Shown piece by piece: positions 1 to 64,000 of a stretch of DNA of 64,000 nucleotides; position 1 is the stretch's first letter, and each line of letters opens with the position of its first letter. The notes beneath the pieces were generated by a model. That model was not told the origin of the DNA, did no database searches, and saw only the letters and a list, made by a program, of their open reading frames with translations. A program made the position numbers and the translations under genes. This stretch comes from Alphaproteobacteria bacterium (GTDB taxonomy: Bacteria > Pseudomonadota > Alphaproteobacteria > Rhizobiales > JAKIUO01). The DNA is taken from the NCBI GenBank assembly GCA_024280895.1, contig JAJRPI010000019.1, positions 1-64,000 of the forward strand, read 5' to 3'.

Positions 1-1408
1 ACAGCACCTTGATGTGTATGAGGTCGTTTAACGTGGCGAAAATCATAAGCATAAGAACGAGAGCAAGACCAATTCGAAAACCATACTCGCGGGTTTTCTC
101 ACTCAACGGTTTTCCTTTGACGGCTTCGAACGCATAAAACAACAAATGCCCACCATCAAGCATGGGAACCGGGAACAAATTGATAAGTCCTATACTAACA
201 GAAAGAACTGCTATTAGGTTAATGAGCGGCAAAATGCCTACAGATGCGGCCTGCGAGGAGATCTGCGCAATTCTGATAGGGCCACCCAGCTGATCAGCTG
301 ATTCGCGACCAACGATAATTTTACCAAGATAGGACAATGTCTGATCAACTATAAAATAGGTTTCCTTGGCGCCTTTCCAGACCGCACTAACAGGATTATA
401 TTTCTTCCTCAGGCTGCCTCGCGGACTATGAACGCCCAAACGACCGATTGTTTTCTTGTCGCCAGCGCGATCCGTTACGACTGCTGCAACAGGTGTGACC
501 CTCAAAACCACGTCTTTGCCATCTCGCAGGACCGTAAAGGTCAGCAATTTGCCAGCGCTTTGACTGACGATTCGCTGCATTGTATTAAAACTATGGATCG
601 GCGTTTCACCAATCTTCAATATCCGATCACTGTCCTTAAATCCTGCTTTATCAGCAACGCTCCCCGTCACCACCGCTCCAATGCTTGGTTCAATAAACCT
701 TTGAACCTGCAACAGCGCGATATCGATTTTATTACCGAAACGATCCGTGATTTTCTGTTTGCGCGGTGTAAAAGGCAAAATCATTTCACGATCATTGCGG
801 TCAATGGCAAAAGATAGCTCCGTATTGGCATTCAAACTGACAATGCGCTGCATGTCACTAAAGCTATCAATTGTCGTACCATCTATGGTCTTGATCAAAT
901 CACCTTCTTTAAAACCCGCTTTTTCTGCGACGCTATCGGCTATAACGGCACCAATGCGAGGAGCGCTGATGCTCTCCCCCACAATGGTGTAAATACCGGC
1001 AAATATGACAATGGCCAAGATGAAGTTGGCGATAGGTCCAGCTGCGACAACCGCGGCCCTGTGAGCCAGTGGTTTGGCATGAAAACTGCCATTTTGATCA
1101 TCTGGTGACAGCTTTGACATTGCGTCAGCGTCTGGCACACTGGCGGCGTTGTCATCGTCGACAAATTTCACATAACCGCCAAGAGGCAACCACGCAAACC
1201 GCCATCTCGTGCCGTACTTATCGTGAAAACCATAAATTTCTTTACCAAAACCAATCGAAAAGTCCGTGACTTTAACGCCATAATAGCGCGCCACCATAAA
1301 ATGACCGAGCTCGTGAAAAAACACGACAATGGTCAAGACAAACAAAAACGGTAGTACGGAGGTAAAAATCAGCGAGACATAATGAGGTAGCTGGGAAATG
1401 AAATCCAT
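1..1408 (-). CDS. rseP: RseP-type site-2 intramembrane zinc metalloprotease (3' end outside window)
   Basis: This inner-membrane protease cleaves anti-sigma factors and leftover signal peptides within the membrane. The reading frame is open from an ATG at 1408 to the window edge, about 469 codons, so only the last few residues are missing. It has an N-terminal membrane segment with the zinc motif HELGH at residues 32-36, two PDZ repeats in the middle, and the second active-site motif LDG near residue 418 within PVPMLDGGH, followed by a last membrane helix. The sequence AAGGAAG lies just upstream as a ribosome site. It is the last visible gene of the rpsB-to-dxr run on the same strand. The family call is very secure; the substrates in this organism are inferred. 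Confidence 0.96.
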   Translation of the reverse strand, partial: MDFISQLPHYVSLIFTSVLPFLFVLTIVVFFHELGHFMVARYYGVKVTDFSIGFGKEIYGFHDKYGTRWRFAWLPLGGYVKFVDDDNAASVPDADAMSKLSPDDQNGSFHAKPLAHRAAVVAAGPIANFILAIVIFAGIYTIVGESISAPRIGAVIADSVAEKAGFKEGDLIKTIDGTTIDSFSDMQRIVSLNANTELSFAIDRNDREMILPFTPRKQKITDRFGNKIDIALLQVQRFIEPSIGAVVTGSVADKAGFKDSDRILKIGETPIHSFNTMQRIVSQSAGKLLTFTVLRDGKDVVLRVTPVAAVVTDRAGDKKTIGRLGVHSPRGSLRKKYNPVSAVWKGAKETYFIVDQTLSYLGKIIVGRESADQLGGPIRIAQISSQAASVGILPLINLIAVLSVSIGLINLFPVPMLDGGHLLFYAFEAVKGKPLSEKTREYGFRIGLALVLMLMIFATLNDLIHIKVL

Positions 1409-1464
1409 CTAGTTGGCTTCCTTGAGTGATGGTTTGATATTTCGAAATGAGATCTTGTATCAAC

Positions 1465-2631
1465 TTACATAATAATTGAAGATTGTGCCATTATTCGGGT
1501 GCTATGATCAATTACAAGCACTTCTTCAACACTTACAGGGCTTTTATCGCCCATTTGCACCTGAACAGCCTCGATCACACGCTCACAAAATGTGGGAATC
1601 TCCTGAAATGAGAGTTTCCCCTCGAGGAATGATTCGACCGCTATTTCGTTGGCAGCATTCATGATTGCCGGCATATTGCCCCCCTGGAGCATGGCCTGGC
1701 GGGCAAGTCTTATGGCTGGAAAGCGCGTCTCATCGGGGGCCTCGAAGGACAAAGAGGCAATTTTCGCCAGATCAAGCTGCTCAACTGGGGTCTTGATACG
1801 TTCGGGCCAGGAAAGGCTATAGGCAATCGGTGTGCGCATATCTGGAGCTCCAAGCTGTGCGATGACCGAGCCATCAACATAAGACACCAGACTATGAATA
1901 ATTGATTGTGGATGAATAACGATATCCAGCTGTTCGGGATCAACCGGGAATAAATACAAGGCCTCGATCAGCTCGAGGCCCTTATTCATCATGGTTGCCG
2001 AATCAATCGTTATCTTGCGGCCCATCGACCAATTAGGATGTTTGAGCGCTTGTGCCGGAGTGACATGATTCAATTGCTCGAGCGAGAAAGTCCGAAATGG
2101 TCCCCCTGAAGCGGTAAGGATAATTTTCTCGATATTTTGTTTTGGGCTGTCGTCGAGTGCCTGGAAAATGGCTGAATGTTCCGAATCAACCGGAAGTAAT
2201 TGGGTGTTATATTTGCTCACCTCGCTCATAAACAATGATCCGGCCGCGACCAGACATTCTTTGTTGGCAAGGGCAACACGATGGCCCTGCTTGACCGCAG
2301 CAAGCGTTGGACGAAGCCCTGCGGCCCCCATGATACCTGCCATTGTGATATCAACAGGCCGACTTGCCGCCTCGACCAACCCCTCATCGCCAGCGGCCAC
2401 CTTAATCCCGCTGCCTGAAAGCGCTGCTTTGAGATCGAGATAAAGGGATGCTTGACCAATGACGGCCATTTTTGCTTTGAATCTGCGAGCCAGATCAGCC
2501 AGCTCGTCTACATTTTTATTAGCGGTAAGGGCCTCTATGGCATATTTATCTTTATTGCGCGCAACAAGATCAAGGGTGCTCGATCCAATCGAGCCGGTTG
2601 CTCCAAGCACCGTGAGGGATTGTTGCACCAT
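1465..2631 (-). CDS. dxr: 1-deoxy-D-xylulose 5-phosphate reductoisomerase
   Basis: Dxr makes 2-C-methyl-D-erythritol 4-phosphate, the first committed step of the MEP isoprenoid pathway, using NADPH and a divalent metal. The 388-residue length is normal. Visible motifs are the NADPH loop GATGSIG at residues 10-16, NKE at 123-125, the metal-binding D-S-E at 149-151, and the GGPFR and MNKG segments. The start codon overlaps the cdsA stop by one base (TGATG), so the two are translationally coupled. Its place beside uppS and cdsA joins isoprenoid precursor supply to the lipid carrier and phospholipid steps. Confidence 0.98.
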   Translation of the reverse strand: MVQQSLTVLGATGSIGSSTLDLVARNKDKYAIEALTANKNVDELADLARRFKAKMAVIGQASLYLDLKAALSGSGIKVAAGDEGLVEAASRPVDITMAGIMGAAGLRPTLAAVKQGHRVALANKECLVAAGSLFMSEVSKYNTQLLPVDSEHSAIFQALDDSPKQNIEKIILTASGGPFRTFSLEQLNHVTPAQALKHPNWSMGRKITIDSATMMNKGLELIEALYLFPVDPEQLDIVIHPQSIIHSLVSYVDGSVIAQLGAPDMRTPIAYSLSWPERIKTPVEQLDLAKIASLSFEAPDETRFPAIRLARQAMLQGGNMPAIMNAANEIAVESFLEGKLSFQEIPTFCERVIEAVQVQMGDKSPVSVEEVLVIDHSTRIMAQSSIIM

Positions 2632-3494
2632 CAGTCCGCGCCCATCAGTATTAATATCTTGGGCAGATTAGAAGAGGACATCATAAGTGTGATGGCAGCG
2701 GCCAAAACCGCTGCGAACAACAGGCCATCGACCCGATCAAGAAGACCACCATGGCCAGGGATCAGGTTTGAAGCATCTTTGACTTTGTATTGACGCTTGA
2801 TGACTGATTCAAATAGGTCGCCCATTTGCGAAAAAGCGCCCAGCAAAAAGGACACAATAACGATAAAAATCAGTGTCTGCAGGCCAAGGAACCACCCAAA
2901 TAGCGCTCCGGAAATCGTGCCTGCTGTAACACCGCCAACAAAACCTGACCAGGTTTTCTTCGGCGAAATAGTCGGTGCCAGCTTTGGGCCGCCAAACCTG
3001 CGTCCCGCGAAATACGCAAATATATCAACGCTCCAGACCACGATGAACAGGTAAACAATAAGATGCCATCCATATTCAGCATCACTACGAAACCAGATGA
3101 GAGAAATCATCGGCAGACCGATATAGGGTACCCCAAGCAGTGAAACAGCAAGGCTTCGGGCCTTGGCATCACCTGCCATTGAAAACTTTGCTACAGGTCC
3201 GACAATCAAAACCAGAAGGGCCACCGAATAGTATCCCAAATAGGCTAAAGTGCTTGAAGCAAGAACCGCGATGATATGCAGGATCATCAATTCATCGACT
3301 TCGCCTGTTCGCACCAGATTACCCCACTCCCAACACATGATAGCGCCGCCAAAAGCGAGCAGCAGAGCGAAGGGCAACGGCCCGGACCAGGTTATAAATA
3401 AAACAATGCCAGCCAGAATAATCGCAGAGACAAGACGCTGGGTTAAATCCGACCAATTGCTCGAATTTTTATTTTGATCTAGTTGTTGGCTCAC
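2631..3494 (-). CDS. cdsA: Phosphatidate cytidylyltransferase (CDP-diglyceride synthase)
   Basis: CdsA converts phosphatidate and CTP to CDP-diacylglycerol, the branch point of phospholipid synthesis, in the inner membrane. The 287-residue protein has about seven or eight hydrophobic helices and ends with the family signature: [11 protein letters not shown] followed by [12 protein letters not shown]. The start codon is GTG and overlaps the uppS stop (GTGA), which fits a coupled operon. A long hydrophilic leader of about 20 residues precedes the first helix, which is usual in this family. No oddities were seen. Confidence 0.97.
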
Positions 3495-4249
3495 CCCGTG
3501 GACCTCGCCTTGAGGCCGCCAAACCGTCGCTCTCTGTTTTGATATTCGCAGAGCGCCTTGTCAAAGATCTCGCTGGTGAAATCTGGCCAATAGGTATCAA
3601 GGAAAACCAATTCGGAATAGGCACATTGCCAGAGTAGAAAATTGCTGAGGCGCAGCTCTCCGCTGGTTCTGATCAACAGATCGGGATTAGGAATTCCCGC
3701 CGTATCCAGATGATCTTCAAACAATTGTGCCGTAATCTCACTAGCTTTCAACTCACCGCTTTCAACTTTTAGGGCCAGGCGCACCGCAGCTCTGGTAATT
3801 TCATCTCTTGAGCCATAATTGAAAGCAAGTGTCAGGACCAACCGTGTATTTTGCTTGGTCAATGCTTGAGCATCATCAAGTAGTTTTAAAATATCGTCGG
3901 CAACCCCCTCTCTTGCGCCAATTACACGTATCTTGACTCCTTCTTTATGAAGTTTGGCGAGATCGCGGCGGATGAATATTTTCAGCAACTGCATCAAATC
4001 GCGGACTTCCTGGGGAGGACGCGACCAATTCTCGGATGAAAAGCTGAACAATGTAAGGTAAGAGATACCGGCGTCGCGCGCATATTGAACCGCGTTTCGA
4101 ACGCTTTCAATGCCTTTACGATGACCTTCATAGCGCTTTAAACCACGTGCTGCTGCCCAGCGACCGTTACCATCCATAATAATACCGACATGGCGTGGCA
4201 CCTCACTGACAGGTTCCCCCCAGTCTTTGTTATTTTCCAGAGTGGTCAT
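3491..4249 (-). CDS. uppS: Isoprenyl (undecaprenyl) diphosphate synthase
   Basis: This cytosolic cis-prenyltransferase elongates farnesyl diphosphate with isopentenyl diphosphate to give the C55 carrier lipid for peptidoglycan and other envelope polymers. The 252-residue protein carries the catalytic segment [10 protein letters not shown] with the key Asp at residue 26, then [12 protein letters not shown], and the C-terminal [15 protein letters not shown] and ERRFGG motifs. It sits between frr and cdsA. The 118-base gap to frr holds no strong hairpin, so read-through from frr is likely. Confidence 0.97.
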
Positions 4250-4367
4250 CTACGCCCGTTTCGTCAAATTGCAATTTAAAGCTTGGCACGTGCCAGTGTC
4301 CGCGCCTGTTTGAGGTTCTATCTGTAACCCAAAAGCGTTGTTCCGAATAGATTAGAATGGAAAGAAA

Positions 4368-4928
4368 CTAGACCTTCATGATTTCCTGTTCTTTATGTTG
4401 CAGCAAATCATCGATCTCTTTAATCACGTTATCTGTGATTTTCTGAACTTCTTCCCCGTGGTCATGATGCAGATCTTTACCAATATCGCCGTCTTTTTCC
4501 ATGCCTTTCAATTGCTCCATACCGTCACGGCGCACATTACGAACAGCAATGCGTGCTTGCTCTGTATATTTGGCTGCAACCTTGGTCAGCTCCATGCGGC
4601 GTTCTTCGTTCAGTTCAGGTATTGGAATACGGATCATTTGACCATCAATCATCGGGTTGAGACCAAGGTCAGATTCTCGGATAGCTTTTTCAACGGCCTG
4701 CACCTGTCCCTTATCCCAAACCTGTACCGACAGCATTCTTGATTCGGGAACGGAGATATTCGCTACCTGGCTGATCGGCATAGGTGTCCCGTAAGCATCC
4801 ACCTTGATCGGATCAAGAAGCGAGACACTGGCTCGACCAGTACGCAAGCCACCGAACTCGGATTTGAGGACGCTCAAAGCCCCCTGCATACGACGTTCGA
4901 GATCTTTTAGATCAAAGCTTCCGGTCAT
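4368..4928 (-). CDS. frr: Ribosome recycling factor
   Basis: RRF acts with EF-G to split post-termination ribosomes. The 186-residue length and the segments [21 protein letters not shown] and [21 protein letters not shown] are standard for the family; the protein is mostly helical with a charged C-terminal half. The ATG at 4928 is preceded by GGAGAGAC as a ribosome site. It lies downstream of pyrH, as in most bacteria, separated by a 208-base gap that contains no gene and only a short AGCCG/CGGCT hairpin. Confidence 0.98.
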
Positions 4929-5136
4929 TGTTTGTCTCTCCTAAAGTGGATTTATCATTCATAGCGCAGATCGGGCTTTGACGAGTTCGACGATTACAAC
5001 TTAAATTAGCTGTTAGCCGGCCCGACGGCTCCCGCAGGAAACAGATTTCAGGTATAAGCTGCTCACTGATTTCATTCAACCTACAGTGCACACTTTGTTA
5101 GCATTGCATAACAACTACAAAAATAATGAGGTGGCC

Positions 5137-5874
5137 CTATTCCTCACTGGATTGAACAATCGTGTGTTTCAATTCTCCACGCAGGACGCGGGAAATATTA
5201 CCTTGTTCGGCCAATGAAAAAATCATCACGGGCAGCTCATTGTCGCGTGCCAGGGCAATCGCTGCGCCATCCATGACCTGCAGATTGCGCGCCAGCACTT
5301 CACTATAACTTAGCGCATCATAGCGCTTTGCATCAGGATTGCTTTTGGGATCGTCCGAGTAAATTCCGTCAACCTGTGTCGCCTTGGCCAGACCATCACA
5401 CTGCATTTCTATTGCTCTCAATGCTGCGGCGGTGTCGGTTGTAAAAAACGGATTACCGGTGCCAGCTGCAAAAATCACAACGCGCCCTTTAGACAGGTGC
5501 CGTATGGCTTTTTGACGGATAAAAGGTTCGCAAACACTTGGCATGGGGATCGAGGATAAAACCCGTGCGCTGATATCTTGACGTTCAAGCGCATTGTGAA
5601 GAGCTAACGCGTTCATCACGGTCGCCAGCATGCCCATATAGTCGCCATTGGCTCGATCCATGCCAGCGGCAGCACCCGCCATGCCGCGATAAATATTACC
5701 TCCGCCAACGACGACAGCTAGCTGAGTGCCTTGCGCAACCGCATTGCCGATATCGGTGGCGAAGCGATCAACGGTTGCCACATCGATCCCATAGTCAAGA
5801 TCACCCATCAGGGCTTCCCCTGACAATTTCAAGAGCACCCGCTTCCACTTTGTCACCGCTTTGGTCTTGCTCAT
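5137..5874 (-). CDS. pyrH: UMP kinase (hexameric bacterial type)
   Basis: PyrH phosphorylates UMP to UDP in pyrimidine nucleotide synthesis. The 245-residue protein belongs to the amino-acid-kinase fold: [15 protein letters not shown] near the N terminus binds phosphate, GGGNIYRG follows, and [19 protein letters not shown] binds the substrate. Such enzymes are usually activated by GTP and inhibited by UTP, which is family knowledge. A ribosome site, AGGAGTTCCC, lies just before the ATG. A strong terminator separates it from tsf upstream, so pyrH probably has its own promoter in the 5875-5931 interval. Confidence 0.98.
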
Positions 5875-5931
5875 GGGAACTCCTATAAGAGGTTCGATTG
5901 ATGTTTTTATGAATTAAACTTAGAAAGCAGA

Positions 5932-5969
5932 CAAGAAAAAAGGCCGCTTCAAATAAATGAAGCGGCCTA
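5932..5969 (-). terminator. Intrinsic terminator after tsf
   Basis: A perfect 11-bp stem (AGGCCGCTTCA at 5941-5951 with its complement at 5958-5968) and a 6-base loop are followed on the minus strand by a U-rich run. It sits 17 bases after the tsf stop and would end the rpsB-tsf transcript before pyrH. Confidence 0.92.
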
Positions 5970-5985
5970 TTCTCAGATATGATCT

Positions 5986-6915
5986 CTAGCTGCTGCCGAC
6001 TGCTGCGGCGACTTCTGCGGCGAAGTCTTCTTCTTTTTTCTCAATACCTTCGCCAAGAGCAAAGCGCTCGAATGCGACCAGTTTGATGGGAGCACCAACA
6101 CTCTCTTCGGCTTCTTTCAGCGCTTTTTCAACGGTCAGATCAGGATTGATCACAAAGCTTTGTGAAAGCAAGACAACTTCCTGGAAGAATTTGTGCATAC
6201 GGCCATCAACCATTTTTTCGATGATATTATCCGGTTTGCCTGATTCTTTGGCCTGCTCGACAAGTACGGCGCGCTCTTTGGCAACGACATCGGCATCAAG
6301 CTCATCTTTATTCAAAGACAAAGGTGAGGTCGCAGCCACGTGCATGGCGATCTGTTTGCCGATTGCTTCAAGTTTGCTAGCATCCCCATCTGATTCCAGG
6401 GCCACCAGCACACCAATTTTACCAAGGCCATCAGCTATATCGTTATGAACATAAGAAGCAACGACACCCTTATCGACGCTCAGCGCACCAGAGCGGCGCA
6501 GCGACATGTTATCGCCAATCGTACCGACCATTTCTTTGATGAATTCGGTAACAGTTTTATCGGAACCCTCAAAATTTGCTGACGACAATTTGTCAAAATC
6601 ACCATCGACCTGATTGGCGATCTTTGCGACCGTGCGAACCATCGCCTGGAAATCATCATTACGGGCAACGAAATCCGTTTCCGAGTTTACTTCGACCAAT
6701 GCAGCTTTATTGCCATCTGAAATGACACCAACAAGGCCTTCAGCAGCAATACGGCTGGATTTCTTGTCTGCTTTGGCAATGCCTTTGGTGCGCAGCCAAT
6801 CACTACTTGCTTCGATATCACCATCATTTTCCTGAAGGGCTGCTTTGCAATCCATCATGCCTGCACCCGTTTTGTCGCGCAGTTCTTTGATCAAGCCCGC
6901 TGTTATCGTCGCCAT
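5986..6915 (-). CDS. tsf: Elongation factor Ts
   Basis: EF-Ts regenerates EF-Tu-GTP during translation. I chose the ATG at 6915 (product starts [20 protein letters not shown]) because GGAGAG stands at the right distance upstream and this is the conserved family N terminus; an in-frame ATG six codons earlier lacks support. The 309 residues show the N-terminal UBA-like domain, the TDFVARN segment that contacts EF-Tu, and the duplicated core. It follows rpsB on the same strand, the near-universal S2-EF-Ts pairing. Confidence 0.97.
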
Positions 6916-6954
6916 GATAAACTCTCCAATCATCCCCAGTTATAAAGTGTATAT

Positions 6955-6996
6955 TCAAAAGCCCGATCATAAGAAACGAGTTCTCGTGATCGGGAC
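6955..6996 (-). terminator. Hairpin between rpsB and tsf, possible partial terminator
   Basis: CCCGATCA (6962-6969) pairs with TGATCGGG (6987-6994), and an inner CGAG/CTCG pair can extend the fold. Only a short CTTTTG follows on the minus strand, so it is at best a leaky terminator or an mRNA processing signal that sets the S2 to EF-Ts ratio. Confidence 0.5.
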
Positions 6997-7030
6997 TTGA
7001 GAGGTTTTGTCGTGCATAAACCCGTCAGGT

Positions 7031-8197
7031 TTATTTTGCGGCAGCTTCGCCAAGTTTTACTGCCTGCTCAAGCCAGCCATCTCTGTCAATGCGGCCCTTG
7101 AAATCAAGAACATCATCAACCGCAGAAATATCGACCTTTGTGAACCCAGCAATCTGGCGATAGTGAAAGATGCCAATAGCGTTCAATTTCGTCTCCAGAA
7201 CAGGGCCGACGCCTGAGATCATTTTAAGATCATCAGCATCACCATCTGGCGCTTTCATAGGCTCGAAATCTGTTTTACCAAGCTCTTTGGCTTTTTTGTC
7301 GGCCTTATCATCAGTTTTGGCGTCAGCTTTCTCGGCTGGAGCCTCTTCTTTTGCTTTGGCTTCCGCTTTAGGTTCTTCTTTGACTGCTGGAGCCTTTTCA
7401 GCTTTGGGAGCCTCTTTTGCCTTGGCAGGTTTCTCAGCCTTGGCAGCAAGTGCCGGCTCTTCAAAGGTCGGATCAACAGAGGAACCAAGATCTTTGCCGG
7501 TTGAAACCTGCGAGCGCTCAATGCCATCAATGACAGCTCGTGAAATCAAATCGCAATAAAGGCCAATGGCCCGTCCAGCATCATCATTTCCTGGAATAGG
7601 ATAATCGGCAACATCTGGATCGCAATTACTGTCGATGATGGCAATCACTGGGATTTTCAACGTACGCGCTTCGGCAAGTGCCAAAGATTCGCGATTAGTA
7701 TCAATGATGAACAACAGATCGGGGACGCCGCCCATGTCCTTGATGCCACCAAGCGCACGGTCAAGCTTGTTGCGCTCTCGTGTCATTTTCAAAAGTTCTT
7801 TTTTAGTCTGCCCTGAGCCATCGCCAGCCCACAGGCCTTCAATCTTTTTCAAACGACGGATTGAATTGGAAACCGTTTTCCAGTTGGTCAAAGTACCACC
7901 GAGCCAACGATGATTGATGTAATATTGTGCGCAACGTGCGGCACTATCAGCGATCTCGTCTGAAGCTTGGCGCTTGGTGCCAACGAACAGCACACGTCCG
8001 CCACCGGCAACCACGTCAGAAACCTTGACAAGGGCCTGATGAAGCAAAGGTACGGTCTGTGAAAGATCCATAATATGGATGCTATTACGAGCCCCAAAGA
8101 TATAGGGACCCATTTTAGGGTTCCAAAGATGGGGTTGATGTCCAAAATGGACTCCAGCTTCTAGCAGCTGGCGCATAGAAAATTCTGGCAAAGCCAT
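7031..8197 (-). CDS. rpsB: 30S ribosomal protein S2 with long C-terminal extension
   Basis: S2 is a small-subunit protein needed for assembly and S1 binding. The ATG at 8197 is chosen because AGGAGACG lies 7 bases upstream and the product begins [20 protein letters not shown], as in other S2 proteins. The ordinary S2 fold ends near residue 230. It is followed by an Ala/Lys/Glu-rich low-complexity linker (about residues 250-315) and a C-terminal domain of about 65 residues containing [18 protein letters not shown] and [14 protein letters not shown], a helix-hairpin-helix-like module. The total of 388 residues is far above the roughly 240-260 of E. coli-type S2. Similar tails are known on ribosomal proteins in alphaproteobacteria; their role is unclear. 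Confidence 0.97.
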
Positions 8198-8234
8198 GAA
8201 GTCGTCTCCTGTTTGTCCGGTTGGTCCTCCGCGA

Positions 8235-8370
8235 AAGCAAAAGACACTGGAAAAAGATCCAGTGCCACCGGTCAGGTTCTGATGTCGCCACAAGGGCGAT
8301 CAGCAAAACCTCGCATTTGTTTCGCGTGTGTGATGAAGCGGTTTATAGGACCGCGCCGGGGATATTGCAA
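8235..8370 (-). promoter_or_regulatory. rpsB promoter and structured leader
   Basis: On the minus strand TTGCAA (8370-8365), a 17-base spacer and TATAAA (8347-8342) form a good sigma-70-type promoter. This would give a leader of about 138 bases before rpsB. The leader can fold into a long hairpin (AGGTT at 8274-8278 with AACCT at 8307-8311, with inner CGCC/GGCG pairs) and then a terminator-like hairpin, CACTGGA (8245-8251) with its complement at 8258-8264, followed by UCUUUUGCUUU. The second hairpin is too close to the start codon to have another promoter after it, so it must lie within the leader. This suggests attenuation or feedback by S2; the mechanism is inferred. Confidence 0.6.
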
Positions 8371-8442
8371 GCCCTCAATGGGAAGAGCTGCAGTTTTTGC
8401 CTCAAAAACAGTGGCAGACACCAAAAGAAGAGCATTTTAGCG

Positions 8443-11400
8443 CTATATCTCGATCAATTCGCAGACCCCGGGCAGCACTTTAAGCTCGCTGATTTGAGCC
8501 GGAGAGGTATCGATGCCCTGCATGGTGGGCAGGAACACATCTTTACCCATATTATCAAGACGCAGGATCAATCGCAGCTTGCCATGCCCACCCCTCGATA
8601 CTCTTTGTGCGATTTCGGTAAGCGCTTCTGGCTTGTTGATGATCAATTGCACGCCTTTTTTGCTTCGCCCTCCCACCTGATCAATAGGTTCTGCCGACAA
8701 CAGCCGCAAACGAAGATTATCGCTGTCTGGATCGGCTGACACACGCAACAAAACAACAGTGCCAGGTTGTAGCAACTCGCGGGTCGCCTCCAGAGTTTCC
8801 GAAAACATAACCATTTCAAATTGCGTCCCCGCATCCGAAAAAGCGGCAAATGCGAACTTGTTGCCTTTCTTGGAGCGGCGTTCCTGCAAATAGCTCACCA
8901 CGCCGGCCAGCGTCCCTGCAATACCAGTATCGGGACGGCGCTCGCCTCGCCTGAACGGGATCAGATTATCCTTGGCCTTTTGCGCTTCCTTGGCTTTATT
9001 GCGCTGCACCTGCTCTTCAAGCGAAAGATCGGCATTACTTGGTTCTGGCGGCTCGACGGGTTCGCTAGCCTTCTTGTCACGGAACGCCTGCTTTTGTATT
9101 TCGACCCGCTCCACGAAATCAAGATAGCTCTCAACCTTTAATGAGGCGAGCAATTCAACATATTCATCAAGGGGATGGCCAGACAGGTAAAAACCAACCG
9201 CATCGGCTTCCTTGTTGAGAATTTCCCTTGGCACCCAGAGCTTGGCATCACGCAGTTTTAATTCCGGGGTCTCGTCCCCGCCACCAAACAAGGAGGTCTG
9301 GCCGCTATTTTGGTCGCTGGCGGCGCGATTGGCACTGGCCATGATCAAATCAACATTGCCATGAACGGTAGCGCGCTCGATGCCAAATTGCGCAAACGCG
9401 TCAGCAGCCGCGAGCATTTCCAACGTCCGCTTGTTGATTAGTTTTGGATCAACACGATTGGCAAAATCAGCCAAATCCTTGAAGGCTCCATTTTCATCGC
9501 GCTCAAGGCAAAGCTGCTCCATAGCCTCCGCCCCGACATTTTTCAGCGCGGCTAGCGAATATCTAATGCCCATCTCACCCGATTTTGTGGCCTGAGGAAT
9601 AAACTCGGCGGTTGAGAAATTGATCGATGGCGGTAACATCTCGATCTTCATCGCGCGTGTTTCTTCAAAAAACAGTTTGACCTTGTCCGTATTGCCCTGA
9701 TCTAGCGTCATGATGGCAGCCATGAATTCAACGGGGTAATTGGCTTTCAAAAAAGCCGTCTGATAGGCCAGCAAAGCGTAGGCGGCGGCATGAGACTTAT
9801 TGAACCCGTAGCTGGCAAATTTTGCCAACAGGTCAAAAATCGTTTCTCCATCTTTCCTTGAAACACCGCGCTCAAACGCCCCGTTCACAAAGCTTGGCCG
9901 TTGTTGATCCATTTCGGCGGCAATTTTCTTACCCATGGCGCGACGCAGCAAATCGGCTTCGCCAAGCGAGTACCCGGCCAGCTCCTGGGCGATCTGCATC
10001 ACCTGTTCTTGATAGATGATGACCCCATAAGTCTCATTGAGCATGGGAGCCAGCTTGTCATCAATATAGACAATTTCCTCGCGCCCGAACTTGCGCTCGA
10101 TATAGGTAGGAATATTGTCCATGGGACCCGGGCGATAGAGCGAGACCATGGCGATAATATCTTCAAAACGATCGGGTTTTAGCTGTTTGAGGCTTTCACG
10201 CATGCCCGTACTTTCCAGCTGGAACACCCCGATGGTATCACCTCGCGCCAGTAGTTCATACGAGGCTGGATCATCCAGCGTATCGCCCGTAAAGTCGACG
10301 TGCCCACCGCCCTGCTTGATAAATTGCAAGGCCTTTTGAATAACAGTGAGGGTTTTAAGGCCCAAAAAGTCGAACTTGACGAGACCGGCCGGCTCCACCC
10401 ATTTCATATTAAACTGAGTAACCGGTATATCTGATCGCGGATCACGGTACAGCGGCACCAGTTCATCTAGTGAACGATCTCCAATCACCACACCAGCCGC
10501 ATGGGTCGAGGCGTGTCGGTAAAGTCCTTCAAGCCGCTGCGCAATATTCAGCAGATTTCGAACAACCGGTGCTTCTTCCGCCGCTTCCTCAATTTTGGGC
10601 TCTTCCGCCATCGCCTCGGCCAGCGAGATCCCTATAGTATTGGGAATGAGCTTTGACAGACGGTCCACCTGCCCATAAGGCATCTGCAAGACGCGGCCCA
10701 CATCACGAATAACAGCTTTCGCTTGTAATTTTCCAAAGGTAATAATCTGGGCAACCCTGTCGGTCCCATATTTATCTTGCACATAGCTGATCACCTCATC
10801 ACGTCGATCTTGACAAAAATCAATATCAAAGTCGGGCATGGACACACGTTCGGGGTTGAGAAAACGCTCGAACAACAAACCAAAGCGCAACGGGTCCAGA
10901 TCGGTGATGGACAGCACCCAGGCGACAACAGACCCAGCCCCCGACCCACGTCCCGGGCCTACCGGAATATCCATTTCCTTGGACCATCGAATGAAATCGG
11001 CAACGATCAGAAAATAGCCGGGAAATTTCATACGCGTAATGATACCAAGCTCATAATCGAGACGATCCCAATAGTTTTGTTCCTCATAGCCCTTGGCGAT
11101 ACCGTCCACCTCAAGGCGTTTTTTTAGCCCCTCGCGGGCCTGGCGCTCCAACTCGGCGGCTTCAATTTTTTCCTGCTGCTCGGGTGTTGCATTCTCGCCG
11201 CCGCCAAAGCGCGGCAAGATCGGATCACGCAACAAGGGGCGGTAGGAGCATCTTCGGGCAATGATCTTGGTATTCTCAATCGCTTCGGGCAGATCGGCAA
11301 ACAAGGTCTCCATTTCGCCTGCGTCTTTGAAATAATGTTCTGGAGTAAGACGGCGGCGGTCTTCCACAACCACATAGCTACCATCAGCAATACAAATCAG

Positions 11401-12111
11401 TGCATCATGGGCTTCATAGTCATCGCGGGTCGGGAAATAGCATTGATTGGTGGCAACGATTGGTAGCGACAGATCATAGGCCAGCTCGGTGAGCAATGGC
11501 TCAACCTGCTTTTCGCTGGCCAGCCCATGGCGCTGCAATTCGACATAGAGATGATCGGGTGCCATTGCTTTGAGACGTTCCGTCATCAAGCGCGCTCGCT
11601 CCCCAGCGCCATCGCGCAGGGCCAGATCAATCACCCCATCGGGTCCACCAGTCAGGATGATCAATCCCTCAATGTGTTTTTCCAACACCGAACAGGTGAC
11701 CATCGGCTCGTCCAGCCCATTGTCAGCAAGATAGGCATTGCTGATAATTTTTAGCAGATTGTCATAGCCAGCTTCATTCTTGGCGATCAGGACGAGATCA
11801 CCATGCTTTGCTGACAGGGGGACGGTTTTTCCCACCGGCGCTTTGCCCGTACTGGTGCCATCCTCATCTGGTTCGATTGCCTCAAAGCGAAAGGACACCG
11901 TACAACCGATCACCGGCTGCAATCCCTGCCCCGCCATAGTCTGAGAAAATTCAAGCGCGCCAAACAGATTATTGCGATCTGTGATGGCAAGGGCTGGCAT
12001 TTGGTATTTGTCGGCCGTTTTGACCAGCTGCTTAATGGGCAACGCCCCTTCTGCCAGCGAATAGGCAGAATGAACCCGCAAATGTATGAAATTGGCTTGA
12101 TTGCTGCTCAT
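8443..12111 (-). CDS. dnaE: DNA polymerase III alpha subunit
   Basis: This is the replicative C-family polymerase subunit. The 1222 residues carry the N-terminal PHP domain (HLRVHSAYSLAEGA near residue 10), the polymerase core with GPGRGSGAGSVVAW and the catalytic PDFDIDF motif, the KSHAAAYALLAYQTA segment, tandem helix-hairpin-helix motifs, and a C-terminal OB fold (about residues 1020-1120, with AGTLAGVVSYLQERRSKKG). It is somewhat longer than E. coli DnaE (1160). It lies immediately downstream of lolD (13-base gap) in the proS-lolC-lolD-dnaE order seen in related alphaproteobacteria. Confidence 0.98.
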   Translation of the reverse strand: MSSNQANFIHLRVHSAYSLAEGALPIKQLVKTADKYQMPALAITDRNNLFGALEFSQTMAGQGLQPVIGCTVSFRFEAIEPDEDGTSTGKAPVGKTVPLSAKHGDLVLIAKNEAGYDNLLKIISNAYLADNGLDEPMVTCSVLEKHIEGLIILTGGPDGVIDLALRDGAGERARLMTERLKAMAPDHLYVELQRHGLASEKQVEPLLTELAYDLSLPIVATNQCYFPTRDDYEAHDALICIADGSYVVVEDRRRLTPEHYFKDAGEMETLFADLPEAIENTKIIARRCSYRPLLRDPILPRFGGGENATPEQQEKIEAAELERQAREGLKKRLEVDGIAKGYEEQNYWDRLDYELGIITRMKFPGYFLIVADFIRWSKEMDIPVGPGRGSGAGSVVAWVLSITDLDPLRFGLLFERFLNPERVSMPDFDIDFCQDRRDEVISYVQDKYGTDRVAQIITFGKLQAKAVIRDVGRVLQMPYGQVDRLSKLIPNTIGISLAEAMAEEPKIEEAAEEAPVVRNLLNIAQRLEGLYRHASTHAAGVVIGDRSLDELVPLYRDPRSDIPVTQFNMKWVEPAGLVKFDFLGLKTLTVIQKALQFIKQGGGHVDFTGDTLDDPASYELLARGDTIGVFQLESTGMRESLKQLKPDRFEDIIAMVSLYRPGPMDNIPTYIERKFGREEIVYIDDKLAPMLNETYGVIIYQEQVMQIAQELAGYSLGEADLLRRAMGKKIAAEMDQQRPSFVNGAFERGVSRKDGETIFDLLAKFASYGFNKSHAAAYALLAYQTAFLKANYPVEFMAAIMTLDQGNTDKVKLFFEETRAMKIEMLPPSINFSTAEFIPQATKSGEMGIRYSLAALKNVGAEAMEQLCLERDENGAFKDLADFANRVDPKLINKRTLEMLAAADAFAQFGIERATVHGNVDLIMASANRAASDQNSGQTSLFGGGDETPELKLRDAKLWVPREILNKEADAVGFYLSGHPLDEYVELLASLKVESYLDFVERVEIQKQAFRDKKASEPVEPPEPSNADLSLEEQVQRNKAKEAQKAKDNLIPFRRGERRPDTGIAGTLAGVVSYLQERRSKKGNKFAFAAFSDAGTQFEMVMFSETLEATRELLQPGTVVLLRVSADPDSDNLRLRLLSAEPIDQVGGRSKKGVQLIINKPEALTEIAQRVSRGGHGKLRLILRLDNMGKDVFLPTMQGIDTSPAQISELKVLPGVCELIEI

Positions 12112-12124
12112 GGTTCAACTCTCC

Positions 12125-12853
12125 CTAAAGCGCCTTTTTACTCACCTCAATGAGCTTGCCGTCTTCAAGGCGCAATATGCGATCCATACGTTGGGCAATA
12201 TCCATATTGTGAGTGGCCATGATCGCGCACAGGCCAGTTGTACGCACCAATCCCAGCAACTGTTCAAAAACCCGGTCAGCCGTTTGCGGATCCAGATTTC
12301 CCGTTGGCTCATCGGCCAGCAGTATTTTGGGACGATTGGCGACAGCGCGGGCGATGGCAACACGTTGCTGCTCGCCGCCAGAAAGTTCGGCCGGGCGATG
12401 TATGCCCCGCTCTTCCAGCCCTAGCGATGTTAATAGCTCATTGGCTCTCGCCGTTGCATCGCTCCTTGATACTCCGCGAATGAGTTGGGGAATGACAACA
12501 TTTTCGATAGCTGTAAACTCGGGCAATAATTGATGAAACTGATAGACAAAACCAATGGTTGAACGGCGCAGCAAGGTGCGCTCACCATCATTTAACTCCA
12601 CACAATCGCGCCCTTCGAGCACAACCTTGCCAAAATGAGGCCGATCAAGCAGTCCAATAATGTGAAGCAGTGTTGATTTACCAGCACCCGATGGTCCAAC
12701 CAGTGCTACGGCTTCACCTGTCATAAGATCGGCACTTGCCCCTTTGAGCACCTCGATGCTGCGCTGGCCCTGTGTATAAGTAAGCTCCAGCTTTTCCAGC
12801 TTCATCAGCAAGCTCTGTTTCAGCGCCGCGCCGGTCTCATATTTGGTCGTCAT
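12125..12853 (-). CDS. lolD: Lipoprotein-releasing system ATP-binding protein
   Basis: LolD powers the LolCDE extractor that lifts outer-membrane lipoproteins from the inner membrane onto the carrier LolA. The visible parts are Walker A GPSGAGKST, the signature LSGGEQQRVAIARA, and Walker B ILLADEPTGNLD. I place the start at the ATG at 12853, just after the lolC stop, with AGGA upstream. The frame is open much further upstream, but that part overlaps lolC and looks non-native. An in-frame ATG at 12874 overlapping the lolC end is also possible. The product is about 242 residues. Confidence 0.95.
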   Translation of the reverse strand: MTTKYETGAALKQSLLMKLEKLELTYTQGQRSIEVLKGASADLMTGEAVALVGPSGAGKSTLLHIIGLLDRPHFGKVVLEGRDCVELNDGERTLLRRSTIGFVYQFHQLLPEFTAIENVVIPQLIRGVSRSDATARANELLTSLGLEERGIHRPAELSGGEQQRVAIARAVANRPKILLADEPTGNLDPQTADRVFEQLLGLVRTTGLCAIMATHNMDIAQRMDRILRLEDGKLIEVSKKAL

Positions 12854-12866
12854 GTCTGGCTTGGTC

Positions 12867-14216
12867 CTATTCATAGCGAAGGGCTTCAACCGGATCCATT
12901 TTGGCAGCACGCCAAGCGGGATAAATCGTCGCCAGCATTGACAAAGCCAGCGCCATAAAGACGACCTGAAGCACTTCCTTCCAATCCATTTTAGCAGGCA
13001 TTTCTGTAAGGTAATAGAGTTCTGAAGAAAACATATCCACACCGATCAACCAGCCAACGAACTGGCGAATGGTTTCGATATTTTCCACAAACAGCACCCC
13101 AAGCACAAAACCAGCCAATGTTCCAACGATGCCGATACTGGCTCCGGTCATAAAGAACACCCGCATGATCGATCCTCTGGTCGCCCCCATAGTGCGCAAA
13201 ACGGCAATATCTCTCGACTTGTCTTTCACCAGCATGATCAATCCTGATATGATATTAAGAGCGGCCACCAGCACGATCAGCGACAAGATGATGAACATCA
13301 TGGAGCGCTCCACTTCAAGAGCCGTAAAGAACCCTTTATTGCGCTCGCGCCAATCAGAAAAACTATGTGCCTTGCCGATGGACTTTTTCAAGTCGGGGAT
13401 CACCTCGCCAACCTTGTCGGCATTATCAATGACGATCTCCACAGCATCAACGCGGTTGCGGCGATTAAAGAACTTTTGGGCTTCGGCCAAAGGCATGAAC
13501 ACCACCGAGCTGTCATATTCCGACATACCGATCTCAAATACGGCGGTTACCTGATAGCGCTTGATCCTTGGAGCCGTGCCAAAGGGCGTTGAAGCCCCGC
13601 GCGGTGAAATTAAAGTGACATAGTCTCCGACATAAGTGTTGAGGGTTTTTGACATGCGCGAGCCAATGGCAATAGCCGGCTTATTGGTATCAAAGCCATC
13701 CAATGTCCCTTGAATGATCTTTTTGTTTTGCTCGCCTGTCTTTAAGTCTTTTGGGTCATCGCGAAGAGCCTTGAGATTTTGCGCATCAATGCCCCTGATC
13801 CCGCGCACCAGCGCCGCAACTGATCGGGCTGGTGTCGAGATCATGGCCTGGCCTTCAACCAGTGGAATTGCCTGCTCGACACGAGCCTGCTTTCTGGCGA
13901 TATCGGCAATGTTTTTATAATCAGAAAAAGAACCGGTAATGCTATGGACGATGACATGTCCGTTAAGACCAAGGATCTTGTCTAGCAGCTGGGCCCGAAA
14001 GCCGTTCATCACAGACATCACAATGATCAGCGTTGCAACACCCAACATGATGCCCAAAAAGGAAAATCCGGCAATCACCGAAATGAAACCTTCTTTGCGC
14101 CGAGCCCGCAAATAGCGTCCCGCCAGCATCCATTCAAAAGCAGCGAACGGTCTGGGGCCGTCAATAGATCCCTTGTCGACCATCTCACTACTGTCTGCGA
14201 TTGTTGCCATTATCAT
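12867..14216 (-). CDS. lolC: Lipoprotein-releasing system permease LolC/LolE family
   Basis: This is the membrane subunit of the Lol lipoprotein-sorting ABC transporter. The 449 residues show one N-terminal helix (FISVIAGFSFLGIMLGVATL), a large periplasmic domain (about 65-290) and three C-terminal helices of the FtsX type ending in YPAWRAAKMDPVEALRYE, a hallmark ending. Only one permease gene is present here, as in many alphaproteobacteria where it probably forms a homodimer (LolF-like), which is an inference. The start could be the first ATG or the one two codons later. It is followed directly by lolD. Confidence 0.94.
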   Translation of the reverse strand: MIMATIADSSEMVDKGSIDGPRPFAAFEWMLAGRYLRARRKEGFISVIAGFSFLGIMLGVATLIIVMSVMNGFRAQLLDKILGLNGHVIVHSITGSFSDYKNIADIARKQARVEQAIPLVEGQAMISTPARSVAALVRGIRGIDAQNLKALRDDPKDLKTGEQNKKIIQGTLDGFDTNKPAIAIGSRMSKTLNTYVGDYVTLISPRGASTPFGTAPRIKRYQVTAVFEIGMSEYDSSVVFMPLAEAQKFFNRRNRVDAVEIVIDNADKVGEVIPDLKKSIGKAHSFSDWRERNKGFFTALEVERSMMFIILSLIVLVAALNIISGLIMLVKDKSRDIAVLRTMGATRGSIMRVFFMTGASIGIVGTLAGFVLGVLFVENIETIRQFVGWLIGVDMFSSELYYLTEMPAKMDWKEVLQVVFMALALSMLATIYPAWRAAKMDPVEALRYE

Positions 14217-14262
14217 TACCCGGTTGCTTTAGCTTCACGCCGATTAATATGTCAGTTAAGCC

Positions 14263-15585
14263 TCATACGCCGACAAAATATTTAACGGTTTCATCCAGAC
14301 CAAGCTCTTTTGCTTCACCCGTTGCACGGTTCTTCAACTCGACCTTGCCCTCTTTGAGACCTCGTGGCCCAACGATAATCTGCCAGGGCAAGCCAATCAG
14401 GTCCATGGTCTTAAACTTTGCTCCAGCCCGTTCATTTGTATCATCATACAAAACGGTTTGCCCAGCATTGGTGAGCTGTTCATATAGTGATTCGCAGGCC
14501 TTGTCCGTCTCATCGTCTCCAGCCTTCAGATTAATCAGCCCAATTTTAAAGGGGGCTACACTTTCTGGCCAGATGATGCCTGCATCGTCATGGGACGCTT
14601 CAATAATAGCGCCGACAAGCCGCGAAACTCCAATGCCATAGGATCCACACTGCAATGGCGTCAGGGCACCATCGGGTCCTTGCACCGAACATTTCATCGG
14701 CTCTGTATATTTTGCTCCAAAGAAGAAAATATGTCCAACTTCAATACCGCGTGCCGAAATTTGCTTGTCTTTGGGGACGTCTTTTTCAAACTGATCCTTG
14801 TCGTGCATTTCTTCGGTCGCAGCATATTTATCAAGCCAGGGGGCAATGACCGGCTCCAGATCATCGTCATGATCAAAACTTTTAGCCGGGGCCTCAAGCT
14901 CAAGCAGGTCTTTATGACAAAAAACTTCACTCTCGCCGGTATCGGCCAGAATTATAAATTCATGAGACAGATCACCGCCAATGGGGCCGGTATCGGCGCG
15001 CATGGGGATGGCCTTGAGACCAAGGCGTTCATAGGTGCGCAAATAGGCGACAAACATACGGTTGTAGCTTTTTTTGCCTTCGTCTGCGGTCAGATCAAAC
15101 GAATAGGCATCCTTCATTAAAAATTCCCGGCCGCGCATAACACCAAAACGGGGTCTGATTTCATCGCGAAATTTCCACTGAATATGATAAAGAGTGCGTG
15201 GCACATCACGGTATGAACGCGCCCCGTCACGAAACAGGACCGTGATCAGCTCTTCATTGGTTGGACCATAAAGCATATCGCGATCATGACGATCGGTAAT
15301 GCGCAGCATCTCTGCGCCATAATCATCATAACGCCCCGATTCGCGCCACAAGTCAGCAGACTGGATTGTCGGCATAAGGAGCTCTACCGCTCCAGCTCTA
15401 TCTTGCTCTTCTCGAACAATTTGCTCGATATTTTTCAACACCATCATGCCCAGAGGTAACCAGGAATAAATTCCCGAACTCGACTGTCTGATCATCCCCG
15501 CTCGCAGCATCAATCTGTGAGAAACAATTTCCGCTTCCTTGGGAGGGTCACGTAAAATAGGCATAAAAAATCGGCTGACACGCAT
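14263..15585 (-). CDS. proS: Prolyl-tRNA synthetase, short form without editing insertion
   Basis: ProS charges tRNA-Pro. The ATG at 15585 gives [20 protein letters not shown], the typical N terminus, with AGGAAG upstream; the longer open frame to 15738 has no homology-like features. The class II motifs are visible: [35 protein letters not shown] (motif 2) and [15 protein letters not shown] (motif 3), followed by the anticodon-binding domain. At 440 residues it lacks the large editing insertion of the 572-residue E. coli enzyme. This is typical of alphaproteobacteria, which use a free-standing Ala-tRNA-Pro deacylase; none is in this window. Confidence 0.97.
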
Positions 15586-15785
15586 GCTTAGGGCTTCCTG
15601 ATTGTACTTGTTCGGGAGATATGATCCTTGTGACGCAACCAGCGGCCATTTGCACAGGTCCACGTTCCCTTGTTGAAAACTCCTCTTAGCACGCTTTATC
15701 AATGGACCAAAGCTCTTGATGCGCATTGATTGCTCCAATTTATAACTTTTTGCAGTTGCGGCAAAGCTACCAATAGATTTAGTAT

Positions 15786-15799
15786 TTGATCTATGTCAT
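15786..15799 (+). promoter_or_regulatory. FNR/FixK-like box upstream of ccoN
   Basis: TTGATCTATGTCAT has one perfect TTGAT half-site and one imperfect GTCAT half-site against the TTGAT-N4-ATCAA consensus. A weak -10 candidate lies at 15820-15827, placing the box centre near -40 to -41.5, the activator position for this family. It lies in the 329-base proS-ccoN divergent gap, where nothing else was recognised. cbb3 operons are typically controlled by FNR or FixK, so the site is plausible but rests on sequence alone. Confidence 0.55.
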
Positions 15800-15914
15800 G
15801 GTTTTACTGACGCGCGAGCTTTATTGGTTTGAGCATCGAAATACAGTGTCGTTCTGCGGAAAAAATTGCGCAGAAGATATTATCCGTGTGGGGATAAACT
15901 TGGAGGAGAGAATA

Positions 15915-17531
15915 ATGAACCGAGGCGGCATTACCACCACTGGTGGCATCTTTACCGCGTTGGTGCTGATTACTGGGATATTGCTAACCGGCTATGCGGG
16001 CATGAATGCCATCGACGCTGTGTTCGGTTTTCATATGTATCTCATGGCAGCAGCAGCAATACTCGGCCTGTTGGCCCTTTTGATGGGCAGGCCATACAGA
16101 GACGATCCTGGAAAATATAATTACGGGGTTGTAAAAGCCTTTGTGATCGCAACGCTTTTCTGGGGAGTCGCTGGCTTTTCCGTTGGCGACTATATCGCCT
16201 GGGAGCTGGCCTTTCCATTCCTCAACTGGGATTTACCCTGGACAAACTTTGGACGTCTGCGCCCCTTGCATACTTCAGCCGTGATTTTTGCCTTTGGTGG
16301 CAATATTCTTTTGGGTTCCTCCTTCTATGTGGTGCAACGCACCAACCATACACGACTGGCTGGCAATGTGGCTCCCTGGTTCGTATTCTGGGGCTACAAT
16401 TTATTCATCTTGCTGGCTGGTACCGGCTATTTATTGGGCGTGACCCAAAGCCGCGAATATGCCGAACCAGAATGGTATGTAGATATCTGGCTAACCCTTG
16501 TGTGGGTTACTTATCTGCTGGTGTTCATGGGCACCTTGATGAAACGCCGCGTTTCTCACATCTATGTGGCTAACTGGTTTTATCTGGCATTTATTATCAC
16601 CATTGCAGTACTGCATCTGGTCAATAATATGGCCGTTCCTGTCTCCTTCCTGGGATCCAAATCCTACTCACTACAGGCTGGCGTCCAGGATGCCATGACA
16701 CAGTGGTGGTATGGCCATAATGCCGTTGGCTTCTTCTTGACCGCTGCATTCCTTGCGATGATGTATTACTTCGTACCAAAGCGCGCCGAACGCCCGGTCT
16801 ATTCCTACCGCCTGTCGATCATCCATTTCTGGTCTTTGATCTTCTTGTACATGTGGGCTGGACCTCATCATCTGCACTACACGGCTCTACCCGATTGGAC
16901 ACAGTCTCTTGGCATGACCTTCTCGATCATCCTCTGGATGCCTTCGTGGGGTGGCATGATCAACGGGCTGATGACCCTGTCAGGTGCTTGGGACAAGCTG
17001 CGCACTGACCCTGTTTTGCGCATGCTGGTTGTCTCTATCGCCTTTTACGGCATGAGTACCTTTGAGGGTCCCATGATGGCCATTAAAGCCGTCAACGCCC
17101 TGTCCCATTATACGGACTGGACCGTTGGTCATGTGCATTCAGGTGCCATGGGCTGGGTTGGCATGGTGAGCTTTGGCGTCATTTATTGCCTTGTACCCTG
17201 GTTGTGGGGCAAGGAACGTCTTTACTCCATGGCTCTTGTCAGCTGGCATTTCTGGCTCTCAACCGTAGGTATTTTGCTCTACATCACATCAATGTGGGTA
17301 TCGGGCATCCTTCAGGGGCTGATGTGGCGTGCTTATGACAGCCTTGGTTTCCTCGAATACAGTTTCGTTGAAACCGTGGAAGCCATGCATCCTTTCTATG
17401 TGATCCGGGCAATAGGCGGACTATTCTTCGTCATCGGCTCGCTGATTATGGTATTCAATGTGATCATGACGATTCGGGTTGCTCCTCGTGAAGAGAGCTA
17501 TTCCAACGCCGTTCTGGCACCAGCTGAGTAA
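15915..17531 (+). CDS. ccoN: cbb3-type cytochrome c oxidase subunit I
   Basis: This is the catalytic haem b/b3-CuB subunit of the high-affinity terminal oxidase. The ATG at 15915 has a strong GGAGGAGAG site upstream, so the in-frame upstream extension is rejected. The 538 residues contain about 12 membrane helices and the expected histidine segments: [15 protein letters not shown] (low-spin haem), [11 protein letters not shown] and GPHHLHYT (CuB ligands), and [12 protein letters not shown] (haem ligands). It is first in a ccoNOQP run with short gaps and is followed by the assembly genes ccoGHIS. The oxidase supports respiration at low oxygen. Confidence 0.98.
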
Positions 17532-17545
17532 AGGAAAACATTACT

Positions 17546-18289
17546 ATGGCTAGCCATGAAATATTCGAAAAGAACTCGATCGTCCTCGCAATTGCAATCG
17601 TACTGGTTGTCTCGATTGCGGGGCTGGTGGAAATTGTTCCTTTGTACTTTATCGGTAGTACCATCGAGAAGGTTGACGGGATGCGTCCCTACACCCCTCT
17701 CGAACTGGCGGGACGCGATGTCTATGTGCGCGAAGGATGTTATCTTTGCCATTCACAGATGATCCGTCCGTTCCGTGATGAGGTGGAACGCTATGGTCAT
17801 TATTCTCTGGCTGCAGAGAGTATGTATGACCACCCCTTCCAGTGGGGATCGAAACGAACGGGCCCTGATTTGGCGCGCGTCGGCAAAAAATATTCTGACA
17901 AGTGGCATCGCGACCATATGAACGACCCACGCTCCATTGTGCCAGAATCCGTCATGCCGGGATATGAGTTCCTTGGCAAAACCCCGGTCATTGCTGACAG
18001 ATATTCCAACCATCTGTGGGCATTGAGCGTGACGGGAGTTCCTTATTCACAGGATATGATTTCCAATGCAGGAGCAGACCTGAAAGCTCAGGCTGGTGAT
18101 CCAGACAGTGACGCCGCCGAAGCGCTACAAGCTCGCTACAAATCATTTGGTAGCAAGCCCCTCAATGTCCGTGACTTTGATGGCGATCCAAAAACGGTGA
18201 CCGAACTCGACGCTTTGATTGCATATTTGCAGATGCTCGGCACACTTGTAGATTTCAAAACCTACAATGCCAAAGCCAACCTACGCTAA
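17546..18289 (+). CDS. ccoO: cbb3-type cytochrome c oxidase subunit II (mono-haem)
   Basis: CcoO is the membrane-anchored mono-haem c subunit that feeds electrons to CcoN. The 247 residues have one N-terminal helix (about 12-32) and a haem-binding CYLCH at residues 65-69 within [18 protein letters not shown], plus a distal methionine region around [20 protein letters not shown] precedes the ATG. The gap after ccoN is 14 bases, so the two are co-transcribed. Confidence 0.97.
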
Positions 18290-18302
18290 CAGGTGATTGA
18301 TT

Positions 18303-18452
18303 ATGAGTTACGAAGATGTTGCAAGCTTAAGCGGAACCATCGGTCTGATATTATTCATGTCGATGTTTTTCGTGGTATTGGCTTACGCCCTTTGGCCTCG
18401 CAACAAAGCCAAGTTTGACAAGGCTGCCCGCGCGCCGCTTGATGAGGAATAA
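18303..18452 (+). CDS. ccoQ: cbb3-type cytochrome c oxidase small subunit CcoQ
   Basis: This 49-residue gene (MSYEDVASLSGTIGLILFMS..., ending in APLDEE) lies between ccoO and ccoP, the standard place of ccoQ. It has a single hydrophobic helix (about residues 12-31) ending in ALWPRNKAKFDKAA, a pattern typical of CcoQ. The upstream sequence ACAGGTGATT serves as ribosome site, and the stop is three bases before the ccoP ATG. CcoQ stabilises the assembled oxidase in other bacteria. Confidence 0.93.
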   Translation: MSYEDVASLSGTIGLILFMSMFFVVLAYALWPRNKAKFDKAARAPLDEE

Positions 18453-18455
18453 ATT

Positions 18456-19343
18456 ATGGAACATAAGGAAATAGATCATATCACCGGCACGGAGACCACG
18501 GGTCATGCCTGGGATGGAGATCTCAAAGAACTTAACACGCCGCTTCCTGTCTGGTGGCTATGGGTACTTTGGTTATCAATTGTTTGGGCAATAGCCTATT
18601 CGTTCGTCTATCAGCACTGGTTTATGGGAACAAAGGTCCTCCCGACCTATTCCAACTGGACCAGCCGTGGTGATGTTCACAAAGCCCTCGATGCAGCACA
18701 AGTCGCGATGGGTCCGCAATTTGCCAAACTGGAAAAAGCCTCTCTTGCCGACCTGCGCAGTGACGCGGCTCTTTCCAAATTCGCCGAGAAAGCAGGTAAA
18801 GCTGTCTATGGCGACAATTGCGTTGCCTGTCACGGTACTGGCGCTAACGGTGTCTTTCCAGGCTCTGGCTATCCTAATCTCACTGACACGGATTGGCTCT
18901 ATGGTGGCAAACTGGAAGATATCGTGGAAACGGTACGCGTTGGCATCCGCTCTGGGCATGATGACGAGCGCACCAACACCATGGCCGCCTATGGCGATGA
19001 CGAAACGCTTAATGCCGAACAGATCAAAAATGTAGCCGGCTATGTTCTCTCCTTGTCTGGTCAATCCCTGGCAGGTACAGATTTGGCCAAAGGCAAACAA
19101 ATCTATCTGGAAGAAGCGGCGTGCAATGCCTGTCATGGAGACGATGGTAAAGGGGTCGCTGAAATTCCAGGCGCTCCAAATCTGGCGGACAAAATTTGGC
19201 TATTTGGCGGTGGTGCAGAAAAAATCATTACCACCATCACCCATGGTCGCGCGGGCGAGATGCCTTCTTGGGATGCTCGATTGACCCCCGCCCAAATCAA
19301 GGCCGTTGCCGTCTATGTGCATAGTCGAGGTGGTGGTCAATAA
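18456..19343 (+). CDS. ccoP: cbb3-type cytochrome c oxidase subunit III (di-haem)
   Basis: CcoP is the electron-entry subunit with two c-type haems. The 295 residues have the N-terminal TPLPVWWLWVLWLSIVWAI helix, then haem motifs CVACH at residues 122-126 and CNACH at 223-227, each in a cytochrome c domain with a downstream methionine (TMAAYG, GEMPSW). It follows ccoQ by three bases, and the spacing implies one mRNA. The last residues run to SRGGGQ before the stop. Complete and ordinary. Confidence 0.98.
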   Translation: MEHKEIDHITGTETTGHAWDGDLKELNTPLPVWWLWVLWLSIVWAIAYSFVYQHWFMGTKVLPTYSNWTSRGDVHKALDAAQVAMGPQFAKLEKASLADLRSDAALSKFAEKAGKAVYGDNCVACHGTGANGVFPGSGYPNLTDTDWLYGGKLEDIVETVRVGIRSGHDDERTNTMAAYGDDETLNAEQIKNVAGYVLSLSGQSLAGTDLAKGKQIYLEEAACNACHGDDGKGVAEIPGAPNLADKIWLFGGGAEKIITTITHGRAGEMPSWDARLTPAQIKAVAVYVHSRGGGQ

Positions 19344-19373
19344 GACGCAGATACCCCGATTGCAAGATCCTAT

Positions 19374-19415
19374 CTATACGCGATATATAATGATATGTCG
19401 CGTATAGAACTTTTT
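19374..19415 (+). terminator. Inverted repeat between ccoP and ccoG
   Basis: CTATACGCGA (19374-19383) has a perfect 10-base complement at 19398-19407, with a 14-base AT-rich loop and then AACTTTTT. It could be a weak terminator or processing hairpin that lowers expression of the assembly genes relative to the oxidase, or a protein-binding palindrome. The sequence alone does not decide. Confidence 0.5.
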
Positions 19416-19431
19416 AGGGAAGGGTCACAAT

Positions 19432-20946
19432 ATGAGCGATACCACTGCTTCGCAAACAGATTCCAAGAGTCTGTTTGCTGAACATGAGAAAATTCATCCG
19501 CTGAAAGTATCGGGCCTGTTCCGAAAAATAAAGTGGTTCTTTTTGATCAATATGCTTGCCGCATATTATATTGCTCCTTTCCTGCGCTGGGATCGCGGTG
19601 CTGATGCACCCAATCAGATGATCCTGTTCGACATTCCCAATCGCCGCTTTTACTTCGGTCCGGTCGAGATCTGGCCGCAAGAAGTCTATTATTTTACCGG
19701 CATTTTAATGGTCGCATCCCTTTTGTTATTTTTAACAACGGCGGTTGCAGGGCGCGTATGGTGCGGCTGGTGGTGTCCGCAAACCATCTGGACCGATATG
19801 TTCGTCGCCGTTGAACGCTGGATTGAAGGCGACCGCCGCGAACGCATTGCTCTTGATAAAGCACCTATGTCACTCGGTAAATTCACAAAAAGATTTATCA
19901 AACATTCCGCCTGGATGGTCATTGCTTGGTGGACAGGCGGCGTGCTTGTCCTCTATTTCGCGGACGCATATGAACTTGTCAGTGGCCTTACAAATGATGT
20001 TGCCATTTTCTTCACACATATTTTGACACTGCAAGTGCCTGGCGCTCCGGAACATCTAGGTGCCTGGATCTGGATCAGTATCTTTGCTGGCATCACCTAT
20101 CTCATGGCTGGGATCGCTCGCGAACAGGTGTGCATTTACATGTGCCCCTGGCCTCGTATTCAAGCAGCATTAACCGATCCAGAAGCGCTCAACGTCACCT
20201 ATCGCTATGATCGCGGCGAACCGCGAAATTCGGTCAAAAAATCTGTAAAACTTGCAGCAGCAGGGCAAGCTACAGGCGACTGTATCGAATGTAACCAGTG
20301 TGTCTGGGTGTGTCCAACGGGTACAGATATTCGTCTTGGGATGCAGCTATCATGTATTAATTGTGGGCTATGTATCGATGCCTGCGACAATATCATGACC
20401 AAGGTCGGACGCCCCAAGGGCCTAATTGCTTTTGATACAGATCTTAATATCGAACGGCGCATGAAAGGCGAGGAAAACAGTTTTAAGCCAGTACGCCCTC
20501 GTACCTTAGTTTACTTTTTTGCCATGCTCGCCTCAATCGTCATTATGGGCTGGTCTCTGGCCAACCGTACTGTTACCGGCATCAATGTCCTGCATGATCG
20601 CAATCCACTTTATGTGGAAGAAGGAGATGGCTCGGTCCGCAACGGCTTTACCATCCGCATGCTCAATATGGAACGCAAAATACGGCGCTTCACGCTAAAT
20701 GTTTCTGGCGTACAAGGCGCTTTCATCTCCAAGGTTTCTGAAGGAGTGTTTGTCTTTAAGAAAACTGATAGTGGCTCCTTTATTATCGATATCGGCCCGG
20801 ATACGACACGCGAACTTCGTGTTCAAGTCATCTTGCCCGCTAGCAACGCAATTCCAAAGTCAGAACCTTTGCTGTTTACAGCCAAAGACCTTGAAACAGG
20901 AGAGCGGCTCTCAAGAAGTGATTTTTTCAAAGGACCAGGAAAATAG
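19432..20946 (+). CDS. ccoG: Cytochrome oxidase accessory ferredoxin CcoG/FixG
   Basis: CcoG is a membrane iron-sulfur protein that reduces copper for cbb3 assembly. The 504 residues have about five helices, the CGWWCPQTIW segment, a second CPWPRIQ segment, and two cluster motifs: C284-C287-C290-C294P and C308-C311-C314-C318. The C-terminal 150 residues form an Ig-like FixG domain. AGGGAAGGG precedes the ATG. It starts the assembly half of the locus, in the standard ccoGHIS order. Confidence 0.97.
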   Translation: MSDTTASQTDSKSLFAEHEKIHPLKVSGLFRKIKWFFLINMLAAYYIAPFLRWDRGADAPNQMILFDIPNRRFYFGPVEIWPQEVYYFTGILMVASLLLFLTTAVAGRVWCGWWCPQTIWTDMFVAVERWIEGDRRERIALDKAPMSLGKFTKRFIKHSAWMVIAWWTGGVLVLYFADAYELVSGLTNDVAIFFTHILTLQVPGAPEHLGAWIWISIFAGITYLMAGIAREQVCIYMCPWPRIQAALTDPEALNVTYRYDRGEPRNSVKKSVKLAAAGQATGDCIECNQCVWVCPTGTDIRLGMQLSCINCGLCIDACDNIMTKVGRPKGLIAFDTDLNIERRMKGEENSFKPVRPRTLVYFFAMLASIVIMGWSLANRTVTGINVLHDRNPLYVEEGDGSVRNGFTIRMLNMERKIRRFTLNVSGVQGAFISKVSEGVFVFKKTDSGSFIIDIGPDTTRELRVQVILPASNAIPKSEPLLFTAKDLETGERLSRSDFFKGPGK

Positions 20947-20988
20947 GCTGATATTGCGCAAACTGGTGGCGATCTTGATCTTGACTAT

Positions 20989-21013
20989 GAGGGGGAGATA
21001 ATCTCTTCCCCTC
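20989..21013 (+). other. Hairpin in the ccoG-ccoH spacer
   Basis: GAGGGGGAGA (20989-20998) can pair with TCTCTTCCCCTC (21002-21013) across a short loop with a two-base bulge. No U-run follows. The 148-base spacer has no other gene; the hairpin may only stabilise or mark the mRNA. Confidence 0.4.
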
Positions 21014-21094
21014 CAGAACGAAATCAGAAAGATACCTCCCGCATTAGCAAGCTGTTTCAACCCAATGCCCATAATGTACAAGTAGGAACCAACA

Positions 21095-21577
21095 ATGATC
21101 AAAGAGCTCACCGGCAAACATGTTCTCTTCCTCTTCGTGGCGTTCTTCGGGATAATATTCGTTGTCAACGCCCGCCTGATCTATCTCTCACAATCGAGCT
21201 GGACCGGTCTCGAAACCCATGATGCCTATCGCAAGGGTCTCAAATATAACCAACAATTATCCAGCTCAGAAGCCCAAAATACCCGCGGCTGGACAATGAC
21301 ATTGGTCAAGGAAACAGGAGCCAATGGCGAACTGTTGCTCACAGCAACTCCCAAAGACAAAGCGGGAGAACATCTGAGTGGTTTGGCCATGTCGGTGGAA
21401 TTGAAACGCCCGACCCACGAAGGGATCGATAAGACATTCCCTCTCAAGGAAACTGGTCTGGGCGTTTACGCGGGACAGATAGATAAAATATCCCTTGGCA
21501 AATGGTATCTGTTTATCACGGCTGTCAAAGGCAGCGAGATTATCTATCGATCAAAAAATGAACTCTATCTGAAATGA
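21095..21577 (+). CDS. ccoH: cbb3 oxidase assembly protein FixH/CcoH
   Basis: FixH is a small single-span membrane protein required for cbb3 assembly. The 160 residues start MIKELTGKHVLFLFVAFFGI, with a helix at about 8-28, then the hallmark WTGLETHDAYRKGLKYNQ and a periplasmic beta-sandwich domain. The stop overlaps the ccoI start (ATGA), so the two are translationally coupled. The upstream sequence GTAGGAACCAAC contains a ribosome site. Confidence 0.94.
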   Translation: MIKELTGKHVLFLFVAFFGIIFVVNARLIYLSQSSWTGLETHDAYRKGLKYNQQLSSSEAQNTRGWTMTLVKETGANGELLLTATPKDKAGEHLSGLAMSVELKRPTHEGIDKTFPLKETGLGVYAGQIDKISLGKWYLFITAVKGSEIIYRSKNELYLK

Positions 21578-23787
21578 TTCCCTCGACGCAAAAACGCAAT
21601 ATTGCCGCGCAAAGACCGTCTACTGAAAAACAGCAATCGAGCAAACGCCGTCTTGACCTTGCTGTTGATGGCATCACCTGTCCCGCCTGCATGACGACCA
21701 TTGAACAAGGCATAGGCAATATGCCGGGCATTGGCGAGGTTGTGCTTAATTACACAACGCATCGGCTGACCATCGAAGGACATGAAGGCGTTCCTAATCT
21801 CGAAGCCGTCATCGGCAAGCTTGATCAACTGGGCTATAAGGGGCGCCCCTACGAATTAAGCACAGCTGGCCTGGCGCAGGTACGGGCCGAAAAACATCTT
21901 TTACGCGCTATGGCCGTTGCTGGATTTGCCTCTGCCAATATCATGATGATGTCGGTTGCGGTCTGGTCGGGCAACAGCTCTGGCATCGAAAGCTCCACAC
22001 GTGATCTGTTCCATTGGATATCGGCCATGATTGCGCTGCCTGCCGTCACCTATGCGGGGCAACCATTTTTTCTCAGCGCTTTTGCGGCCCTCAAAGGGCG
22101 TCATCTCAACATGGATGTACCCATCTCGCTGGCGGTCATCCTGGCGCTTGCCATGTCTCTCGCCCAGACCATTTCCCACCAGCCCGATACCTATTTTGAT
22201 TCTGCGGTCATGTTGTTGTTCTTTTTGTTGATCGGCCGTTATCTTGATTTACGCGCCCGCAACCGTACAAGAGACCTTGGACAAAATCTTATGGCGTTGC
22301 AAAAGCCAACGGTCACGAGAATAGCCAATGACAACACAATGCAAGAATGTCCCGTATCCCTCATTCAACCTGGCGATCGCATCCTTGTACCTATGGGGGC
22401 GCGCATCGGCATTGATGGGGTCATTTCACAAGGATCGAGCGAACTTGATACCAGCTTGATCACTGGGGAAAGCACACCAAGCACAAAAATCGTTGGTGAC
22501 AAGGTCTATGCGGGCACCCTTAATCTTGGCGCTCCCTTGCAAGTGATCGCGGATGCTGCGGGAGACAATACCCTGCTGGCGGAAATCAGCGCGCTCATGG
22601 ACAAGGCCATGCAAAAACGCGGGAAATATGTGCGCCTAGCCGACAAGGCTGCGTCTCTTTATGCCCCCGTTGTACATCTTGTGGCTCTGCTTACGCTGAT
22701 CGGCTGGCTGCTCTTGTCAAATGGTTGGCAACCCTCCCTGCTGGCCGCTATTGCCGTTTTGATCATTACTTGTCCTTGCGCGCTGGGCCTTGCGGTGCCG
22801 GTGGTTCAGGTAGTGGCGACAGGAGCTTTGTTTCGTCGCGGTATCCTAGTTAATGCGGGAGATGCGCTTGAGCGTCTTGCGCTAATCGATACCATTGTCT
22901 TTGACAAAACCGGCACCCTAACTGAACCAGATCCGGCCATTCTCAACTTAAAAGAGATTAGCAGTAATGATCTGCATGATGCCGCACGGCTTGCCCGCTC
23001 CAGTCATCATATTCTGGCCCGAGCCATCGCTCCTCATGCCAAACGCTCCGCGCTTATTCCTGACGTCAAGGAAATTGCTGGTAGCGGCGTCATGGGCCAG
23101 CTTGGCGGCCAACAATTGAGACTTGGATCGCAAGCGTTCTGCATGAATGACACCAGTGAGCAACAGCCCTCCCCCAACCCCAAAGAACAGCGATCCGAGC
23201 TATGGTTTCGCCGTAACAACGAGCCACCAATACGATTCCAATTTCATCAAGACCTCAAAGAAGACGCCGTTGAGACCATTCGTTCTTTACGCTCACTTGG
23301 CTTCAAGCTTGAGATCTTATCGGGAGATAATTCTGGTGCCGTTGCCAAAGCCGCGCAAACCCTTGGCATCGAGACTTTCAGATCGCAGGTCAAACCAAAA
23401 GACAAAATTGCTCATATAGAAAGCCTGCGTGCAGCTGGTGCCCATGTCATGATGATCGGCGATGGGCTCAATGATGCCGCTGCCCTGCAGGCCGCCAGTG
23501 TATCGGTTGCCCCAGCCAGCGCACTTGATATTACCCAAGGGGCGGCCGATATTGTCATCGTCGGCAATCAGCTAGGACCATTGCTCGCACTCATCACGAT
23601 TGCCCGCAAGGCCCGCAAACTGATCGTGCAAAATTTCTACTTCGCCGCGCTCTACAATATTGTTGCCATTCCACTGGCCGTACTGGGCTATGTGACCCCT
23701 TTGCTTGCCGCCTTGTTCATGTCTGGTTCGTCCATCGTCGTTACGCTCAATGCGCTTCGCGCTCAACTGATACGAAAGGAACAATAA
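21574..23787 (+). CDS. ccoI: Cu(+)-exporting P-type ATPase CcoI/FixI
   Basis: This slow copper exporter supplies copper to the CuB site of the cbb3 oxidase. The 737 residues contain an N-terminal metal-binding domain with CPAC at 36-39, the actuator TGES at 297-300, the membrane CPC at 400-402, the phosphorylation site DKTGT at 444-448, and GDGLNDAAAL in the ATP-hinge domain. There are about eight helices. It overlaps ccoH upstream and ccoS downstream by a few bases. The CPC motif and context favour copper over other metals. Confidence 0.97.
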   Translation: MIPSTQKRNIAAQRPSTEKQQSSKRRLDLAVDGITCPACMTTIEQGIGNMPGIGEVVLNYTTHRLTIEGHEGVPNLEAVIGKLDQLGYKGRPYELSTAGLAQVRAEKHLLRAMAVAGFASANIMMMSVAVWSGNSSGIESSTRDLFHWISAMIALPAVTYAGQPFFLSAFAALKGRHLNMDVPISLAVILALAMSLAQTISHQPDTYFDSAVMLLFFLLIGRYLDLRARNRTRDLGQNLMALQKPTVTRIANDNTMQECPVSLIQPGDRILVPMGARIGIDGVISQGSSELDTSLITGESTPSTKIVGDKVYAGTLNLGAPLQVIADAAGDNTLLAEISALMDKAMQKRGKYVRLADKAASLYAPVVHLVALLTLIGWLLLSNGWQPSLLAAIAVLIITCPCALGLAVPVVQVVATGALFRRGILVNAGDALERLALIDTIVFDKTGTLTEPDPAILNLKEISSNDLHDAARLARSSHHILARAIAPHAKRSALIPDVKEIAGSGVMGQLGGQQLRLGSQAFCMNDTSEQQPSPNPKEQRSELWFRRNNEPPIRFQFHQDLKEDAVETIRSLRSLGFKLEILSGDNSGAVAKAAQTLGIETFRSQVKPKDKIAHIESLRAAGAHVMMIGDGLNDAAALQAASVSVAPASALDITQGAADIVIVGNQLGPLLALITIARKARKLIVQNFYFAALYNIVAIPLAVLGYVTPLLAALFMSGSSIVVTLNALRAQLIRKEQ

Positions 23788-24011
23788 TGGATTTCGTATA
23801 TGTGCTTCTACCACTAGCACTTCTACTTGGATTTATTGGTCTTATGGCCTTTATGTGGACGTTGAAGTCGGGACAATATGACGATCTTGATGGCGCAGCC
23901 TGGCGCGCCATTATGGACGATGATCAAGAGCTCAACCCCAACTTCAAACAGCCGCCCAAAGACGAAAATAATCCACAGGCTCCTGTTGATAAACGCGATA
24001 CTCAGGCTTGA
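23787..24011 (+). CDS. ccoS: cbb3 oxidase maturation protein CcoS
   Basis: CcoS is a small single-span membrane protein needed to insert cofactors into CcoN. The 74 residues start MDFVYVLLPLALLLGFIGLM, a helix, followed by the typical FMWTLKSGQYDDLDGAAWRAIMDDD and a charged tail. The ATG shares one base with the ccoI stop. It is the last gene of the locus; the next strong terminator is about 500 bases downstream. Confidence 0.95.
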   Translation: MDFVYVLLPLALLLGFIGLMAFMWTLKSGQYDDLDGAAWRAIMDDDQELNPNFKQPPKDENNPQAPVDKRDTQA

Positions 24012-24510
24012 TCCCTGCCCGGCTATCAATTGCCTCTGGCGAAATTCTTATTTTCGTCTAATATAGGATCTATTGATAAGGCTCTACTCACCCTGTGTGA
24101 GGTGTTTCGATCGAGTAAGTCGTAGACATAATCTTGATCCTTAGCAATTATTTGGCTTTTAAGTGATTTCCGCAATTTCACTGACATCGCCGAATATTTC
24201 ATGGAAGTGCACGCCATGAAAACCCAGTACCGCGTATCAGTATCAAATTGTTGTGTAAAATTGTAAGTCGCGTAAGTAATTGTAAGGGCTGTTTTGTGCG
24301 TACATTATTACGAACAGCCTGAGTAAACAGAGTGGTATTTGTACCCATCAGTACGTAACGTAAAACTGTTGTACTTATGTAGTCCGCGTATTTTAAGTGT
24401 AGTAGGTTGTGTTTGAAACGGTCTTTTAAGACTTGTTCAAGAGTTCGTATTGAATTGTTCATGTAGTGGCATATAAAATATAATACCCACCCGCGCATGA
24501 TATCTAATAA
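24012..24510 (+). other. Unexplained region after ccoS, possible 3' UTR or RNA gene
   Basis: No convincing protein gene was found in this AT-rich stretch. It contains several small hairpins on the plus strand: GGCTGTT/AACAGCC with an inner CGTA/TACG pair around 24287-24319, GTCTT/AAGAC near 24421, and CTTG/CAAG near 24433. It ends at a strong terminator. It may be the cco 3' UTR or a structured non-coding RNA. A 99-residue minus-strand frame here lacks a ribosome site and starts next to the terminator, so I do not call it. Confidence 0.35.
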
Positions 24511-24546
24511 AAAGGACAGGGAACCGCGAACCCCTGTCCTTTTTTA
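24507..24546. terminator. Bidirectional intrinsic terminator
   Basis: An 11-bp perfect stem, AAAGGACAGGG (24511-24521) with its complement at 24532-24542, is followed by TTTTTTATTT on the plus strand and TTTTTATTAG on the minus strand. It probably ends plus-strand transcription from the cco locus or from an RNA gene just before it. Confidence 0.9.
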
Positions 24547-24640
24547 TTTGCTCCATTTTTCTTTTCTACAAATCCAGACATGTAATGTTTAATACTGCAA
24601 AACTCTGCACGCTCTTATTTCTTTGATGATCTGGAAAAGT

Positions 24641-24670
24641 AAAAAAAACCCCGCCATAAAAGGCGGGGTT
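24641..24670 (-). terminator. Intrinsic terminator, minus strand
   Basis: AACCCCGCC (24647-24655) pairs with GGCGGGGTT (24662-24670) across six bases and is followed on the minus strand by eight U residues. On the plus strand no U-run follows. It therefore ends a minus-strand transcript that begins to its right, where no conventional gene is present. A second perfect hairpin (GGTGCA/TGCACC, 24680-24697) lies just before it. Confidence 0.9.
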
Positions 24671-24713
24671 GTAAGTTGTGGTGCAAATGAATGCACCGGC
24701 TTGCGAGAGGAAG

Positions 24714-24800
24714 CTAGTCAAACAGAAAATTCTGCAGGATCGTCTGCCAGTAGAACCACATAAACCGCAAAGGGTTGATGATGATTGAGGCAGTATCCAT
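24714..24800 (-). CDS. Candidate 28-residue protein, FNR-box associated; function unknown
   Basis: The ATG at 24800 opens a frame of 28 codons, beginning MDTASIIINPLRFMWFYWQ and ending in QNFLFD. It is rich in aromatic residues and could associate with membranes. An ATATTA-type -10 element (minus strand TATATT, 24828-24823) and an FNR-like box lie upstream, and a strong terminator follows, giving a predicted transcript of about 175 bases. There is no clear ribosome site. In the same frame the open sequence extends upstream to a TTG at 24884 and includes a hydrophobic LDLLIILVLVAGF stretch, so a single-span protein of about 50 residues is the competing model. It may instead be a small regulatory RNA. 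I know of no matching family. Confidence 0.35.
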   Translation of the reverse strand: MDTASIIINPLRFMWFYWQTILQNFLFD

Positions 24801-24851
24801 TGGGAAACCAGCAACCAGGACCAATATAATCAGAAGATCAAGTGATCCGAA

Positions 24852-24865
24852 ATGACTTATATCAA
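24852..24865 (-). promoter_or_regulatory. FNR/FixK-like box upstream of the tiny minus-strand gene
   Basis: On the minus strand the sequence is TTGATATAAGTCAT, the same TTGAT-N4-GTCAT pattern as the box before ccoN. Its centre is about 30 bases from a TATATT -10 element, putting it near -42, the class II activator position. The remaining part of the gap up to 25078 shows nothing else recognisable apart from the start region of the next gene. Confidence 0.45.
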
Positions 24866-25078
24866 TAGATCGCAATATTCGCAATCATTAATATTTGGAT
24901 GTGACCTTTTGCGCATTCGGCGGCTTCCCTCTTCCAAAATAAGTCAGTTGGCCGATGATACATTACAAATGAGATATAATGGATTATTGAAGCCACCCTT
25001 ACCCTATTCGCCATAATTGAAACAACAAAATTGCAAAAACTCTGAACATTATACTAAAAAACCGGAGCCCTGACCGAA

Positions 25079-26320
25079 ATGCTTTCATATTACAAGATCT
25101 TTATCCATAGCTCGATGGTCGCTATATTGTTCTTTTCGCTGTCCGCGCCGCTCATGGCAGCGCCAAATCCCAAGCACAAAGCAATTACCAGCAATCAATC
25201 TGACCCAAGAACAGGCGAGCTCGAATATGAACGCTCGAAACGCTTACTATCGGCCATTGATGAGATATTAAAAGATGCCGCCACGATCCGTCAGGATGCC
25301 CGCAAGCTCCCCAGCAAACATGAGTTCTCTATTATCACCCCACCGTGGATCGAGACTAGAGAAGACCGCCAGATCAAGGTCAACAAGCTGCTGGATGCTG
25401 CTCTTGAAATTGTAACTGAGGTTCCTATTGTCGAACTACAAAAAAAGCTACGCGGCAACCGCAGCAATATCAAAAAAATGGAAGATCAAATCGCCCTCTT
25501 GCGCGAAAAACAGCTCGACGCCCCAACCGACGCGTTCCTCCCCGGCTACATCACCGGTACGGTTGCCTCAATTGATGAGAAAATCATCGATATCAAAGCC
25601 AGAATTGCCGGCAACAAAAAACAGATTCTCAAGATAAAAAAGGAAATTTCCAACGGGTTGAAGAAAAGTGGCGTGAAGATCAAGGAAGCTCAGCTGGATA
25701 TATTGCTTGGCAGCGTGATCGGTGGAGATCTCGTTAAACTTGTGGCAGCCTTTGAAGCCGCGCGGGCCATTAATGATCGTCTCAGCTTTTTAATGGATAA
25801 AAACGGTGAAACCCTGAGCGCCGCCCGGCGTTATTTCGCCATGCACGCGTCTTTATTTGCTTTGCTCGTGCACGCACAAGAGCTGGTCCTTAACAAAATA
25901 GATACTGTCTATCTGCCTCGCCTTGGCGCCATTATCAAAGATATCCGGCAAGCCAGGGGCGAAACCCACCAACTGTTACGCGCTCGCAACCGCAACGATC
26001 AGCGCAAGATACTGCAGGCCAATCTCAAGTCGCAAACTTTTTCTGAAAAAGTCGCCAAGACTTATCGCAACTATCTTTTGACCCAGCGTGATCAAATGTC
26101 CAAAGCACGCCAGCGCACTCTCAAGGATCTGCGTATTGCCGACAATACTTATCTCACAGTCGAAGCCAGTTTTCAGCTACGTTCCTTGATCAAGGATGCC
26201 AGTACCAGTTTTGAAGCGATCCGCAAACTAGAAGCGCCTGGGTTTGATAAAGTCTTTCGTAACAAAAACTTGAAGCGAGAGTTTGAAAACCTGACGAGCA
26301 AGTTGACACCTACATCATAA
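25079..26320 (+). CDS. Secreted coiled-coil protein of unknown function
   Basis: I do not recognise this 413-residue protein. It has a clear signal peptide (hydrophobic core VAILFFSLSAPL, likely cleavage after ALMA-type residues near 27), then a mostly helical, Lys/Arg/Glu-rich chain with heptad-like patterns at about 95-200 and 290-370. A less charged middle part (about 205-280) contains LLGSVIGGDLVKLVAAFEAA and SAARRYFAMHASLFALLVHA. There are no cysteines or enzyme motifs that I can see. GGAG lies 12 bases before the ATG. It stands alone, convergent with mgtE. A periplasmic structural or surface-related role is only a guess. Confidence 0.85.
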   Translation: MLSYYKIFIHSSMVAILFFSLSAPLMAAPNPKHKAITSNQSDPRTGELEYERSKRLLSAIDEILKDAATIRQDARKLPSKHEFSIITPPWIETREDRQIKVNKLLDAALEIVTEVPIVELQKKLRGNRSNIKKMEDQIALLREKQLDAPTDAFLPGYITGTVASIDEKIIDIKARIAGNKKQILKIKKEISNGLKKSGVKIKEAQLDILLGSVIGGDLVKLVAAFEAARAINDRLSFLMDKNGETLSAARRYFAMHASLFALLVHAQELVLNKIDTVYLPRLGAIIKDIRQARGETHQLLRARNRNDQRKILQANLKSQTFSEKVAKTYRNYLLTQRDQMSKARQRTLKDLRIADNTYLTVEASFQLRSLIKDASTSFEAIRKLEAPGFDKVFRNKNLKREFENLTSKLTPTS

Positions 26321-26327
26321 ATAAATG

Positions 26328-26436
26328 AAGGGTCCTGCCCTTTCGAACCCGCCAAAGGGCCAACCCTTTGCAAACCCAATTTATACAATATAGTGGGGTC
26401 TGGGGACTAGTCCCCAGTGCTGTCCGCAAGGACATT
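26328..26436. repeat. Cluster of short hairpins between convergent genes
   Basis: Four stem-loops follow one another: AAGGG/CCCTT (26328-26342), AAAGGG/CCCTTT (26354-26369), the perfect 18-base palindrome CTGGGGACTAGTCCCCAG (26400-26417), and TGTCC/GGACA (26421-26434). They fill the gap between the unknown secreted protein and mgtE. The GC-rich look differs from the surrounding intergenic DNA, suggesting a dispersed palindromic repeat or a two-way transcription barrier without U-runs. Confidence 0.55.
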
Positions 26437-26446
26437 CAATTCTATT

Positions 26447-27826
26447 TTATACTAGATAGATTGCCGCGAGGCCAAGGAAGGCGAAAAAGCCAACAATATC
26501 TGTGACCGTCGTTACAAATACGCTGGAGGCCAGAGCTGGATCCACTTTGCGATATTCGAGAAGCAGAGGGATCAAAATGCCGGCAATCCCAGCGACAAAC
26601 ATATTGACGATCATGGCGGCGGCAAGTACGCCCGACAAACGACTATTGCCAAACCAGAAATAGGCCACCAGCGCCATGAGCACGGCGAACACCAACCCGT
26701 TCAACAAGCCTACAAGCGTTTCACGCGTGATCACGCGCCCTGCATTTGCCGCTCCCAAATCACGTGTTGCAAGGGCGCGAACCGTTACCGTCATGGTTTG
26801 CGTGCCCGCGTTCCCCCCCATTGATGCAACGATCGGCATCAAGACTGCCAGAGCCACCATCTGCTCAATGGTCGCATCGAACAGGCTGATAACATAAGAA
26901 GCGATGAGAGCGGTTATAAGGTTTATAAACAGCCACGAGAAGCGTCGTAGAGCCGTGCGCATGACCGTATCAGCAAGGGATTCATCCCCGACACCAGCCA
27001 GCAAAAATATATCTTCCTGCGCTTCCTCGGCCATAACCTCTACAATATCATCCACCGTCACAACTCCGACAAGGCGGTGATCATCATCGACCACGGGCGC
27101 AGCCAGTAAATTATAGCGCTCAAATTGACGCGCCAACTCTTCCTGGTCCATTTCCACATTGATCAAGTGCCGCTCATCATCCATCAATTTCTTAATCGGC
27201 GTATCAAGCGAAGTTCGCAGCAAATCATCAAGGCTAACCGTGCCCTTTAGATGTAGCGATGGTGTCGTGACAAAAATCTCGGAAAACTGATCCGGCAAGT
27301 TCGCTGTATCGCGCAAATGATCGATGGTTTGTTCAACCGTCCAGAATGTTGGAACATGCACAAATTTTTGGCGCATGAGCCGTCCGGCTGAATCGTCAGG
27401 ATATAGTAACCCGCGGACAACGGCAGTGCGGACGTCATGGGGGACCTGATCGAGGATTTTCTGGCGCTCTCCGGCCTCCAGATCTTCCAAAAGATAAACG
27501 GCATCGTCGGTATCAAGTTCTTCAACGGCCTCGGCAATCTGCTGATTGGGCAATTGCTCCACCAGCTCATCGCGAACGGCTTCCTCAACCTCCACCAGCG
27601 TAGCGGGATTGAGCTGCGAACCAATAGCTTCAACAAATGCAAAGCGCTCATTTGCTGACAGATGCTCCAACAGATCCGCGAGATCACTGTCGTGCAGCCC
27701 TTCTGAAAGGACACGCACATTGTCGAAATTCTCGTCCTCAATCGCAGAACGCACGGATTTCACGAAAGAAGCTAATAAGGCTCCCTCCATGTCGCGAATA
27801 TATATATCTTGCGTTTGATTAGACAT
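26447..27826 (-). CDS. mgtE: Magnesium transporter MgtE
   Basis: MgtE is a Mg2+ channel-like transporter gated by cytosolic magnesium. The product has an acidic helical N domain (LHDSDLADLLEHLSANER and later repeats), a tandem CBS pair (about 135-260, with APVVDDDHRLVGVVTVDDI), a connecting helix and five C-terminal membrane helices including MPIVASMGGNAGTQT, the pore segment. I choose the ATG at 27826 (MSNQTQDIYIRDMEG), with GGGGTAG upstream, over an earlier in-frame ATG; this gives 459 residues. It is a single gene, convergent with its left neighbour. Confidence 0.96.
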   Translation of the reverse strand: MSNQTQDIYIRDMEGALLASFVKSVRSAIEDENFDNVRVLSEGLHDSDLADLLEHLSANERFAFVEAIGSQLNPATLVEVEEAVRDELVEQLPNQQIAEAVEELDTDDAVYLLEDLEAGERQKILDQVPHDVRTAVVRGLLYPDDSAGRLMRQKFVHVPTFWTVEQTIDHLRDTANLPDQFSEIFVTTPSLHLKGTVSLDDLLRTSLDTPIKKLMDDERHLINVEMDQEELARQFERYNLLAAPVVDDDHRLVGVVTVDDIVEVMAEEAQEDIFLLAGVGDESLADTVMRTALRRFSWLFINLITALIASYVISLFDATIEQMVALAVLMPIVASMGGNAGTQTMTVTVRALATRDLGAANAGRVITRETLVGLLNGLVFAVLMALVAYFWFGNSRLSGVLAAAMIVNMFVAGIAGILIPLLLEYRKVDPALASSVFVTTVTDIVGFFAFLGLAAIYLV

Positions 27827-28006
27827 ATCTACCCCGTGCGAAAACCCAACCACCCCCAACTGTTTGTAAATCATGCGCGCACAAATGCAACTGGTGAATA
27901 GACAACATTGTTAAAAGCCCCATTGACCGCCACCTATAGGGGAAGCTGTGCTTCTGACACCCGTTCCCAAGATCCCTCTAGGACTCAGACCACCGCATTG
28001 CATTTC

Positions 28007-28085
28007 GTAGGGCGTCAATAGCGTAGCGTATTGCGCCACTTGAACTTTCAATCGGCGCAATACGCTGTCGCTATTGACGCCCTAC
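28007..28085. repeat. REPIN-like pair of inverted GTAG palindromes
   Basis: Two copies of a 31-32-base sequence face each other: one at 28007-28037 beginning GTAGGGCGTCAATAGCG, the other at 28054-28085 in inverse orientation. They differ by one small indel/substitution and are separated by 16 bases. Each copy is itself an imperfect palindrome (GGCG-CAATA/TATTG-CGCC) headed by GTAG, which is the layout of REP elements mobilised by RAYT (TnpA-REP) transposases. The rest of the 27827-28151 gap shows nothing else. Confidence 0.75.
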
Positions 28086-28151
28086 AATCCTAGCATTCAT
28101 CCTTGATAGCGAACTCAATATCTAGTGCGGCAAGCAAGCGAGCGAGCCGGA

Positions 28152-28191
28152 CAAAAGAAAAACCGCCTCCCTTTAAAAAGAGAGGCGGTCT
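28152..28191 (-). terminator. Intrinsic terminator of the first porin gene
   Basis: ACCGCCTC (28162-28169) pairs with GAGGCGGT (28182-28189); on the minus strand the stem is followed by TTTTCTTTTG. It lies about 30 bases after the porin stop. Confidence 0.9.
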
Positions 28192-28218
28192 TTGATATTC
28201 TTGCTTGATCAGGTTCGA

Positions 28219-29445
28219 TTAGAACTTGATGCGAGCGCCAGCCATGATCTGATTGACGTTACTTGTAGCAACATTATCATTATCCCAGCTGCGATAAGCG
28301 ATATAGAGCTCGGTAGCTGCACTATCGAAGTGCTGTACTACACCCAGACCCCACATTGTGGTGTCCCAGTTCCCAGCTGCAAGAACTCCATTATCACCAT
28401 CATAGTCATATTCGCCATATTCGGCGTAGATGCTGGTATTTCCCATGCCAGTAAAGTCACGGTTTACACCACCCTGGAGATGCCAGTATTGCTTGTCATA
28501 GATGTCAGCGGCATTACCTGCATTGTTGAAACCGCCGTCGTTTTCGGTACCAGCTGCAAAAGCAATGTTAAGGCCTGTTGGTGTATGCATCAACGAAGCT
28601 GAACCTGTGACATTCGAACCGTTAGTTCCATCATCATAGAAGGTATAACCAATGCCAGCCGCAATGCGGATAGGGCCAAATTCTCCGGCATAACGAAGAG
28701 CCATATCCCAGCCATCAGTGTCATAGTTAAGAGCACCAAAAGCAGTTGGGCCATTAAGATCAACCCAAGCTACGGAGTATGTGAACCCGCGCAGTGTTGG
28801 TGATACCCAAGCGATGGTCTCATGAACACCTTGCTCAAGATTGAAACCATTCAATGACGTAGCATTCCAAAGATTTGCCTCAGAAGTACCTGTTACACCG
28901 CGACCACCAAGAGAGATCTCGGCAACGCCATCGGTTGGAACATAAGCATGACCTATAACAAAAGTACCGAGTCTGGCATTTTTGAAGTAGATGAAGTTTT
29001 TGTCAGTCTTCAATGGTGAAACAAAACCAGGACCATGACTTGCGCCAGCTTGTGTAAGCGTGCCGCTGTTACGATCTTGTGTAACGCGAGCCCGCAGAAC
29101 ATAGCCAACGGTCCAAGTGCTTGTTAGAGCCGCGCTGCCAGCAAACTGGAAGCGTGATCCGGAAACACCATGGCCACTTGAATAAAATTCATCTTTGCCA
29201 TTTTCGTCTTCAATCCAGCCGATGTCGCGAGCGACCCAACCTGAGATTGTCAATGAAACCTTACGATTTCCTTTGCGAGCTGTTGTTGCTTCAAGTTCTG
29301 CAACGCGCTCTTCGAGGTCTGCACAACAGTCACCGCCAAGATCGGCAGCTACTGCTGGTGTCAGAGCCATTCCGCCCATCAGAAAACCAGCTGCAGCTAC
29401 GAGAGCCAACGGGCTGGATGTCTTCTTGAGTCCCCCAATAGTCAT
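28219..29445 (-). CDS. Porin, alphaproteobacterial Porin_2-like family (copy 1)
   Basis: This is an outer-membrane general-diffusion channel. The 408 residues have a signal peptide ending in PAVA-ADLGG, a CC pair and short coiled coil (DLEERVAELEATTARKGNRK), then alternating amphipathic beta strands, and end in an aromatic residue (GARIKF), as required for outer-membrane insertion. The start has GTGGAGAA upstream. It is clearly a paralogue of the next porin: they share the signal region, the SGWVARDIGWIED stretch, the RYAGEFGPIRIAAGIGYT stretch, the last residues and even bases beyond the stop, so a tandem duplication is likely. Porins of this type are abundant in Hyphomicrobiales. Confidence 0.93.
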   Translation of the reverse strand: MTIGGLKKTSSPLALVAAAGFLMGGMALTPAVAADLGGDCCADLEERVAELEATTARKGNRKVSLTISGWVARDIGWIEDENGKDEFYSSGHGVSGSRFQFAGSAALTSTWTVGYVLRARVTQDRNSGTLTQAGASHGPGFVSPLKTDKNFIYFKNARLGTFVIGHAYVPTDGVAEISLGGRGVTGTSEANLWNATSLNGFNLEQGVHETIAWVSPTLRGFTYSVAWVDLNGPTAFGALNYDTDGWDMALRYAGEFGPIRIAAGIGYTFYDDGTNGSNVTGSASLMHTPTGLNIAFAAGTENDGGFNNAGNAADIYDKQYWHLQGGVNRDFTGMGNTSIYAEYGEYDYDGDNGVLAAGNWDTTMWGLGVVQHFDSAATELYIAYRSWDNDNVATSNVNQIMAGARIKF

Positions 29446-30304
29446 ATTTTTTCTCCACTCATATCAATCGAGTTGTGATTCCGAGGGAGCAGTAAGCCTT
29501 ACAAATGATCTGCTCGTTTATTGTAAAACCCTGAATTGCCTTATGTCGTATAAAGGGCATTACAAGGGTCGTCTAAAACCCTTGCCGCAAACATGCGAAA
29601 CCAGGGCAACAACAAATCCCCAAGTGAAAAGCATCTGGTGCATAAAGCGATGCTATCAACTACTAGGGGATACAATTTACAGGAACTGTACTGGATACTT
29701 GAGGATCGAATGATCCTAACTGATCGACCATACTTGGTCTGTACAAAAGACCGAGCTGGTCTCTAGAGAAGCAACTTTGAGTAAGTGAATTTCAGTGCAT
29801 CACCGACTCGTTGTTGTTGAAGCCCATTGTTAGTGAAGCTTGGGGGGGGACGCAACCACCGTGACACGATTTTGCCTGATTCACGATATTTGCGTTGTAA
29901 AAACGCCACATCCACCCTCACAGCGCCCTAAACATAGGCTTTTCTTCCAAACAGTTCCTGAATACGCAGTACATGATTGATACCCAAAATAGGCGAACTG
30001 TGTATAAAAAGGATGAACAGCATTAACTTTTTTCCTTATTTTCGGTGCATTAGCCGATTCTTACAGTGAGCAGGTCGGGTGATGATTGGGTCCGATTCCC
30101 CTTGTTTTCCCCTGGGCGAGCAATATTGCCAGTTCGTAAACCCATTATAGCCTGCGATTATTAGCTCCCTCATCTTCCGATGGCGCAATCACTGTGGCTT
30201 GTTGCCGAACGCCAGCATGATTGTGCCGGCCATGAACGCAATAGACACTTGGCTGCTCGTCGCTACCCACCTTGACTGCACAAAACTGGGCAAGCTGTTT
30301 GCAC
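29446..30304. other. Long gap between the two porin genes
   Basis: No gene is supported. The part next to 29445 should hold the promoter and leader of the first porin. An eight-G run occurs at 29842-29849. A 64-residue minus-strand frame near 30145-30339 begins inside the second porin's terminator and has no ribosome site, so it is not called. Regulatory RNA is possible but I see no clear structure. Confidence 0.4.
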
Positions 30305-30340
30305 ACAAAAAAAATGCCCTGCTCAATCGAGCAGGGCATT
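30305..30340 (-). terminator. Intrinsic terminator of the second porin gene
   Basis: ATGCCCTGCTC (30314-30324) and its exact complement (30329-30339) form an 11-bp stem with a four-base loop, followed on the minus strand by eight U residues. This is a very strong terminator 29 bases after the porin stop. Confidence 0.95.
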
Positions 30341-30368
30341 CTTTATTCTTATATAGTATCAGGTTCGA

Positions 30369-31580
30369 TTAGAACTTGATGCGCATACCAGCAAGGATCT
30401 GCTGAACATCGCCATCTACGATATTATCATCTTCCCAGTTACGATACGCAACATACAATTCTGTTGATGCTGAGTTGAAGTTCTGAACGATACCCAGACC
30501 CCACATGACAGTATCACCTGTGCTAACTGCATTACCATCGTCATAATCACCATACTCACCATAGAGGCTTGTATTTCCAACGCCGAAGAAGTTCTGGCTG
30601 ATGCCACCTTCTACATGCCAGAACTGACGATCACTGGTGTCAGCGGCGAGCGTGTTAACACCACCGTCAAGCTCAGTACCAGCAGCAAATGCGACGTTCA
30701 AACCGGTTGGCGTATGCATCAAGGTGACTGAACCCATGACATTTGAACCATCTACAGCAAAGCCGCCTGAATTGGTAGAATCATCGGTGGTTGTATAACC
30801 GATACCTGCAGCGATACGGATTGGACCAAATTCTCCAGCGTAGCGAAGAGCCATATCCCACAAATCGACGCCTGAGTCATCTGTCGCAATGTCATTTTGG
30901 TCAACCCATGCAACGGCGACGGTAAAGCCAGCGATTGTTGGTGAGACATAGGAGATCAGGTTTTGAGCACTGCCCTGCTGAAGGTCATAGGAATTAATGC
31001 CAGCAACACCGTTCCAGCCATTACGACCAGCTGCATCGCCAGTGATGCCGCGACCGGCGAGAGAGATGTTAGCAACTCCATCGGTTGGAGCATATGTGAA
31101 ACCAGTTGTGAGAGTACCCAGTTGAGCATGTCTCAAAAAGACAAAGTTTTGATCAACATTTGTGGTTCTGGCAGTGTTAACTTGGCCAGCTGCTCCAATA
31201 GAACCTGTAAGACCACCTGCTGCACGGAGGCGCAGACGATATCCAGCTGTCCAGTTTGCAGACATTTTGGCGCTACCTGTGAACCAAACGCGAGATCTGG
31301 AGGGTCCATGACCGGCTGCATAGAATTCGTCACGGCCTGAGCCATCTTCGATCCAACCAATGTCACGAGCGACCCAACCTGAAATTGTTAGTGAAACTCT
31401 GCGATTTCCCTTGCGAGCAGTTGTCGCTTCAAGGTCAGCTACGCGCTCTTCGAGATCCGCACAGCAATCACCGCCCAAATCAGCAGCCATAGCTGGTGTA
31501 AGAGCCAAACCGCCGATAAACATACCTGCAGCGGCTACGATGGCCAGGCTGCTTGTTGACTTTAAAAGTCCCCCAATCAT
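30369..31580 (-). CDS. Porin, alphaproteobacterial Porin_2-like family (copy 2)
   Basis: This 403-residue porin is the tandem paralogue of the one at 28219-29445. It has a signal peptide ending in PAMA-ADLGG, the same CC pair and coiled coil, beta-strand repeats, and the C-terminal aromatic residue in GMRIKF. GTGGAGAA stands before the ATG. The most divergent parts are the loops after residue 85 and around 130-200, where channel size and surface exposure are set, so the two copies may differ in permeability or be expressed under different conditions. It has its own terminator, so each copy is a separate transcript. Confidence 0.93.
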   Translation of the reverse strand: MIGGLLKSTSSLAIVAAAGMFIGGLALTPAMAADLGGDCCADLEERVADLEATTARKGNRRVSLTISGWVARDIGWIEDGSGRDEFYAAGHGPSRSRVWFTGSAKMSANWTAGYRLRLRAAGGLTGSIGAAGQVNTARTTNVDQNFVFLRHAQLGTLTTGFTYAPTDGVANISLAGRGITGDAAGRNGWNGVAGINSYDLQQGSAQNLISYVSPTIAGFTVAVAWVDQNDIATDDSGVDLWDMALRYAGEFGPIRIAAGIGYTTTDDSTNSGGFAVDGSNVMGSVTLMHTPTGLNVAFAAGTELDGGVNTLAADTSDRQFWHVEGGISQNFFGVGNTSLYGEYGDYDDGNAVSTGDTVMWGLGIVQNFNSASTELYVAYRNWEDDNIVDGDVQQILAGMRIKF

Positions 31581-32084
31581 ACTACTTCTCCACTTAACTT
31601 TAATTTTACGCTACGTTGACTGCATTACCCGAACTGACAAAACAACAACATAACTTTTTTAGTTACACAACCAGGCTGAGATACTAACAATCCCGTAGAG
31701 CCTGAACTTAGATGGGTTTCACCCCACAAACGAACTCTGAACCTTTTGATCCAAGAACCCGCCCCCTAATTGATTATGGGGCAAACCTTGATGACCTAAA
31801 CTTGGCCCTTCCTGTTTGTTCCATTTCAGGATTAGACTATTGGCTCATAGCTGTAAACATTGATTAACGGTTCATTAAGGAAATGTGGCAAGGTTGTGTC
31901 ATTTGTGCCACGAAGGGGTTTCGAGAATGTGTCCCTGCCCTCCTTTGCGCGCCTGCCTCGTGACACCGAACAACAAACAGCGCGCTGGCAAACATCTACC
32001 GCGCCGCCCGTGGTCCCTAAATCGTCAGTGCGTCGCTGCAGATCCTTATCTTGTCCAGGTCGCATTTGGCGGCGGGAAGAAACA
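31581..32084. other. Intergenic region with a CtrA-type site
   Basis: No gene is supported in this gap before panC; short frames on both strands lack ribosome sites. TTAACGGTTCATTAA at 31864-31878 matches the full CtrA site TTAA-N7-TTAA used for cell-cycle control in alphaproteobacteria. No target gene is obvious nearby. The stretch next to 31580 should contain the second porin's promoter. Confidence 0.4.
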
Positions 32085-32126
32085 CACTCTATATAGACAT
32101 GTCAAACAAGCCCTATATATAGAGTG
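32085..32126 (+). promoter_or_regulatory. Inverted repeat just before panC
   Basis: CACTCTATATA (32085-32095) has a perfect 11-base complement at 32116-32126, 18 bases before the panC ATG. The AT-rich arms and 20-base spacer suggest an operator or a leader hairpin that could sequester the weak ribosome site. No U-run follows, so it is not a terminator in the plus direction. Confidence 0.45.
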
Positions 32127-32143
32127 AGAAAAAAAACTAGCTA

Positions 32144-32998
32144 ATGAGCATAAAATTGAACACCATATCCAAGTTTGCCGATCTGAAAACAACGAGATCA
32201 ACATGGCGGCACAATAATCAGACGATTGCCCTGGTCCCGACAATGGGTGCCCTGCACGAAGGTCATTTGTCGCTGGTCAAGCTGGCGCACACCGTTGCCA
32301 GCAAAGTCATCGTCTCCATATTTGTTAATCCAAAGCAGTTTGGGCAAGGTGAGGATCTCGATGAGTATCCTCGCGACCTCAACAGTGATCTTGGCAAGCT
32401 TGAAGAAATCGGGGTCGACCTCGTCTACGCACCTGACGCTGACCAGATTTATCCCCATGGGTTTTCAACAGTCATTTCGGTAACTGGTATTTCTGAGGGG
32501 CTTTGCGGCGCTTCACGTCCCCATTTTTTTGGAGGCGTCGCAACGGTGGTGACGAAATTATTACTGCATTGCACTCCCGACATCGCGATATTTGGCGAAA
32601 AGGATTACCAGCAATTGCTGGTAATCAGACGCCTTGTGACCGATCTTGACCTGCCTGTTGACGTGATGGGGGGCCCCATCGTGCGCGAATCCGATGGGCT
32701 GGCACTCTCATCACGCAATATTTATTTGTCGAAACAAGACCGACAAACAGCTCCCATGCTTCATAAAGCACTGATGAGCACCCGTGCACAGCTCCTCAAG
32801 GGGGTCTCCATGCACCAAGTGGCATCACAAACAACCGATCAGCTGATCAAAGCGGGTTTCAAACTCGACTATTTCGAGCTGCGCGACGCCAACACGCTGG
32901 CACCAATGGACCAATATGGCGGTCAGCCGGCGCGACTATTGATCGCGACCACGCTTGGGCGCACAAGGCTTATCGACAATATCGCCGTTATAGGGTAG
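32144..32998 (+). CDS. panC: Pantothenate synthetase
   Basis: PanC condenses pantoate and beta-alanine with ATP to pantothenate, the coenzyme A precursor. The 284 residues carry PTMGALHEGHLSLV (the HIGH-like ATP motif), VNPKQFGQGEDLDEYPR, FGEKDYQQLLVIRR and GLALSSRNIYLS (the KMSKS-equivalent region). The start is weakly supported by GAGTGAG upstream. Unlike many bacteria it is not paired with panB here. The next gene follows after 71 bases with a small hairpin between. Confidence 0.97.
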   Translation: MSIKLNTISKFADLKTTRSTWRHNNQTIALVPTMGALHEGHLSLVKLAHTVASKVIVSIFVNPKQFGQGEDLDEYPRDLNSDLGKLEEIGVDLVYAPDADQIYPHGFSTVISVTGISEGLCGASRPHFFGGVATVVTKLLLHCTPDIAIFGEKDYQQLLVIRRLVTDLDLPVDVMGGPIVRESDGLALSSRNIYLSKQDRQTAPMLHKALMSTRAQLLKGVSMHQVASQTTDQLIKAGFKLDYFELRDANTLAPMDQYGGQPARLLIATTLGRTRLIDNIAVIG

Positions 32999-33013
32999 AG
33001 CCTGATCTCAATG

Positions 33014-33034
33014 CGGGGGTAACCCCGTTCTTAC
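33014..33034 (+). terminator. Possible weak terminator after panC
   Basis: CGGGG-GTAA-CCCCG (33014-33027) is a stable GNRA-type tetraloop hairpin followed by TTCTTACTC, a poor U-run. It may reduce read-through from panC into the next gene. Confidence 0.45.
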
Positions 33035-33069
33035 TCTTATATATACACTGATTAGAACCGGGGACAGAT

Positions 33070-33861
33070 ATGCCAGCATCGGCACTTATGAATGTCATGA
33101 CCAAGGCCGCACGCAAAGCCGGACGCGCCCTTTCGCGCGATTTTGGAGAAGTCGAGCATTTGCAGGTGGCCACCAAGGGACCCGCCGATTTCGTTTCGCG
33201 CGCCGACCACCGGGCCGAAAAAATCATCTATGAGGAACTGGCGCACGCCCGTCCCCATTATAATTTTTTGATGGAAGAGCGCGGAATTGTTGAGGGAAGC
33301 GATAAAACCCATCGATGGATCGTCGATCCGCTGGACGGCACCACCAATTATTTGCACGGCATCCCTCAATTTGCCATATCGATCGCTCTCGAGCGCGACG
33401 GCAAACTGGTGGCTGGATTGATCTATAATCCTGTCATGGATGAAATGTTCACTGCTGAAAAAGGTTCAGGAGCCTTTTTAAACGACCGCCGCATCCGGGT
33501 CGCTGGACGCGAGAAGCTTGAAGACTGTGTAGTTGTGACCGGCGTGCCGCATCGTGGAAAGTCCGGTAAAGAGGTATTTATTCAAGAATGCCGGGACGTT
33601 ATGCAAACAGTTGTTGGCATCAGGCGCACCGGATCTGCAGCGATTGATCTCGCCTGGGTGGCCGCTGGCCGCTTTGATGGATATTGGGAGCGCGGTATTC
33701 AGGCCTGGGATATGGCTGCCGGAATTGTGCTGGTACGCGAAGCAGGCGGGATGGTCTCTGATGCCGAAGGTGGACATGATATGCTCCTGAAGGGAAGCAT
33801 TGTTGCAGGCACGGCCCCCATTCAGAGCGAGCTGCAAAAAACCATCTCTCCAAATTCCTAA
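33070..33861 (+). CDS. suhB: Inositol monophosphatase family protein (SuhB-like)
   Basis: Members of this Mg2+-dependent phosphatase family act on inositol monophosphate and related sugar or nucleotide phosphates, and SuhB also binds RNA polymerase antitermination complexes. The 263 residues have the metal site MEERG, the signature WIVDPLDGTTNYLHG, and the second signature WDMAAGIVLVREAGG. GGGGACAG lies upstream of the ATG. True substrate cannot be told from sequence; the suhB symbol is by closest resemblance. Confidence 0.93.
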   Translation: MPASALMNVMTKAARKAGRALSRDFGEVEHLQVATKGPADFVSRADHRAEKIIYEELAHARPHYNFLMEERGIVEGSDKTHRWIVDPLDGTTNYLHGIPQFAISIALERDGKLVAGLIYNPVMDEMFTAEKGSGAFLNDRRIRVAGREKLEDCVVVTGVPHRGKSGKEVFIQECRDVMQTVVGIRRTGSAAIDLAWVAAGRFDGYWERGIQAWDMAAGIVLVREAGGMVSDAEGGHDMLLKGSIVAGTAPIQSELQKTISPNS

Positions 33862-34013
33862 GTCATTAGCTCTGGCAAAAGCCGTGATATTGCAATAGAT
33901 TTGCATTTATCCTGCCACAATATCTGTATATTGTAGATCAGGCTGGCAAAACGGGATCAAACTAAATCGTTAGATCCTTACAAATAAAATCCTTTGGGGG
34001 GATGTGCGAAAAG

Positions 34014-35027
34014 ATGGTTGAAATGCACTATCAGAATTCACTGACAAAACCGTCTGTTTTTCTGCGTTGGATGTTCTTGTTCCTGATGGCCTGCGGTTTT
34101 CTTGGGCTTTTGCTTTATTCGCAAATATTTCGCGCCTTCATGGCCAATCCGGGCCTCAATGGCCTGATTGCCGGTGTTTTGCTGTTTGGCACCATCTATT
34201 CCTTTCGCCAAATCATCCAGCTATATCCAGAAATTAACTGGGTCAATCATTTTCGCCTGTCTGACATCACCCAATCTCAAAGAAAACCACCGGTCCTTCT
34301 CTCGCCCATGGTCAAGCTGCTCGGGGATCGCCCCGGCGCGATCGCCCTTTCGACCGGTTCCATGCGCTCTATTCTTGATTCCGTTGGTTCTCGCCTCGAT
34401 GAAACGCGCGACACCTCTCGCTATTTGATTGGCCTACTGGTGTTTCTAGGACTGCTTGGGACTTTTTGGGGATTGCTGGAAACTATTAATTCTGTTGGTA
34501 AGACCATCGGGTCGCTGCCAACTGGTGGTGACAATCTAAGCGGACTGGAAGACCTGATCTCGGGTCTAAAAGCCCCGTTGTCTGGAATGGGAACGGCCTT
34601 TAGTTCTTCCTTGTTCGGCCTGGCAGGCTCCTTGATACTTGGTTTCCTTGACCTTCAGGCCTCTCACGCACAAAATCGTTTTTACAATGAGCTCGAAGAC
34701 TGGCTGGCCTCTATTACCACACTTGGAGAGGCGGACGGCTCTTCTGGTTCTGAGTCCTCGCAAATTGGCTATGCCGTTCAAGAGCTACAGCGCAGCATCG
34801 CCTTGCTCACCCAAAATCTGCAACAAAGTGGTGGTGGTGGCAGTGGCCGAGGTCCAGATGGGGGAGTTCGAGAGCTCGCTAGTGGCATTGACGGGCTTGT
34901 CAAACAAATGCGCGCCGAACAGCAAGTGGTCCGCGAATGGATGGACGAACAGGCCAATCAACAATCAGATATTTCCTCAGCCCTCAAAACCATCAGCGGC
35001 AAACCGCCAGGACCTTTCCGGAGATAG
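34014..35027 (+). CDS. MotA/TolQ/ExbB-type proton-channel protein
   Basis: This inner-membrane protein belongs to the ion-channel family that drives energy-using machines with a MotB/TolR/ExbD-like partner. I start at the ATG at 34014 because a six-G ribosome site lies 10-11 bases before it but abuts the earlier ATG at 34002. The 337 residues have two N-terminal helices (about 15-35 and 47-65) and the family core LLVFLGLLGTFWGLLETI and GMGTAFSSSLFGLAGSLILGF, then a glycine-rich, charged cytoplasmic tail. It is followed three bases later by a MotB-like partner. No flagellar genes are present, and the substrate process is unknown. Confidence 0.88.
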   Translation: MVEMHYQNSLTKPSVFLRWMFLFLMACGFLGLLLYSQIFRAFMANPGLNGLIAGVLLFGTIYSFRQIIQLYPEINWVNHFRLSDITQSQRKPPVLLSPMVKLLGDRPGAIALSTGSMRSILDSVGSRLDETRDTSRYLIGLLVFLGLLGTFWGLLETINSVGKTIGSLPTGGDNLSGLEDLISGLKAPLSGMGTAFSSSLFGLAGSLILGFLDLQASHAQNRFYNELEDWLASITTLGEADGSSGSESSQIGYAVQELQRSIALLTQNLQQSGGGGSGRGPDGGVRELASGIDGLVKQMRAEQQVVREWMDEQANQQSDISSALKTISGKPPGPFRR

Positions 35028-35030
35028 ATC

Positions 35031-36065
35031 ATGGCTTCCTACTCACGATCAAACCGCCGATCAAACAGTAGCGCTGATTATTGGCCTGGCTTCGTTGATG
35101 CCATGGCCACCTTGCTATTGGTTATGACATTTTTACTATCCGTTTTCATGCTGACCAACTTCTTCGTTTCGCAAGAAGTTAGCGGCAAGGACACCGCCCT
35201 GCAACGGCTGACCCGTCAAATCACCGAGCTCACCGAACTCTTGTCGCTGGAACAAACAAAAAAGCAAAAACTCGAAGGCAGTATCGCCTCTCTCTCGGCG
35301 TCATTGGCGACCTCGGATGGAGAAAAATCCCGCTTACAAGGCCTCATTGGCCTTGAAAGCAATAAATCCAAAACAGCCAATGCAAAAATTTCTGGACTAT
35401 CTGGCTCGCTGGAAGATCAAAAGAAGATCAGCACCGGCGCCCTTGCAAAAGTCGAGTTGCTCAATCACCAAATGGCCGCTCTGCGACGCCAATTAGCTGC
35501 GATTAATGCCTCTCTTGATGCGGCACAGGCGCGCGAAAACAAAAATAAAACCAGAATCGCCGACCTTGGCAAACGGCTTAATATCGCGCTAGCCCGTAAA
35601 GTTCAGGAATTGTCACGCTATCGCTCTGAATTTTTTGGACGTTTGCGGCAGGTGCTGGGAGATCGCGATGATATACGCGTTGTCGGTGATCGATTCGTGT
35701 TCCAATCGGAAGTGTTGTTTTCAGCCGGTTCCGCAGAACTTAATCCATTAGCCGCCATTCAGCTCAATCAATTTGCACAGGCGCTGGTCTCGCTAGAAGG
35801 CGAGATCCCCGAGGAAATCAACTGGATATTGCGGGTTGATGGACATACCGATGCGACGCCAATTCAAACCCCACAATTCCCAAGCAACTGGGAACTTTCA
35901 TCGGCAAGAGCGCTCTCGGTTGTGCGCTATTTTACTTCACAAGGGGTCAAGCCATCAAGATTGATGGCCGCTGGATTCGCAGAATTTAGGCCCCTTGCAT
36001 TAGGGGATGATCCAGAAATACATCGCCGCAACCGTCGTATTGAGCTCAAATTGACCAATCAGTAG
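35031..36065 (+). CDS. MotB-like protein with OmpA peptidoglycan-binding domain
   Basis: This is the presumed partner of the preceding channel protein. The 344 residues have one helix (about 24-47) whose start YWPGFVDAMATLLLVMTFLL contains Asp23, placed like the proton-carrying Asp of MotB. A long coiled coil (about 55-195) follows, then a C-terminal OmpA-type domain with VDGHTDATPI, NWELSSARALSVVRYF and RRNRRIELKL that should bind peptidoglycan. The pair resembles a stator complex that transmits ion flow across the periplasm. Such pairs are widespread in alphaproteobacteria outside flagellar loci. Confidence 0.9.
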   Translation: MASYSRSNRRSNSSADYWPGFVDAMATLLLVMTFLLSVFMLTNFFVSQEVSGKDTALQRLTRQITELTELLSLEQTKKQKLEGSIASLSASLATSDGEKSRLQGLIGLESNKSKTANAKISGLSGSLEDQKKISTGALAKVELLNHQMAALRRQLAAINASLDAAQARENKNKTRIADLGKRLNIALARKVQELSRYRSEFFGRLRQVLGDRDDIRVVGDRFVFQSEVLFSAGSAELNPLAAIQLNQFAQALVSLEGEIPEEINWILRVDGHTDATPIQTPQFPSNWELSSARALSVVRYFTSQGVKPSRLMAAGFAEFRPLALGDDPEIHRRNRRIELKLTNQ

Positions 36066-36074
36066 AAGCTATGA

Positions 36075-36635
36075 TTATTCGCTCAGTAATTGATCAATCA
36101 ACTGTTCGGAGGCAGCGACATCAAATGAGCCAAAACGCTGAAAGCGGATACGGCCCAGCTTGTCGATGATGGCCATCTCTGGCGTCCCCTTGGTATTGAA
36201 CTTGCGCATGGTGAGGGGGACATAATGACCTTTTTGCTGTTGATCAACACCAACAGGATGCTCAATCCCCTTCTCTTTTAGATATTTTTTGAGGCGTGCC
36301 GGGTTTTGGTAGTTGTGGCCTTCAAAAACCGTATGGATGCTCACAAACTGTATTTTCCCCGCTTTCGCCTGATCAGCATATTTTTGTTCCCACTTGTGCA
36401 TCAACGGGATCGAGAAACTATTGCAGCCTGGGCACCATAGCTGAAAGAAATCTATCACAACGACCTTGCCCTTCAGCTCTGACAGCTTGAATCCCTTGGA
36501 GTTGAACCATTGTGATATTTCCCATTCGGGAGCTGGCTGAGACATACCGGCAGGCAAGTTTTTGGCGATTGCTGGCGCTGGTACTGATAGCCCAAGAATG
36601 AGAGAGAGGAGCACAGTTCGGCCAAATATAATCAT
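36075..36635 (-). CDS. TlpA/thioredoxin-like redoxin, periplasmic
   Basis: The 186 residues have a signal peptide (to about residue 24, PAPAIA) and a thioredoxin fold with CPGC in FFQLWCPGCNSF, plus the usual GTPEMAIIDKLGRI. The spacing between the CxxC and the conserved Pro is longer than in simple thioredoxins. It probably reduces or handles thiol substrates in the periplasm; the partner is unknown. It converges with the MotB-like gene (nine-base gap). Confidence 0.85.
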   Translation of the reverse strand: MIIFGRTVLLSLILGLSVPAPAIAKNLPAGMSQPAPEWEISQWFNSKGFKLSELKGKVVVIDFFQLWCPGCNSFSIPLMHKWEQKYADQAKAGKIQFVSIHTVFEGHNYQNPARLKKYLKEKGIEHPVGVDQQQKGHYVPLTMRKFNTKGTPEMAIIDKLGRIRFQRFGSFDVAASEQLIDQLLSE

Positions 36636-36748
36636 ATTAATTAGTCACCTCGGGTTGAAATAATGCACCAGCATAACTTTCAACCACGATATATGACCAA
36701 TAAACATCTCGTGACCCATTGTCGGACCGGCTTTTTTACATCCGATTT

Positions 36749-37534
36749 CTATTCAGAATCAAGATTTACTGCTGTCCCTGCAAGAAGCCCACCATCAATG
36801 GTAAGCTCTGCGCCGGTCATATAGGCGGCCTCGTCAGAGGCGAGCAAAACAGCTAAAGCTGCAACTTCTTCGGGGGTGCCAAATCTGTTTAAGGGCGTAT
36901 CTTTAACAAAAGCTGCCATACGTCGCACGCGGTCCTCGCCATTACCAAGCATTAGCTCCCACATAGGTGTGAGAATTGCGCCAGGATGAAGCGAGTTGCA
37001 ACGAATATTCAGATTTTCTTTGGCACAATAAAGAGCAACCGTTTTTGTATGGTTGCGAATAGCGGCCTTGGAAGAGGCATAAGCCGCTGCAGCCGGAATA
37101 CCAACCATTCCAGAACGCGAAGAGATATTAATAATGGAGCCGCTAGCCGCATTTCGCATCGCACCAATCGCATACCGACATCCCATAAATGTCCCGTCCA
37201 GATTGACCTCATGAACGCGGCGCCAATCTTTCAGTGTTGCCTTTTCAGGATCATGGCAAACCGCTCCATCTTCAAAGCCTGTGATACCCGCATTATTCAC
37301 CAGCACATCTATCTGAGGGTATTGTTTGGCTATTTGAAGCCAGTCGCCTTCAACAGAAACATCTAGCGAAGCATACTGACAACCAAGTTCTGTCGCGACT
37401 TTGTGAGCTGCTGCCTCATCTTTATCAGTGACAACAACCCGCGCGCCCTCGTTCACGAAGGCAGTTGCAATTGCTTCCCCGATACCGCGCCCTGCACCTG
37501 TCACGATACACAGCTTGTTTTGCAGTTTTTCCAT
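36749..37534 (-). CDS. Short-chain dehydrogenase/reductase
   Basis: This classical SDR has the NAD(P) motif TGAGRGIG (residues 12-19), NNAG (80-83), and the catalytic Ser139, Tyr152 and Lys156 (YASSK). An Asp at the end of the second strand (VVVTDKDE) favours NAD over NADP. The 261 residues end with a typical GGLLAG region. The substrate cannot be named. It lies 14 bases downstream of the ABC exporter gene on the same strand, which may be chance. Confidence 0.9.
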   Translation of the reverse strand: MEKLQNKLCIVTGAGRGIGEAIATAFVNEGARVVVTDKDEAAAHKVATELGCQYASLDVSVEGDWLQIAKQYPQIDVLVNNAGITGFEDGAVCHDPEKATLKDWRRVHEVNLDGTFMGCRYAIGAMRNAASGSIINISSRSGMVGIPAAAAYASSKAAIRNHTKTVALYCAKENLNIRCNSLHPGAILTPMWELMLGNGEDRVRRMAAFVKDTPLNRFGTPEEVAALAVLLASDEAAYMTGAELTIDGGLLAGTAVNLDSE

Positions 37535-37548
37535 GAGCTGGATTCTCC

Positions 37549-39357
37549 TTATTCTGCAGGAGCCCCAGCAAATTGAAGGTCAGCCAATTCTTTATACAGG
37601 CCGCCGCGATCAATGAGGGTCGAGTGTGTGCCCTCTTGGCTGACACGTCCCTTATCAATAACAAGAATACGGTCGGCATCTTGCACCGTTGACAAGCGAT
37701 GGGCGATGATCAGCGTCGTACGACCTTCTTTCAAGGCGTCAAGTGCCGTCTGCACTTCTCGCTCACTTGCCGTATCAAGAGCACTGGTTGCTTCATCCAA
37801 CAAAAGAATGGGGGCATCGCGCAAGACAGCCCGCGCGATGGCAATGCGCTGACGCTGCCCTCCCGACAAAGTCGCCCCGTGTTCGCCAAGCGGGGTGTCA
37901 TAACCACGATCAAGCTCAGAGATAAAGCCATGAGCATAGGCAGCTTTGGCGGCTTTAACGATATCTTCTCGTGTCGCGCCATCAGTGCCATAGGCGATAT
38001 TGGCAGCGACCGTATCGGCAAACAGGGCAATATCCTGGGGAACCAACGCCATGCGATTGCGCAAATCGCTGAGTTTGACATCACTGACGCCCAGACCATC
38101 GATTGAGATTGAGCCTTTATCGGCATCATAAAAGCGCAAGATCAGATTGAACACGGTGCTTTTGCCAGAACCAGAGGCCCCCACAACAGCAACGGTCTCG
38201 CCAGGTTTCACCTCGAACGAAACCCCCTCAAGTGCCGGTGTGTCAGGGCGCGAGGGGTAAGAAAACTGTACATTCTTAAACGAAATATGCCCGATTTTCT
38301 CTTTGCCATAATGTGCCGGATTTTGCGGGTCTTTCACATCTGAATTGGTTTTCAACAGCTCGGCCAAGCGCTCCGCAGCCCCTGCTGTTTCTTGCACTTC
38401 TCCCCAAACCTCGCTCAAACCACCGAGTGAACCTGCTGCAATCGCGGCGTAAAGTACAAACTGACCAAGCGTACCGCCGCTCATATTGCCCGACAGAACA
38501 TCTTGAGCCCCATACCACAAGATGCCGATAATACTGGCAAACACCAGAAAAATAGCGATAGCGGTCAGTCCGGCGCGCGCTTTCATGCGCACTCTGGCAG
38601 CCTCAAAACTTTTATCAACCGCCACAGAGAAGCGCTTTGTCACCGAGCGCTCAAAACTGTTGGCCTGCATGGTGCGTATGGATGACAGATTTTCAGCGGC
38701 AACCGAGGATGAGATCGCCAAACTATCTTGAGCATTGCGCGATAACTTGCGTACCGAGCGCCCAAGCCCAACAAGGGGAACCACGATCAACGGGATCGCC
38801 AGCACCACGAGCGCCGCCAGTTTGGGACTTGTCACAAACATCATGAAAATGGCGCCGATGGTCATGATAAGATTACGCAGAGCCTGCGAGGCTGAACTAC
38901 CCACGGCACTCTTGATCTGGGTGGTATCAGCGGTCAGGCGAGACATCACCTCCCCTGAATGGGTGACATCATAAAAGGCGGGACTAAGGGTCGCCAAACG
39001 CTTAAAAACATCCGTGCGAAGATCTGCAACGATTCGCTCTCCCAGCCAGCTGACAAAATAAAAGCGCACCGCACTTGCCAATGCCAGAACCAGCCCGACA
39101 GCAAACATGGCGATGAAATAGGAATTGATGGTTTGAGAATTGGAGGCGGAAAATCCAGCATCGATCATGCGCCGCACCCCGATAGGCACGGTTAATGTCG
39201 CCAAAGCTGCAACAACAAGCGCCACCAGCGCGCCGATGACCATTGTTCTATGGCGCAACAAATACGGTTTTAAAGATTTGAGGGGGCCGATTGAGCGGTT
39301 TTTCCCACCTTTTTTATTCGCTGTTTTGCCAGCACGATTCCGGGCTTTGCGCGCCAC
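37549..39357 (-). CDS. ABC transporter, fused membrane and ATPase domains (MsbA/multidrug type)
   Basis: This half-size exporter of 602 residues has a basic N-terminal tail (KARNRAGKTANKKGGKNR), six membrane helices (about 35-310) and an ATPase domain with Walker A GASGSGKST, the Q-loop, signature LSGGQRQRIAIARAV and Walker B ILLLDEATSALD. It would act as a homodimer. Candidate substrates include lipids, drugs or lipid-linked products; MsbA is possible but lpx genes are not adjacent. The start lies in a divergent 232-base gap with the NDUFA12 gene. Confidence 0.92.
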   Translation of the reverse strand: MARKARNRAGKTANKKGGKNRSIGPLKSLKPYLLRHRTMVIGALVALVVAALATLTVPIGVRRMIDAGFSASNSQTINSYFIAMFAVGLVLALASAVRFYFVSWLGERIVADLRTDVFKRLATLSPAFYDVTHSGEVMSRLTADTTQIKSAVGSSASQALRNLIMTIGAIFMMFVTSPKLAALVVLAIPLIVVPLVGLGRSVRKLSRNAQDSLAISSSVAAENLSSIRTMQANSFERSVTKRFSVAVDKSFEAARVRMKARAGLTAIAIFLVFASIIGILWYGAQDVLSGNMSGGTLGQFVLYAAIAAGSLGGLSEVWGEVQETAGAAERLAELLKTNSDVKDPQNPAHYGKEKIGHISFKNVQFSYPSRPDTPALEGVSFEVKPGETVAVVGASGSGKSTVFNLILRFYDADKGSISIDGLGVSDVKLSDLRNRMALVPQDIALFADTVAANIAYGTDGATREDIVKAAKAAYAHGFISELDRGYDTPLGEHGATLSGGQRQRIAIARAVLRDAPILLLDEATSALDTASEREVQTALDALKEGRTTLIIAHRLSTVQDADRILVIDKGRVSQEGTHSTLIDRGGLYKELADLQFAGAPAE

Positions 39358-39589
39358 TCTATATCCTCACATCTGTCTATTAAATAATGTTACATGCCGT
39401 AACAAAGAGAGAAGTTAGCACTATTTTGTAGGAATTCAAATCAGTTGCTGCATTGATCACCATCAATGCCATAAACCGCCCCCAAAAGCATCAATTGGAA
39501 GGCTGGACACACCAAATCAATGCTGCCATAGTCACGCAAAGCTGTGAGCGAGCCAGAACCTCGCGCAAAATCGACAAGGATTGGCACAT

Positions 39590-39988
39590 ATGGGACTGTT
39601 CAACGAAATGTTTACCTGGTGGAATGGTAATACGTGGGGCACCCGCTTTTTCACGTTTCGCAAAGGTAAACTGGTTGGCGAAGACGAGTTTGGTAATCGT
39701 TACTATATCCAGCGTAAAGGTGTCGGTCCCCTTGGTATCCCGCGCCGTTGGGTCACCTTCAATGGTCTGGCTGAAGCCTCGACTGTACCAGCTGACTGGC
39801 ATGGCTGGCTACATTATACCGTTGACCAGCTACCAAACAAAGAGCCCTACCAACCTCGGCACTGGCAAAAACGCCATTCTCCGAACTATACTGGAACGCG
39901 CAAGGCTTACCGTCCTCAAGGCTCGCTGCTCGCAGGCACCACCTCAGCTGACGCACCGCAAACTTATGAACCTTGGCGACCTGAATAA
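39590..39988 (+). CDS. NADH:ubiquinone oxidoreductase NDUFA12-like subunit
   Basis: This is the bacterial homologue of mitochondrial complex I accessory subunit NDUFA12 (17.2 kDa), found in alphaproteobacteria. The ATG at 39590 is chosen because AAGGA stands nine bases upstream, giving MGLFNEMFTWWNGNTWGTR. Conserved parts are GEDEFGNRYYIQRK, RRWVTFNG, VPADWHGWLHY and PYQPRHWQKRH. It is 132 residues. It sits upstream of the aroQ-accBC-aat-DUF2155 group; related genomes commonly place it in the same neighbourhood. The other complex I genes are elsewhere. Confidence 0.93.
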   Translation: MGLFNEMFTWWNGNTWGTRFFTFRKGKLVGEDEFGNRYYIQRKGVGPLGIPRRWVTFNGLAEASTVPADWHGWLHYTVDQLPNKEPYQPRHWQKRHSPNYTGTRKAYRPQGSLLAGTTSADAPQTYEPWRPE

Positions 39989-40105
39989 GATGTGCGTAAA
40001 ACTGATTAAAGGACAGATATCAATCCGTTCATCACTTGTGCCATAAGCCTTTGCGTTAGCAGTAAAAAACTGTTAGAAACAGCGTCAGTATTTTCAACGG
40101 GGATT

Positions 40106-40126
40106 TTTAATGATTAAATCATTAAA
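40106..40126. promoter_or_regulatory. AT-rich palindrome upstream of aroQ
   Basis: TTTAATGATT, one base, then its exact complement form a 21-base palindrome 42 bases before the aroQ start. It is flanked by GGGG and CCC. It looks like an operator for a dimeric regulator; no U-run supports a terminator. Confidence 0.45.
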
Positions 40127-40167
40127 CCCTCATTTCCTAGAATCCAGCAGAACCGATCCATAATCCC

Positions 40168-40605
40168 ATGAGCAAACAGATTTTTGTCCTCAATGGCCCC
40201 AATCTTAACCTCCTGGGCACCCGGGAGCCTGAAATCTATGGGAACTTGAAACTTGAGGATATTGAAATTAACCTGAAGGAACTTGCCAAGGGTCTTGGGG
40301 TTAATGTGGACTTTCGCCAAAGCAATCACGAAGGTGAACTTGTAGACTGGGTTCATGAGGCAGGAGAAAAAAAGGCGGCGATTATTCTAAATGCCGGCGC
40401 CTACACCCATACCTCTGTGGCCTTGATGGATGCTTTAATGGCGGTGGAAAGCGATTGCATCGAGGTTCATCTATCGAATATTTTTAAACGCGAAGATTTT
40501 CGCCACCACTCATATATCTCCAAAGCATCGCTTGGAATTATCAGTGGACTTGGCGCAAAAGGGTATGAGTTGGCATTGCTGGCCCTAAATGACAGCAGCA
40601 CTTAA
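40168..40605 (+). CDS. aroQ: 3-dehydroquinate dehydratase, type II
   Basis: AroQ catalyses the third step of the shikimate pathway, giving dehydroshikimate. The 145 residues show [20 protein letters not shown] with the catalytic Tyr, [12 protein letters not shown] with the catalytic His-Glu-Gly segment, and [21 protein letters not shown]. It starts the plus-strand aroQ-accB-accC-aat run, whose gene order is conserved in related bacteria although the functions differ. It overlaps or closely abuts the accB start region. Confidence 0.97.
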
Positions 40606-40642
40606 AACGACCAGGCACACGAACGGGAGCATGAAGCAAGGC

Positions 40643-41113
40643 ATGGCAAAAACGAGCACATCCAAATCCGGCAAGAGCCTTGATCACGAACTTATTCGTG
40701 AACTGGCCGAGCTACTGACCGAGACGGGCCTTAGCGAGATCGAGATCGAACAACCCGATCTTCGCATCCGCGTTGCCCGTAACGCCGCGCCTACCGGTAT
40801 GATGCAACCAGCGATCAGTGTAGCACCTGTCGTAGGCGGCGCACCGGCAAATATCATGCCTGTCGAAGAAGCCGCCCATCCAGGCGCCGTGCCCTCCCCA
40901 ATGGTCGGAACGGTCTATCTGTCTCCAGAACCTGGAGCTGATCCATTTATCAAAGTTGGCCAACAGGTGTCTGAAGGTCAGACTTTGATGATTGTCGAGG
41001 CCATGAAAACCATGAACCACATTCCAGCGCCGCGCAGTGGTAAAATCACCAGCATCTTGATTGAAGATCAACAACCGGTTGAATTCGGCGAGCCACTTTT
41101 GATTATCGAGTAA
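40643..41113 (+). CDS. accB: Biotin carboxyl carrier protein of acetyl-CoA carboxylase
   Basis: BCCP carries biotin between the two half-reactions of acetyl-CoA carboxylase. The start at 40643 ([20 protein letters not shown]) fits the family N terminus and has AAGG upstream; ATGs at 40631 and at 40589, inside aroQ, are alternatives. The 156 residues have an N-terminal helical domain, an Ala/Pro linker and the C-terminal biotinyl domain with [10 protein letters not shown], where the Lys is biotinylated. The next gene is accC. Confidence 0.95.
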
Positions 41114-41178
41114 GCTCCAACCGGCCAGCTCTCTGGTCATTTGCCCACGCACCCAAAGAGAGTAACCAAGGAAACTTC

Positions 41179-42519
41179 ATGTTTGACAAGGTACTAATTG
41201 CTAATCGCGGCGAAATCGCCCTTCGCATTCTACGCGCCTGCAAAGAGCTTGGCATTGCAACGGTTGCCGTTCACTCTACGGCCGATGCCGATGCCATGCA
41301 TGTAAAGCTCGCAGATGAGAGTGTTTGCATCGGCCCTCCAGCTGCCAGCGAAAGCTATCTGAAAATCCCAGCTTTACTAGCCGCTTGCGAAATATCTGGC
41401 GCCGATGCCCTGCATCCTGGCTACGGGTTTCTATCTGAAAATGCTCGGTTCGCCGATATTTTGGATGAGCACGGCATCACATTTATTGGCCCAAGCGCCG
41501 AACATATCCGTCTCATGGGAGACAAAATCGAAGCCAAAAGAACGGCCAAGCGACTTGGCATTCCGGTTGTACCCGGCTCTGAAGGCGGTGTGACAACTGA
41601 TAAGCAGGCCAAGAAAGTCGCCAAGCAAATTGGCTATCCGGTGATCATTAAAGCCTCGGCTGGCGGCGGAGGCCGCGGTATGAAAGTGGCCACATCTGAA
41701 GATCAGCTTTCCATGTCTTTGGCAACTGCAAGGGCCGAATCAAAGGCGGCCTTTGGCGATGACACCATGTATCTGGAAAAATATCTTGGCACCCCCCGTC
41801 ATATCGAGGTGCAGGTGATTGGCGACGGCAAAGGCAATGCCATTCATCTTGGCGAACGCGACTGCTCGCTACAGCGGCGCCATCAAAAAGTCTGGGAAGA
41901 AGCCCCCTCTCCGGCTCTCAATAATGAACAACGCGAAGAAATCGGCATGATCGTTGCCAATGCAATCGCCGAGCTGAAATATGAAGGCGTCGGCACCATT
42001 GAGTTTCTCTATGAAAATGGCGAGTTCTACTTTATCGAAATGAACACGCGGTTGCAGGTCGAGCATCCCGTCACAGAGATGATAACCGGCGTTGATATTG
42101 TTATCGAGCAAATCCGCATCGCCTCTGGTGCCCCATTGAGCCTCTCGCAAGAAGATGTACGTCTGAGCGGTCACTCGATTGAGTGCCGGATCACGGCTGG
42201 AAACCCCTCTACCTTTATGCCCTCTCCTGGAACAATCTCCTATTTCCATCCTCCTGGCGGTCTTGGAGTGCGTGTCGATTCTGGCGTTTATGCCGGATAT
42301 ACCATCCCAGCTTATTACGATAGTCTGATCGGCAAACTGATTGTACATGGTAAAAACCGCAATGAATGTATGATGAGGCTGAAACGCTCTTTGGGCGAGT
42401 TTGTCATTGATGGCATCGAGACAACCATTCCCCTGTTCTCGGCCCTCATTAACGAGCAAGATATCATCAATGGCTTGTATGATATTCATTGGCTGGAAAA
42501 ATACCTCGAAAAGCCCTAG
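41179..42519 (+). CDS. accC: Biotin carboxylase subunit of acetyl-CoA carboxylase
   Basis: AccC uses ATP and bicarbonate to carboxylate BCCP-bound biotin. The 446 residues begin [20 protein letters not shown] and contain the ATP-grasp glycine loop [46 protein letters not shown] (catalytic region) and a C-terminal biotin-carboxylase domain. AAGGAAAC stands before the ATG. It forms an operon with accB; accA and accD are not in the window. Confidence 0.98.
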
Positions 42520-42594
42520 TCTGAAGATCTTCGCAACAGTAACAATCGACCGGTCAGGGAGTTTCCAATCTATACCTGTGCTGAAATCGGCGAA

Positions 42595-43257
42595 TTGACA
42601 ACCGATATTCTCCTCGACGCCTACTCCAACGGCTCTTTTCCTATGGGAGAGGATGCTGAAGATGAGACGCTGTTCTGGATCGAGCCAACAGAGCGCGGGA
42701 TCATTCCACTTGACGGTTTCCACCTCTCCAAAAGTCTCAAACGGCTCATTCTAAAAGAAAATTTTGAGATCCGCATTAATAGTGATTTTGAAGGTGTGAT
42801 TGAAGGCTGCGGCTCAATGAAAGCCGGGCGCATCAGTACATGGATCAATAAGCCCATTCGCAAACTATATGGAGAGCTTTTTGCGCAAGGCCATTGCCAT
42901 ACGGTTGAAACCTGGAGGGATGACAAGCTCGTTGGTGGGCTTTATGGCGTTCACATTGGCGGTGCTTTTTTTGGCGAGAGTATGTTCTCATTTGAGCGAG
43001 ATGCCAGCAAGGTTGCCTTGGCAAATCTTGTTGCACGCCTCAATCATTGTGGGTTTTCGCTTCTGGACACCCAGTTTTTGACCGATCATCTGCGCAGTCT
43101 TGGCGGCATAGAAATCGAACAGCAAGACTATCGCAAAAAACTGTACGCGGCCCTCGATAAGCCAGCAGATTTTCTGCGTAAACCAATATCGCTGTCAGCT
43201 CACAAGGTTTTGCAACTTGTCAGCCAGACATCAAACACGGGATGCTCAACACCGTGA
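42595..43257 (+). CDS. aat: Leucyl/phenylalanyl-tRNA-protein transferase
   Basis: Aat adds Leu or Phe to N-terminal Lys/Arg of proteins, marking them for ClpS-ClpAP. The visible motifs are AYSNGSFPMGE, FWIEPTERGIIPLD, HTVETWRDDKLVGGLYGVHIGGAFFGESMFS and LLDTQFLTDHLRSLGG. The start is uncertain. No in-frame ATG or GTG occurs between the accC stop and the conserved part. TTG at 42595 lacks a ribosome site, while CAGGGAG at 42555-42561 is ideally spaced to an ATC at 42568. The annotated 220 residues are thus a minimum. The 3' end overlaps the convergent DUF2155 gene. Confidence 0.93.
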   Translation: MTTDILLDAYSNGSFPMGEDAEDETLFWIEPTERGIIPLDGFHLSKSLKRLILKENFEIRINSDFEGVIEGCGSMKAGRISTWINKPIRKLYGELFAQGHCHTVETWRDDKLVGGLYGVHIGGAFFGESMFSFERDASKVALANLVARLNHCGFSLLDTQFLTDHLRSLGGIEIEQQDYRKKLYAALDKPADFLRKPISLSAHKVLQLVSQTSNTGCSTP

Positions 43258-43601
43258 ATACCCGGGCTTTCGGCAAACATCCAACCCATAAACAAAGGTG
43301 CTTTAGTCTGGTCCAACTGGATCTCTTGCACTTCGACGAAGGCCGTTGTGTGCGGTGTTTCCGTTGGAGGGCGTGTATGACAGGCTCTTGGCGTGATTAA
43401 TAATGCGCCAAACTCTACAGTGGTATTGAGCGGCACTTCCAAATGAGAGATCCGCGCAGAAACTTTGTCGAGAGCGGCAAAAACCGCGACATTATTAATG
43501 ATCTTTTCGGCAGACACCTGCGTAAATGTCAGCCCGATTCCAGTCAGTAATAACCAGCCAATCACCATAACGCGCCAAAAGTTTTTCACTGGAATTCTCA
43601 T
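43200..43601 (-). CDS. DUF2155-family protein, secreted
   Basis: The 133 residues have a signal-peptide or anchor helix (VMVIGWLLLTGIGLTFTQVSA) and then the DUF2155 domain with LDKVSARISHLEVPLN, ITPRACHTRPPTETPHTTAFVEV and LFMGWMFAESPGIHGVEHPVFDVWL. The ATG at 43601 has AAGG eight bases upstream. Function is unknown; the family is nearly confined to alphaproteobacteria and is typically found next to aat. Here it converges with aat and their 3' ends overlap by 58 bases. Confidence 0.9.
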   Translation of the reverse strand: MRIPVKNFWRVMVIGWLLLTGIGLTFTQVSAEKIINNVAVFAALDKVSARISHLEVPLNTTVEFGALLITPRACHTRPPTETPHTTAFVEVQEIQLDQTKAPLFMGWMFAESPGIHGVEHPVFDVWLTSCKTL

Positions 43602-43682
43602 CAACAAACCTTATCATTTTAACTCAAGCGGCAGAACACGCTGGTTCCGCCGTTCAATATTTTGAGATTCCCAAAAGGATTT

Positions 43683-44537
43683 TTAACAAATTTTACAGCC
43701 ATTCTTACGAATATCTGACGCGTGGCGTTTCATCACCTGACTAAGATTTGGTGGGACGCCGCCAATGAATTTGTCACCGACATAATAAGCTGGCGTGCCA
43801 CTAATCCCAAGACGATTGGCCAGATCTTTTGTTTCAGCGATAGACTGGGCCACTTCAGGGCTTTCCATGTCTTTTCTCAAGCGAGCAATATCAAGGCCGA
43901 CCTTCTCGGCAATCGTAAACACGGAATTATCCGTCACCCGCCCCTCAGATTCGAGCAAAGCCTTATGATACACGTAATATTTGCCTTGCTTCTTGGACGC
44001 CAAAGCCGCGCGCGCGGCTGTCAAAGAGGCATTGCCAAAAATTGGAAATTCCTTGAAGACCACTCGCAGTTTTTTATCCTGCGCCATGACTTTCTCAAGA
44101 GTTTTGAAGCCCTTGCGGCAATAGGGGCAATTATAATCAAAGAACTCGACCACGGTGACATCGCCCTTGGGATTGCCAGCGACCGGATCAAATCTTGAAC
44201 GGAACAAAGTATCGGCATTGTCAGTGAGAGCTGACACTTTCCGTTCTTCTTCTTGCGCTTTTTCTTTTTGTTGTAGTGCCAGAATGGCTTCTTGAATAAT
44301 TTCGGGTCTCGAAACCAATGTCTTGCGGACGATCCTTGCAATGACTTCTTCCTGCTCGCTGGAAAAGCCTTTCTGGGGCGCTATTTTATCAGCAACCACT
44401 TTGGCAACCTTTTCCATCTTGGACCCAGCATCAGCTTCAGCCTTGGTCTGCTGCGCGCTTTGCTCTTCGGCACAAGAGGCCAGCAACACGCCAGTCAGGC
44501 CAATCGCCAGATATCTCGTCAACAATCTCATACCCAT
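43683..44537 (-). CDS. DsbA-family thiol-disulfide oxidoreductase, lipoprotein
   Basis: The N terminus is a lipoprotein signal with lipobox LLASC, so it is probably anchored to a membrane facing the periplasm. A helical segment (about 55-105, EEVIARIVRKTLVSRPEII) precedes a thioredoxin fold with CPYC in FFDYNCPYCRKGF and the cis-Pro in ISGTPAYYVGDK. It probably oxidises or isomerises cysteine pairs of exported proteins; the N-terminal helical part resembles ScsC/BdbD-type enzymes. The ATG at 44537 has GAGGAG upstream; the ATG at 44531 is also possible. Confidence 0.92.
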   Translation of the reverse strand: MGMRLLTRYLAIGLTGVLLASCAEEQSAQQTKAEADAGSKMEKVAKVVADKIAPQKGFSSEQEEVIARIVRKTLVSRPEIIQEAILALQQKEKAQEEERKVSALTDNADTLFRSRFDPVAGNPKGDVTVVEFFDYNCPYCRKGFKTLEKVMAQDKKLRVVFKEFPIFGNASLTAARAALASKKQGKYYVYHKALLESEGRVTDNSVFTIAEKVGLDIARLRKDMESPEVAQSIAETKDLANRLGISGTPAYYVGDKFIGGVPPNLSQVMKRHASDIRKNGCKIC

Positions 44538-44664
44538 ATTCCTTCACTCCTCGTCATGTTCAAAGCAACGATTTCTAACACGTGCCCCAATAAATTTAAT
44601 TATATTCTATATATATTCTATGCAGCCGACTGCAAGTCAAACCGGCAAAATAACCACGCCGCGT

Positions 44665-46041
44665 TTATCGCTTAGGTCGTTGGAATTTCAGAATATCATC
44701 TGCGATCAACCACTGGGCACTGCCATTTTTCAGTTTCTTTTTTGCCCTCTTGGCCTGCTGTTTCGCAAGCTTTAGCCGTCCCTCATAAAAATAGGCTTGC
44801 GCAGAAGCGACTTCCGCCCTCGATATTTTCTTTTTTCTGGCGTAAGCGTTCGCTAATTGCCGGTAACCAAGCGCGTATTTATCTTCTCGTCCCAATCCCT
44901 TGCGAAGATGACGGATCGCCTCATCTATCAGCAAATCATCGCTGCTTGCCAACAATGCCTGTGCCAGCAGGACACGGATCAAAGGCGCACCTGGCGCGAG
45001 ACTAACAGCTTTGCGCAAAGGTCTAATCGCGGTTGTCGGCCGGCCACCCTCGAATAAAAACTGTCCCTTGATCTCATAAAAAAAGGGATTATCTGGATGC
45101 TCCGATATCAACGCATTAATTTTAGGCAAAAATGACTTCAGGCCCGCACTTCGATAGGAGGCAATCGCTCTCGCATATCGCGCAGGCAAGCTCGTATTGC
45201 GCCTATTATACAGATTGAACACGGTAGCTGGATTGTCAAGAAAACCAATAAGTTTGGCCTTCACCATTTCGTGACGTCTTTGCAATGAAGGGCGATCGAG
45301 CACCTTAAAGTAAGGACTTCGGCGGGCGATATCTCGTAGTTGCGCAAGGCGCTGGCGCGGCATCGGATGACTTTGCAGGTAAGGGTCAACCTGTCGCAAG
45401 GACGCCAGTCCCTGATCGGCAAAGAATTCAAATGTTTTCAACATGCCCTTGGCAGATTGATGCGTGCCGTTCAAAAACGTCACAGCTGCGCGGTCAGCAG
45501 AACTTTCTTCGATCCGGCGATAAGCTAGAATATTCTTCTTGATGAGTGTGTTTCCACCCATCAAAGCGGCTCCGCCTGCCTGTCCAAACTCACTCCCGGC
45601 AGCAGCTCCCCCGACCATCGCGGCAATACTCAATATTTGCAGCATCAAGCTGGCGGACTGGGCTTTTTTTAACTGTGTGCGAAATCTTGCCAAATGACCA
45701 CCGGTTATGTGACCCGTTTCATGAGCGATCACGCCAATCAGCTGATTTGGGGTCCTGGAATTGGTGATGGCACCGATATGGATGAACATGTTCTGGCCAT
45801 CGACCACAAAGGCATTAAAGGCGCGGTCGGAAACAATATGGATTTTGACATTTTGACCAAACAGTCCAGCAGCCTTGAAAATTGGCCGTGCATATTCCCG
45901 GATCAAATTCTCGGTTTCGGTATCGCGTATCAGGCCACGAGCCTGAGCCGCACTTGTTAGAACCGAAACCATAACCATCGTGGTCGCTAATGTTGGAACC
46001 AGCAGCTTGTGTAAATTTAGCCTATCTAGAAAGAAGCGCAT
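44665..46041 (-). CDS. M48-family periplasmic metalloprotease with TPR repeats (BepA-like)
   Basis: This secreted zinc protease of 458 residues has a signal peptide (to about 35), the zinc motif HETGH at residues 107-111, a third ligand region EESSADRAAV, and a C-terminal TPR-like helical part (about 300-440). E. coli BepA, with the same layout, checks outer-membrane protein assembly, notably LptD. Its neighbourhood with a DsbA-like lipoprotein fits an envelope-quality role, but that is inference. The start is ATG at 46041. Confidence 0.92.
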   Translation of the reverse strand: MRFFLDRLNLHKLLVPTLATTMVMVSVLTSAAQARGLIRDTETENLIREYARPIFKAAGLFGQNVKIHIVSDRAFNAFVVDGQNMFIHIGAITNSRTPNQLIGVIAHETGHITGGHLARFRTQLKKAQSASLMLQILSIAAMVGGAAAGSEFGQAGGAALMGGNTLIKKNILAYRRIEESSADRAAVTFLNGTHQSAKGMLKTFEFFADQGLASLRQVDPYLQSHPMPRQRLAQLRDIARRSPYFKVLDRPSLQRRHEMVKAKLIGFLDNPATVFNLYNRRNTSLPARYARAIASYRSAGLKSFLPKINALISEHPDNPFFYEIKGQFLFEGGRPTTAIRPLRKAVSLAPGAPLIRVLLAQALLASSDDLLIDEAIRHLRKGLGREDKYALGYRQLANAYARKKKISRAEVASAQAYFYEGRLKLAKQQAKRAKKKLKNGSAQWLIADDILKFQRPKR

Positions 46042-46346
46042 AAACAGTTCAACACCTTTTGTCGTTTCGATCTGGCTGCTTTAAGATACCACTTGGAGCC
46101 AAGGGATCTTTGCAGCAAAACCACTTCTATTCCCAAACGCTCTTTACCTCTGCAACAGATTTATGGTTCAACCAGATAAAGGTCAACCAAGCGAACCCGC
46201 AATTTTGCAGTTATTGATTGTTTTAACAGATCAGACCTGCCCAATAGGGCAATATCAAGACCTGAACGCCTGCAATTGACGTACAAATCTTTGACGTGAA
46301 CCAGATTGCTTAACTTGATGATTTATCATGCGACAGGATAATTGAC
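46042..46346. other. Divergent gap between the M48 protease and aminotransferase genes
   Basis: This gap should hold promoters for both genes. The heptamer TTGACGT occurs three times (46276-46282, 46291-46297, and 46342-46348 at the aminotransferase start). I see no hairpin or small gene. Confidence 0.35.
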
Positions 46347-47516
46347 GTGAGATCAAAGCCAAGAATTGCCAACCGCTCCGATATCCCCCCCTTTATCGTT
46401 ATGGACATGATGAGAGCAGCCAACGAAAAAGAAGCTTCGGGCACCCATATTATACACATGGAAGTAGGCCAGCCCTCAACCAAAGCTCCTTCAAAAGTGA
46501 TTGCGGCGGCCCATAATGCTCTCGATGCTGATCGCCTTGGTTATACGGATGCCAAGGGCCTGCCAGAGCTGCGCGAGCGCATATCGAGCCATTATCAAAG
46601 CCGTTACAAGTTAGACGTGCCCGCTGACCGTATTATCGTCACGACGGGCAGTTCAGCGGGCTTCGTACTGGCCTTTCTGGCGCTTTTTGACAAGGGTGCC
46701 AAAGTCGCCCTGCCAGTGCCGGGCTATCCCTGTTACCCCCACATCCTGCGTGCCCTAGATATTGATCCGGTATTTATCGAAACCAATGAACAATCGGGCT
46801 GGTTCCCAACCACAGATCATCTGGATGAGCTGGCTTCAAAGGATAACGCCCTTGATGGGCTGTTATTGGCCTCTCCCGCCAATCCAACCGGTACGATGCT
46901 GGATGCACCTTCTTTGAAAAAACTGGCCACTCATTGCGCGAACAAAAATATCAGTTTCATTTCAGATGAAATCTATCACGGACTGACCTATGGCTCACCG
47001 GCCCCAACGGCCCTTGCCTATAATCGCGACGCCATCATCATCAATAGTTTTTCGAAATATTTTTCAATGACGGGATGGCGGATTGGCTGGATGGTCGTCC
47101 CTGAGCACCTTGTCCGACCTATTGAGCGGCTGCAACAAAATCTCTACATCAATGCCCCCACCCTGTCGCAACTCGCCGCCATCAAGGCCTTTGATTGTAT
47201 TGACGAGTTGGAAACCTATAAAAATGCTTACGAAATAAATCGCGATTATCTGTTAAACGAACTGCCCGAGGCCGGTTTTGGAAAAATACTACCAGCTGAC
47301 GGGGCTTTTTATCTTTACGCCGATATTAGCGATCTCACCGATGACAGCCTGAGATTTGCTCGCTCGATTTTGAACGAGACCGGCGTCGCCGTCACACCGG
47401 GACAAGATTTCGACGCGATCCGCGGCAAGCATTTCTTACGTTTTTCCTATGCCCGCTCGCTCAATGATATGCAAGAAGCGGTCAAACGCATCAAACCCTG
47501 GATCAAAAACCGATGA
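46347..47516 (+). CDS. Class I/II pyridoxal-phosphate aminotransferase
   Basis: The 389 residues have the aminotransferase fold with NPTGTML, ISDEIYHGLTYG and the PLP lysine in NSFSKYFSMTGWRIGW, plus the arginine near the C terminus (FLRFSYARS) that binds the substrate carboxylate. The start codon is GTG with AGGA eight bases upstream. It overlaps sfsA by four bases. The amino-acid substrate cannot be told; aspartate- or aromatic-type substrates are usual. Confidence 0.93.
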   Translation: MRSKPRIANRSDIPPFIVMDMMRAANEKEASGTHIIHMEVGQPSTKAPSKVIAAAHNALDADRLGYTDAKGLPELRERISSHYQSRYKLDVPADRIIVTTGSSAGFVLAFLALFDKGAKVALPVPGYPCYPHILRALDIDPVFIETNEQSGWFPTTDHLDELASKDNALDGLLLASPANPTGTMLDAPSLKKLATHCANKNISFISDEIYHGLTYGSPAPTALAYNRDAIIINSFSKYFSMTGWRIGWMVVPEHLVRPIERLQQNLYINAPTLSQLAAIKAFDCIDELETYKNAYEINRDYLLNELPEAGFGKILPADGAFYLYADISDLTDDSLRFARSILNETGVAVTPGQDFDAIRGKHFLRFSYARSLNDMQEAVKRIKPWIKNR

Positions 47517-48229
47517 ACTTCAAAGAACCTTTGATCTCCGCAACGCTCATAAAGCGTTACAAACGATTTTTGGCGGATGTTATCCTGGCTAATGAAGAAG
47601 AGATCACCGTGCATTGCGCCAATCCTGGTGCCATGCACGGGCTCAACGAACCAGGGATCAAAGTCTGGTTGTCAAAAAGTGATAACCCCAAACGCAAACT
47701 GGCATATAGCTGGGAACTGGCGGAAATCGACATCCACGGTAAAAAGGCACTTGTGGGCATCAATACCATGCACCCCAACAAGCTGGCATATGAGGCAATC
47801 GAAGCTGACAAAGTCCCTGAACTGAGGGGATATGAAGAGATAAAACGCGAAGTCCCCTATGGCAAAAACAGCCGCATTGATATCCTGCTATCAAACAATG
47901 GCCAACAGTTTTGTTATGTCGAGGTGAAAAATGTGCATTTATTGCGTGAGCAAGGATTGGCCGAATTCCCGGATTCTGTGACCAAGCGAGGTGCCAAACA
48001 TCTTGAAGAATTGTCCGATATGGTCGCAGATGGCCATCGTGCCGTGATGTTTTATATCATCCAGCGAGATGATGCGAACCGGTTCGCCATCGCCGCTGAT
48101 AATGACCCCGTCTATTTTGAGACCTTCAACAAGGCGCGCAAAAACGGCGTGGAAATGATTGCCTATGATTGCTCATTATCGACTTCCGCAATTATACTGG
48201 CTAACAAAATAGACTTGCTTGCCTCATAA
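47513..48229 (+). CDS. sfsA: DNA/RNA nuclease SfsA
   Basis: SfsA is a sugar-fermentation stimulation protein with an OB-fold and a nuclease-like domain. The 238 residues include RYKRFLADVILANEEEITVHCANPG, RKLAYSWELAEIDIHG, SRIDILLSNNGQQFCYVEVKNVHL (PD-(D/E)xK-type core) and FPDSVTKRGAKHLEEL. It is coupled to the aminotransferase (ATGA overlap). Its biological role is poorly known. Confidence 0.94.
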   Translation: MNFKEPLISATLIKRYKRFLADVILANEEEITVHCANPGAMHGLNEPGIKVWLSKSDNPKRKLAYSWELAEIDIHGKKALVGINTMHPNKLAYEAIEADKVPELRGYEEIKREVPYGKNSRIDILLSNNGQQFCYVEVKNVHLLREQGLAEFPDSVTKRGAKHLEELSDMVADGHRAVMFYIIQRDDANRFAIAADNDPVYFETFNKARKNGVEMIAYDCSLSTSAIILANKIDLLAS

Positions 48230-48499
48230 ATAGAGCTATTCGTCAGCCAGAACAGCGCACGGCGGTACTCAAATTGAGGGATGTATTGGCATTATTAACC
48301 AAGAGATATTTGCTTTTAATCGCAAGAATTTACTGGCGCAAACCACCGTGCTCGATATCAAGCTATAATCTGTCCATTATTTGGGGTTTTGAGACTTGTC
48401 TGCCACCAACGAATAGGATATAAGATCCGCTTGACATTCCAATGGCTGGCATTCGAGCTTTTGCCAAATGCCACCAGATCCTTGCAGGATGAAAACACA

Positions 48500-48721
48500 A
48501 TGAAAAAAGAACTACACCCAGAATACCATAAAATTACCGTGGTCATGACTGATGGCTCCACGTTCGAGACCTATTCGACCTATGGTAAGGAAAATGACGA
48601 GCTGAAGCTCGACATTGATACCAACACGCACCCGGCCTGGACCGGTGGTGGACAGCATCTAACCGACCGTGGCGGTCGCCTGTCTCGCTTTAAAGCCAAA
48701 TATGACGGATTTCTTGGCTAG
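48500..48721 (+). CDS. rpmE: 50S ribosomal protein L31, zinc-free type
   Basis: L31 bridges the ribosomal subunits. The ATG at 48500 has AGGA upstream and yields the family N terminus [20 protein letters not shown]. The 73 residues contain HPAWTGG and no cysteine, so this is the non-zinc form common in alphaproteobacteria. It stands alone, with a strong terminator after it. The 270 bases before it carry no recognised feature. Confidence 0.96.
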
Positions 48722-48742
48722 AAGCCCCGCAAACGAACAAAG

Positions 48743-48789
48743 AAACGGCTGCACGGTGAATAATCGCTGTGCAGCCGTTTTATTTTGTC
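48743..48789 (+). terminator. Intrinsic terminator of rpmE
   Basis: AAACGGCTGCAC (48743-48754) pairs perfectly with GTGCAGCCGTTT (48769-48780), followed by TATTTTGT. This ends the rpmE transcript. Confidence 0.92.
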
Positions 48790-48792
48790 TTG

Positions 48793-48834
48793 TTTTTTTG
48801 ATCGCCCATCGCGAACGCTGTGGCGATCAAAAAA
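48793..48834. other. A/T-extended hairpin between rpmE and greA
   Basis: GATCGCC (48800-48806) and GGCGATC (48822-48828) are flanked by T7 on the left and A6 on the right, so the stem can extend to 13 bp. The T-run precedes rather than follows the stem in either direction, so it is not an ordinary terminator. It lies between convergent genes rpmE and greA and may still block transcription. Confidence 0.5.
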
Positions 48835-48853
48835 TTCTATATCTATTCTAGCT

Positions 48854-49336
48854 TCAAGCTATATATTCTATTTTCAGGATCTCAAAAAAGCGCCCACCAC
48901 CTGGCGTTGCAACTTCTGTTGAATCGCCGACTTCCTTGCCCATCAAGGCGCGCGCAACGGGCGAACTGACTGATATTTTGCCATTGCCAGCATCAGATTC
49001 ATAATCCCCTACGAGCTGATAGCTGATCTCTTCATCCGTATCCTCGTCGACAACCGTCACGGTCGCGCCAAATTTGATCCTGTCGCCATCCATCGAGGAG
49101 ATATCGATAACTTCAGCACGCGACAAGGTACTCTCAAGCTCTTTAACCCGGGCTTCGGTCATGCCTTGCTGTTCCTTGGCAGCGTGATATTCAGCATTTT
49201 CCGACAAATCACCATGCGCCCGCGCTTCCGCGATCGCCTTGATGATCCGGGGGCGCTCGACGGACTTCAGATGTTTGGCTTCTTTTTCAAGCGCCGCGTG
49301 ACCTGCTGGTGTCATCGGGACTTTATCGATTGACAT
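48854..49336 (-). CDS. greA: Transcription elongation factor GreA
   Basis: GreA enters the secondary channel of RNA polymerase and rescues backtracked complexes. The ATG at 49336 ([20 protein letters not shown]) is chosen for its GGAGG upstream; an in-frame ATG nine codons earlier is rejected. The 160 residues have the N-terminal coiled coil with the acidic tip ([18 protein letters not shown]) and the C-terminal FKBP-like domain ([23 protein letters not shown]). It is downstream of carB, an order common in this group. Confidence 0.97.
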
Positions 49337-49439
49337 AATATCTTTCCTCCCGCGGTGAGACATCTCACCTCTCTATTAAACTCTGTATATTTTACTAGGA
49401 ATTGCAAGCATTTCTGCTCGTCATACCGAAACTACGCGG

Positions 49440-52400
49440 TCATACCAAAGAGGGGGAAACTAGATAGTTCTGAATAGGAACCACATCTAGCCGCTCGTCC
49501 TTCAAAGCCTGTATTGCTTTGGTTACAGCATTCACCCCGGCGATGGTTGTATAGTAAGGAACATGATGAAGCAAGGCCGTTCGTCTGATCGAGGCGCTGT
49601 CGGAATGTGCCTTGGCCCCTTCTGTGGTGTTAATGACCATGCCAACTTCACCATTTTTGATCGCATCGACGATATTTGGGCGCCCTTCATGGACCTTGAA
49701 GACACGCTCACATTCGAGCCCGTTTTCAACCAGATAGCGCTGTGTGCCGCCGGTCGCAATGACCTTGAAGCCCATCTTGACCAAATGACGAACCGATCCA
49801 AGGACCCGTTCCTTGTCAATATCGCGTACTGATACAAAAACCGTACCGTCGCGCGGTAAAGCTGCCCCCGCACCAAGCTGGCTTTTGGCAAAAGCGATGG
49901 CAAAATCACGATCAATGCCCATAACTTCGCCTGTGGAGCGCATTTCAGGCCCAAGAACAGGATCAACTCCGGGAAAACGATCAAAGGGAAATACCGCTTC
50001 CTTGACGGCGATATGGTCATATTTTGGTGTTTTCAGATCAAAATCGGCCAAGGGCGTGCCCGCCATTACCTTTGTCGCAATTCCCGCCAATGGCAGCCCT
50101 GTCACTTTGGCAACGAAAGGAACCGTACGTGAGGCCCTTGGATTGACTTCAATCAGATAAATATCCCGATCTTTAATGGCAAATTGCACATTCATCAGAC
50201 CTTTAACACGCAGCGCACGGGCCAATGCACCGGTTTGCTTGTGCAACTCTTGCAAGATGTCGTCATCAAGAGAATAAGGCGGCAAAGAACAAGCACTATC
50301 TCCTGAATGGATACCCGCTTCTTCAATATGCTGCATGATACCAGAGACAAAAATATCATTTTCGTCACATATGGCATCCACATCCACTTCAATGGCATCA
50401 CGCAAAAAACTGTCAATCAGTACGGGACTATCGCCAGAAACATTCACAGCTTCCGCGATATAGCGATCAAGCTGCTGCTCATCATGGACGATTTCCATTG
50501 CCCGCCCGCCAAGCACATAAGAGGGGCGGATAACAACCGGAAAACCAATCCGCTTGGCAATCTCGCGCGCTTCGTCTTCGGTGTGAGCGATGCCGTTATT
50601 TGGCTGCTTAAGGCCCAGCTTGTCCACAAGCTCCTTGAAACGATCACGGTCTTCAGCCAGATCGATGGCATCTGGTTCTGTGCCCAGAATAGGGATATTC
50701 TCACGCTCCAGCGCTCTGGCCAGCTTCAAGGGTGTCTGCCCGCCAAGCTGCACAATGATCCCCTTTAGAGTACCATTTTGCTGCTCTTTATAGATGATCT
50801 CCAGCACATCTTCTTCGCTCAAAGGCTCGAAATACAAGCGATCCGAGGTGTCATAATCAGTGGAGACGGTCTCGGGATTGCAGTTGACCATGATGGTCTC
50901 AATACCTTGCTCCTGCAGAGCAAAGGCTGCGTGACAACAGCAATAGTCGAATTCGATTCCCTGCCCGATGCGGTTTGGTCCACCGCCAAGAATGATCACC
51001 TTTTCCTTGTCGCTTGGACGCGATTCGCAAATCGGTTCACCCAGCAAGGGGCGCTCATAAGTCGAATACATATAAGCTGTTGGGGAAGCAAACTCAGCCG
51101 CGCAACTATCAATCCGCTTAAACACGGGGCGAATGCCCAGGGCGTGACGCTGTTGGCGCACAGTTTTTGCATCCAGCCCAGCAAGGGTCGCAAGCCGTTG
51201 ATTAGAAAACCCGAAGGATTTCAGATTGGCAAACAGCTCGACGCTTTGTGGTAATCCATGCGCCTTGATCCGCTCTTCGAGATCGACCACTTCTTGCAGT
51301 CGATCGATAAACCAGGGATCGATACGGCACAGATCATAAATACGCTCATGACTGACCCCGTGACGAAGCGCCTGCGCCACATTCACCAGGCGATCTGGCG
51401 TAGCTTTGGACAATAGCGAGCGAATTACATTCTTGTCATCTCCCTGCCCAAGCCCCTCAAAGACTATTTCATCCAAACCATCGAGGTCCGTTTCCAGTGA
51501 CCGTAAAGCCTTTTGCAAGCTCTCGGTAAAAGTCCTACCAATGGCCATGACTTCCCCAACGGACTTCATGGCGGTCGATAGAACCGGTTCGGCACCAGGA
51601 AACTTTTCAAAGGCGAAACGGGGAATTTTGGTGACCACATAGTCAATTGTTGGCTCAAAACTCGCTGGGGTTGCGCCACCGGTAATTTCGTTTTTGAGCT
51701 CATCAAGAGTATAGCCGACCGCCAGCTTGGTCGCGACCTTGGCAATCGGAAAACCGGTTGCTTTTGACGCCAGAGCAGAGGAGCGCGAGACGCGCGGGTT
51801 CATTTCGATCACAATCAGGCGACCATCGGCGGGATTAACGGCGAATTGCACATTGGAGCCACCGGTTTCAACACCGATTTCCCGCAAGACCGCAATCGAG
51901 GCGTTACGCATGATCTGATATTCTTTGTCGCTCAGCGTCAGGGCTGGCGCAACGGTGATACTGTCACCGGTATGAACCCCCATCGGGTCGACATTTTCGA
52001 TGGAACAGATGATGATACAATTATCATCCTTGTCGCGTACGACTTCCATTTCATATTCTTTCCAGCCAATGATGCTTTCTTCGACAAGCACTTCATTAGT
52101 AGGTGAGGCATCAATGCCACGTTCGATAATCTCGAGATATTCTTCACGGTTATATGCAACGCCGCCGCCTGTCCCGCCCATCGTGAATGAGGGGCGCATA
52201 ATGGCCGGCAAGCCAACAAATTCCAGCGCGTCTATCGCCTCGGTCAGATTGTGAGCCAACATGGAGCGCGGTGTTTCAAGGCCGATTTTGTCCATGGCTT
52301 GGCGAAACAGGTCCCGGTCTTCCGCCTTGTCGATGACATGCGCCTTGGCGCCAATCAATTCGACACCAAATTTCTTCAAAACGCCATCGCGCTCAAGAGA

Positions 52401-52715
52401 CAATGCCGTATTGAGCGCTGTTTGACCGCCCATCGTTGGCAACAGCGCGTCAGGACGTTCTTTTTCGATGACCATCGCGACGATTTCAGGGGTGATCGGT
52501 TCGATATAGGTGGCATCAGCCAGCTCCGGATCGGTCATGATGGTGGCGGGGTTGGAATTCACCAACACAACCCGATAACCGTCATCTTTCAGTACCCGGC
52601 AGGCCTGAGTCCCCGAATAATCAAACTCGCAAGCCTGCCCAATCACGATTGGACCGGCCCCGATGATCAGGATGGTTTTTATGTCTGTTCTTTTGGGCAT
52701 CGGCGTTGATGTCAT
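49440..52715 (-). CDS. carB: Carbamoyl-phosphate synthase large subunit
   Basis: CarB makes carbamoyl phosphate for arginine and pyrimidines from bicarbonate, ATP and ammonia supplied by CarA. The 1091 residues show two ATP-grasp halves (starts near [19 protein letters not shown] and [19 protein letters not shown]; repeated [15 protein letters not shown] and [15 protein letters not shown]), an oligomerisation domain between them, and the C-terminal allosteric domain ([21 protein letters not shown]). The start may be the ATG at 52715 or the one at 52700. The carA partner is not in the window. Confidence 0.98.
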
Positions 52716-52830
52716 GCACCTGTGTTGATTTGGAAAGAGCTAAACTTGTTTCTCACAGCTTTTACGTTGGTGCGCAAGCAAGATCATCATCATTTTGCGT
52801 TCTGTCTTGATACTTGTTGCGGACGACCAA

Positions 52831-55230
52831 TCATTCATCCCCTCTACCGGTGATGCGTTTTTCAAGATTGAAATAGGCAGGTAATAAAATAATATCACCA
52901 ATAAAGGCGGCAATCAGGGTAATGGCCGATAGCCAGCCAAACATGCGCAGGCTAGGCAGCCCGGAAAAAGCAGTGACCGCCAGACCAAGAACCAGCACGA
53001 TCGTCGTCAACATCAAGACCGGTCCCATGAGCTTCACAGTACGGGTCACGGCATCCTTGTGACCGTTTTGTCGTTCCAGATGCAATCGATGCAAAAAGTG
53101 GATCGTATCATTGACGGCCAGACCAAAAGCCACGGTCAATGCGACAGCCGAAGAAAACTGCAAGCCATACCCAGTTATATAGAGCACGGCCCCCGCAGCA
53201 AATATGGGAAACAGGTTGGGAATGATACTGGCCAGCGCCGCAAAGAACGAGCGAAAAACCACGGCGATTAGCGCCACCACAATGGCGATTGTCGACATCA
53301 GGCCAAAACCCAATTCCCCGATCATCTTGGCACTGTTGCGAGCCGCAATCGCCGGTAGCCCCGTGACCGAGAGTTCATAATCGGCATGAGCAAGCCGCAG
53401 CAGGCGCAACTGCTTGTCGATCTTGTCAACAACCGGCAACAGGCTGGCGGCATTGAGGTCCGGCATACGGCCCGTGATCAGCACGGTTTTTTCATCTTCC
53501 GATATAAATCGCCGGGTCAGCGTCTTGGGCAGAACATCGACATATTTCTTCAAGGTCTCGGCGCTGATTTCCCCCTTGTCGATCAACCAGCGGCGCAACA
53601 CTTCAAGCGACCAGATATTGCCCATATTCTCCGACTTCTCCATGATCTTTTGCGCTTCGGCAATAAGGCCAAGTGTCTCGCGGCTATAAAGTCGTTTGCC
53701 CTCTCCAAGTTCAATCATGATGTGAACCGGATTTGCTCCCGTGAGCTTGTCGTCCAGAGCGCCCGAGGCCGCAATTGCCTCTTCACGGTCCGGCACCTGA
53801 TCGGCCAGCCGATAGCGTGGTTCAAGCGATAGGTAAGCGGCACCAAAAACGATGGTCAGCAAGTAACCAGCAAGCGCATAACGCGGGGCATGCTGACGCA
53901 CACTATCCGCCATCCAGGAGGCACCGCTCGACAGCAACTTACCAAAACTGACGCTGTTTGTAGGGGCCGTTTTAAACTTTGCTTCATTGCGCAAAAGCAG
54001 CACGCTAAGGACCGGCACGAGAATAATCACAGCCAGAAATGAGATGATGGTTGAGATCGCGGCGACAATACCAAATGTGCGGATCAGCGCCGAACTCGCG
54101 AAGATCAGTGACGATAGAGCGACGGCTGTTGTAAACGAGGTTAAAACACAAGCCGGTCCCACCTCGGATATTGCCTGCTTTACCGCATCGAACCTGCTAT
54201 ATCCCAATCGCAAATGGCGGCGGATGACAAACATCATATGGGTCGCATCTGAATAGGCAATCACCATAATCAACGGCGTGATGACATTCAAAAACAGGTT
54301 CAACTCGATACCCACAAGCCCCAATGCGCCCAGTGACCATAAAATAGCCATGGCGGGAGCCGCAATGGTGATCAAGGTCAGCGAGATAGAGCGGAAAAAG
54401 AACAGGCAGACAATGGTGCCAAGAATAAAGCCAAGACTGTTATAGATCAGCCGGTCCGCAAGCACTGCGTTACGAATTTCCAATTGCATCACTGGAGGCC
54501 CTGAGAGCGTGGCTTTCATTTGGGTCCCGCCAACCTGCTCATTTACCGCCGTTCTGATATTGGCGATGATTGTTTCCAAGCCTTCCTTGACGACGGTTTC
54601 GCGCTTCAAAGCCATGACGATAAGCGCCAGAGTACCATCTTTCGAGATCATTTTTCCACCAACGATCTCGTCGTTCAAAATACGCTGTTTGAGGATACTG
54701 AACTCCTTCCCCTTTGGCATTTCAGCCGGGATCAAGGGAGCCGGGATAGGCTTGTCGCTGGGAGGTTCACGCGCTGAGAATATGGAAATGATACCGCGAT
54801 TGGCTTCGATGAAATCGAGTTCAAGGGTCATTTCGCGCAAGCGCTCGATCCGATCAGGGGTTAATAAATCAGGATGTTCCACCACTATGAGCACATCATA
54901 CTCACTGGCGGGAAACCGCTTGGTCAGCACTTCATATTTTTTAAACTCGATGGAATCGGAACGAAACAACTCAGTTAAGCTGTCATCAACATTGATTCTG
55001 GTCACACCATAACCAGTGATCAGCGACACAAACAAAATGATCGATAGCCATAACACCGGACGCTTGATAGCCTCGGAGCCAATCCGCTCTAATCCAAGTC
55101 CCAAACCCAAACCATTACCAGACTTTTGTGCTAATAATTCAAGCGATTGGGACTCGGCCTCGCGATCCTTTTGCTGATCGTCGCTACCGCCTTTTGCGCC
55201 ATCATCTCGTGCTGTTTTGTGCTCGTCCAT
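52831..55230 (-). CDS. RND/MMPL-family membrane transporter
   Basis: This 799-residue protein has a hydrophilic N-terminal tail, one helix near 60-80, a large periplasmic domain, then a group of five helices (about 265-415), a second periplasmic domain and a second group of five (about 645-790). That is the duplicated RND layout of the MMPL/SSD class, related to hopanoid- or lipid-exporting proteins such as HpnN. Helix segments such as NVITPLIMVIAYSDATHMMFV and TVAFGLAVNDTIHFLHRLH contain the acidic residues expected for proton relay. It has no neighbouring membrane-fusion protein gene. The substrate is unknown; lipids are the likeliest. Confidence 0.9.
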   Translation of the reverse strand: MDEHKTARDDGAKGGSDDQQKDREAESQSLELLAQKSGNGLGLGLGLERIGSEAIKRPVLWLSIILFVSLITGYGVTRINVDDSLTELFRSDSIEFKKYEVLTKRFPASEYDVLIVVEHPDLLTPDRIERLREMTLELDFIEANRGIISIFSAREPPSDKPIPAPLIPAEMPKGKEFSILKQRILNDEIVGGKMISKDGTLALIVMALKRETVVKEGLETIIANIRTAVNEQVGGTQMKATLSGPPVMQLEIRNAVLADRLIYNSLGFILGTIVCLFFFRSISLTLITIAAPAMAILWSLGALGLVGIELNLFLNVITPLIMVIAYSDATHMMFVIRRHLRLGYSRFDAVKQAISEVGPACVLTSFTTAVALSSLIFASSALIRTFGIVAAISTIISFLAVIILVPVLSVLLLRNEAKFKTAPTNSVSFGKLLSSGASWMADSVRQHAPRYALAGYLLTIVFGAAYLSLEPRYRLADQVPDREEAIAASGALDDKLTGANPVHIMIELGEGKRLYSRETLGLIAEAQKIMEKSENMGNIWSLEVLRRWLIDKGEISAETLKKYVDVLPKTLTRRFISEDEKTVLITGRMPDLNAASLLPVVDKIDKQLRLLRLAHADYELSVTGLPAIAARNSAKMIGELGFGLMSTIAIVVALIAVVFRSFFAALASIIPNLFPIFAAGAVLYITGYGLQFSSAVALTVAFGLAVNDTIHFLHRLHLERQNGHKDAVTRTVKLMGPVLMLTTIVLVLGLAVTAFSGLPSLRMFGWLSAITLIAAFIGDIILLPAYFNLEKRITGRGDE

Positions 55231-55619
55231 AGGTCCATTTCATTTTTGTGCAGATAACGACTCGCAAAAATTTCATACTGCTTTCGCAATCAGATCATTC
55301 TTTTCCACTATATCGACGATATATGTTTCGATCTGCCTGCTCAATGACCAAGCTCTTCATTTTTCACAAATTTTGCGCGATGTGCACGAAGATCAAATAA
55401 AGGGCAGCGCTCAGGACATAATGTCTTTAACGAGAATGATCTCGTTCCAGCACCAATCCTTTTTGGTTGCCCAGACATTAATCGAATTTACAACGTTAAA
55501 TCAATCGATACTGAAAAATAAACTCCTTTTAGTTGATCAGGAATTTACAGGGGGCTATTGAAGTGTTGGAGAACCCTGAAATCAAGTTGACAGCTAAATT
55601 CAGACCGCGAATTGATACT
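55231..55619. other. Divergent gap before purU
   Basis: This region must hold promoters for the RND gene and purU. ACAGGGGG at 55547-55554 could act as ribosome site for an in-frame GTG at 55563 in the purU frame. I see no terminator, palindrome or small gene. Confidence 0.35.
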
Positions 55620-56486
55620 ATGACAAACAGCCAACACCCATCTCATTTTATTTTGATCCTCAAATGCCCGGATCAACGCGGCATCGTCACCGCAGTGGCC
55701 GGTACGCTGGCTGAGCTTGATTGCAATATTGAAGAAAGTTCCCAATTTGGCGATGCTAATACCGGACATTTTTTCATGAGATTGCATTTTTCATCTCGGC
55801 ACCAAACCGATATTGATCAATTACGCGATCACTTTCGCCCGCTAGCCAAGCGCTACTCTATGTGGTGGGAGATGCACCCGCACGCCCATAAAGCGCGAAT
55901 GTTGATTATGGTCTCAAAGCATGATCACTGCCTCTCTGACCTCTTGTACCGCTGGCGTATTGGCTCCTTGCCCGTTGACATAACCCGCATTGTTTCAAAT
56001 CATGAAACCTGCCGCGAGATCGTTGAACGTGAAGGACTGCGCTTTGATTGTCTGCCAGTTACCAAAAGCAACAAAAAGCAGCAGGAAACAGCCCTGCGCA
56101 AGATGATTGTAGAAGACAGCGCCAATCTCATCGTATTGGCGCGCTATATGCAAATTCTCTCCAATCGGTTAGCCAATGACTATCTGGGACGGGTCATCAA
56201 TATTCATCACTCCTTCTTGCCAAGCTTTAAAGGCGCCCGCCCCTATCATCAGGCCCATGCCCGGGGGGTCAAAATCATCGGCGCTACCGCTCATTATGTG
56301 ACACCCGATCTGGATGAGGGGCCGATCATCGAGCAAGAAACGGAGCGCGTCACCCACAATATGTCTGCCGATGATCTGGTCATTGGCGGGCGCGAAATCG
56401 AGCGCCGCGTGCTGGCGCGCGCTATCAAATATCATATTGAGCACCGCGTGCTCATCAACAATATGAAAACCGTGGTGTTTCAGTGA
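55620..56486 (+). CDS. purU: Formyltetrahydrofolate deformylase
   Basis: PurU hydrolyses 10-formyl-THF to formate and THF, balancing one-carbon pools. The start at 55620 (MTNSQHPSHFILILKCPDQR) gives 288 residues, near the usual length; it lacks a good ribosome site, and a GTG at 55563 with ACAGGGGG upstream would add 19 residues. It has the N-terminal ACT domain (PDQRGIVTAVAGTLAELDCNI) and a formyltransferase-like domain with NIHHSFLPSFKGARPYHQA and HYVTPDLDEGPII, holding the catalytic Asn, His and Asp. Confidence 0.95.
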   Translation: MTNSQHPSHFILILKCPDQRGIVTAVAGTLAELDCNIEESSQFGDANTGHFFMRLHFSSRHQTDIDQLRDHFRPLAKRYSMWWEMHPHAHKARMLIMVSKHDHCLSDLLYRWRIGSLPVDITRIVSNHETCREIVEREGLRFDCLPVTKSNKKQQETALRKMIVEDSANLIVLARYMQILSNRLANDYLGRVINIHHSFLPSFKGARPYHQAHARGVKIIGATAHYVTPDLDEGPIIEQETERVTHNMSADDLVIGGREIERRVLARAIKYHIEHRVLINNMKTVVFQ

Positions 56487-56714
56487 TCGCCACCACACCA
56501 GCTATTGCCAGCGACAATGCGCGGTTGTTTCTAAGAAATATTGTTTTTATGCGCTGGTGGGTTTGAAACTTGCAGGCGGGTTTGCTAAAGAACATCTGTC
56601 CCAGCCATTGTGATCCCACGTCTTTTGATCACAAGCTGGTTTTATTCAATAGATCAATGCGTTCTGTATCACACTAATCGCCCCGACCGGCCTCAACCAC
56701 AAAAGAGTTGGCTC

Positions 56715-58022
56715 ATGATCCCCCGCTATTCCCGTAAAGAGATGACAGACATCTGGTCCCCAGAAAGCAAATTTCGCATCTGGTTCGAAATCGAGGCCCA
56801 CGCTGCTGATGCGCTTGCGAAAATGGGGGTGATCCCGTTGGAAGCCGCCAAGGTGATCTGGGATAAAGGTGGCGCTGCGACCTTCGATATTGACCGTATC
56901 GACGAGATAGAGCGTGAAGTCAAACATGACGTCATTGCCTTCTTGACCCATTTGTCTGAGATCGTTGGCGATGAAGCCCGCTTCATCCATCAGGGCATGA
57001 CCTCGTCGGATGTGCTCGATACCTGTTTCAATGTCCAGCTCACCAAGGCCGCCGATTTGATGATCGCCGATCTCGACCGGCTTCTTGAAGCGCTCAAGGA
57101 ACGCGCCTACGAATATAAAAATGCCGTTTGCATTGGCCGCTCCCATGCGATCCATGCCGAGCCCATCACCTTTGGCCTTAAAATGGCAACCGCTTACGCT
57201 GAGTTTGATCGCGCCAAAAAGCGCCTGATCCTTGCACGAGAAGAGATCGCCACTTGTGCCATCTCCGGGGCCGTTGGTACCTTCGCCAATATTGACCCGC
57301 AGGTTGAAGCCCATGTTGCGCAAAAAATGGGACTGAGCGCCGAACCTATCTCCACCCAGGTCATCCCGCGCGATCGCCACGCCATGTTTTTTGCAACCCT
57401 TGGCGTCATCGCCAGCTCTGTTGAGCGTCTATCTGTTGAGATCCGACATCTGGAACGAACCGAGGTGCTGGAAGCAGAGGAATTTTTCTCGCCAGGGCAA
57501 AAAGGTTCTTCCGCCATGCCCCACAAGCGCAACCCGATCCTCACTGAAAACCTCACAGGTCTGGCTCGTATGGTCCGCGCCTATGCCCTGCCCGCCATGG
57601 AAAATGTGGCGCTTTGGCATGAACGTGATATCTCCCACTCGTCTGTTGAGCGCATGGTCGGGCCTGATGCGACCATCACCCTTGACTTTGCTCTAACACG
57701 CTTGTCTGGCGTCATTGAAAAACTCATCGTTTATCCTGGCCGCATGCAAGAAAACATGGATAAGCTGGGCGGCCTCATGCACTCCCAGCGCGTCCTGCTG
57801 GCGCTGACCCAAGCCGGTGTATCGCGCGAAGATGCCTATAGCATCGTGCAGCGCAATGCCATGAAAGTATGGGAGCAACAAAAGGATTTTCTCACCGAGC
57901 TCAAAGCAGATAGTGATGTCACGGATGCTTTGTCGCCAGAAGAACTGGAAGACAAGTTTGATCTTGGCTATCACACCAAACATGTCGATACGATCTTTTC
58001 ACGGGTATTTGATCAAAGCTAA
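56715..58022 (+). CDS. purB: Adenylosuccinate lyase
   Basis: PurB acts twice in purine synthesis, releasing fumarate from SAICAR and adenylosuccinate. The ATG at 56715 (MIPRYSRKEMTDIWSPESKF) matches the family N terminus; the longer open frame starting at 56610 does not. The 435 residues have TSSDVLDTCFNVQL, GRSHAIHAEPITFGLK and the fumarase/aspartase signature GSSAMPHKRNP. It lies downstream of purU after 228 bases, and both relate to purine and one-carbon metabolism. Confidence 0.97.
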   Translation: MIPRYSRKEMTDIWSPESKFRIWFEIEAHAADALAKMGVIPLEAAKVIWDKGGAATFDIDRIDEIEREVKHDVIAFLTHLSEIVGDEARFIHQGMTSSDVLDTCFNVQLTKAADLMIADLDRLLEALKERAYEYKNAVCIGRSHAIHAEPITFGLKMATAYAEFDRAKKRLILAREEIATCAISGAVGTFANIDPQVEAHVAQKMGLSAEPISTQVIPRDRHAMFFATLGVIASSVERLSVEIRHLERTEVLEAEEFFSPGQKGSSAMPHKRNPILTENLTGLARMVRAYALPAMENVALWHERDISHSSVERMVGPDATITLDFALTRLSGVIEKLIVYPGRMQENMDKLGGLMHSQRVLLALTQAGVSREDAYSIVQRNAMKVWEQQKDFLTELKADSDVTDALSPEELEDKFDLGYHTKHVDTIFSRVFDQS

Positions 58023-58123
58023 ATCTGGCGGGGTGATTCCAGCATTTCATGACTGGACTTGCCCCGGCTGTAATGATAGCTTTCTTCTCCATCCAACAGG
58101 GGCAATGATCGCCCCTTCCCTAT

Positions 58124-58199
<76 letters not shown>

Positions 58200-58206
58200 A
58201 GGGGGA

Positions 58207-59454
58207 TCACATCTGCGTATTGGCGATATAGCTTTCCGCAATGCGATTGGGGCTTTTCATCAGGCGTTCTTTCCAGACACCAAGTTTGGTGCGGGACTGA
58301 ATGAGACCGCGCAATATGCCGATATTGTCGGTGCGACCAATTGTTAGAGCACCGATTAGTCGGTCACCCTCGAAGGCCAGATTAGTGTAACGATAGCGCT
58401 CTGCGTCAATCGATTGGGCACTTTCCCCTCCCTCAACGCCTTGCCATTGTCCAAAGGACGAGGATATCAGCCCTGCCGTATCCAGCACATTCATATTGAG
58501 ACTGCCTTTGTAAGCCGCTTTGCGACCTGCCATATTGAGTGCTGCTATATGGCCATGCTCGGTGGCGGTTGGCTGGATGGCATGCACGGACCAAAGCCCG
58601 GTAAAGAAATCTCGCCCCTGCGCACAATCGCCAGCCGCATATATATCGGTCAGGCTGGTCTGCATATGGTGATCGACCTTGATGCCCTCTTCGATCTCCA
58701 GCCCCATATCACTGGCGAAATCAATATTGGCTTTGACACCAGTTGCGACGACCACAAGATCAACAACATCGCTATCGCCACTATCCAGAGTGACTTCAAG
58801 TTTGCCCCCCGCATCTGCGACACTGGCAACACGCGTTGACGTCAAAATGGTCATGCCTTTATGTTCGCACCAACTTTTGAGCATATTGCCAGCAACATCA
58901 TCCATCATGCGTGGCACCATACGATCCTCGGCCTCGATCACTGTTAGTTTGGCGCCGCGCGACATAAGTGCTTCGAGAATAATACAGCCGATAAATCCCG
59001 CCCCCATCAAAACAATATTAGCACCATCCCCGGCCCGCGCGGCGATGGCTTTGGCATCATCAAGCGTCCAGCAATGATGAACACCGGGCAGATCCAATCC
59101 CGGCAAAGGTGGCTTTATAGGGCTGGCACCGGTGGCAATCAGTAATTTCCCATAAGAAACACGCCCGCCGCTAGCCAAATGGAGATGCTTTTTTTGCGGA
59201 TCCACATGCGTGACTGTGGCATGATATAGCGTGATATTATGCTGCTTGTAATGCTCACTCGATTTACGCAGATAGGTGCCCTTTTGCGAGATTTGGCCAG
59301 TAAGAAAATAAGGCAGAGCCATACGCGAGTAAGGTGAAATATTCTCGCGAGAAATAATGGCTATCGTCCCATCCCGGTCAGAACGGCGCAAGGTCTCCGC
59401 CGCCGCAACTGCTGCCGGGCCAGCACCAATAATGACATAATCTGCCTGTTTCAT
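58207..59454 (-). CDS. FAD-dependent NAD(P)H oxidoreductase, AorC-like
   Basis: The ATG at 59454 gives MKQADYVIIGAGPAAVAAAE, the start of a pyridine-nucleotide-disulfide-type flavoprotein; a longer open frame overlapping the AOR gene is rejected. The 415 residues have the FAD loop GAGPAAVAAAETLRR, the NAD loop GAGFIGCIILEAL and YAAGDCAQG near the C-terminal third. It is the last gene of a three-gene run with AOR and a four-cluster ferredoxin, the same three parts as the AorABC enzyme of Aromatoleum aromaticum, where the FAD subunit links to NAD. The start lacks a strong ribosome site. Confidence 0.9.
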   Translation of the reverse strand: MKQADYVIIGAGPAAVAAAETLRRSDRDGTIAIISRENISPYSRMALPYFLTGQISQKGTYLRKSSEHYKQHNITLYHATVTHVDPQKKHLHLASGGRVSYGKLLIATGASPIKPPLPGLDLPGVHHCWTLDDAKAIAARAGDGANIVLMGAGFIGCIILEALMSRGAKLTVIEAEDRMVPRMMDDVAGNMLKSWCEHKGMTILTSTRVASVADAGGKLEVTLDSGDSDVVDLVVVATGVKANIDFASDMGLEIEEGIKVDHHMQTSLTDIYAAGDCAQGRDFFTGLWSVHAIQPTATEHGHIAALNMAGRKAAYKGSLNMNVLDTAGLISSSFGQWQGVEGGESAQSIDAERYRYTNLAFEGDRLIGALTIGRTDNIGILRGLIQSRTKLGVWKERLMKSPNRIAESYIANTQM

Positions 59455-59506
59455 ATTGTTCTCAATCCAGATAGCTTTGCGATAATCATGGCGTAGTGTG
59501 ATTGAA

Positions 59507-61354
59507 CTACAGTCCAAATTTTGTGAGGGTCTCTGGCGTTGGCACACCGTCAGCCGACCAGCCACGCAGCTGATAATATTCTGGTAACATGGTCTCCAGA
59601 CCTGAAACCTTGCCTTTTGCAGGACCGGTTTTGGCCGCATCTTTCAGCAAACGCGCTGGCAGATTATCATCGGCACCTGTGAACCCGGCCGCCAGGTTAA
59701 ACTGGCGCTCCATATTCCAAATACGCTCTCCAAGTTCCAACAAACGGTCGGCCGACCAATCCCCTTCACAAGCCGCATCGATTTGTGGTGCAACATCATC
59801 AAGGGTCCAGGCAAAAGAAGAGAAAATGCAAATACCAGCTGAATCAAACGCTGCTGTTGCATCTTGAAACGCCTTGACCAATCCGGCCTTACCATCCGTT
59901 TCCAATGGATCAGTTTTAACAGGAATACCAAGAATTTCCGATGCAATGGTATAGCCGCGCAAATGACAGGCCCCACGATTTGACGTGGCGTATGCAAGGC
60001 CAATACCCTGAATGCCGCGCCCATCATAGGCTGGGAATTCTTGCCCCTTGACGCCCATAGACAATTCGGGCTTGCCATATTTTTCGCACAGGCGTTTTGA
60101 ACCAAGGCCAAGTTCAACTCCAAAACCTTGCGATTTGCAGGTCTGCTCAACCATTGTTGTCAGCGCCTCGGCACTGCCAAAGTTAAGCTTCACGCCGCCG
60201 GTGTTCTCATCATTGATGACACCCATTTCATAGAGTTCCATCGCGGCGGCCAGTGTGGCGCCAAAGGTGATGGGATCAATGCCATGTTCGTTGCAAAGGA
60301 AATTTGCAAACGTCAAAGCATCCAGATCATTGACGCCGCAAGCTGCACCAAGCGACCATGCGGCTTCATATTCAAGGCCGCCAGATGCTTTGTGATATTC
60401 AGGACGATCTTTCACGGTGTAATGAGTGCGATCAATGGTCGAGACACGCTGACAGGCAATCGTGCACGCGAAACAGGCCGCATTGCTCACAAGATTGGGT
60501 TTGCCATCCGATTTGCGCGGCTCGTGCATGGCTTCGCCAGAAATATCATGCGCATCTTCAAACTGAATATCCTTATGGTTTCGGGTTGGCAGTGCCCCGG
60601 ATTCATTAATGACATTCATCAGCACTTGTGTGCCGTAAGTTGGCAATCCCGTACCGGTGACAGGATTGTCCGCCAGCACTTGTTTGCCAGCCGCAACAGC
60701 GGTGGCAAACCTTTCACGGTCCTTGACCTTCACGCCAAGCGTGCCGCGTATGGCAACTGCCTTTAGATTTTTAGAACCCATCACAGTGCCAACGCCAGAG
60801 CGCCCGGCGGCGCGGTCCATATCATTTATGATACAGGCATATTTCACACCATTTTCACCAGCCCCACCAATGGAGGCAACACGGATAAACGCATCGCCAT
60901 GCTTGGCTTTGATCCCCTCTTCAGTGTCCCAGCAAGAGGCACCTTTATATTGCGCGGCATCGATCAATTCGGCTTTGTCATCTTGTATCAACAAATAAAC
61001 CAGCTTGTCGGACTTACCCTCGAAAATAATCATGTCCCAGCCGGCATTTTTCATTTCATTACCGAAAAACCCGCCTGAATTAGAGCAGGCAATAGCACCG
61101 GTCAGCTCCCCCTTGGTGATCACCGAATAGCGCCCGCCTGTCGACGCGCTGGTACCCGTCAAAGGTCCCGTTGCCATAATCATTTTATTTTCGGGGGATA
61201 GAGGATCAACTTTAGGGTCGATTTCACTCATCAGATATTTTGTTGCCAAGCCGCGCTGCCCAAGATAGTCAGCTGCCCATTGCATGTTCAGTGGTTCTGA
61301 AGTGCATGTCCCAGCTGTCAGGTCGACCCTGAGGATTTTTCCCGTCCAAGCCAT
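59507..61354 (-). CDS. Tungsten-dependent aldehyde ferredoxin oxidoreductase, large subunit
   Basis: AOR oxidises aldehydes to acids, or reduces acids, with a bis-pterin tungsten cofactor and one 4Fe-4S cluster. The 615 residues start MAWTGKILRVDLTAGTC and show the N-terminal cofactor domain (ATGPLTGTSASTGGRYSV, GFFGNEMKNAGWDMIIFEGK), the cluster ligands C294-C297-C301 and C509 within DSAGIC. The length is normal for the family. It follows the four-cluster ferredoxin gene by 18 bases and precedes the FAD gene, forming an aorABC-like operon. The metal being tungsten rather than molybdenum is family knowledge, not seen directly. Confidence 0.94.
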   Translation of the reverse strand: MAWTGKILRVDLTAGTCTSEPLNMQWAADYLGQRGLATKYLMSEIDPKVDPLSPENKMIMATGPLTGTSASTGGRYSVITKGELTGAIACSNSGGFFGNEMKNAGWDMIIFEGKSDKLVYLLIQDDKAELIDAAQYKGASCWDTEEGIKAKHGDAFIRVASIGGAGENGVKYACIINDMDRAAGRSGVGTVMGSKNLKAVAIRGTLGVKVKDRERFATAVAAGKQVLADNPVTGTGLPTYGTQVLMNVINESGALPTRNHKDIQFEDAHDISGEAMHEPRKSDGKPNLVSNAACFACTIACQRVSTIDRTHYTVKDRPEYHKASGGLEYEAAWSLGAACGVNDLDALTFANFLCNEHGIDPITFGATLAAAMELYEMGVINDENTGGVKLNFGSAEALTTMVEQTCKSQGFGVELGLGSKRLCEKYGKPELSMGVKGQEFPAYDGRGIQGIGLAYATSNRGACHLRGYTIASEILGIPVKTDPLETDGKAGLVKAFQDATAAFDSAGICIFSSFAWTLDDVAPQIDAACEGDWSADRLLELGERIWNMERQFNLAAGFTGADDNLPARLLKDAAKTGPAKGKVSGLETMLPEYYQLRGWSADGVPTPETLTKFGL

Positions 61355-61372
61355 ATTTTCGTTCCTTGTGAA

Positions 61373-61882
61373 TTAGTTTGATTGCTGCGTACCGGCGTCG
61401 GTTTTACCGGCCCAGGCGCGCATTTTGTCAAATTGAGCGGTATCGGAATTTACAAATGTAATGGCGCTGGTTGGACAGGCCTTGACACAGGCTGGATCGC
61501 CGCCGCACAGATCGCATTTTATAACCTTACCACTGTCTGCATTATAATTGATTGTGCCAAACGGACAGGCGATCGTGCAAACCTTGCAACCAACACATAA
61601 AGCCTCTGAGACCACTTTGGCGCCGTTGGCATCGACAGAGATCGCGTCGGTCGGGCAAGCCTTCTGGCACCAGGCCTCGTCGCATTGCGTACAAGTGTAA
61701 GGAACATATCGGCCTTCATCTTCAAATTTAAAAACCTGAATAACAGATTTCATTGGATTGAAATCATAGCCGTGCTCATCGGAACAGGCGAGAACGCATT
61801 GATAGCATCCGGTACAGTCGTCGGCACTAATGTGGAGTGATTTTTGCAATTGTTTTTTTCCTCTCGAGCCAGAATCTGACAT
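61373..61882 (-). CDS. Four-cluster ferredoxin subunit of aldehyde oxidoreductase, AorA-like
   Basis: This polyferredoxin of 169 residues has sixteen cysteines in four groups: C23/26/29/33, C64/67/72/76, C96/99/102/106 and C123/126/132/136, each fitting 4Fe-4S clusters. It resembles the small subunit of the AorABC enzyme and DMSO reductase B-type subunits. It is first in the operon, so it should carry electrons between AOR and the FAD subunit. The 179-base divergent region upstream is shared with the MoaD-like gene; no operator was recognised there. Confidence 0.92.
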   Translation of the reverse strand: MSDSGSRGKKQLQKSLHISADDCTGCYQCVLACSDEHGYDFNPMKSVIQVFKFEDEGRYVPYTCTQCDEAWCQKACPTDAISVDANGAKVVSEALCVGCKVCTIACPFGTINYNADSGKVIKCDLCGGDPACVKACPTSAITFVNSDTAQFDKMRAWAGKTDAGTQQSN

Positions 61883-62061
61883 TCAAAATATGAAGAGACT
61901 AAAAAAATACTACAGGATAATGCAATCATATAAAAGTCATTGTTGCATGTCGTTCAAAGGTTTAAAACATTGCAATATTTGAATGGGATAAATTTGATGT
62001 GCATTGACAATTAGATGCTGTTTATTGACACTAAAGAAAGCGATCTTCCAAAGGACATATA

Positions 62062-62316
62062 ATGCATCAGATCAAGGTTAAGCTATTTGCGCATTTAACG
62101 CAGTTTATGCCGCAAGCAGGTGTCAAAGGGGAAGCTCCTTATGATTGTGCAAAGGATAGCACCGTCAATTCTGTTCTGCGAGAGCTGCACGTGCCGTTAG
62201 AGCATTGCCATCTGGTGCTGGTCAACGGCCTGTTTATTCATCCAGAACAACGTGACCTGCACGAGCTTGTCAAAGGTGATACGCTGGCGGTCTGGCCCCC
62301 CATTGCGGGAGGCTGA
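62062..62316 (+). CDS. MoaD/ThiS-family sulfur carrier
   Basis: This 84-residue ubiquitin-like protein ends in AGG, the diglycine tail that is activated and thiocarboxylated in molybdopterin synthesis. Segments VKLFAHLTQFMP and LVLVNGLFIHPEQRDLHELVKGDTLAVWPPIAGG fit MoaD/ThiS. Its position opposite the AOR operon suggests a specialised MoaD for tungstopterin supply, like the MoaD-like gene in other aor clusters. AAAGGACAT precedes the ATG. Confidence 0.88.
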   Translation: MHQIKVKLFAHLTQFMPQAGVKGEAPYDCAKDSTVNSVLRELHVPLEHCHLVLVNGLFIHPEQRDLHELVKGDTLAVWPPIAGG

Positions 62317-62324
62317 TACTCCTG

Positions 62325-62618
62325 ATGACCTCCCCCCAAATCGACATGGACATGACGACAACTCGCGCAGAGTTTTTTCGTAATCTCAAAGTCGCCATGC
62401 GCGATATGAGCTCAACCATTGACGGTGATAATGTTCGAGTGGTTTGCGACGACCGCGAAATCATTCTGAAATTGTCCCCCATGACTCCTCTGGTCATCGG
62501 CCCCACTCTTGAACTTGAACGTTGGAACCTGGCGATTGAGTTTAGGGGGCAGAGCGATGAACAGCGAACCGCCTTTATGAAGACCTTCAAGCGCGCTTTC
62601 CATCGCGGAGGCGGCTAG
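62325..62618 (+). CDS. Unrecognised 97-residue protein in the AOR locus
   Basis: I do not recognise this protein. It begins MTSPQIDMDMTTTRAEFFRN, has alternating charged and hydrophobic residues with DGDNVRVVCDDREIILKLSP, suggesting a small beta-rich fold between two helices, and ends in RGGG. No cysteine pair or membrane segment is present. GGGAGG at the end of the MoaD-like gene could be its ribosome site, and the gene begins eight bases after that stop, so the two are co-expressed. A role in cofactor delivery or AOR maturation is a guess from context only. It converges on moeA with a ten-base gap. Confidence 0.82.
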   Translation: MTSPQIDMDMTTTRAEFFRNLKVAMRDMSSTIDGDNVRVVCDDREIILKLSPMTPLVIGPTLELERWNLAIEFRGQSDEQRTAFMKTFKRAFHRGGG

Positions 62619-62628
62619 GCCGCAAAGC

Positions 62629-63846
62629 CTAGAGCAGACCCTCATAGGGATAAAATTCGATCAAATCCCCTTTGGTGATCGTACACTCTTCTGCAACGAC
62701 GCCAAGGCCGTTTGACTGGCTCGCAGAGCTCAATACCGCAGAAGACTGATTATTGAAGGGAATGGCGGTGAGCTGGCCGTCTTGCACTTCCAGACGGCAA
62801 CGCAAAAATTGCCGCCGTGATTGTGCTTTTGGCTGGTCAAAGCCTGCCGCGACCTTAAAACTTTGCGGTCTTGACGCATTGGCACCCGCAAGTTTCAACA
62901 AAAATGGTTGCGCCAATATCAAATAAGTCACGAAAACGGACACCGGATTTCCGGGCAGTCCCATATAGGGGGTTTGCTTCTCGCTCACAGTGTTTAGATG
63001 TCCAAAAACCAACGGTTTTCCAGGCTTGATATTGATGCGCCACAGATTGAGCTTGCCGGCTTTATCGAGGGCTTCTCGCAAATAATCTTTTTCACCAACC
63101 GACACGCCGCCGCTGGTAATCACCATATCTGAGTTTTGCGCGGCTTCCGCAAGCTTTGTTTGTGTTTGCTCAAGGTCATCGGCGACAATTCCAAAGTCCA
63201 TCAGCTCGCAGCCTGATCGCTTTATCAGTGCGCCGAGTTGATAGCGATTTGAATTATAGATTTGACCGGTTTCAAGTGGTTCGCCGGGTTCTTTTAATTC
63301 GTCGCCTGTTGAAAAAATAGCCACGCGCGGACGCCTGACCACCGACAAAGTCGCGGCCCCCATTGAAGCCGCCAGTCCCACATCTTGGGGCTGCATTCTG
63401 TGGCCCGCTTGCAAAACAACCTGCCCCTTGGCAATGTCTTCTCCTCGACGACCGATAAACTGATTGGGCTCAACCGATAGGGTAAAGCTAACTATATTGC
63501 CGTCCGATTTCGTGTTTTCCTGCATCACCACACTATCAGCGCCAGCTGGCAAGAAAGCGCCTGTAAAAATACGCGCAGCCGTGCCTTGTGCCAACGGGTT
63601 GGCCGCATGGCCAGCAGCAATGACCTGCGAGATCGCCAGGGGTTTGCTACACTCATCGGCGCGCACCGCATAGCCATCCATACGGCTATTGTCAAAAGCT
63701 GGCACATCAAACGGAGAAATAAGATCGTGCGCTAAAACGCGGCCACTAGCCTTGCCCAGCGAGACTATTTCGCAATCCTCAAGAGGCTGCGCGCTTTGTT
63801 CCAGAATATCGAGAACCTCTTCAAGAGGGGTAAGCTTATGCTGCAT
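62629..63846 (-). CDS. moeA: Molybdopterin molybdenumtransferase (MoeA-type)
   Basis: MoeA inserts molybdate, or in some paralogues tungstate, into molybdopterin-AMP. The 405 residues show RMDGYAVRADE, the central MoeA/MogA fold with STGDEL, and TSGGVSVGEKDYLREAL, then domain IV at the C terminus. It is on the strand of a second MoeA-type gene upstream, and faces the AOR accessory genes, so it may be dedicated to the AOR cofactor. The start is the ATG at 63846. Confidence 0.94.
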   Translation of the reverse strand: MQHKLTPLEEVLDILEQSAQPLEDCEIVSLGKASGRVLAHDLISPFDVPAFDNSRMDGYAVRADECSKPLAISQVIAAGHAANPLAQGTAARIFTGAFLPAGADSVVMQENTKSDGNIVSFTLSVEPNQFIGRRGEDIAKGQVVLQAGHRMQPQDVGLAASMGAATLSVVRRPRVAIFSTGDELKEPGEPLETGQIYNSNRYQLGALIKRSGCELMDFGIVADDLEQTQTKLAEAAQNSDMVITSGGVSVGEKDYLREALDKAGKLNLWRINIKPGKPLVFGHLNTVSEKQTPYMGLPGNPVSVFVTYLILAQPFLLKLAGANASRPQSFKVAAGFDQPKAQSRRQFLRCRLEVQDGQLTAIPFNNQSSAVLSSASQSNGLGVVAEECTITKGDLIEFYPYEGLL

Positions 63847-63877
63847 CTGCTTTTTGTCCGCTCACTATTGTATTTTA

Positions 63878-64000
63878 TTACAAGCCAAAACTGCCAAATG
63901 GTATGAAGTCGACCAACTCGCCCTGCTTGACCTCGACCACATCTTCATCAAGCTCGATAAATCCGTCCGCCTCTGTCAAGGACGAGATCAATCCCGAGCC
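63878..64000 (-). CDS. Second MoeA-type protein, C-terminal end only (continues beyond window)
   Basis: Only the last 40 residues are in the window: GSGLISSLTEADGFIELDED, then KQGELVDFIPFGSF. This fits the C-terminal domain IV of MoeA-family proteins. The stop is 31 bases upstream of the moeA start, so the two MoeA-type genes are probably co-transcribed. Its true identity needs the rest of the gene. Confidence 0.75.
   Translation of the reverse strand, partial: GSGLISSLTEADGFIELDEDVVEVKQGELVDFIPFGSFGL

Follow-up and report, generated by a model that had tools for sequence, protein, structure and literature searches.

A predicted small RNA with a conserved FixK/FNR-type promoter beside the cbb3 oxidase operon of an alphaproteobacterial genus

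Oxygen-controlled small RNAs (sRNAs) have been well studied in Escherichia coli and Pseudomonas. FnrS, of E. coli and Salmonella, is transcribed from an FNR-family promoter, is made without oxygen, and represses mRNAs of aerobic metabolism (PMC8139620). In Rhodobacter sphaeroides, the low-oxygen sRNA PcrZ is tied to an FNR-type regulator and represses genes that the same regulators activate (PMC8139620), and the promoters of two uncharacterised sRNAs, RSs0019 and RSs2461, contain FnrL ChIP-seq sites (PMC4263372). SicX is an Anr-dependent low-oxygen sRNA of Pseudomonas aeruginosa that opens the ribosome-binding site of ubiUVT and thereby activates it; its locus was at first annotated as encoding a small protein (PMC10247376). 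In the literature that we searched, none of the sRNAs characterised in alphaproteobacteria was under FixK-type control. Judged from its sequence, the locus described here is a credible candidate for a new sRNA of known type, which belongs to no Rfam family and encodes no peptide.

The window, by which we mean the whole stretch of 64,000 nucleotides that was analysed, is part of contig C27 of an alphaproteobacterial draft genome (G000). A cbb3 oxidase operon lies on its plus strand, with genes that we take, from their own sequences and gene order, to be ccoN, O, P, G, H, and I. The sRNA unit occupies the minus strand between ccoS and a gene for 413 amino acids, which has no NCBIfam match and no significant Pfam match (Table 1). 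Elsewhere in the window, two porin-like paralogues, closely similar at their N termini, lie in tandem on the minus strand at 28219-29445 and 30369-31580. For comparison within the genus we used four relatives (G001 to G004), making five genomes with G000; the public relatives of the genus are metagenome-assembled genomes (MAGs) labelled Hyphomicrobiales or Alphaproteobacteria. A 301-bp stretch of the locus matched all four (E values of 9.5e-103, 5.1e-86, 1.8e-32, and 6.4e-22), and its position is kept, since the 413-aa gene adjoins the sRNA in five of five genomes and ccoS does so where contigs allow. On the promoter side, the conserved blocks are the upstream palindrome, the box, and the promoter. 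In the body of the RNA, they are the 5' GGUUGCUGGUUU segment, GACUAGCUUCCUCUCGCAAGC, the GGUGCA hairpin, the CACAACUU linker, and the terminator. The sRNA is intact in three relatives, and a second G002 contig terminates within another copy. In G001, only the first ~120 nt are retained (contig C80), next to a 91-aa open reading frame (ORF) that presumably encodes an IS3-type transposase; the 3' half was not found in this assembly. Because of the transposase-like frame at the break, and because ccoS and the GUA-rich element discussed below are on a different contig (C636), either this copy was truncated or the assembly is rearranged. Consequently, the RNA is dispensable in G001, or the assembly is wrong.

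Table 1. Features of the sRNA locus and its surroundings, with window coordinates
Feature	Position	Strand	Basis or remark
ccoN-upstream box TTGATCTATGTCAT, same variant as the sRNA box	15786..15799	+	pattern match; identical in G004 and G001
ccoS	23787-24011	+	confirmed by TIGR00847
Predicted sRNA gene, 176 nt	24641..24816	-	genus conservation, fold z -5.25, covariation
Intrinsic terminator with U8 tail (stem 24670-24647, T8 tail to 24641)	24641..24670	-	sequence, genus alignment
Hairpin GGUGCA-loop-UGCACC	24680..24697	-	fold prediction and alignment
Pyrimidine-rich linker CUUCCUCUCGC, candidate seed	24703..24713	-	identical in four intact copies
28-codon ORF (MDTASIIINPLRF...), judged not coding	24714..24800	-	absent as conserved frame in relatives
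Conserved UUCCCAAUGG, mostly unpaired, possible second seed	24797..24806	-	alignment and fold
-10 element TATATT	24823..24828	-	sequence; kept in genus alignment
FixK/FNR-type box TTGATATAAGTCAT	24852..24865	-	pattern match; conserved in genus
Upstream palindrome ATTGC-N7-GCRAT, about -61	24869..24885	-	conserved in genus alignment
413-aa gene	25079-26320	+	divergent from sRNA

The locus had earlier been described, in a sequence-only reading, as a tiny gene or small RNA with an FNR-like box, a TATATT -10 element, and class II activator spacing. All three promoter features are present and conserved in the genus. With a predicted start at 24816/24817, the box is centred at -42.5/-41.5, and a centre near -41.5/-42.5 is the class II position for CRP/FNR-type activators; the predicted promoter thus has the conserved, class II-placed box of an FNR/FixK-regulated sRNA. 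By itself, this geometry could be due to chance, because a box with a class II-spaced -10 element was found twice in 464 kb of G000, and its significance comes from conservation in the genus. A loose pattern, TTGAYNNNNRTCAW, would be expected 2.1 times in the window and occurs 7 times. The sRNA box differs from the FNR consensus by two letters and is kept in the four intact copies. It reads TTGATATAAATCAT in G003, where an ATCAT half-site places it nearer the consensus, and TCGATATATGTCAT in the truncated G001 copy. The sharing of this box variant with ccoN, also pointed out earlier, was confirmed. The palindrome upstream of the box is the sole exact match to its pattern in the window. Further strong FNR/FixK-like boxes occur at 10810-10823 (TTGACAAAAATCAA) and 39453-39466 (TTGATCACCATCAA).

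Seven G000 proteins exceed the HTH_Crp_2 cut-off, and NCBIfam comparisons were made for five of these. The best fit of one, L119, is to FixK, at 141 bits against 115 for FnrL and 97 for Fnr; the FixK score lies below the curated FixK cut-off (the cut-offs are 300 for FixK, 300 for FnrL, and 228 for Fnr). L119 has no N-terminal cysteine cluster of the FNR kind. Because the best-fitting regulator is FixK-like and lacks this cluster, FixK-type control, which would be indirect to oxygen, seems likelier than control by FNR. Of the FNR-type promoter that was first proposed, the conserved CRP/FNR-family box stands, while a FixK-type activator fits better than FNR itself. We infer that the sRNA is probably switched on at low oxygen.

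The terminator with an eight-U tail, read earlier about 175 bases downstream of the promoter, does close a 176-nt unit. This unit is intergenic and has its own promoter and intrinsic terminator, and its RNA is conserved without a conserved reading frame, both of which are marks of a trans-acting sRNA gene. Compared with shuffled sequences, the fold has a z score of -5.25 in G000 and of -4.6 to -6.2 across the four intact copies. The predicted common architecture runs from a closing helix and an inner stem through a small hairpin and the linker to a further hairpin and the terminator, so that the two hairpins of the earlier description are replaced by three stem units and a closing helix besides the terminator. 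In the four-sequence alignment, pairing in the predicted fold holds in 94.9% of cells, and sliding the pair partners lowers it to 36-51%. Five base pairs are changed on both sides, compared with a shuffle mean of 1.8, a count reached by 1 of 500 shuffles. As only four related sequences make up this small set, the covariation supports rather than proves the fold. The linker is constant in the four intact copies, and the sequence of the inner hairpin drifts.

No Rfam family reached its gathering score within the stretch. Sub-threshold matches group at the 3' end of the sRNA, and the best of these in bits was the mmgR/suhB RNA (RF00519), which scored 25.3 bits where the gathering score is 41; membership in this family was rejected. 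The same holds for FnrS, which did not appear among the Rfam matches either at gathering or when E values up to 10 were allowed. A covariance model (R1) was built from the four intact sequences, whose homology rests on sequence-search matches. It gives 163-202 bits on these sources, by construction. Elsewhere, in 150 genomes of the order and 289 of the class, it reaches no more than about 31 bits. Many of the R1 matches outside the genus span much less than the RNA length, and from scores and spans we judge them to be terminator-like chance matches. A 17-mer from the linker region was found at 23 loci in GTDB, and only the three MAGs of the genus exceeded 20 bits with R1. The covariance search that had been suggested as a check found no homologue beyond the genus in over 400 alphaproteobacterial genomes, a set that included no other genus of the same family. 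As far as tested, the sRNA appears to be restricted to the genus.

Our best reading, to which we would give a probability of roughly 70%, is a low-oxygen, trans-acting sRNA that is driven by a FixK-type regulator and pairs through its linker with ribosome-binding sites. A FixK-type CRP/FNR protein would activate the class II promoter of a free-standing sRNA gene, divergent from the 413-aa gene, and the sRNA would rise together with the cbb3 oxidase as oxygen falls. The transcript would fold into a multibranch 5' domain with an invariant closing helix, the CUUCCUCUCGC linker, a small hairpin, and the terminator, the U tail of which could bind Hfq; an hfq gene is present in the genome. The linker would pair in trans with purine-rich ribosome-binding sites of mRNAs that are unwanted at low oxygen, and block their translation. 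Expression, the activator, dependence on Hfq, the seed, and every target are predictions in this scheme.

Shortly before ATG, the pattern GAGAGGAAR (the reverse complement of the linker) occurs 44 times in the five genomes, compared with 14 for a reversed control. However, the pattern also resembles an ordinary ribosome-binding site. The best single target candidate, and a possible one, is soxX; the SoxX and SoxA identities were confirmed by NCBIfam. In four genomes its ribosome-binding site can form 12 contiguous pairs with the linker, counting G-U pairs; in the fifth and most diverged there are 9, though the leader there is otherwise unalignable. The soxX start is the only identified gene start that recurs at 12 contiguous pairs, G-U allowed; the remaining recurrent linker matches involve very short frames or a repeated transposase-like gene. 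Among 411 start regions sampled from G000, the soxX pairing, at -19.8 kcal/mol, ranks in the top 2.2%, and shuffled linkers yield a similar pairing distribution over these regions. Since ribosome-binding sites are conserved anyway and shuffled linkers score similarly, this pairing argues only weakly for soxX. Another candidate, fdhA, was set aside, being only within the top 19% of the 411 regions. At the 20 loci examined for the possible second seed, UUCCCAAUGG, there was no convincing gene-start site.

Between ccoS and the sRNA is a second conserved, apparently non-coding element (24190-24548, plus strand), which matches in five of five genus genomes and ends with its own terminator-like hairpin at about 24515-24546. 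GTA occurs 21 times in 231 nt of it, compared with a mean of 5.1 and a maximum of 13 in 2000 shuffles. In 724 kb scanned, all of the 230-nt windows with at least 15 GTA among those listed were at this locus. Its overall fold is not stronger than that of shuffles (z -0.68), and no Rfam family fits. Ahead of the element, a conserved block contains an inverted repeat, AGTGA-N11-TCACT (24162-24182), possibly an operator. Conceivably, the FixK-driven sRNA and a converging GUA-rich RNA of ~350 nt could form a two-RNA module that tunes the electron supply of the oxidase at low oxygen, an extension that we consider unlikely.

Other explanations of the locus must be weighed against our best reading. 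The sequence-only reading had allowed for a protein product, either a 28-residue aromatic-rich peptide or a single-span membrane protein of about 50 residues, and had raised the prospect of a new accessory subunit of the oxidase. Frames of 28 and 56 codons are indeed open in G000. In the relatives, however, the 28-codon frame stops after MDTA in G004 and G001, stops early in G002, and is lost in G003, and the 56-codon frame, which contains it, breaks at identical places. A Pfam search of the reading frames at the sRNA locus gave no match. With stops or frameshifts in every relative, both the peptide and the membrane protein were rejected, and no conserved ORF is left that could be a cbb3 accessory subunit. 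Of the box, terminator, and frame on whose conservation in close relatives the proposal had been staked, the first two are kept and the third is not. Because every frame is broken in the relatives while the RNA fold is kept, a small RNA is indicated rather than an oxidase subunit, and we regard a small protein gene as very improbable. A short ORF rich in aromatic residues can, as this locus illustrates, be misread as a new subunit when it lies beside an oxidase.

A genuine sRNA could also act mainly by binding a protein or by sequestering another RNA, instead of pairing with ribosome-binding sites. Helices do hold much of the conserved sequence, and there is no general excess of linker complementarity to gene starts. 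However, an invariant, pyrimidine-rich linker that is largely single-stranded has the look of a pairing seed, and pairing with the neighbouring GUA-rich element, when tested, was no better than with shuffles and was not conserved. This mode of action seems rather unlikely. Somewhat more doubtful still is a genuine sRNA with an oxygen-independent promoter, a box that arose by chance or serves the 413-aa gene, and another factor in charge, for example one that binds the palindrome at -61. The chance rate of the box with class II spacing and the conservation of that palindrome would suit such an explanation, but the box is kept in all four intact copies, matches the variant conserved before ccoN, and comes slightly nearer the consensus in the most diverged species.

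If our best reading is confirmed, it would link the cbb3 oxidase switch with the post-transcriptional control of further respiratory genes, among them possibly those of thiosulfate oxidation (soxX). Among known RNAs, mmgR/suhB is also an alphaproteobacterial sRNA, but the G000 RNA falls below its gathering score. Three further comparisons are by description only. RSs0019 and RSs2461 resemble the G000 sRNA in having FNR-family promoter sites; PcrZ can be likened to it as well, though the main driver of PcrZ is PrrA and its targets are photosynthesis genes; and SicX has a similar history of misreading as a small protein. The FnrS-like regulatory RNA that had been among the earlier proposals is the branch that held up, with promoter, fold, linker, and terminator conserved at the same locus in the genus. 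FnrS and the G000 sRNA are alike in FNR-family promoter logic, and the activator here is probably of the FixK type.
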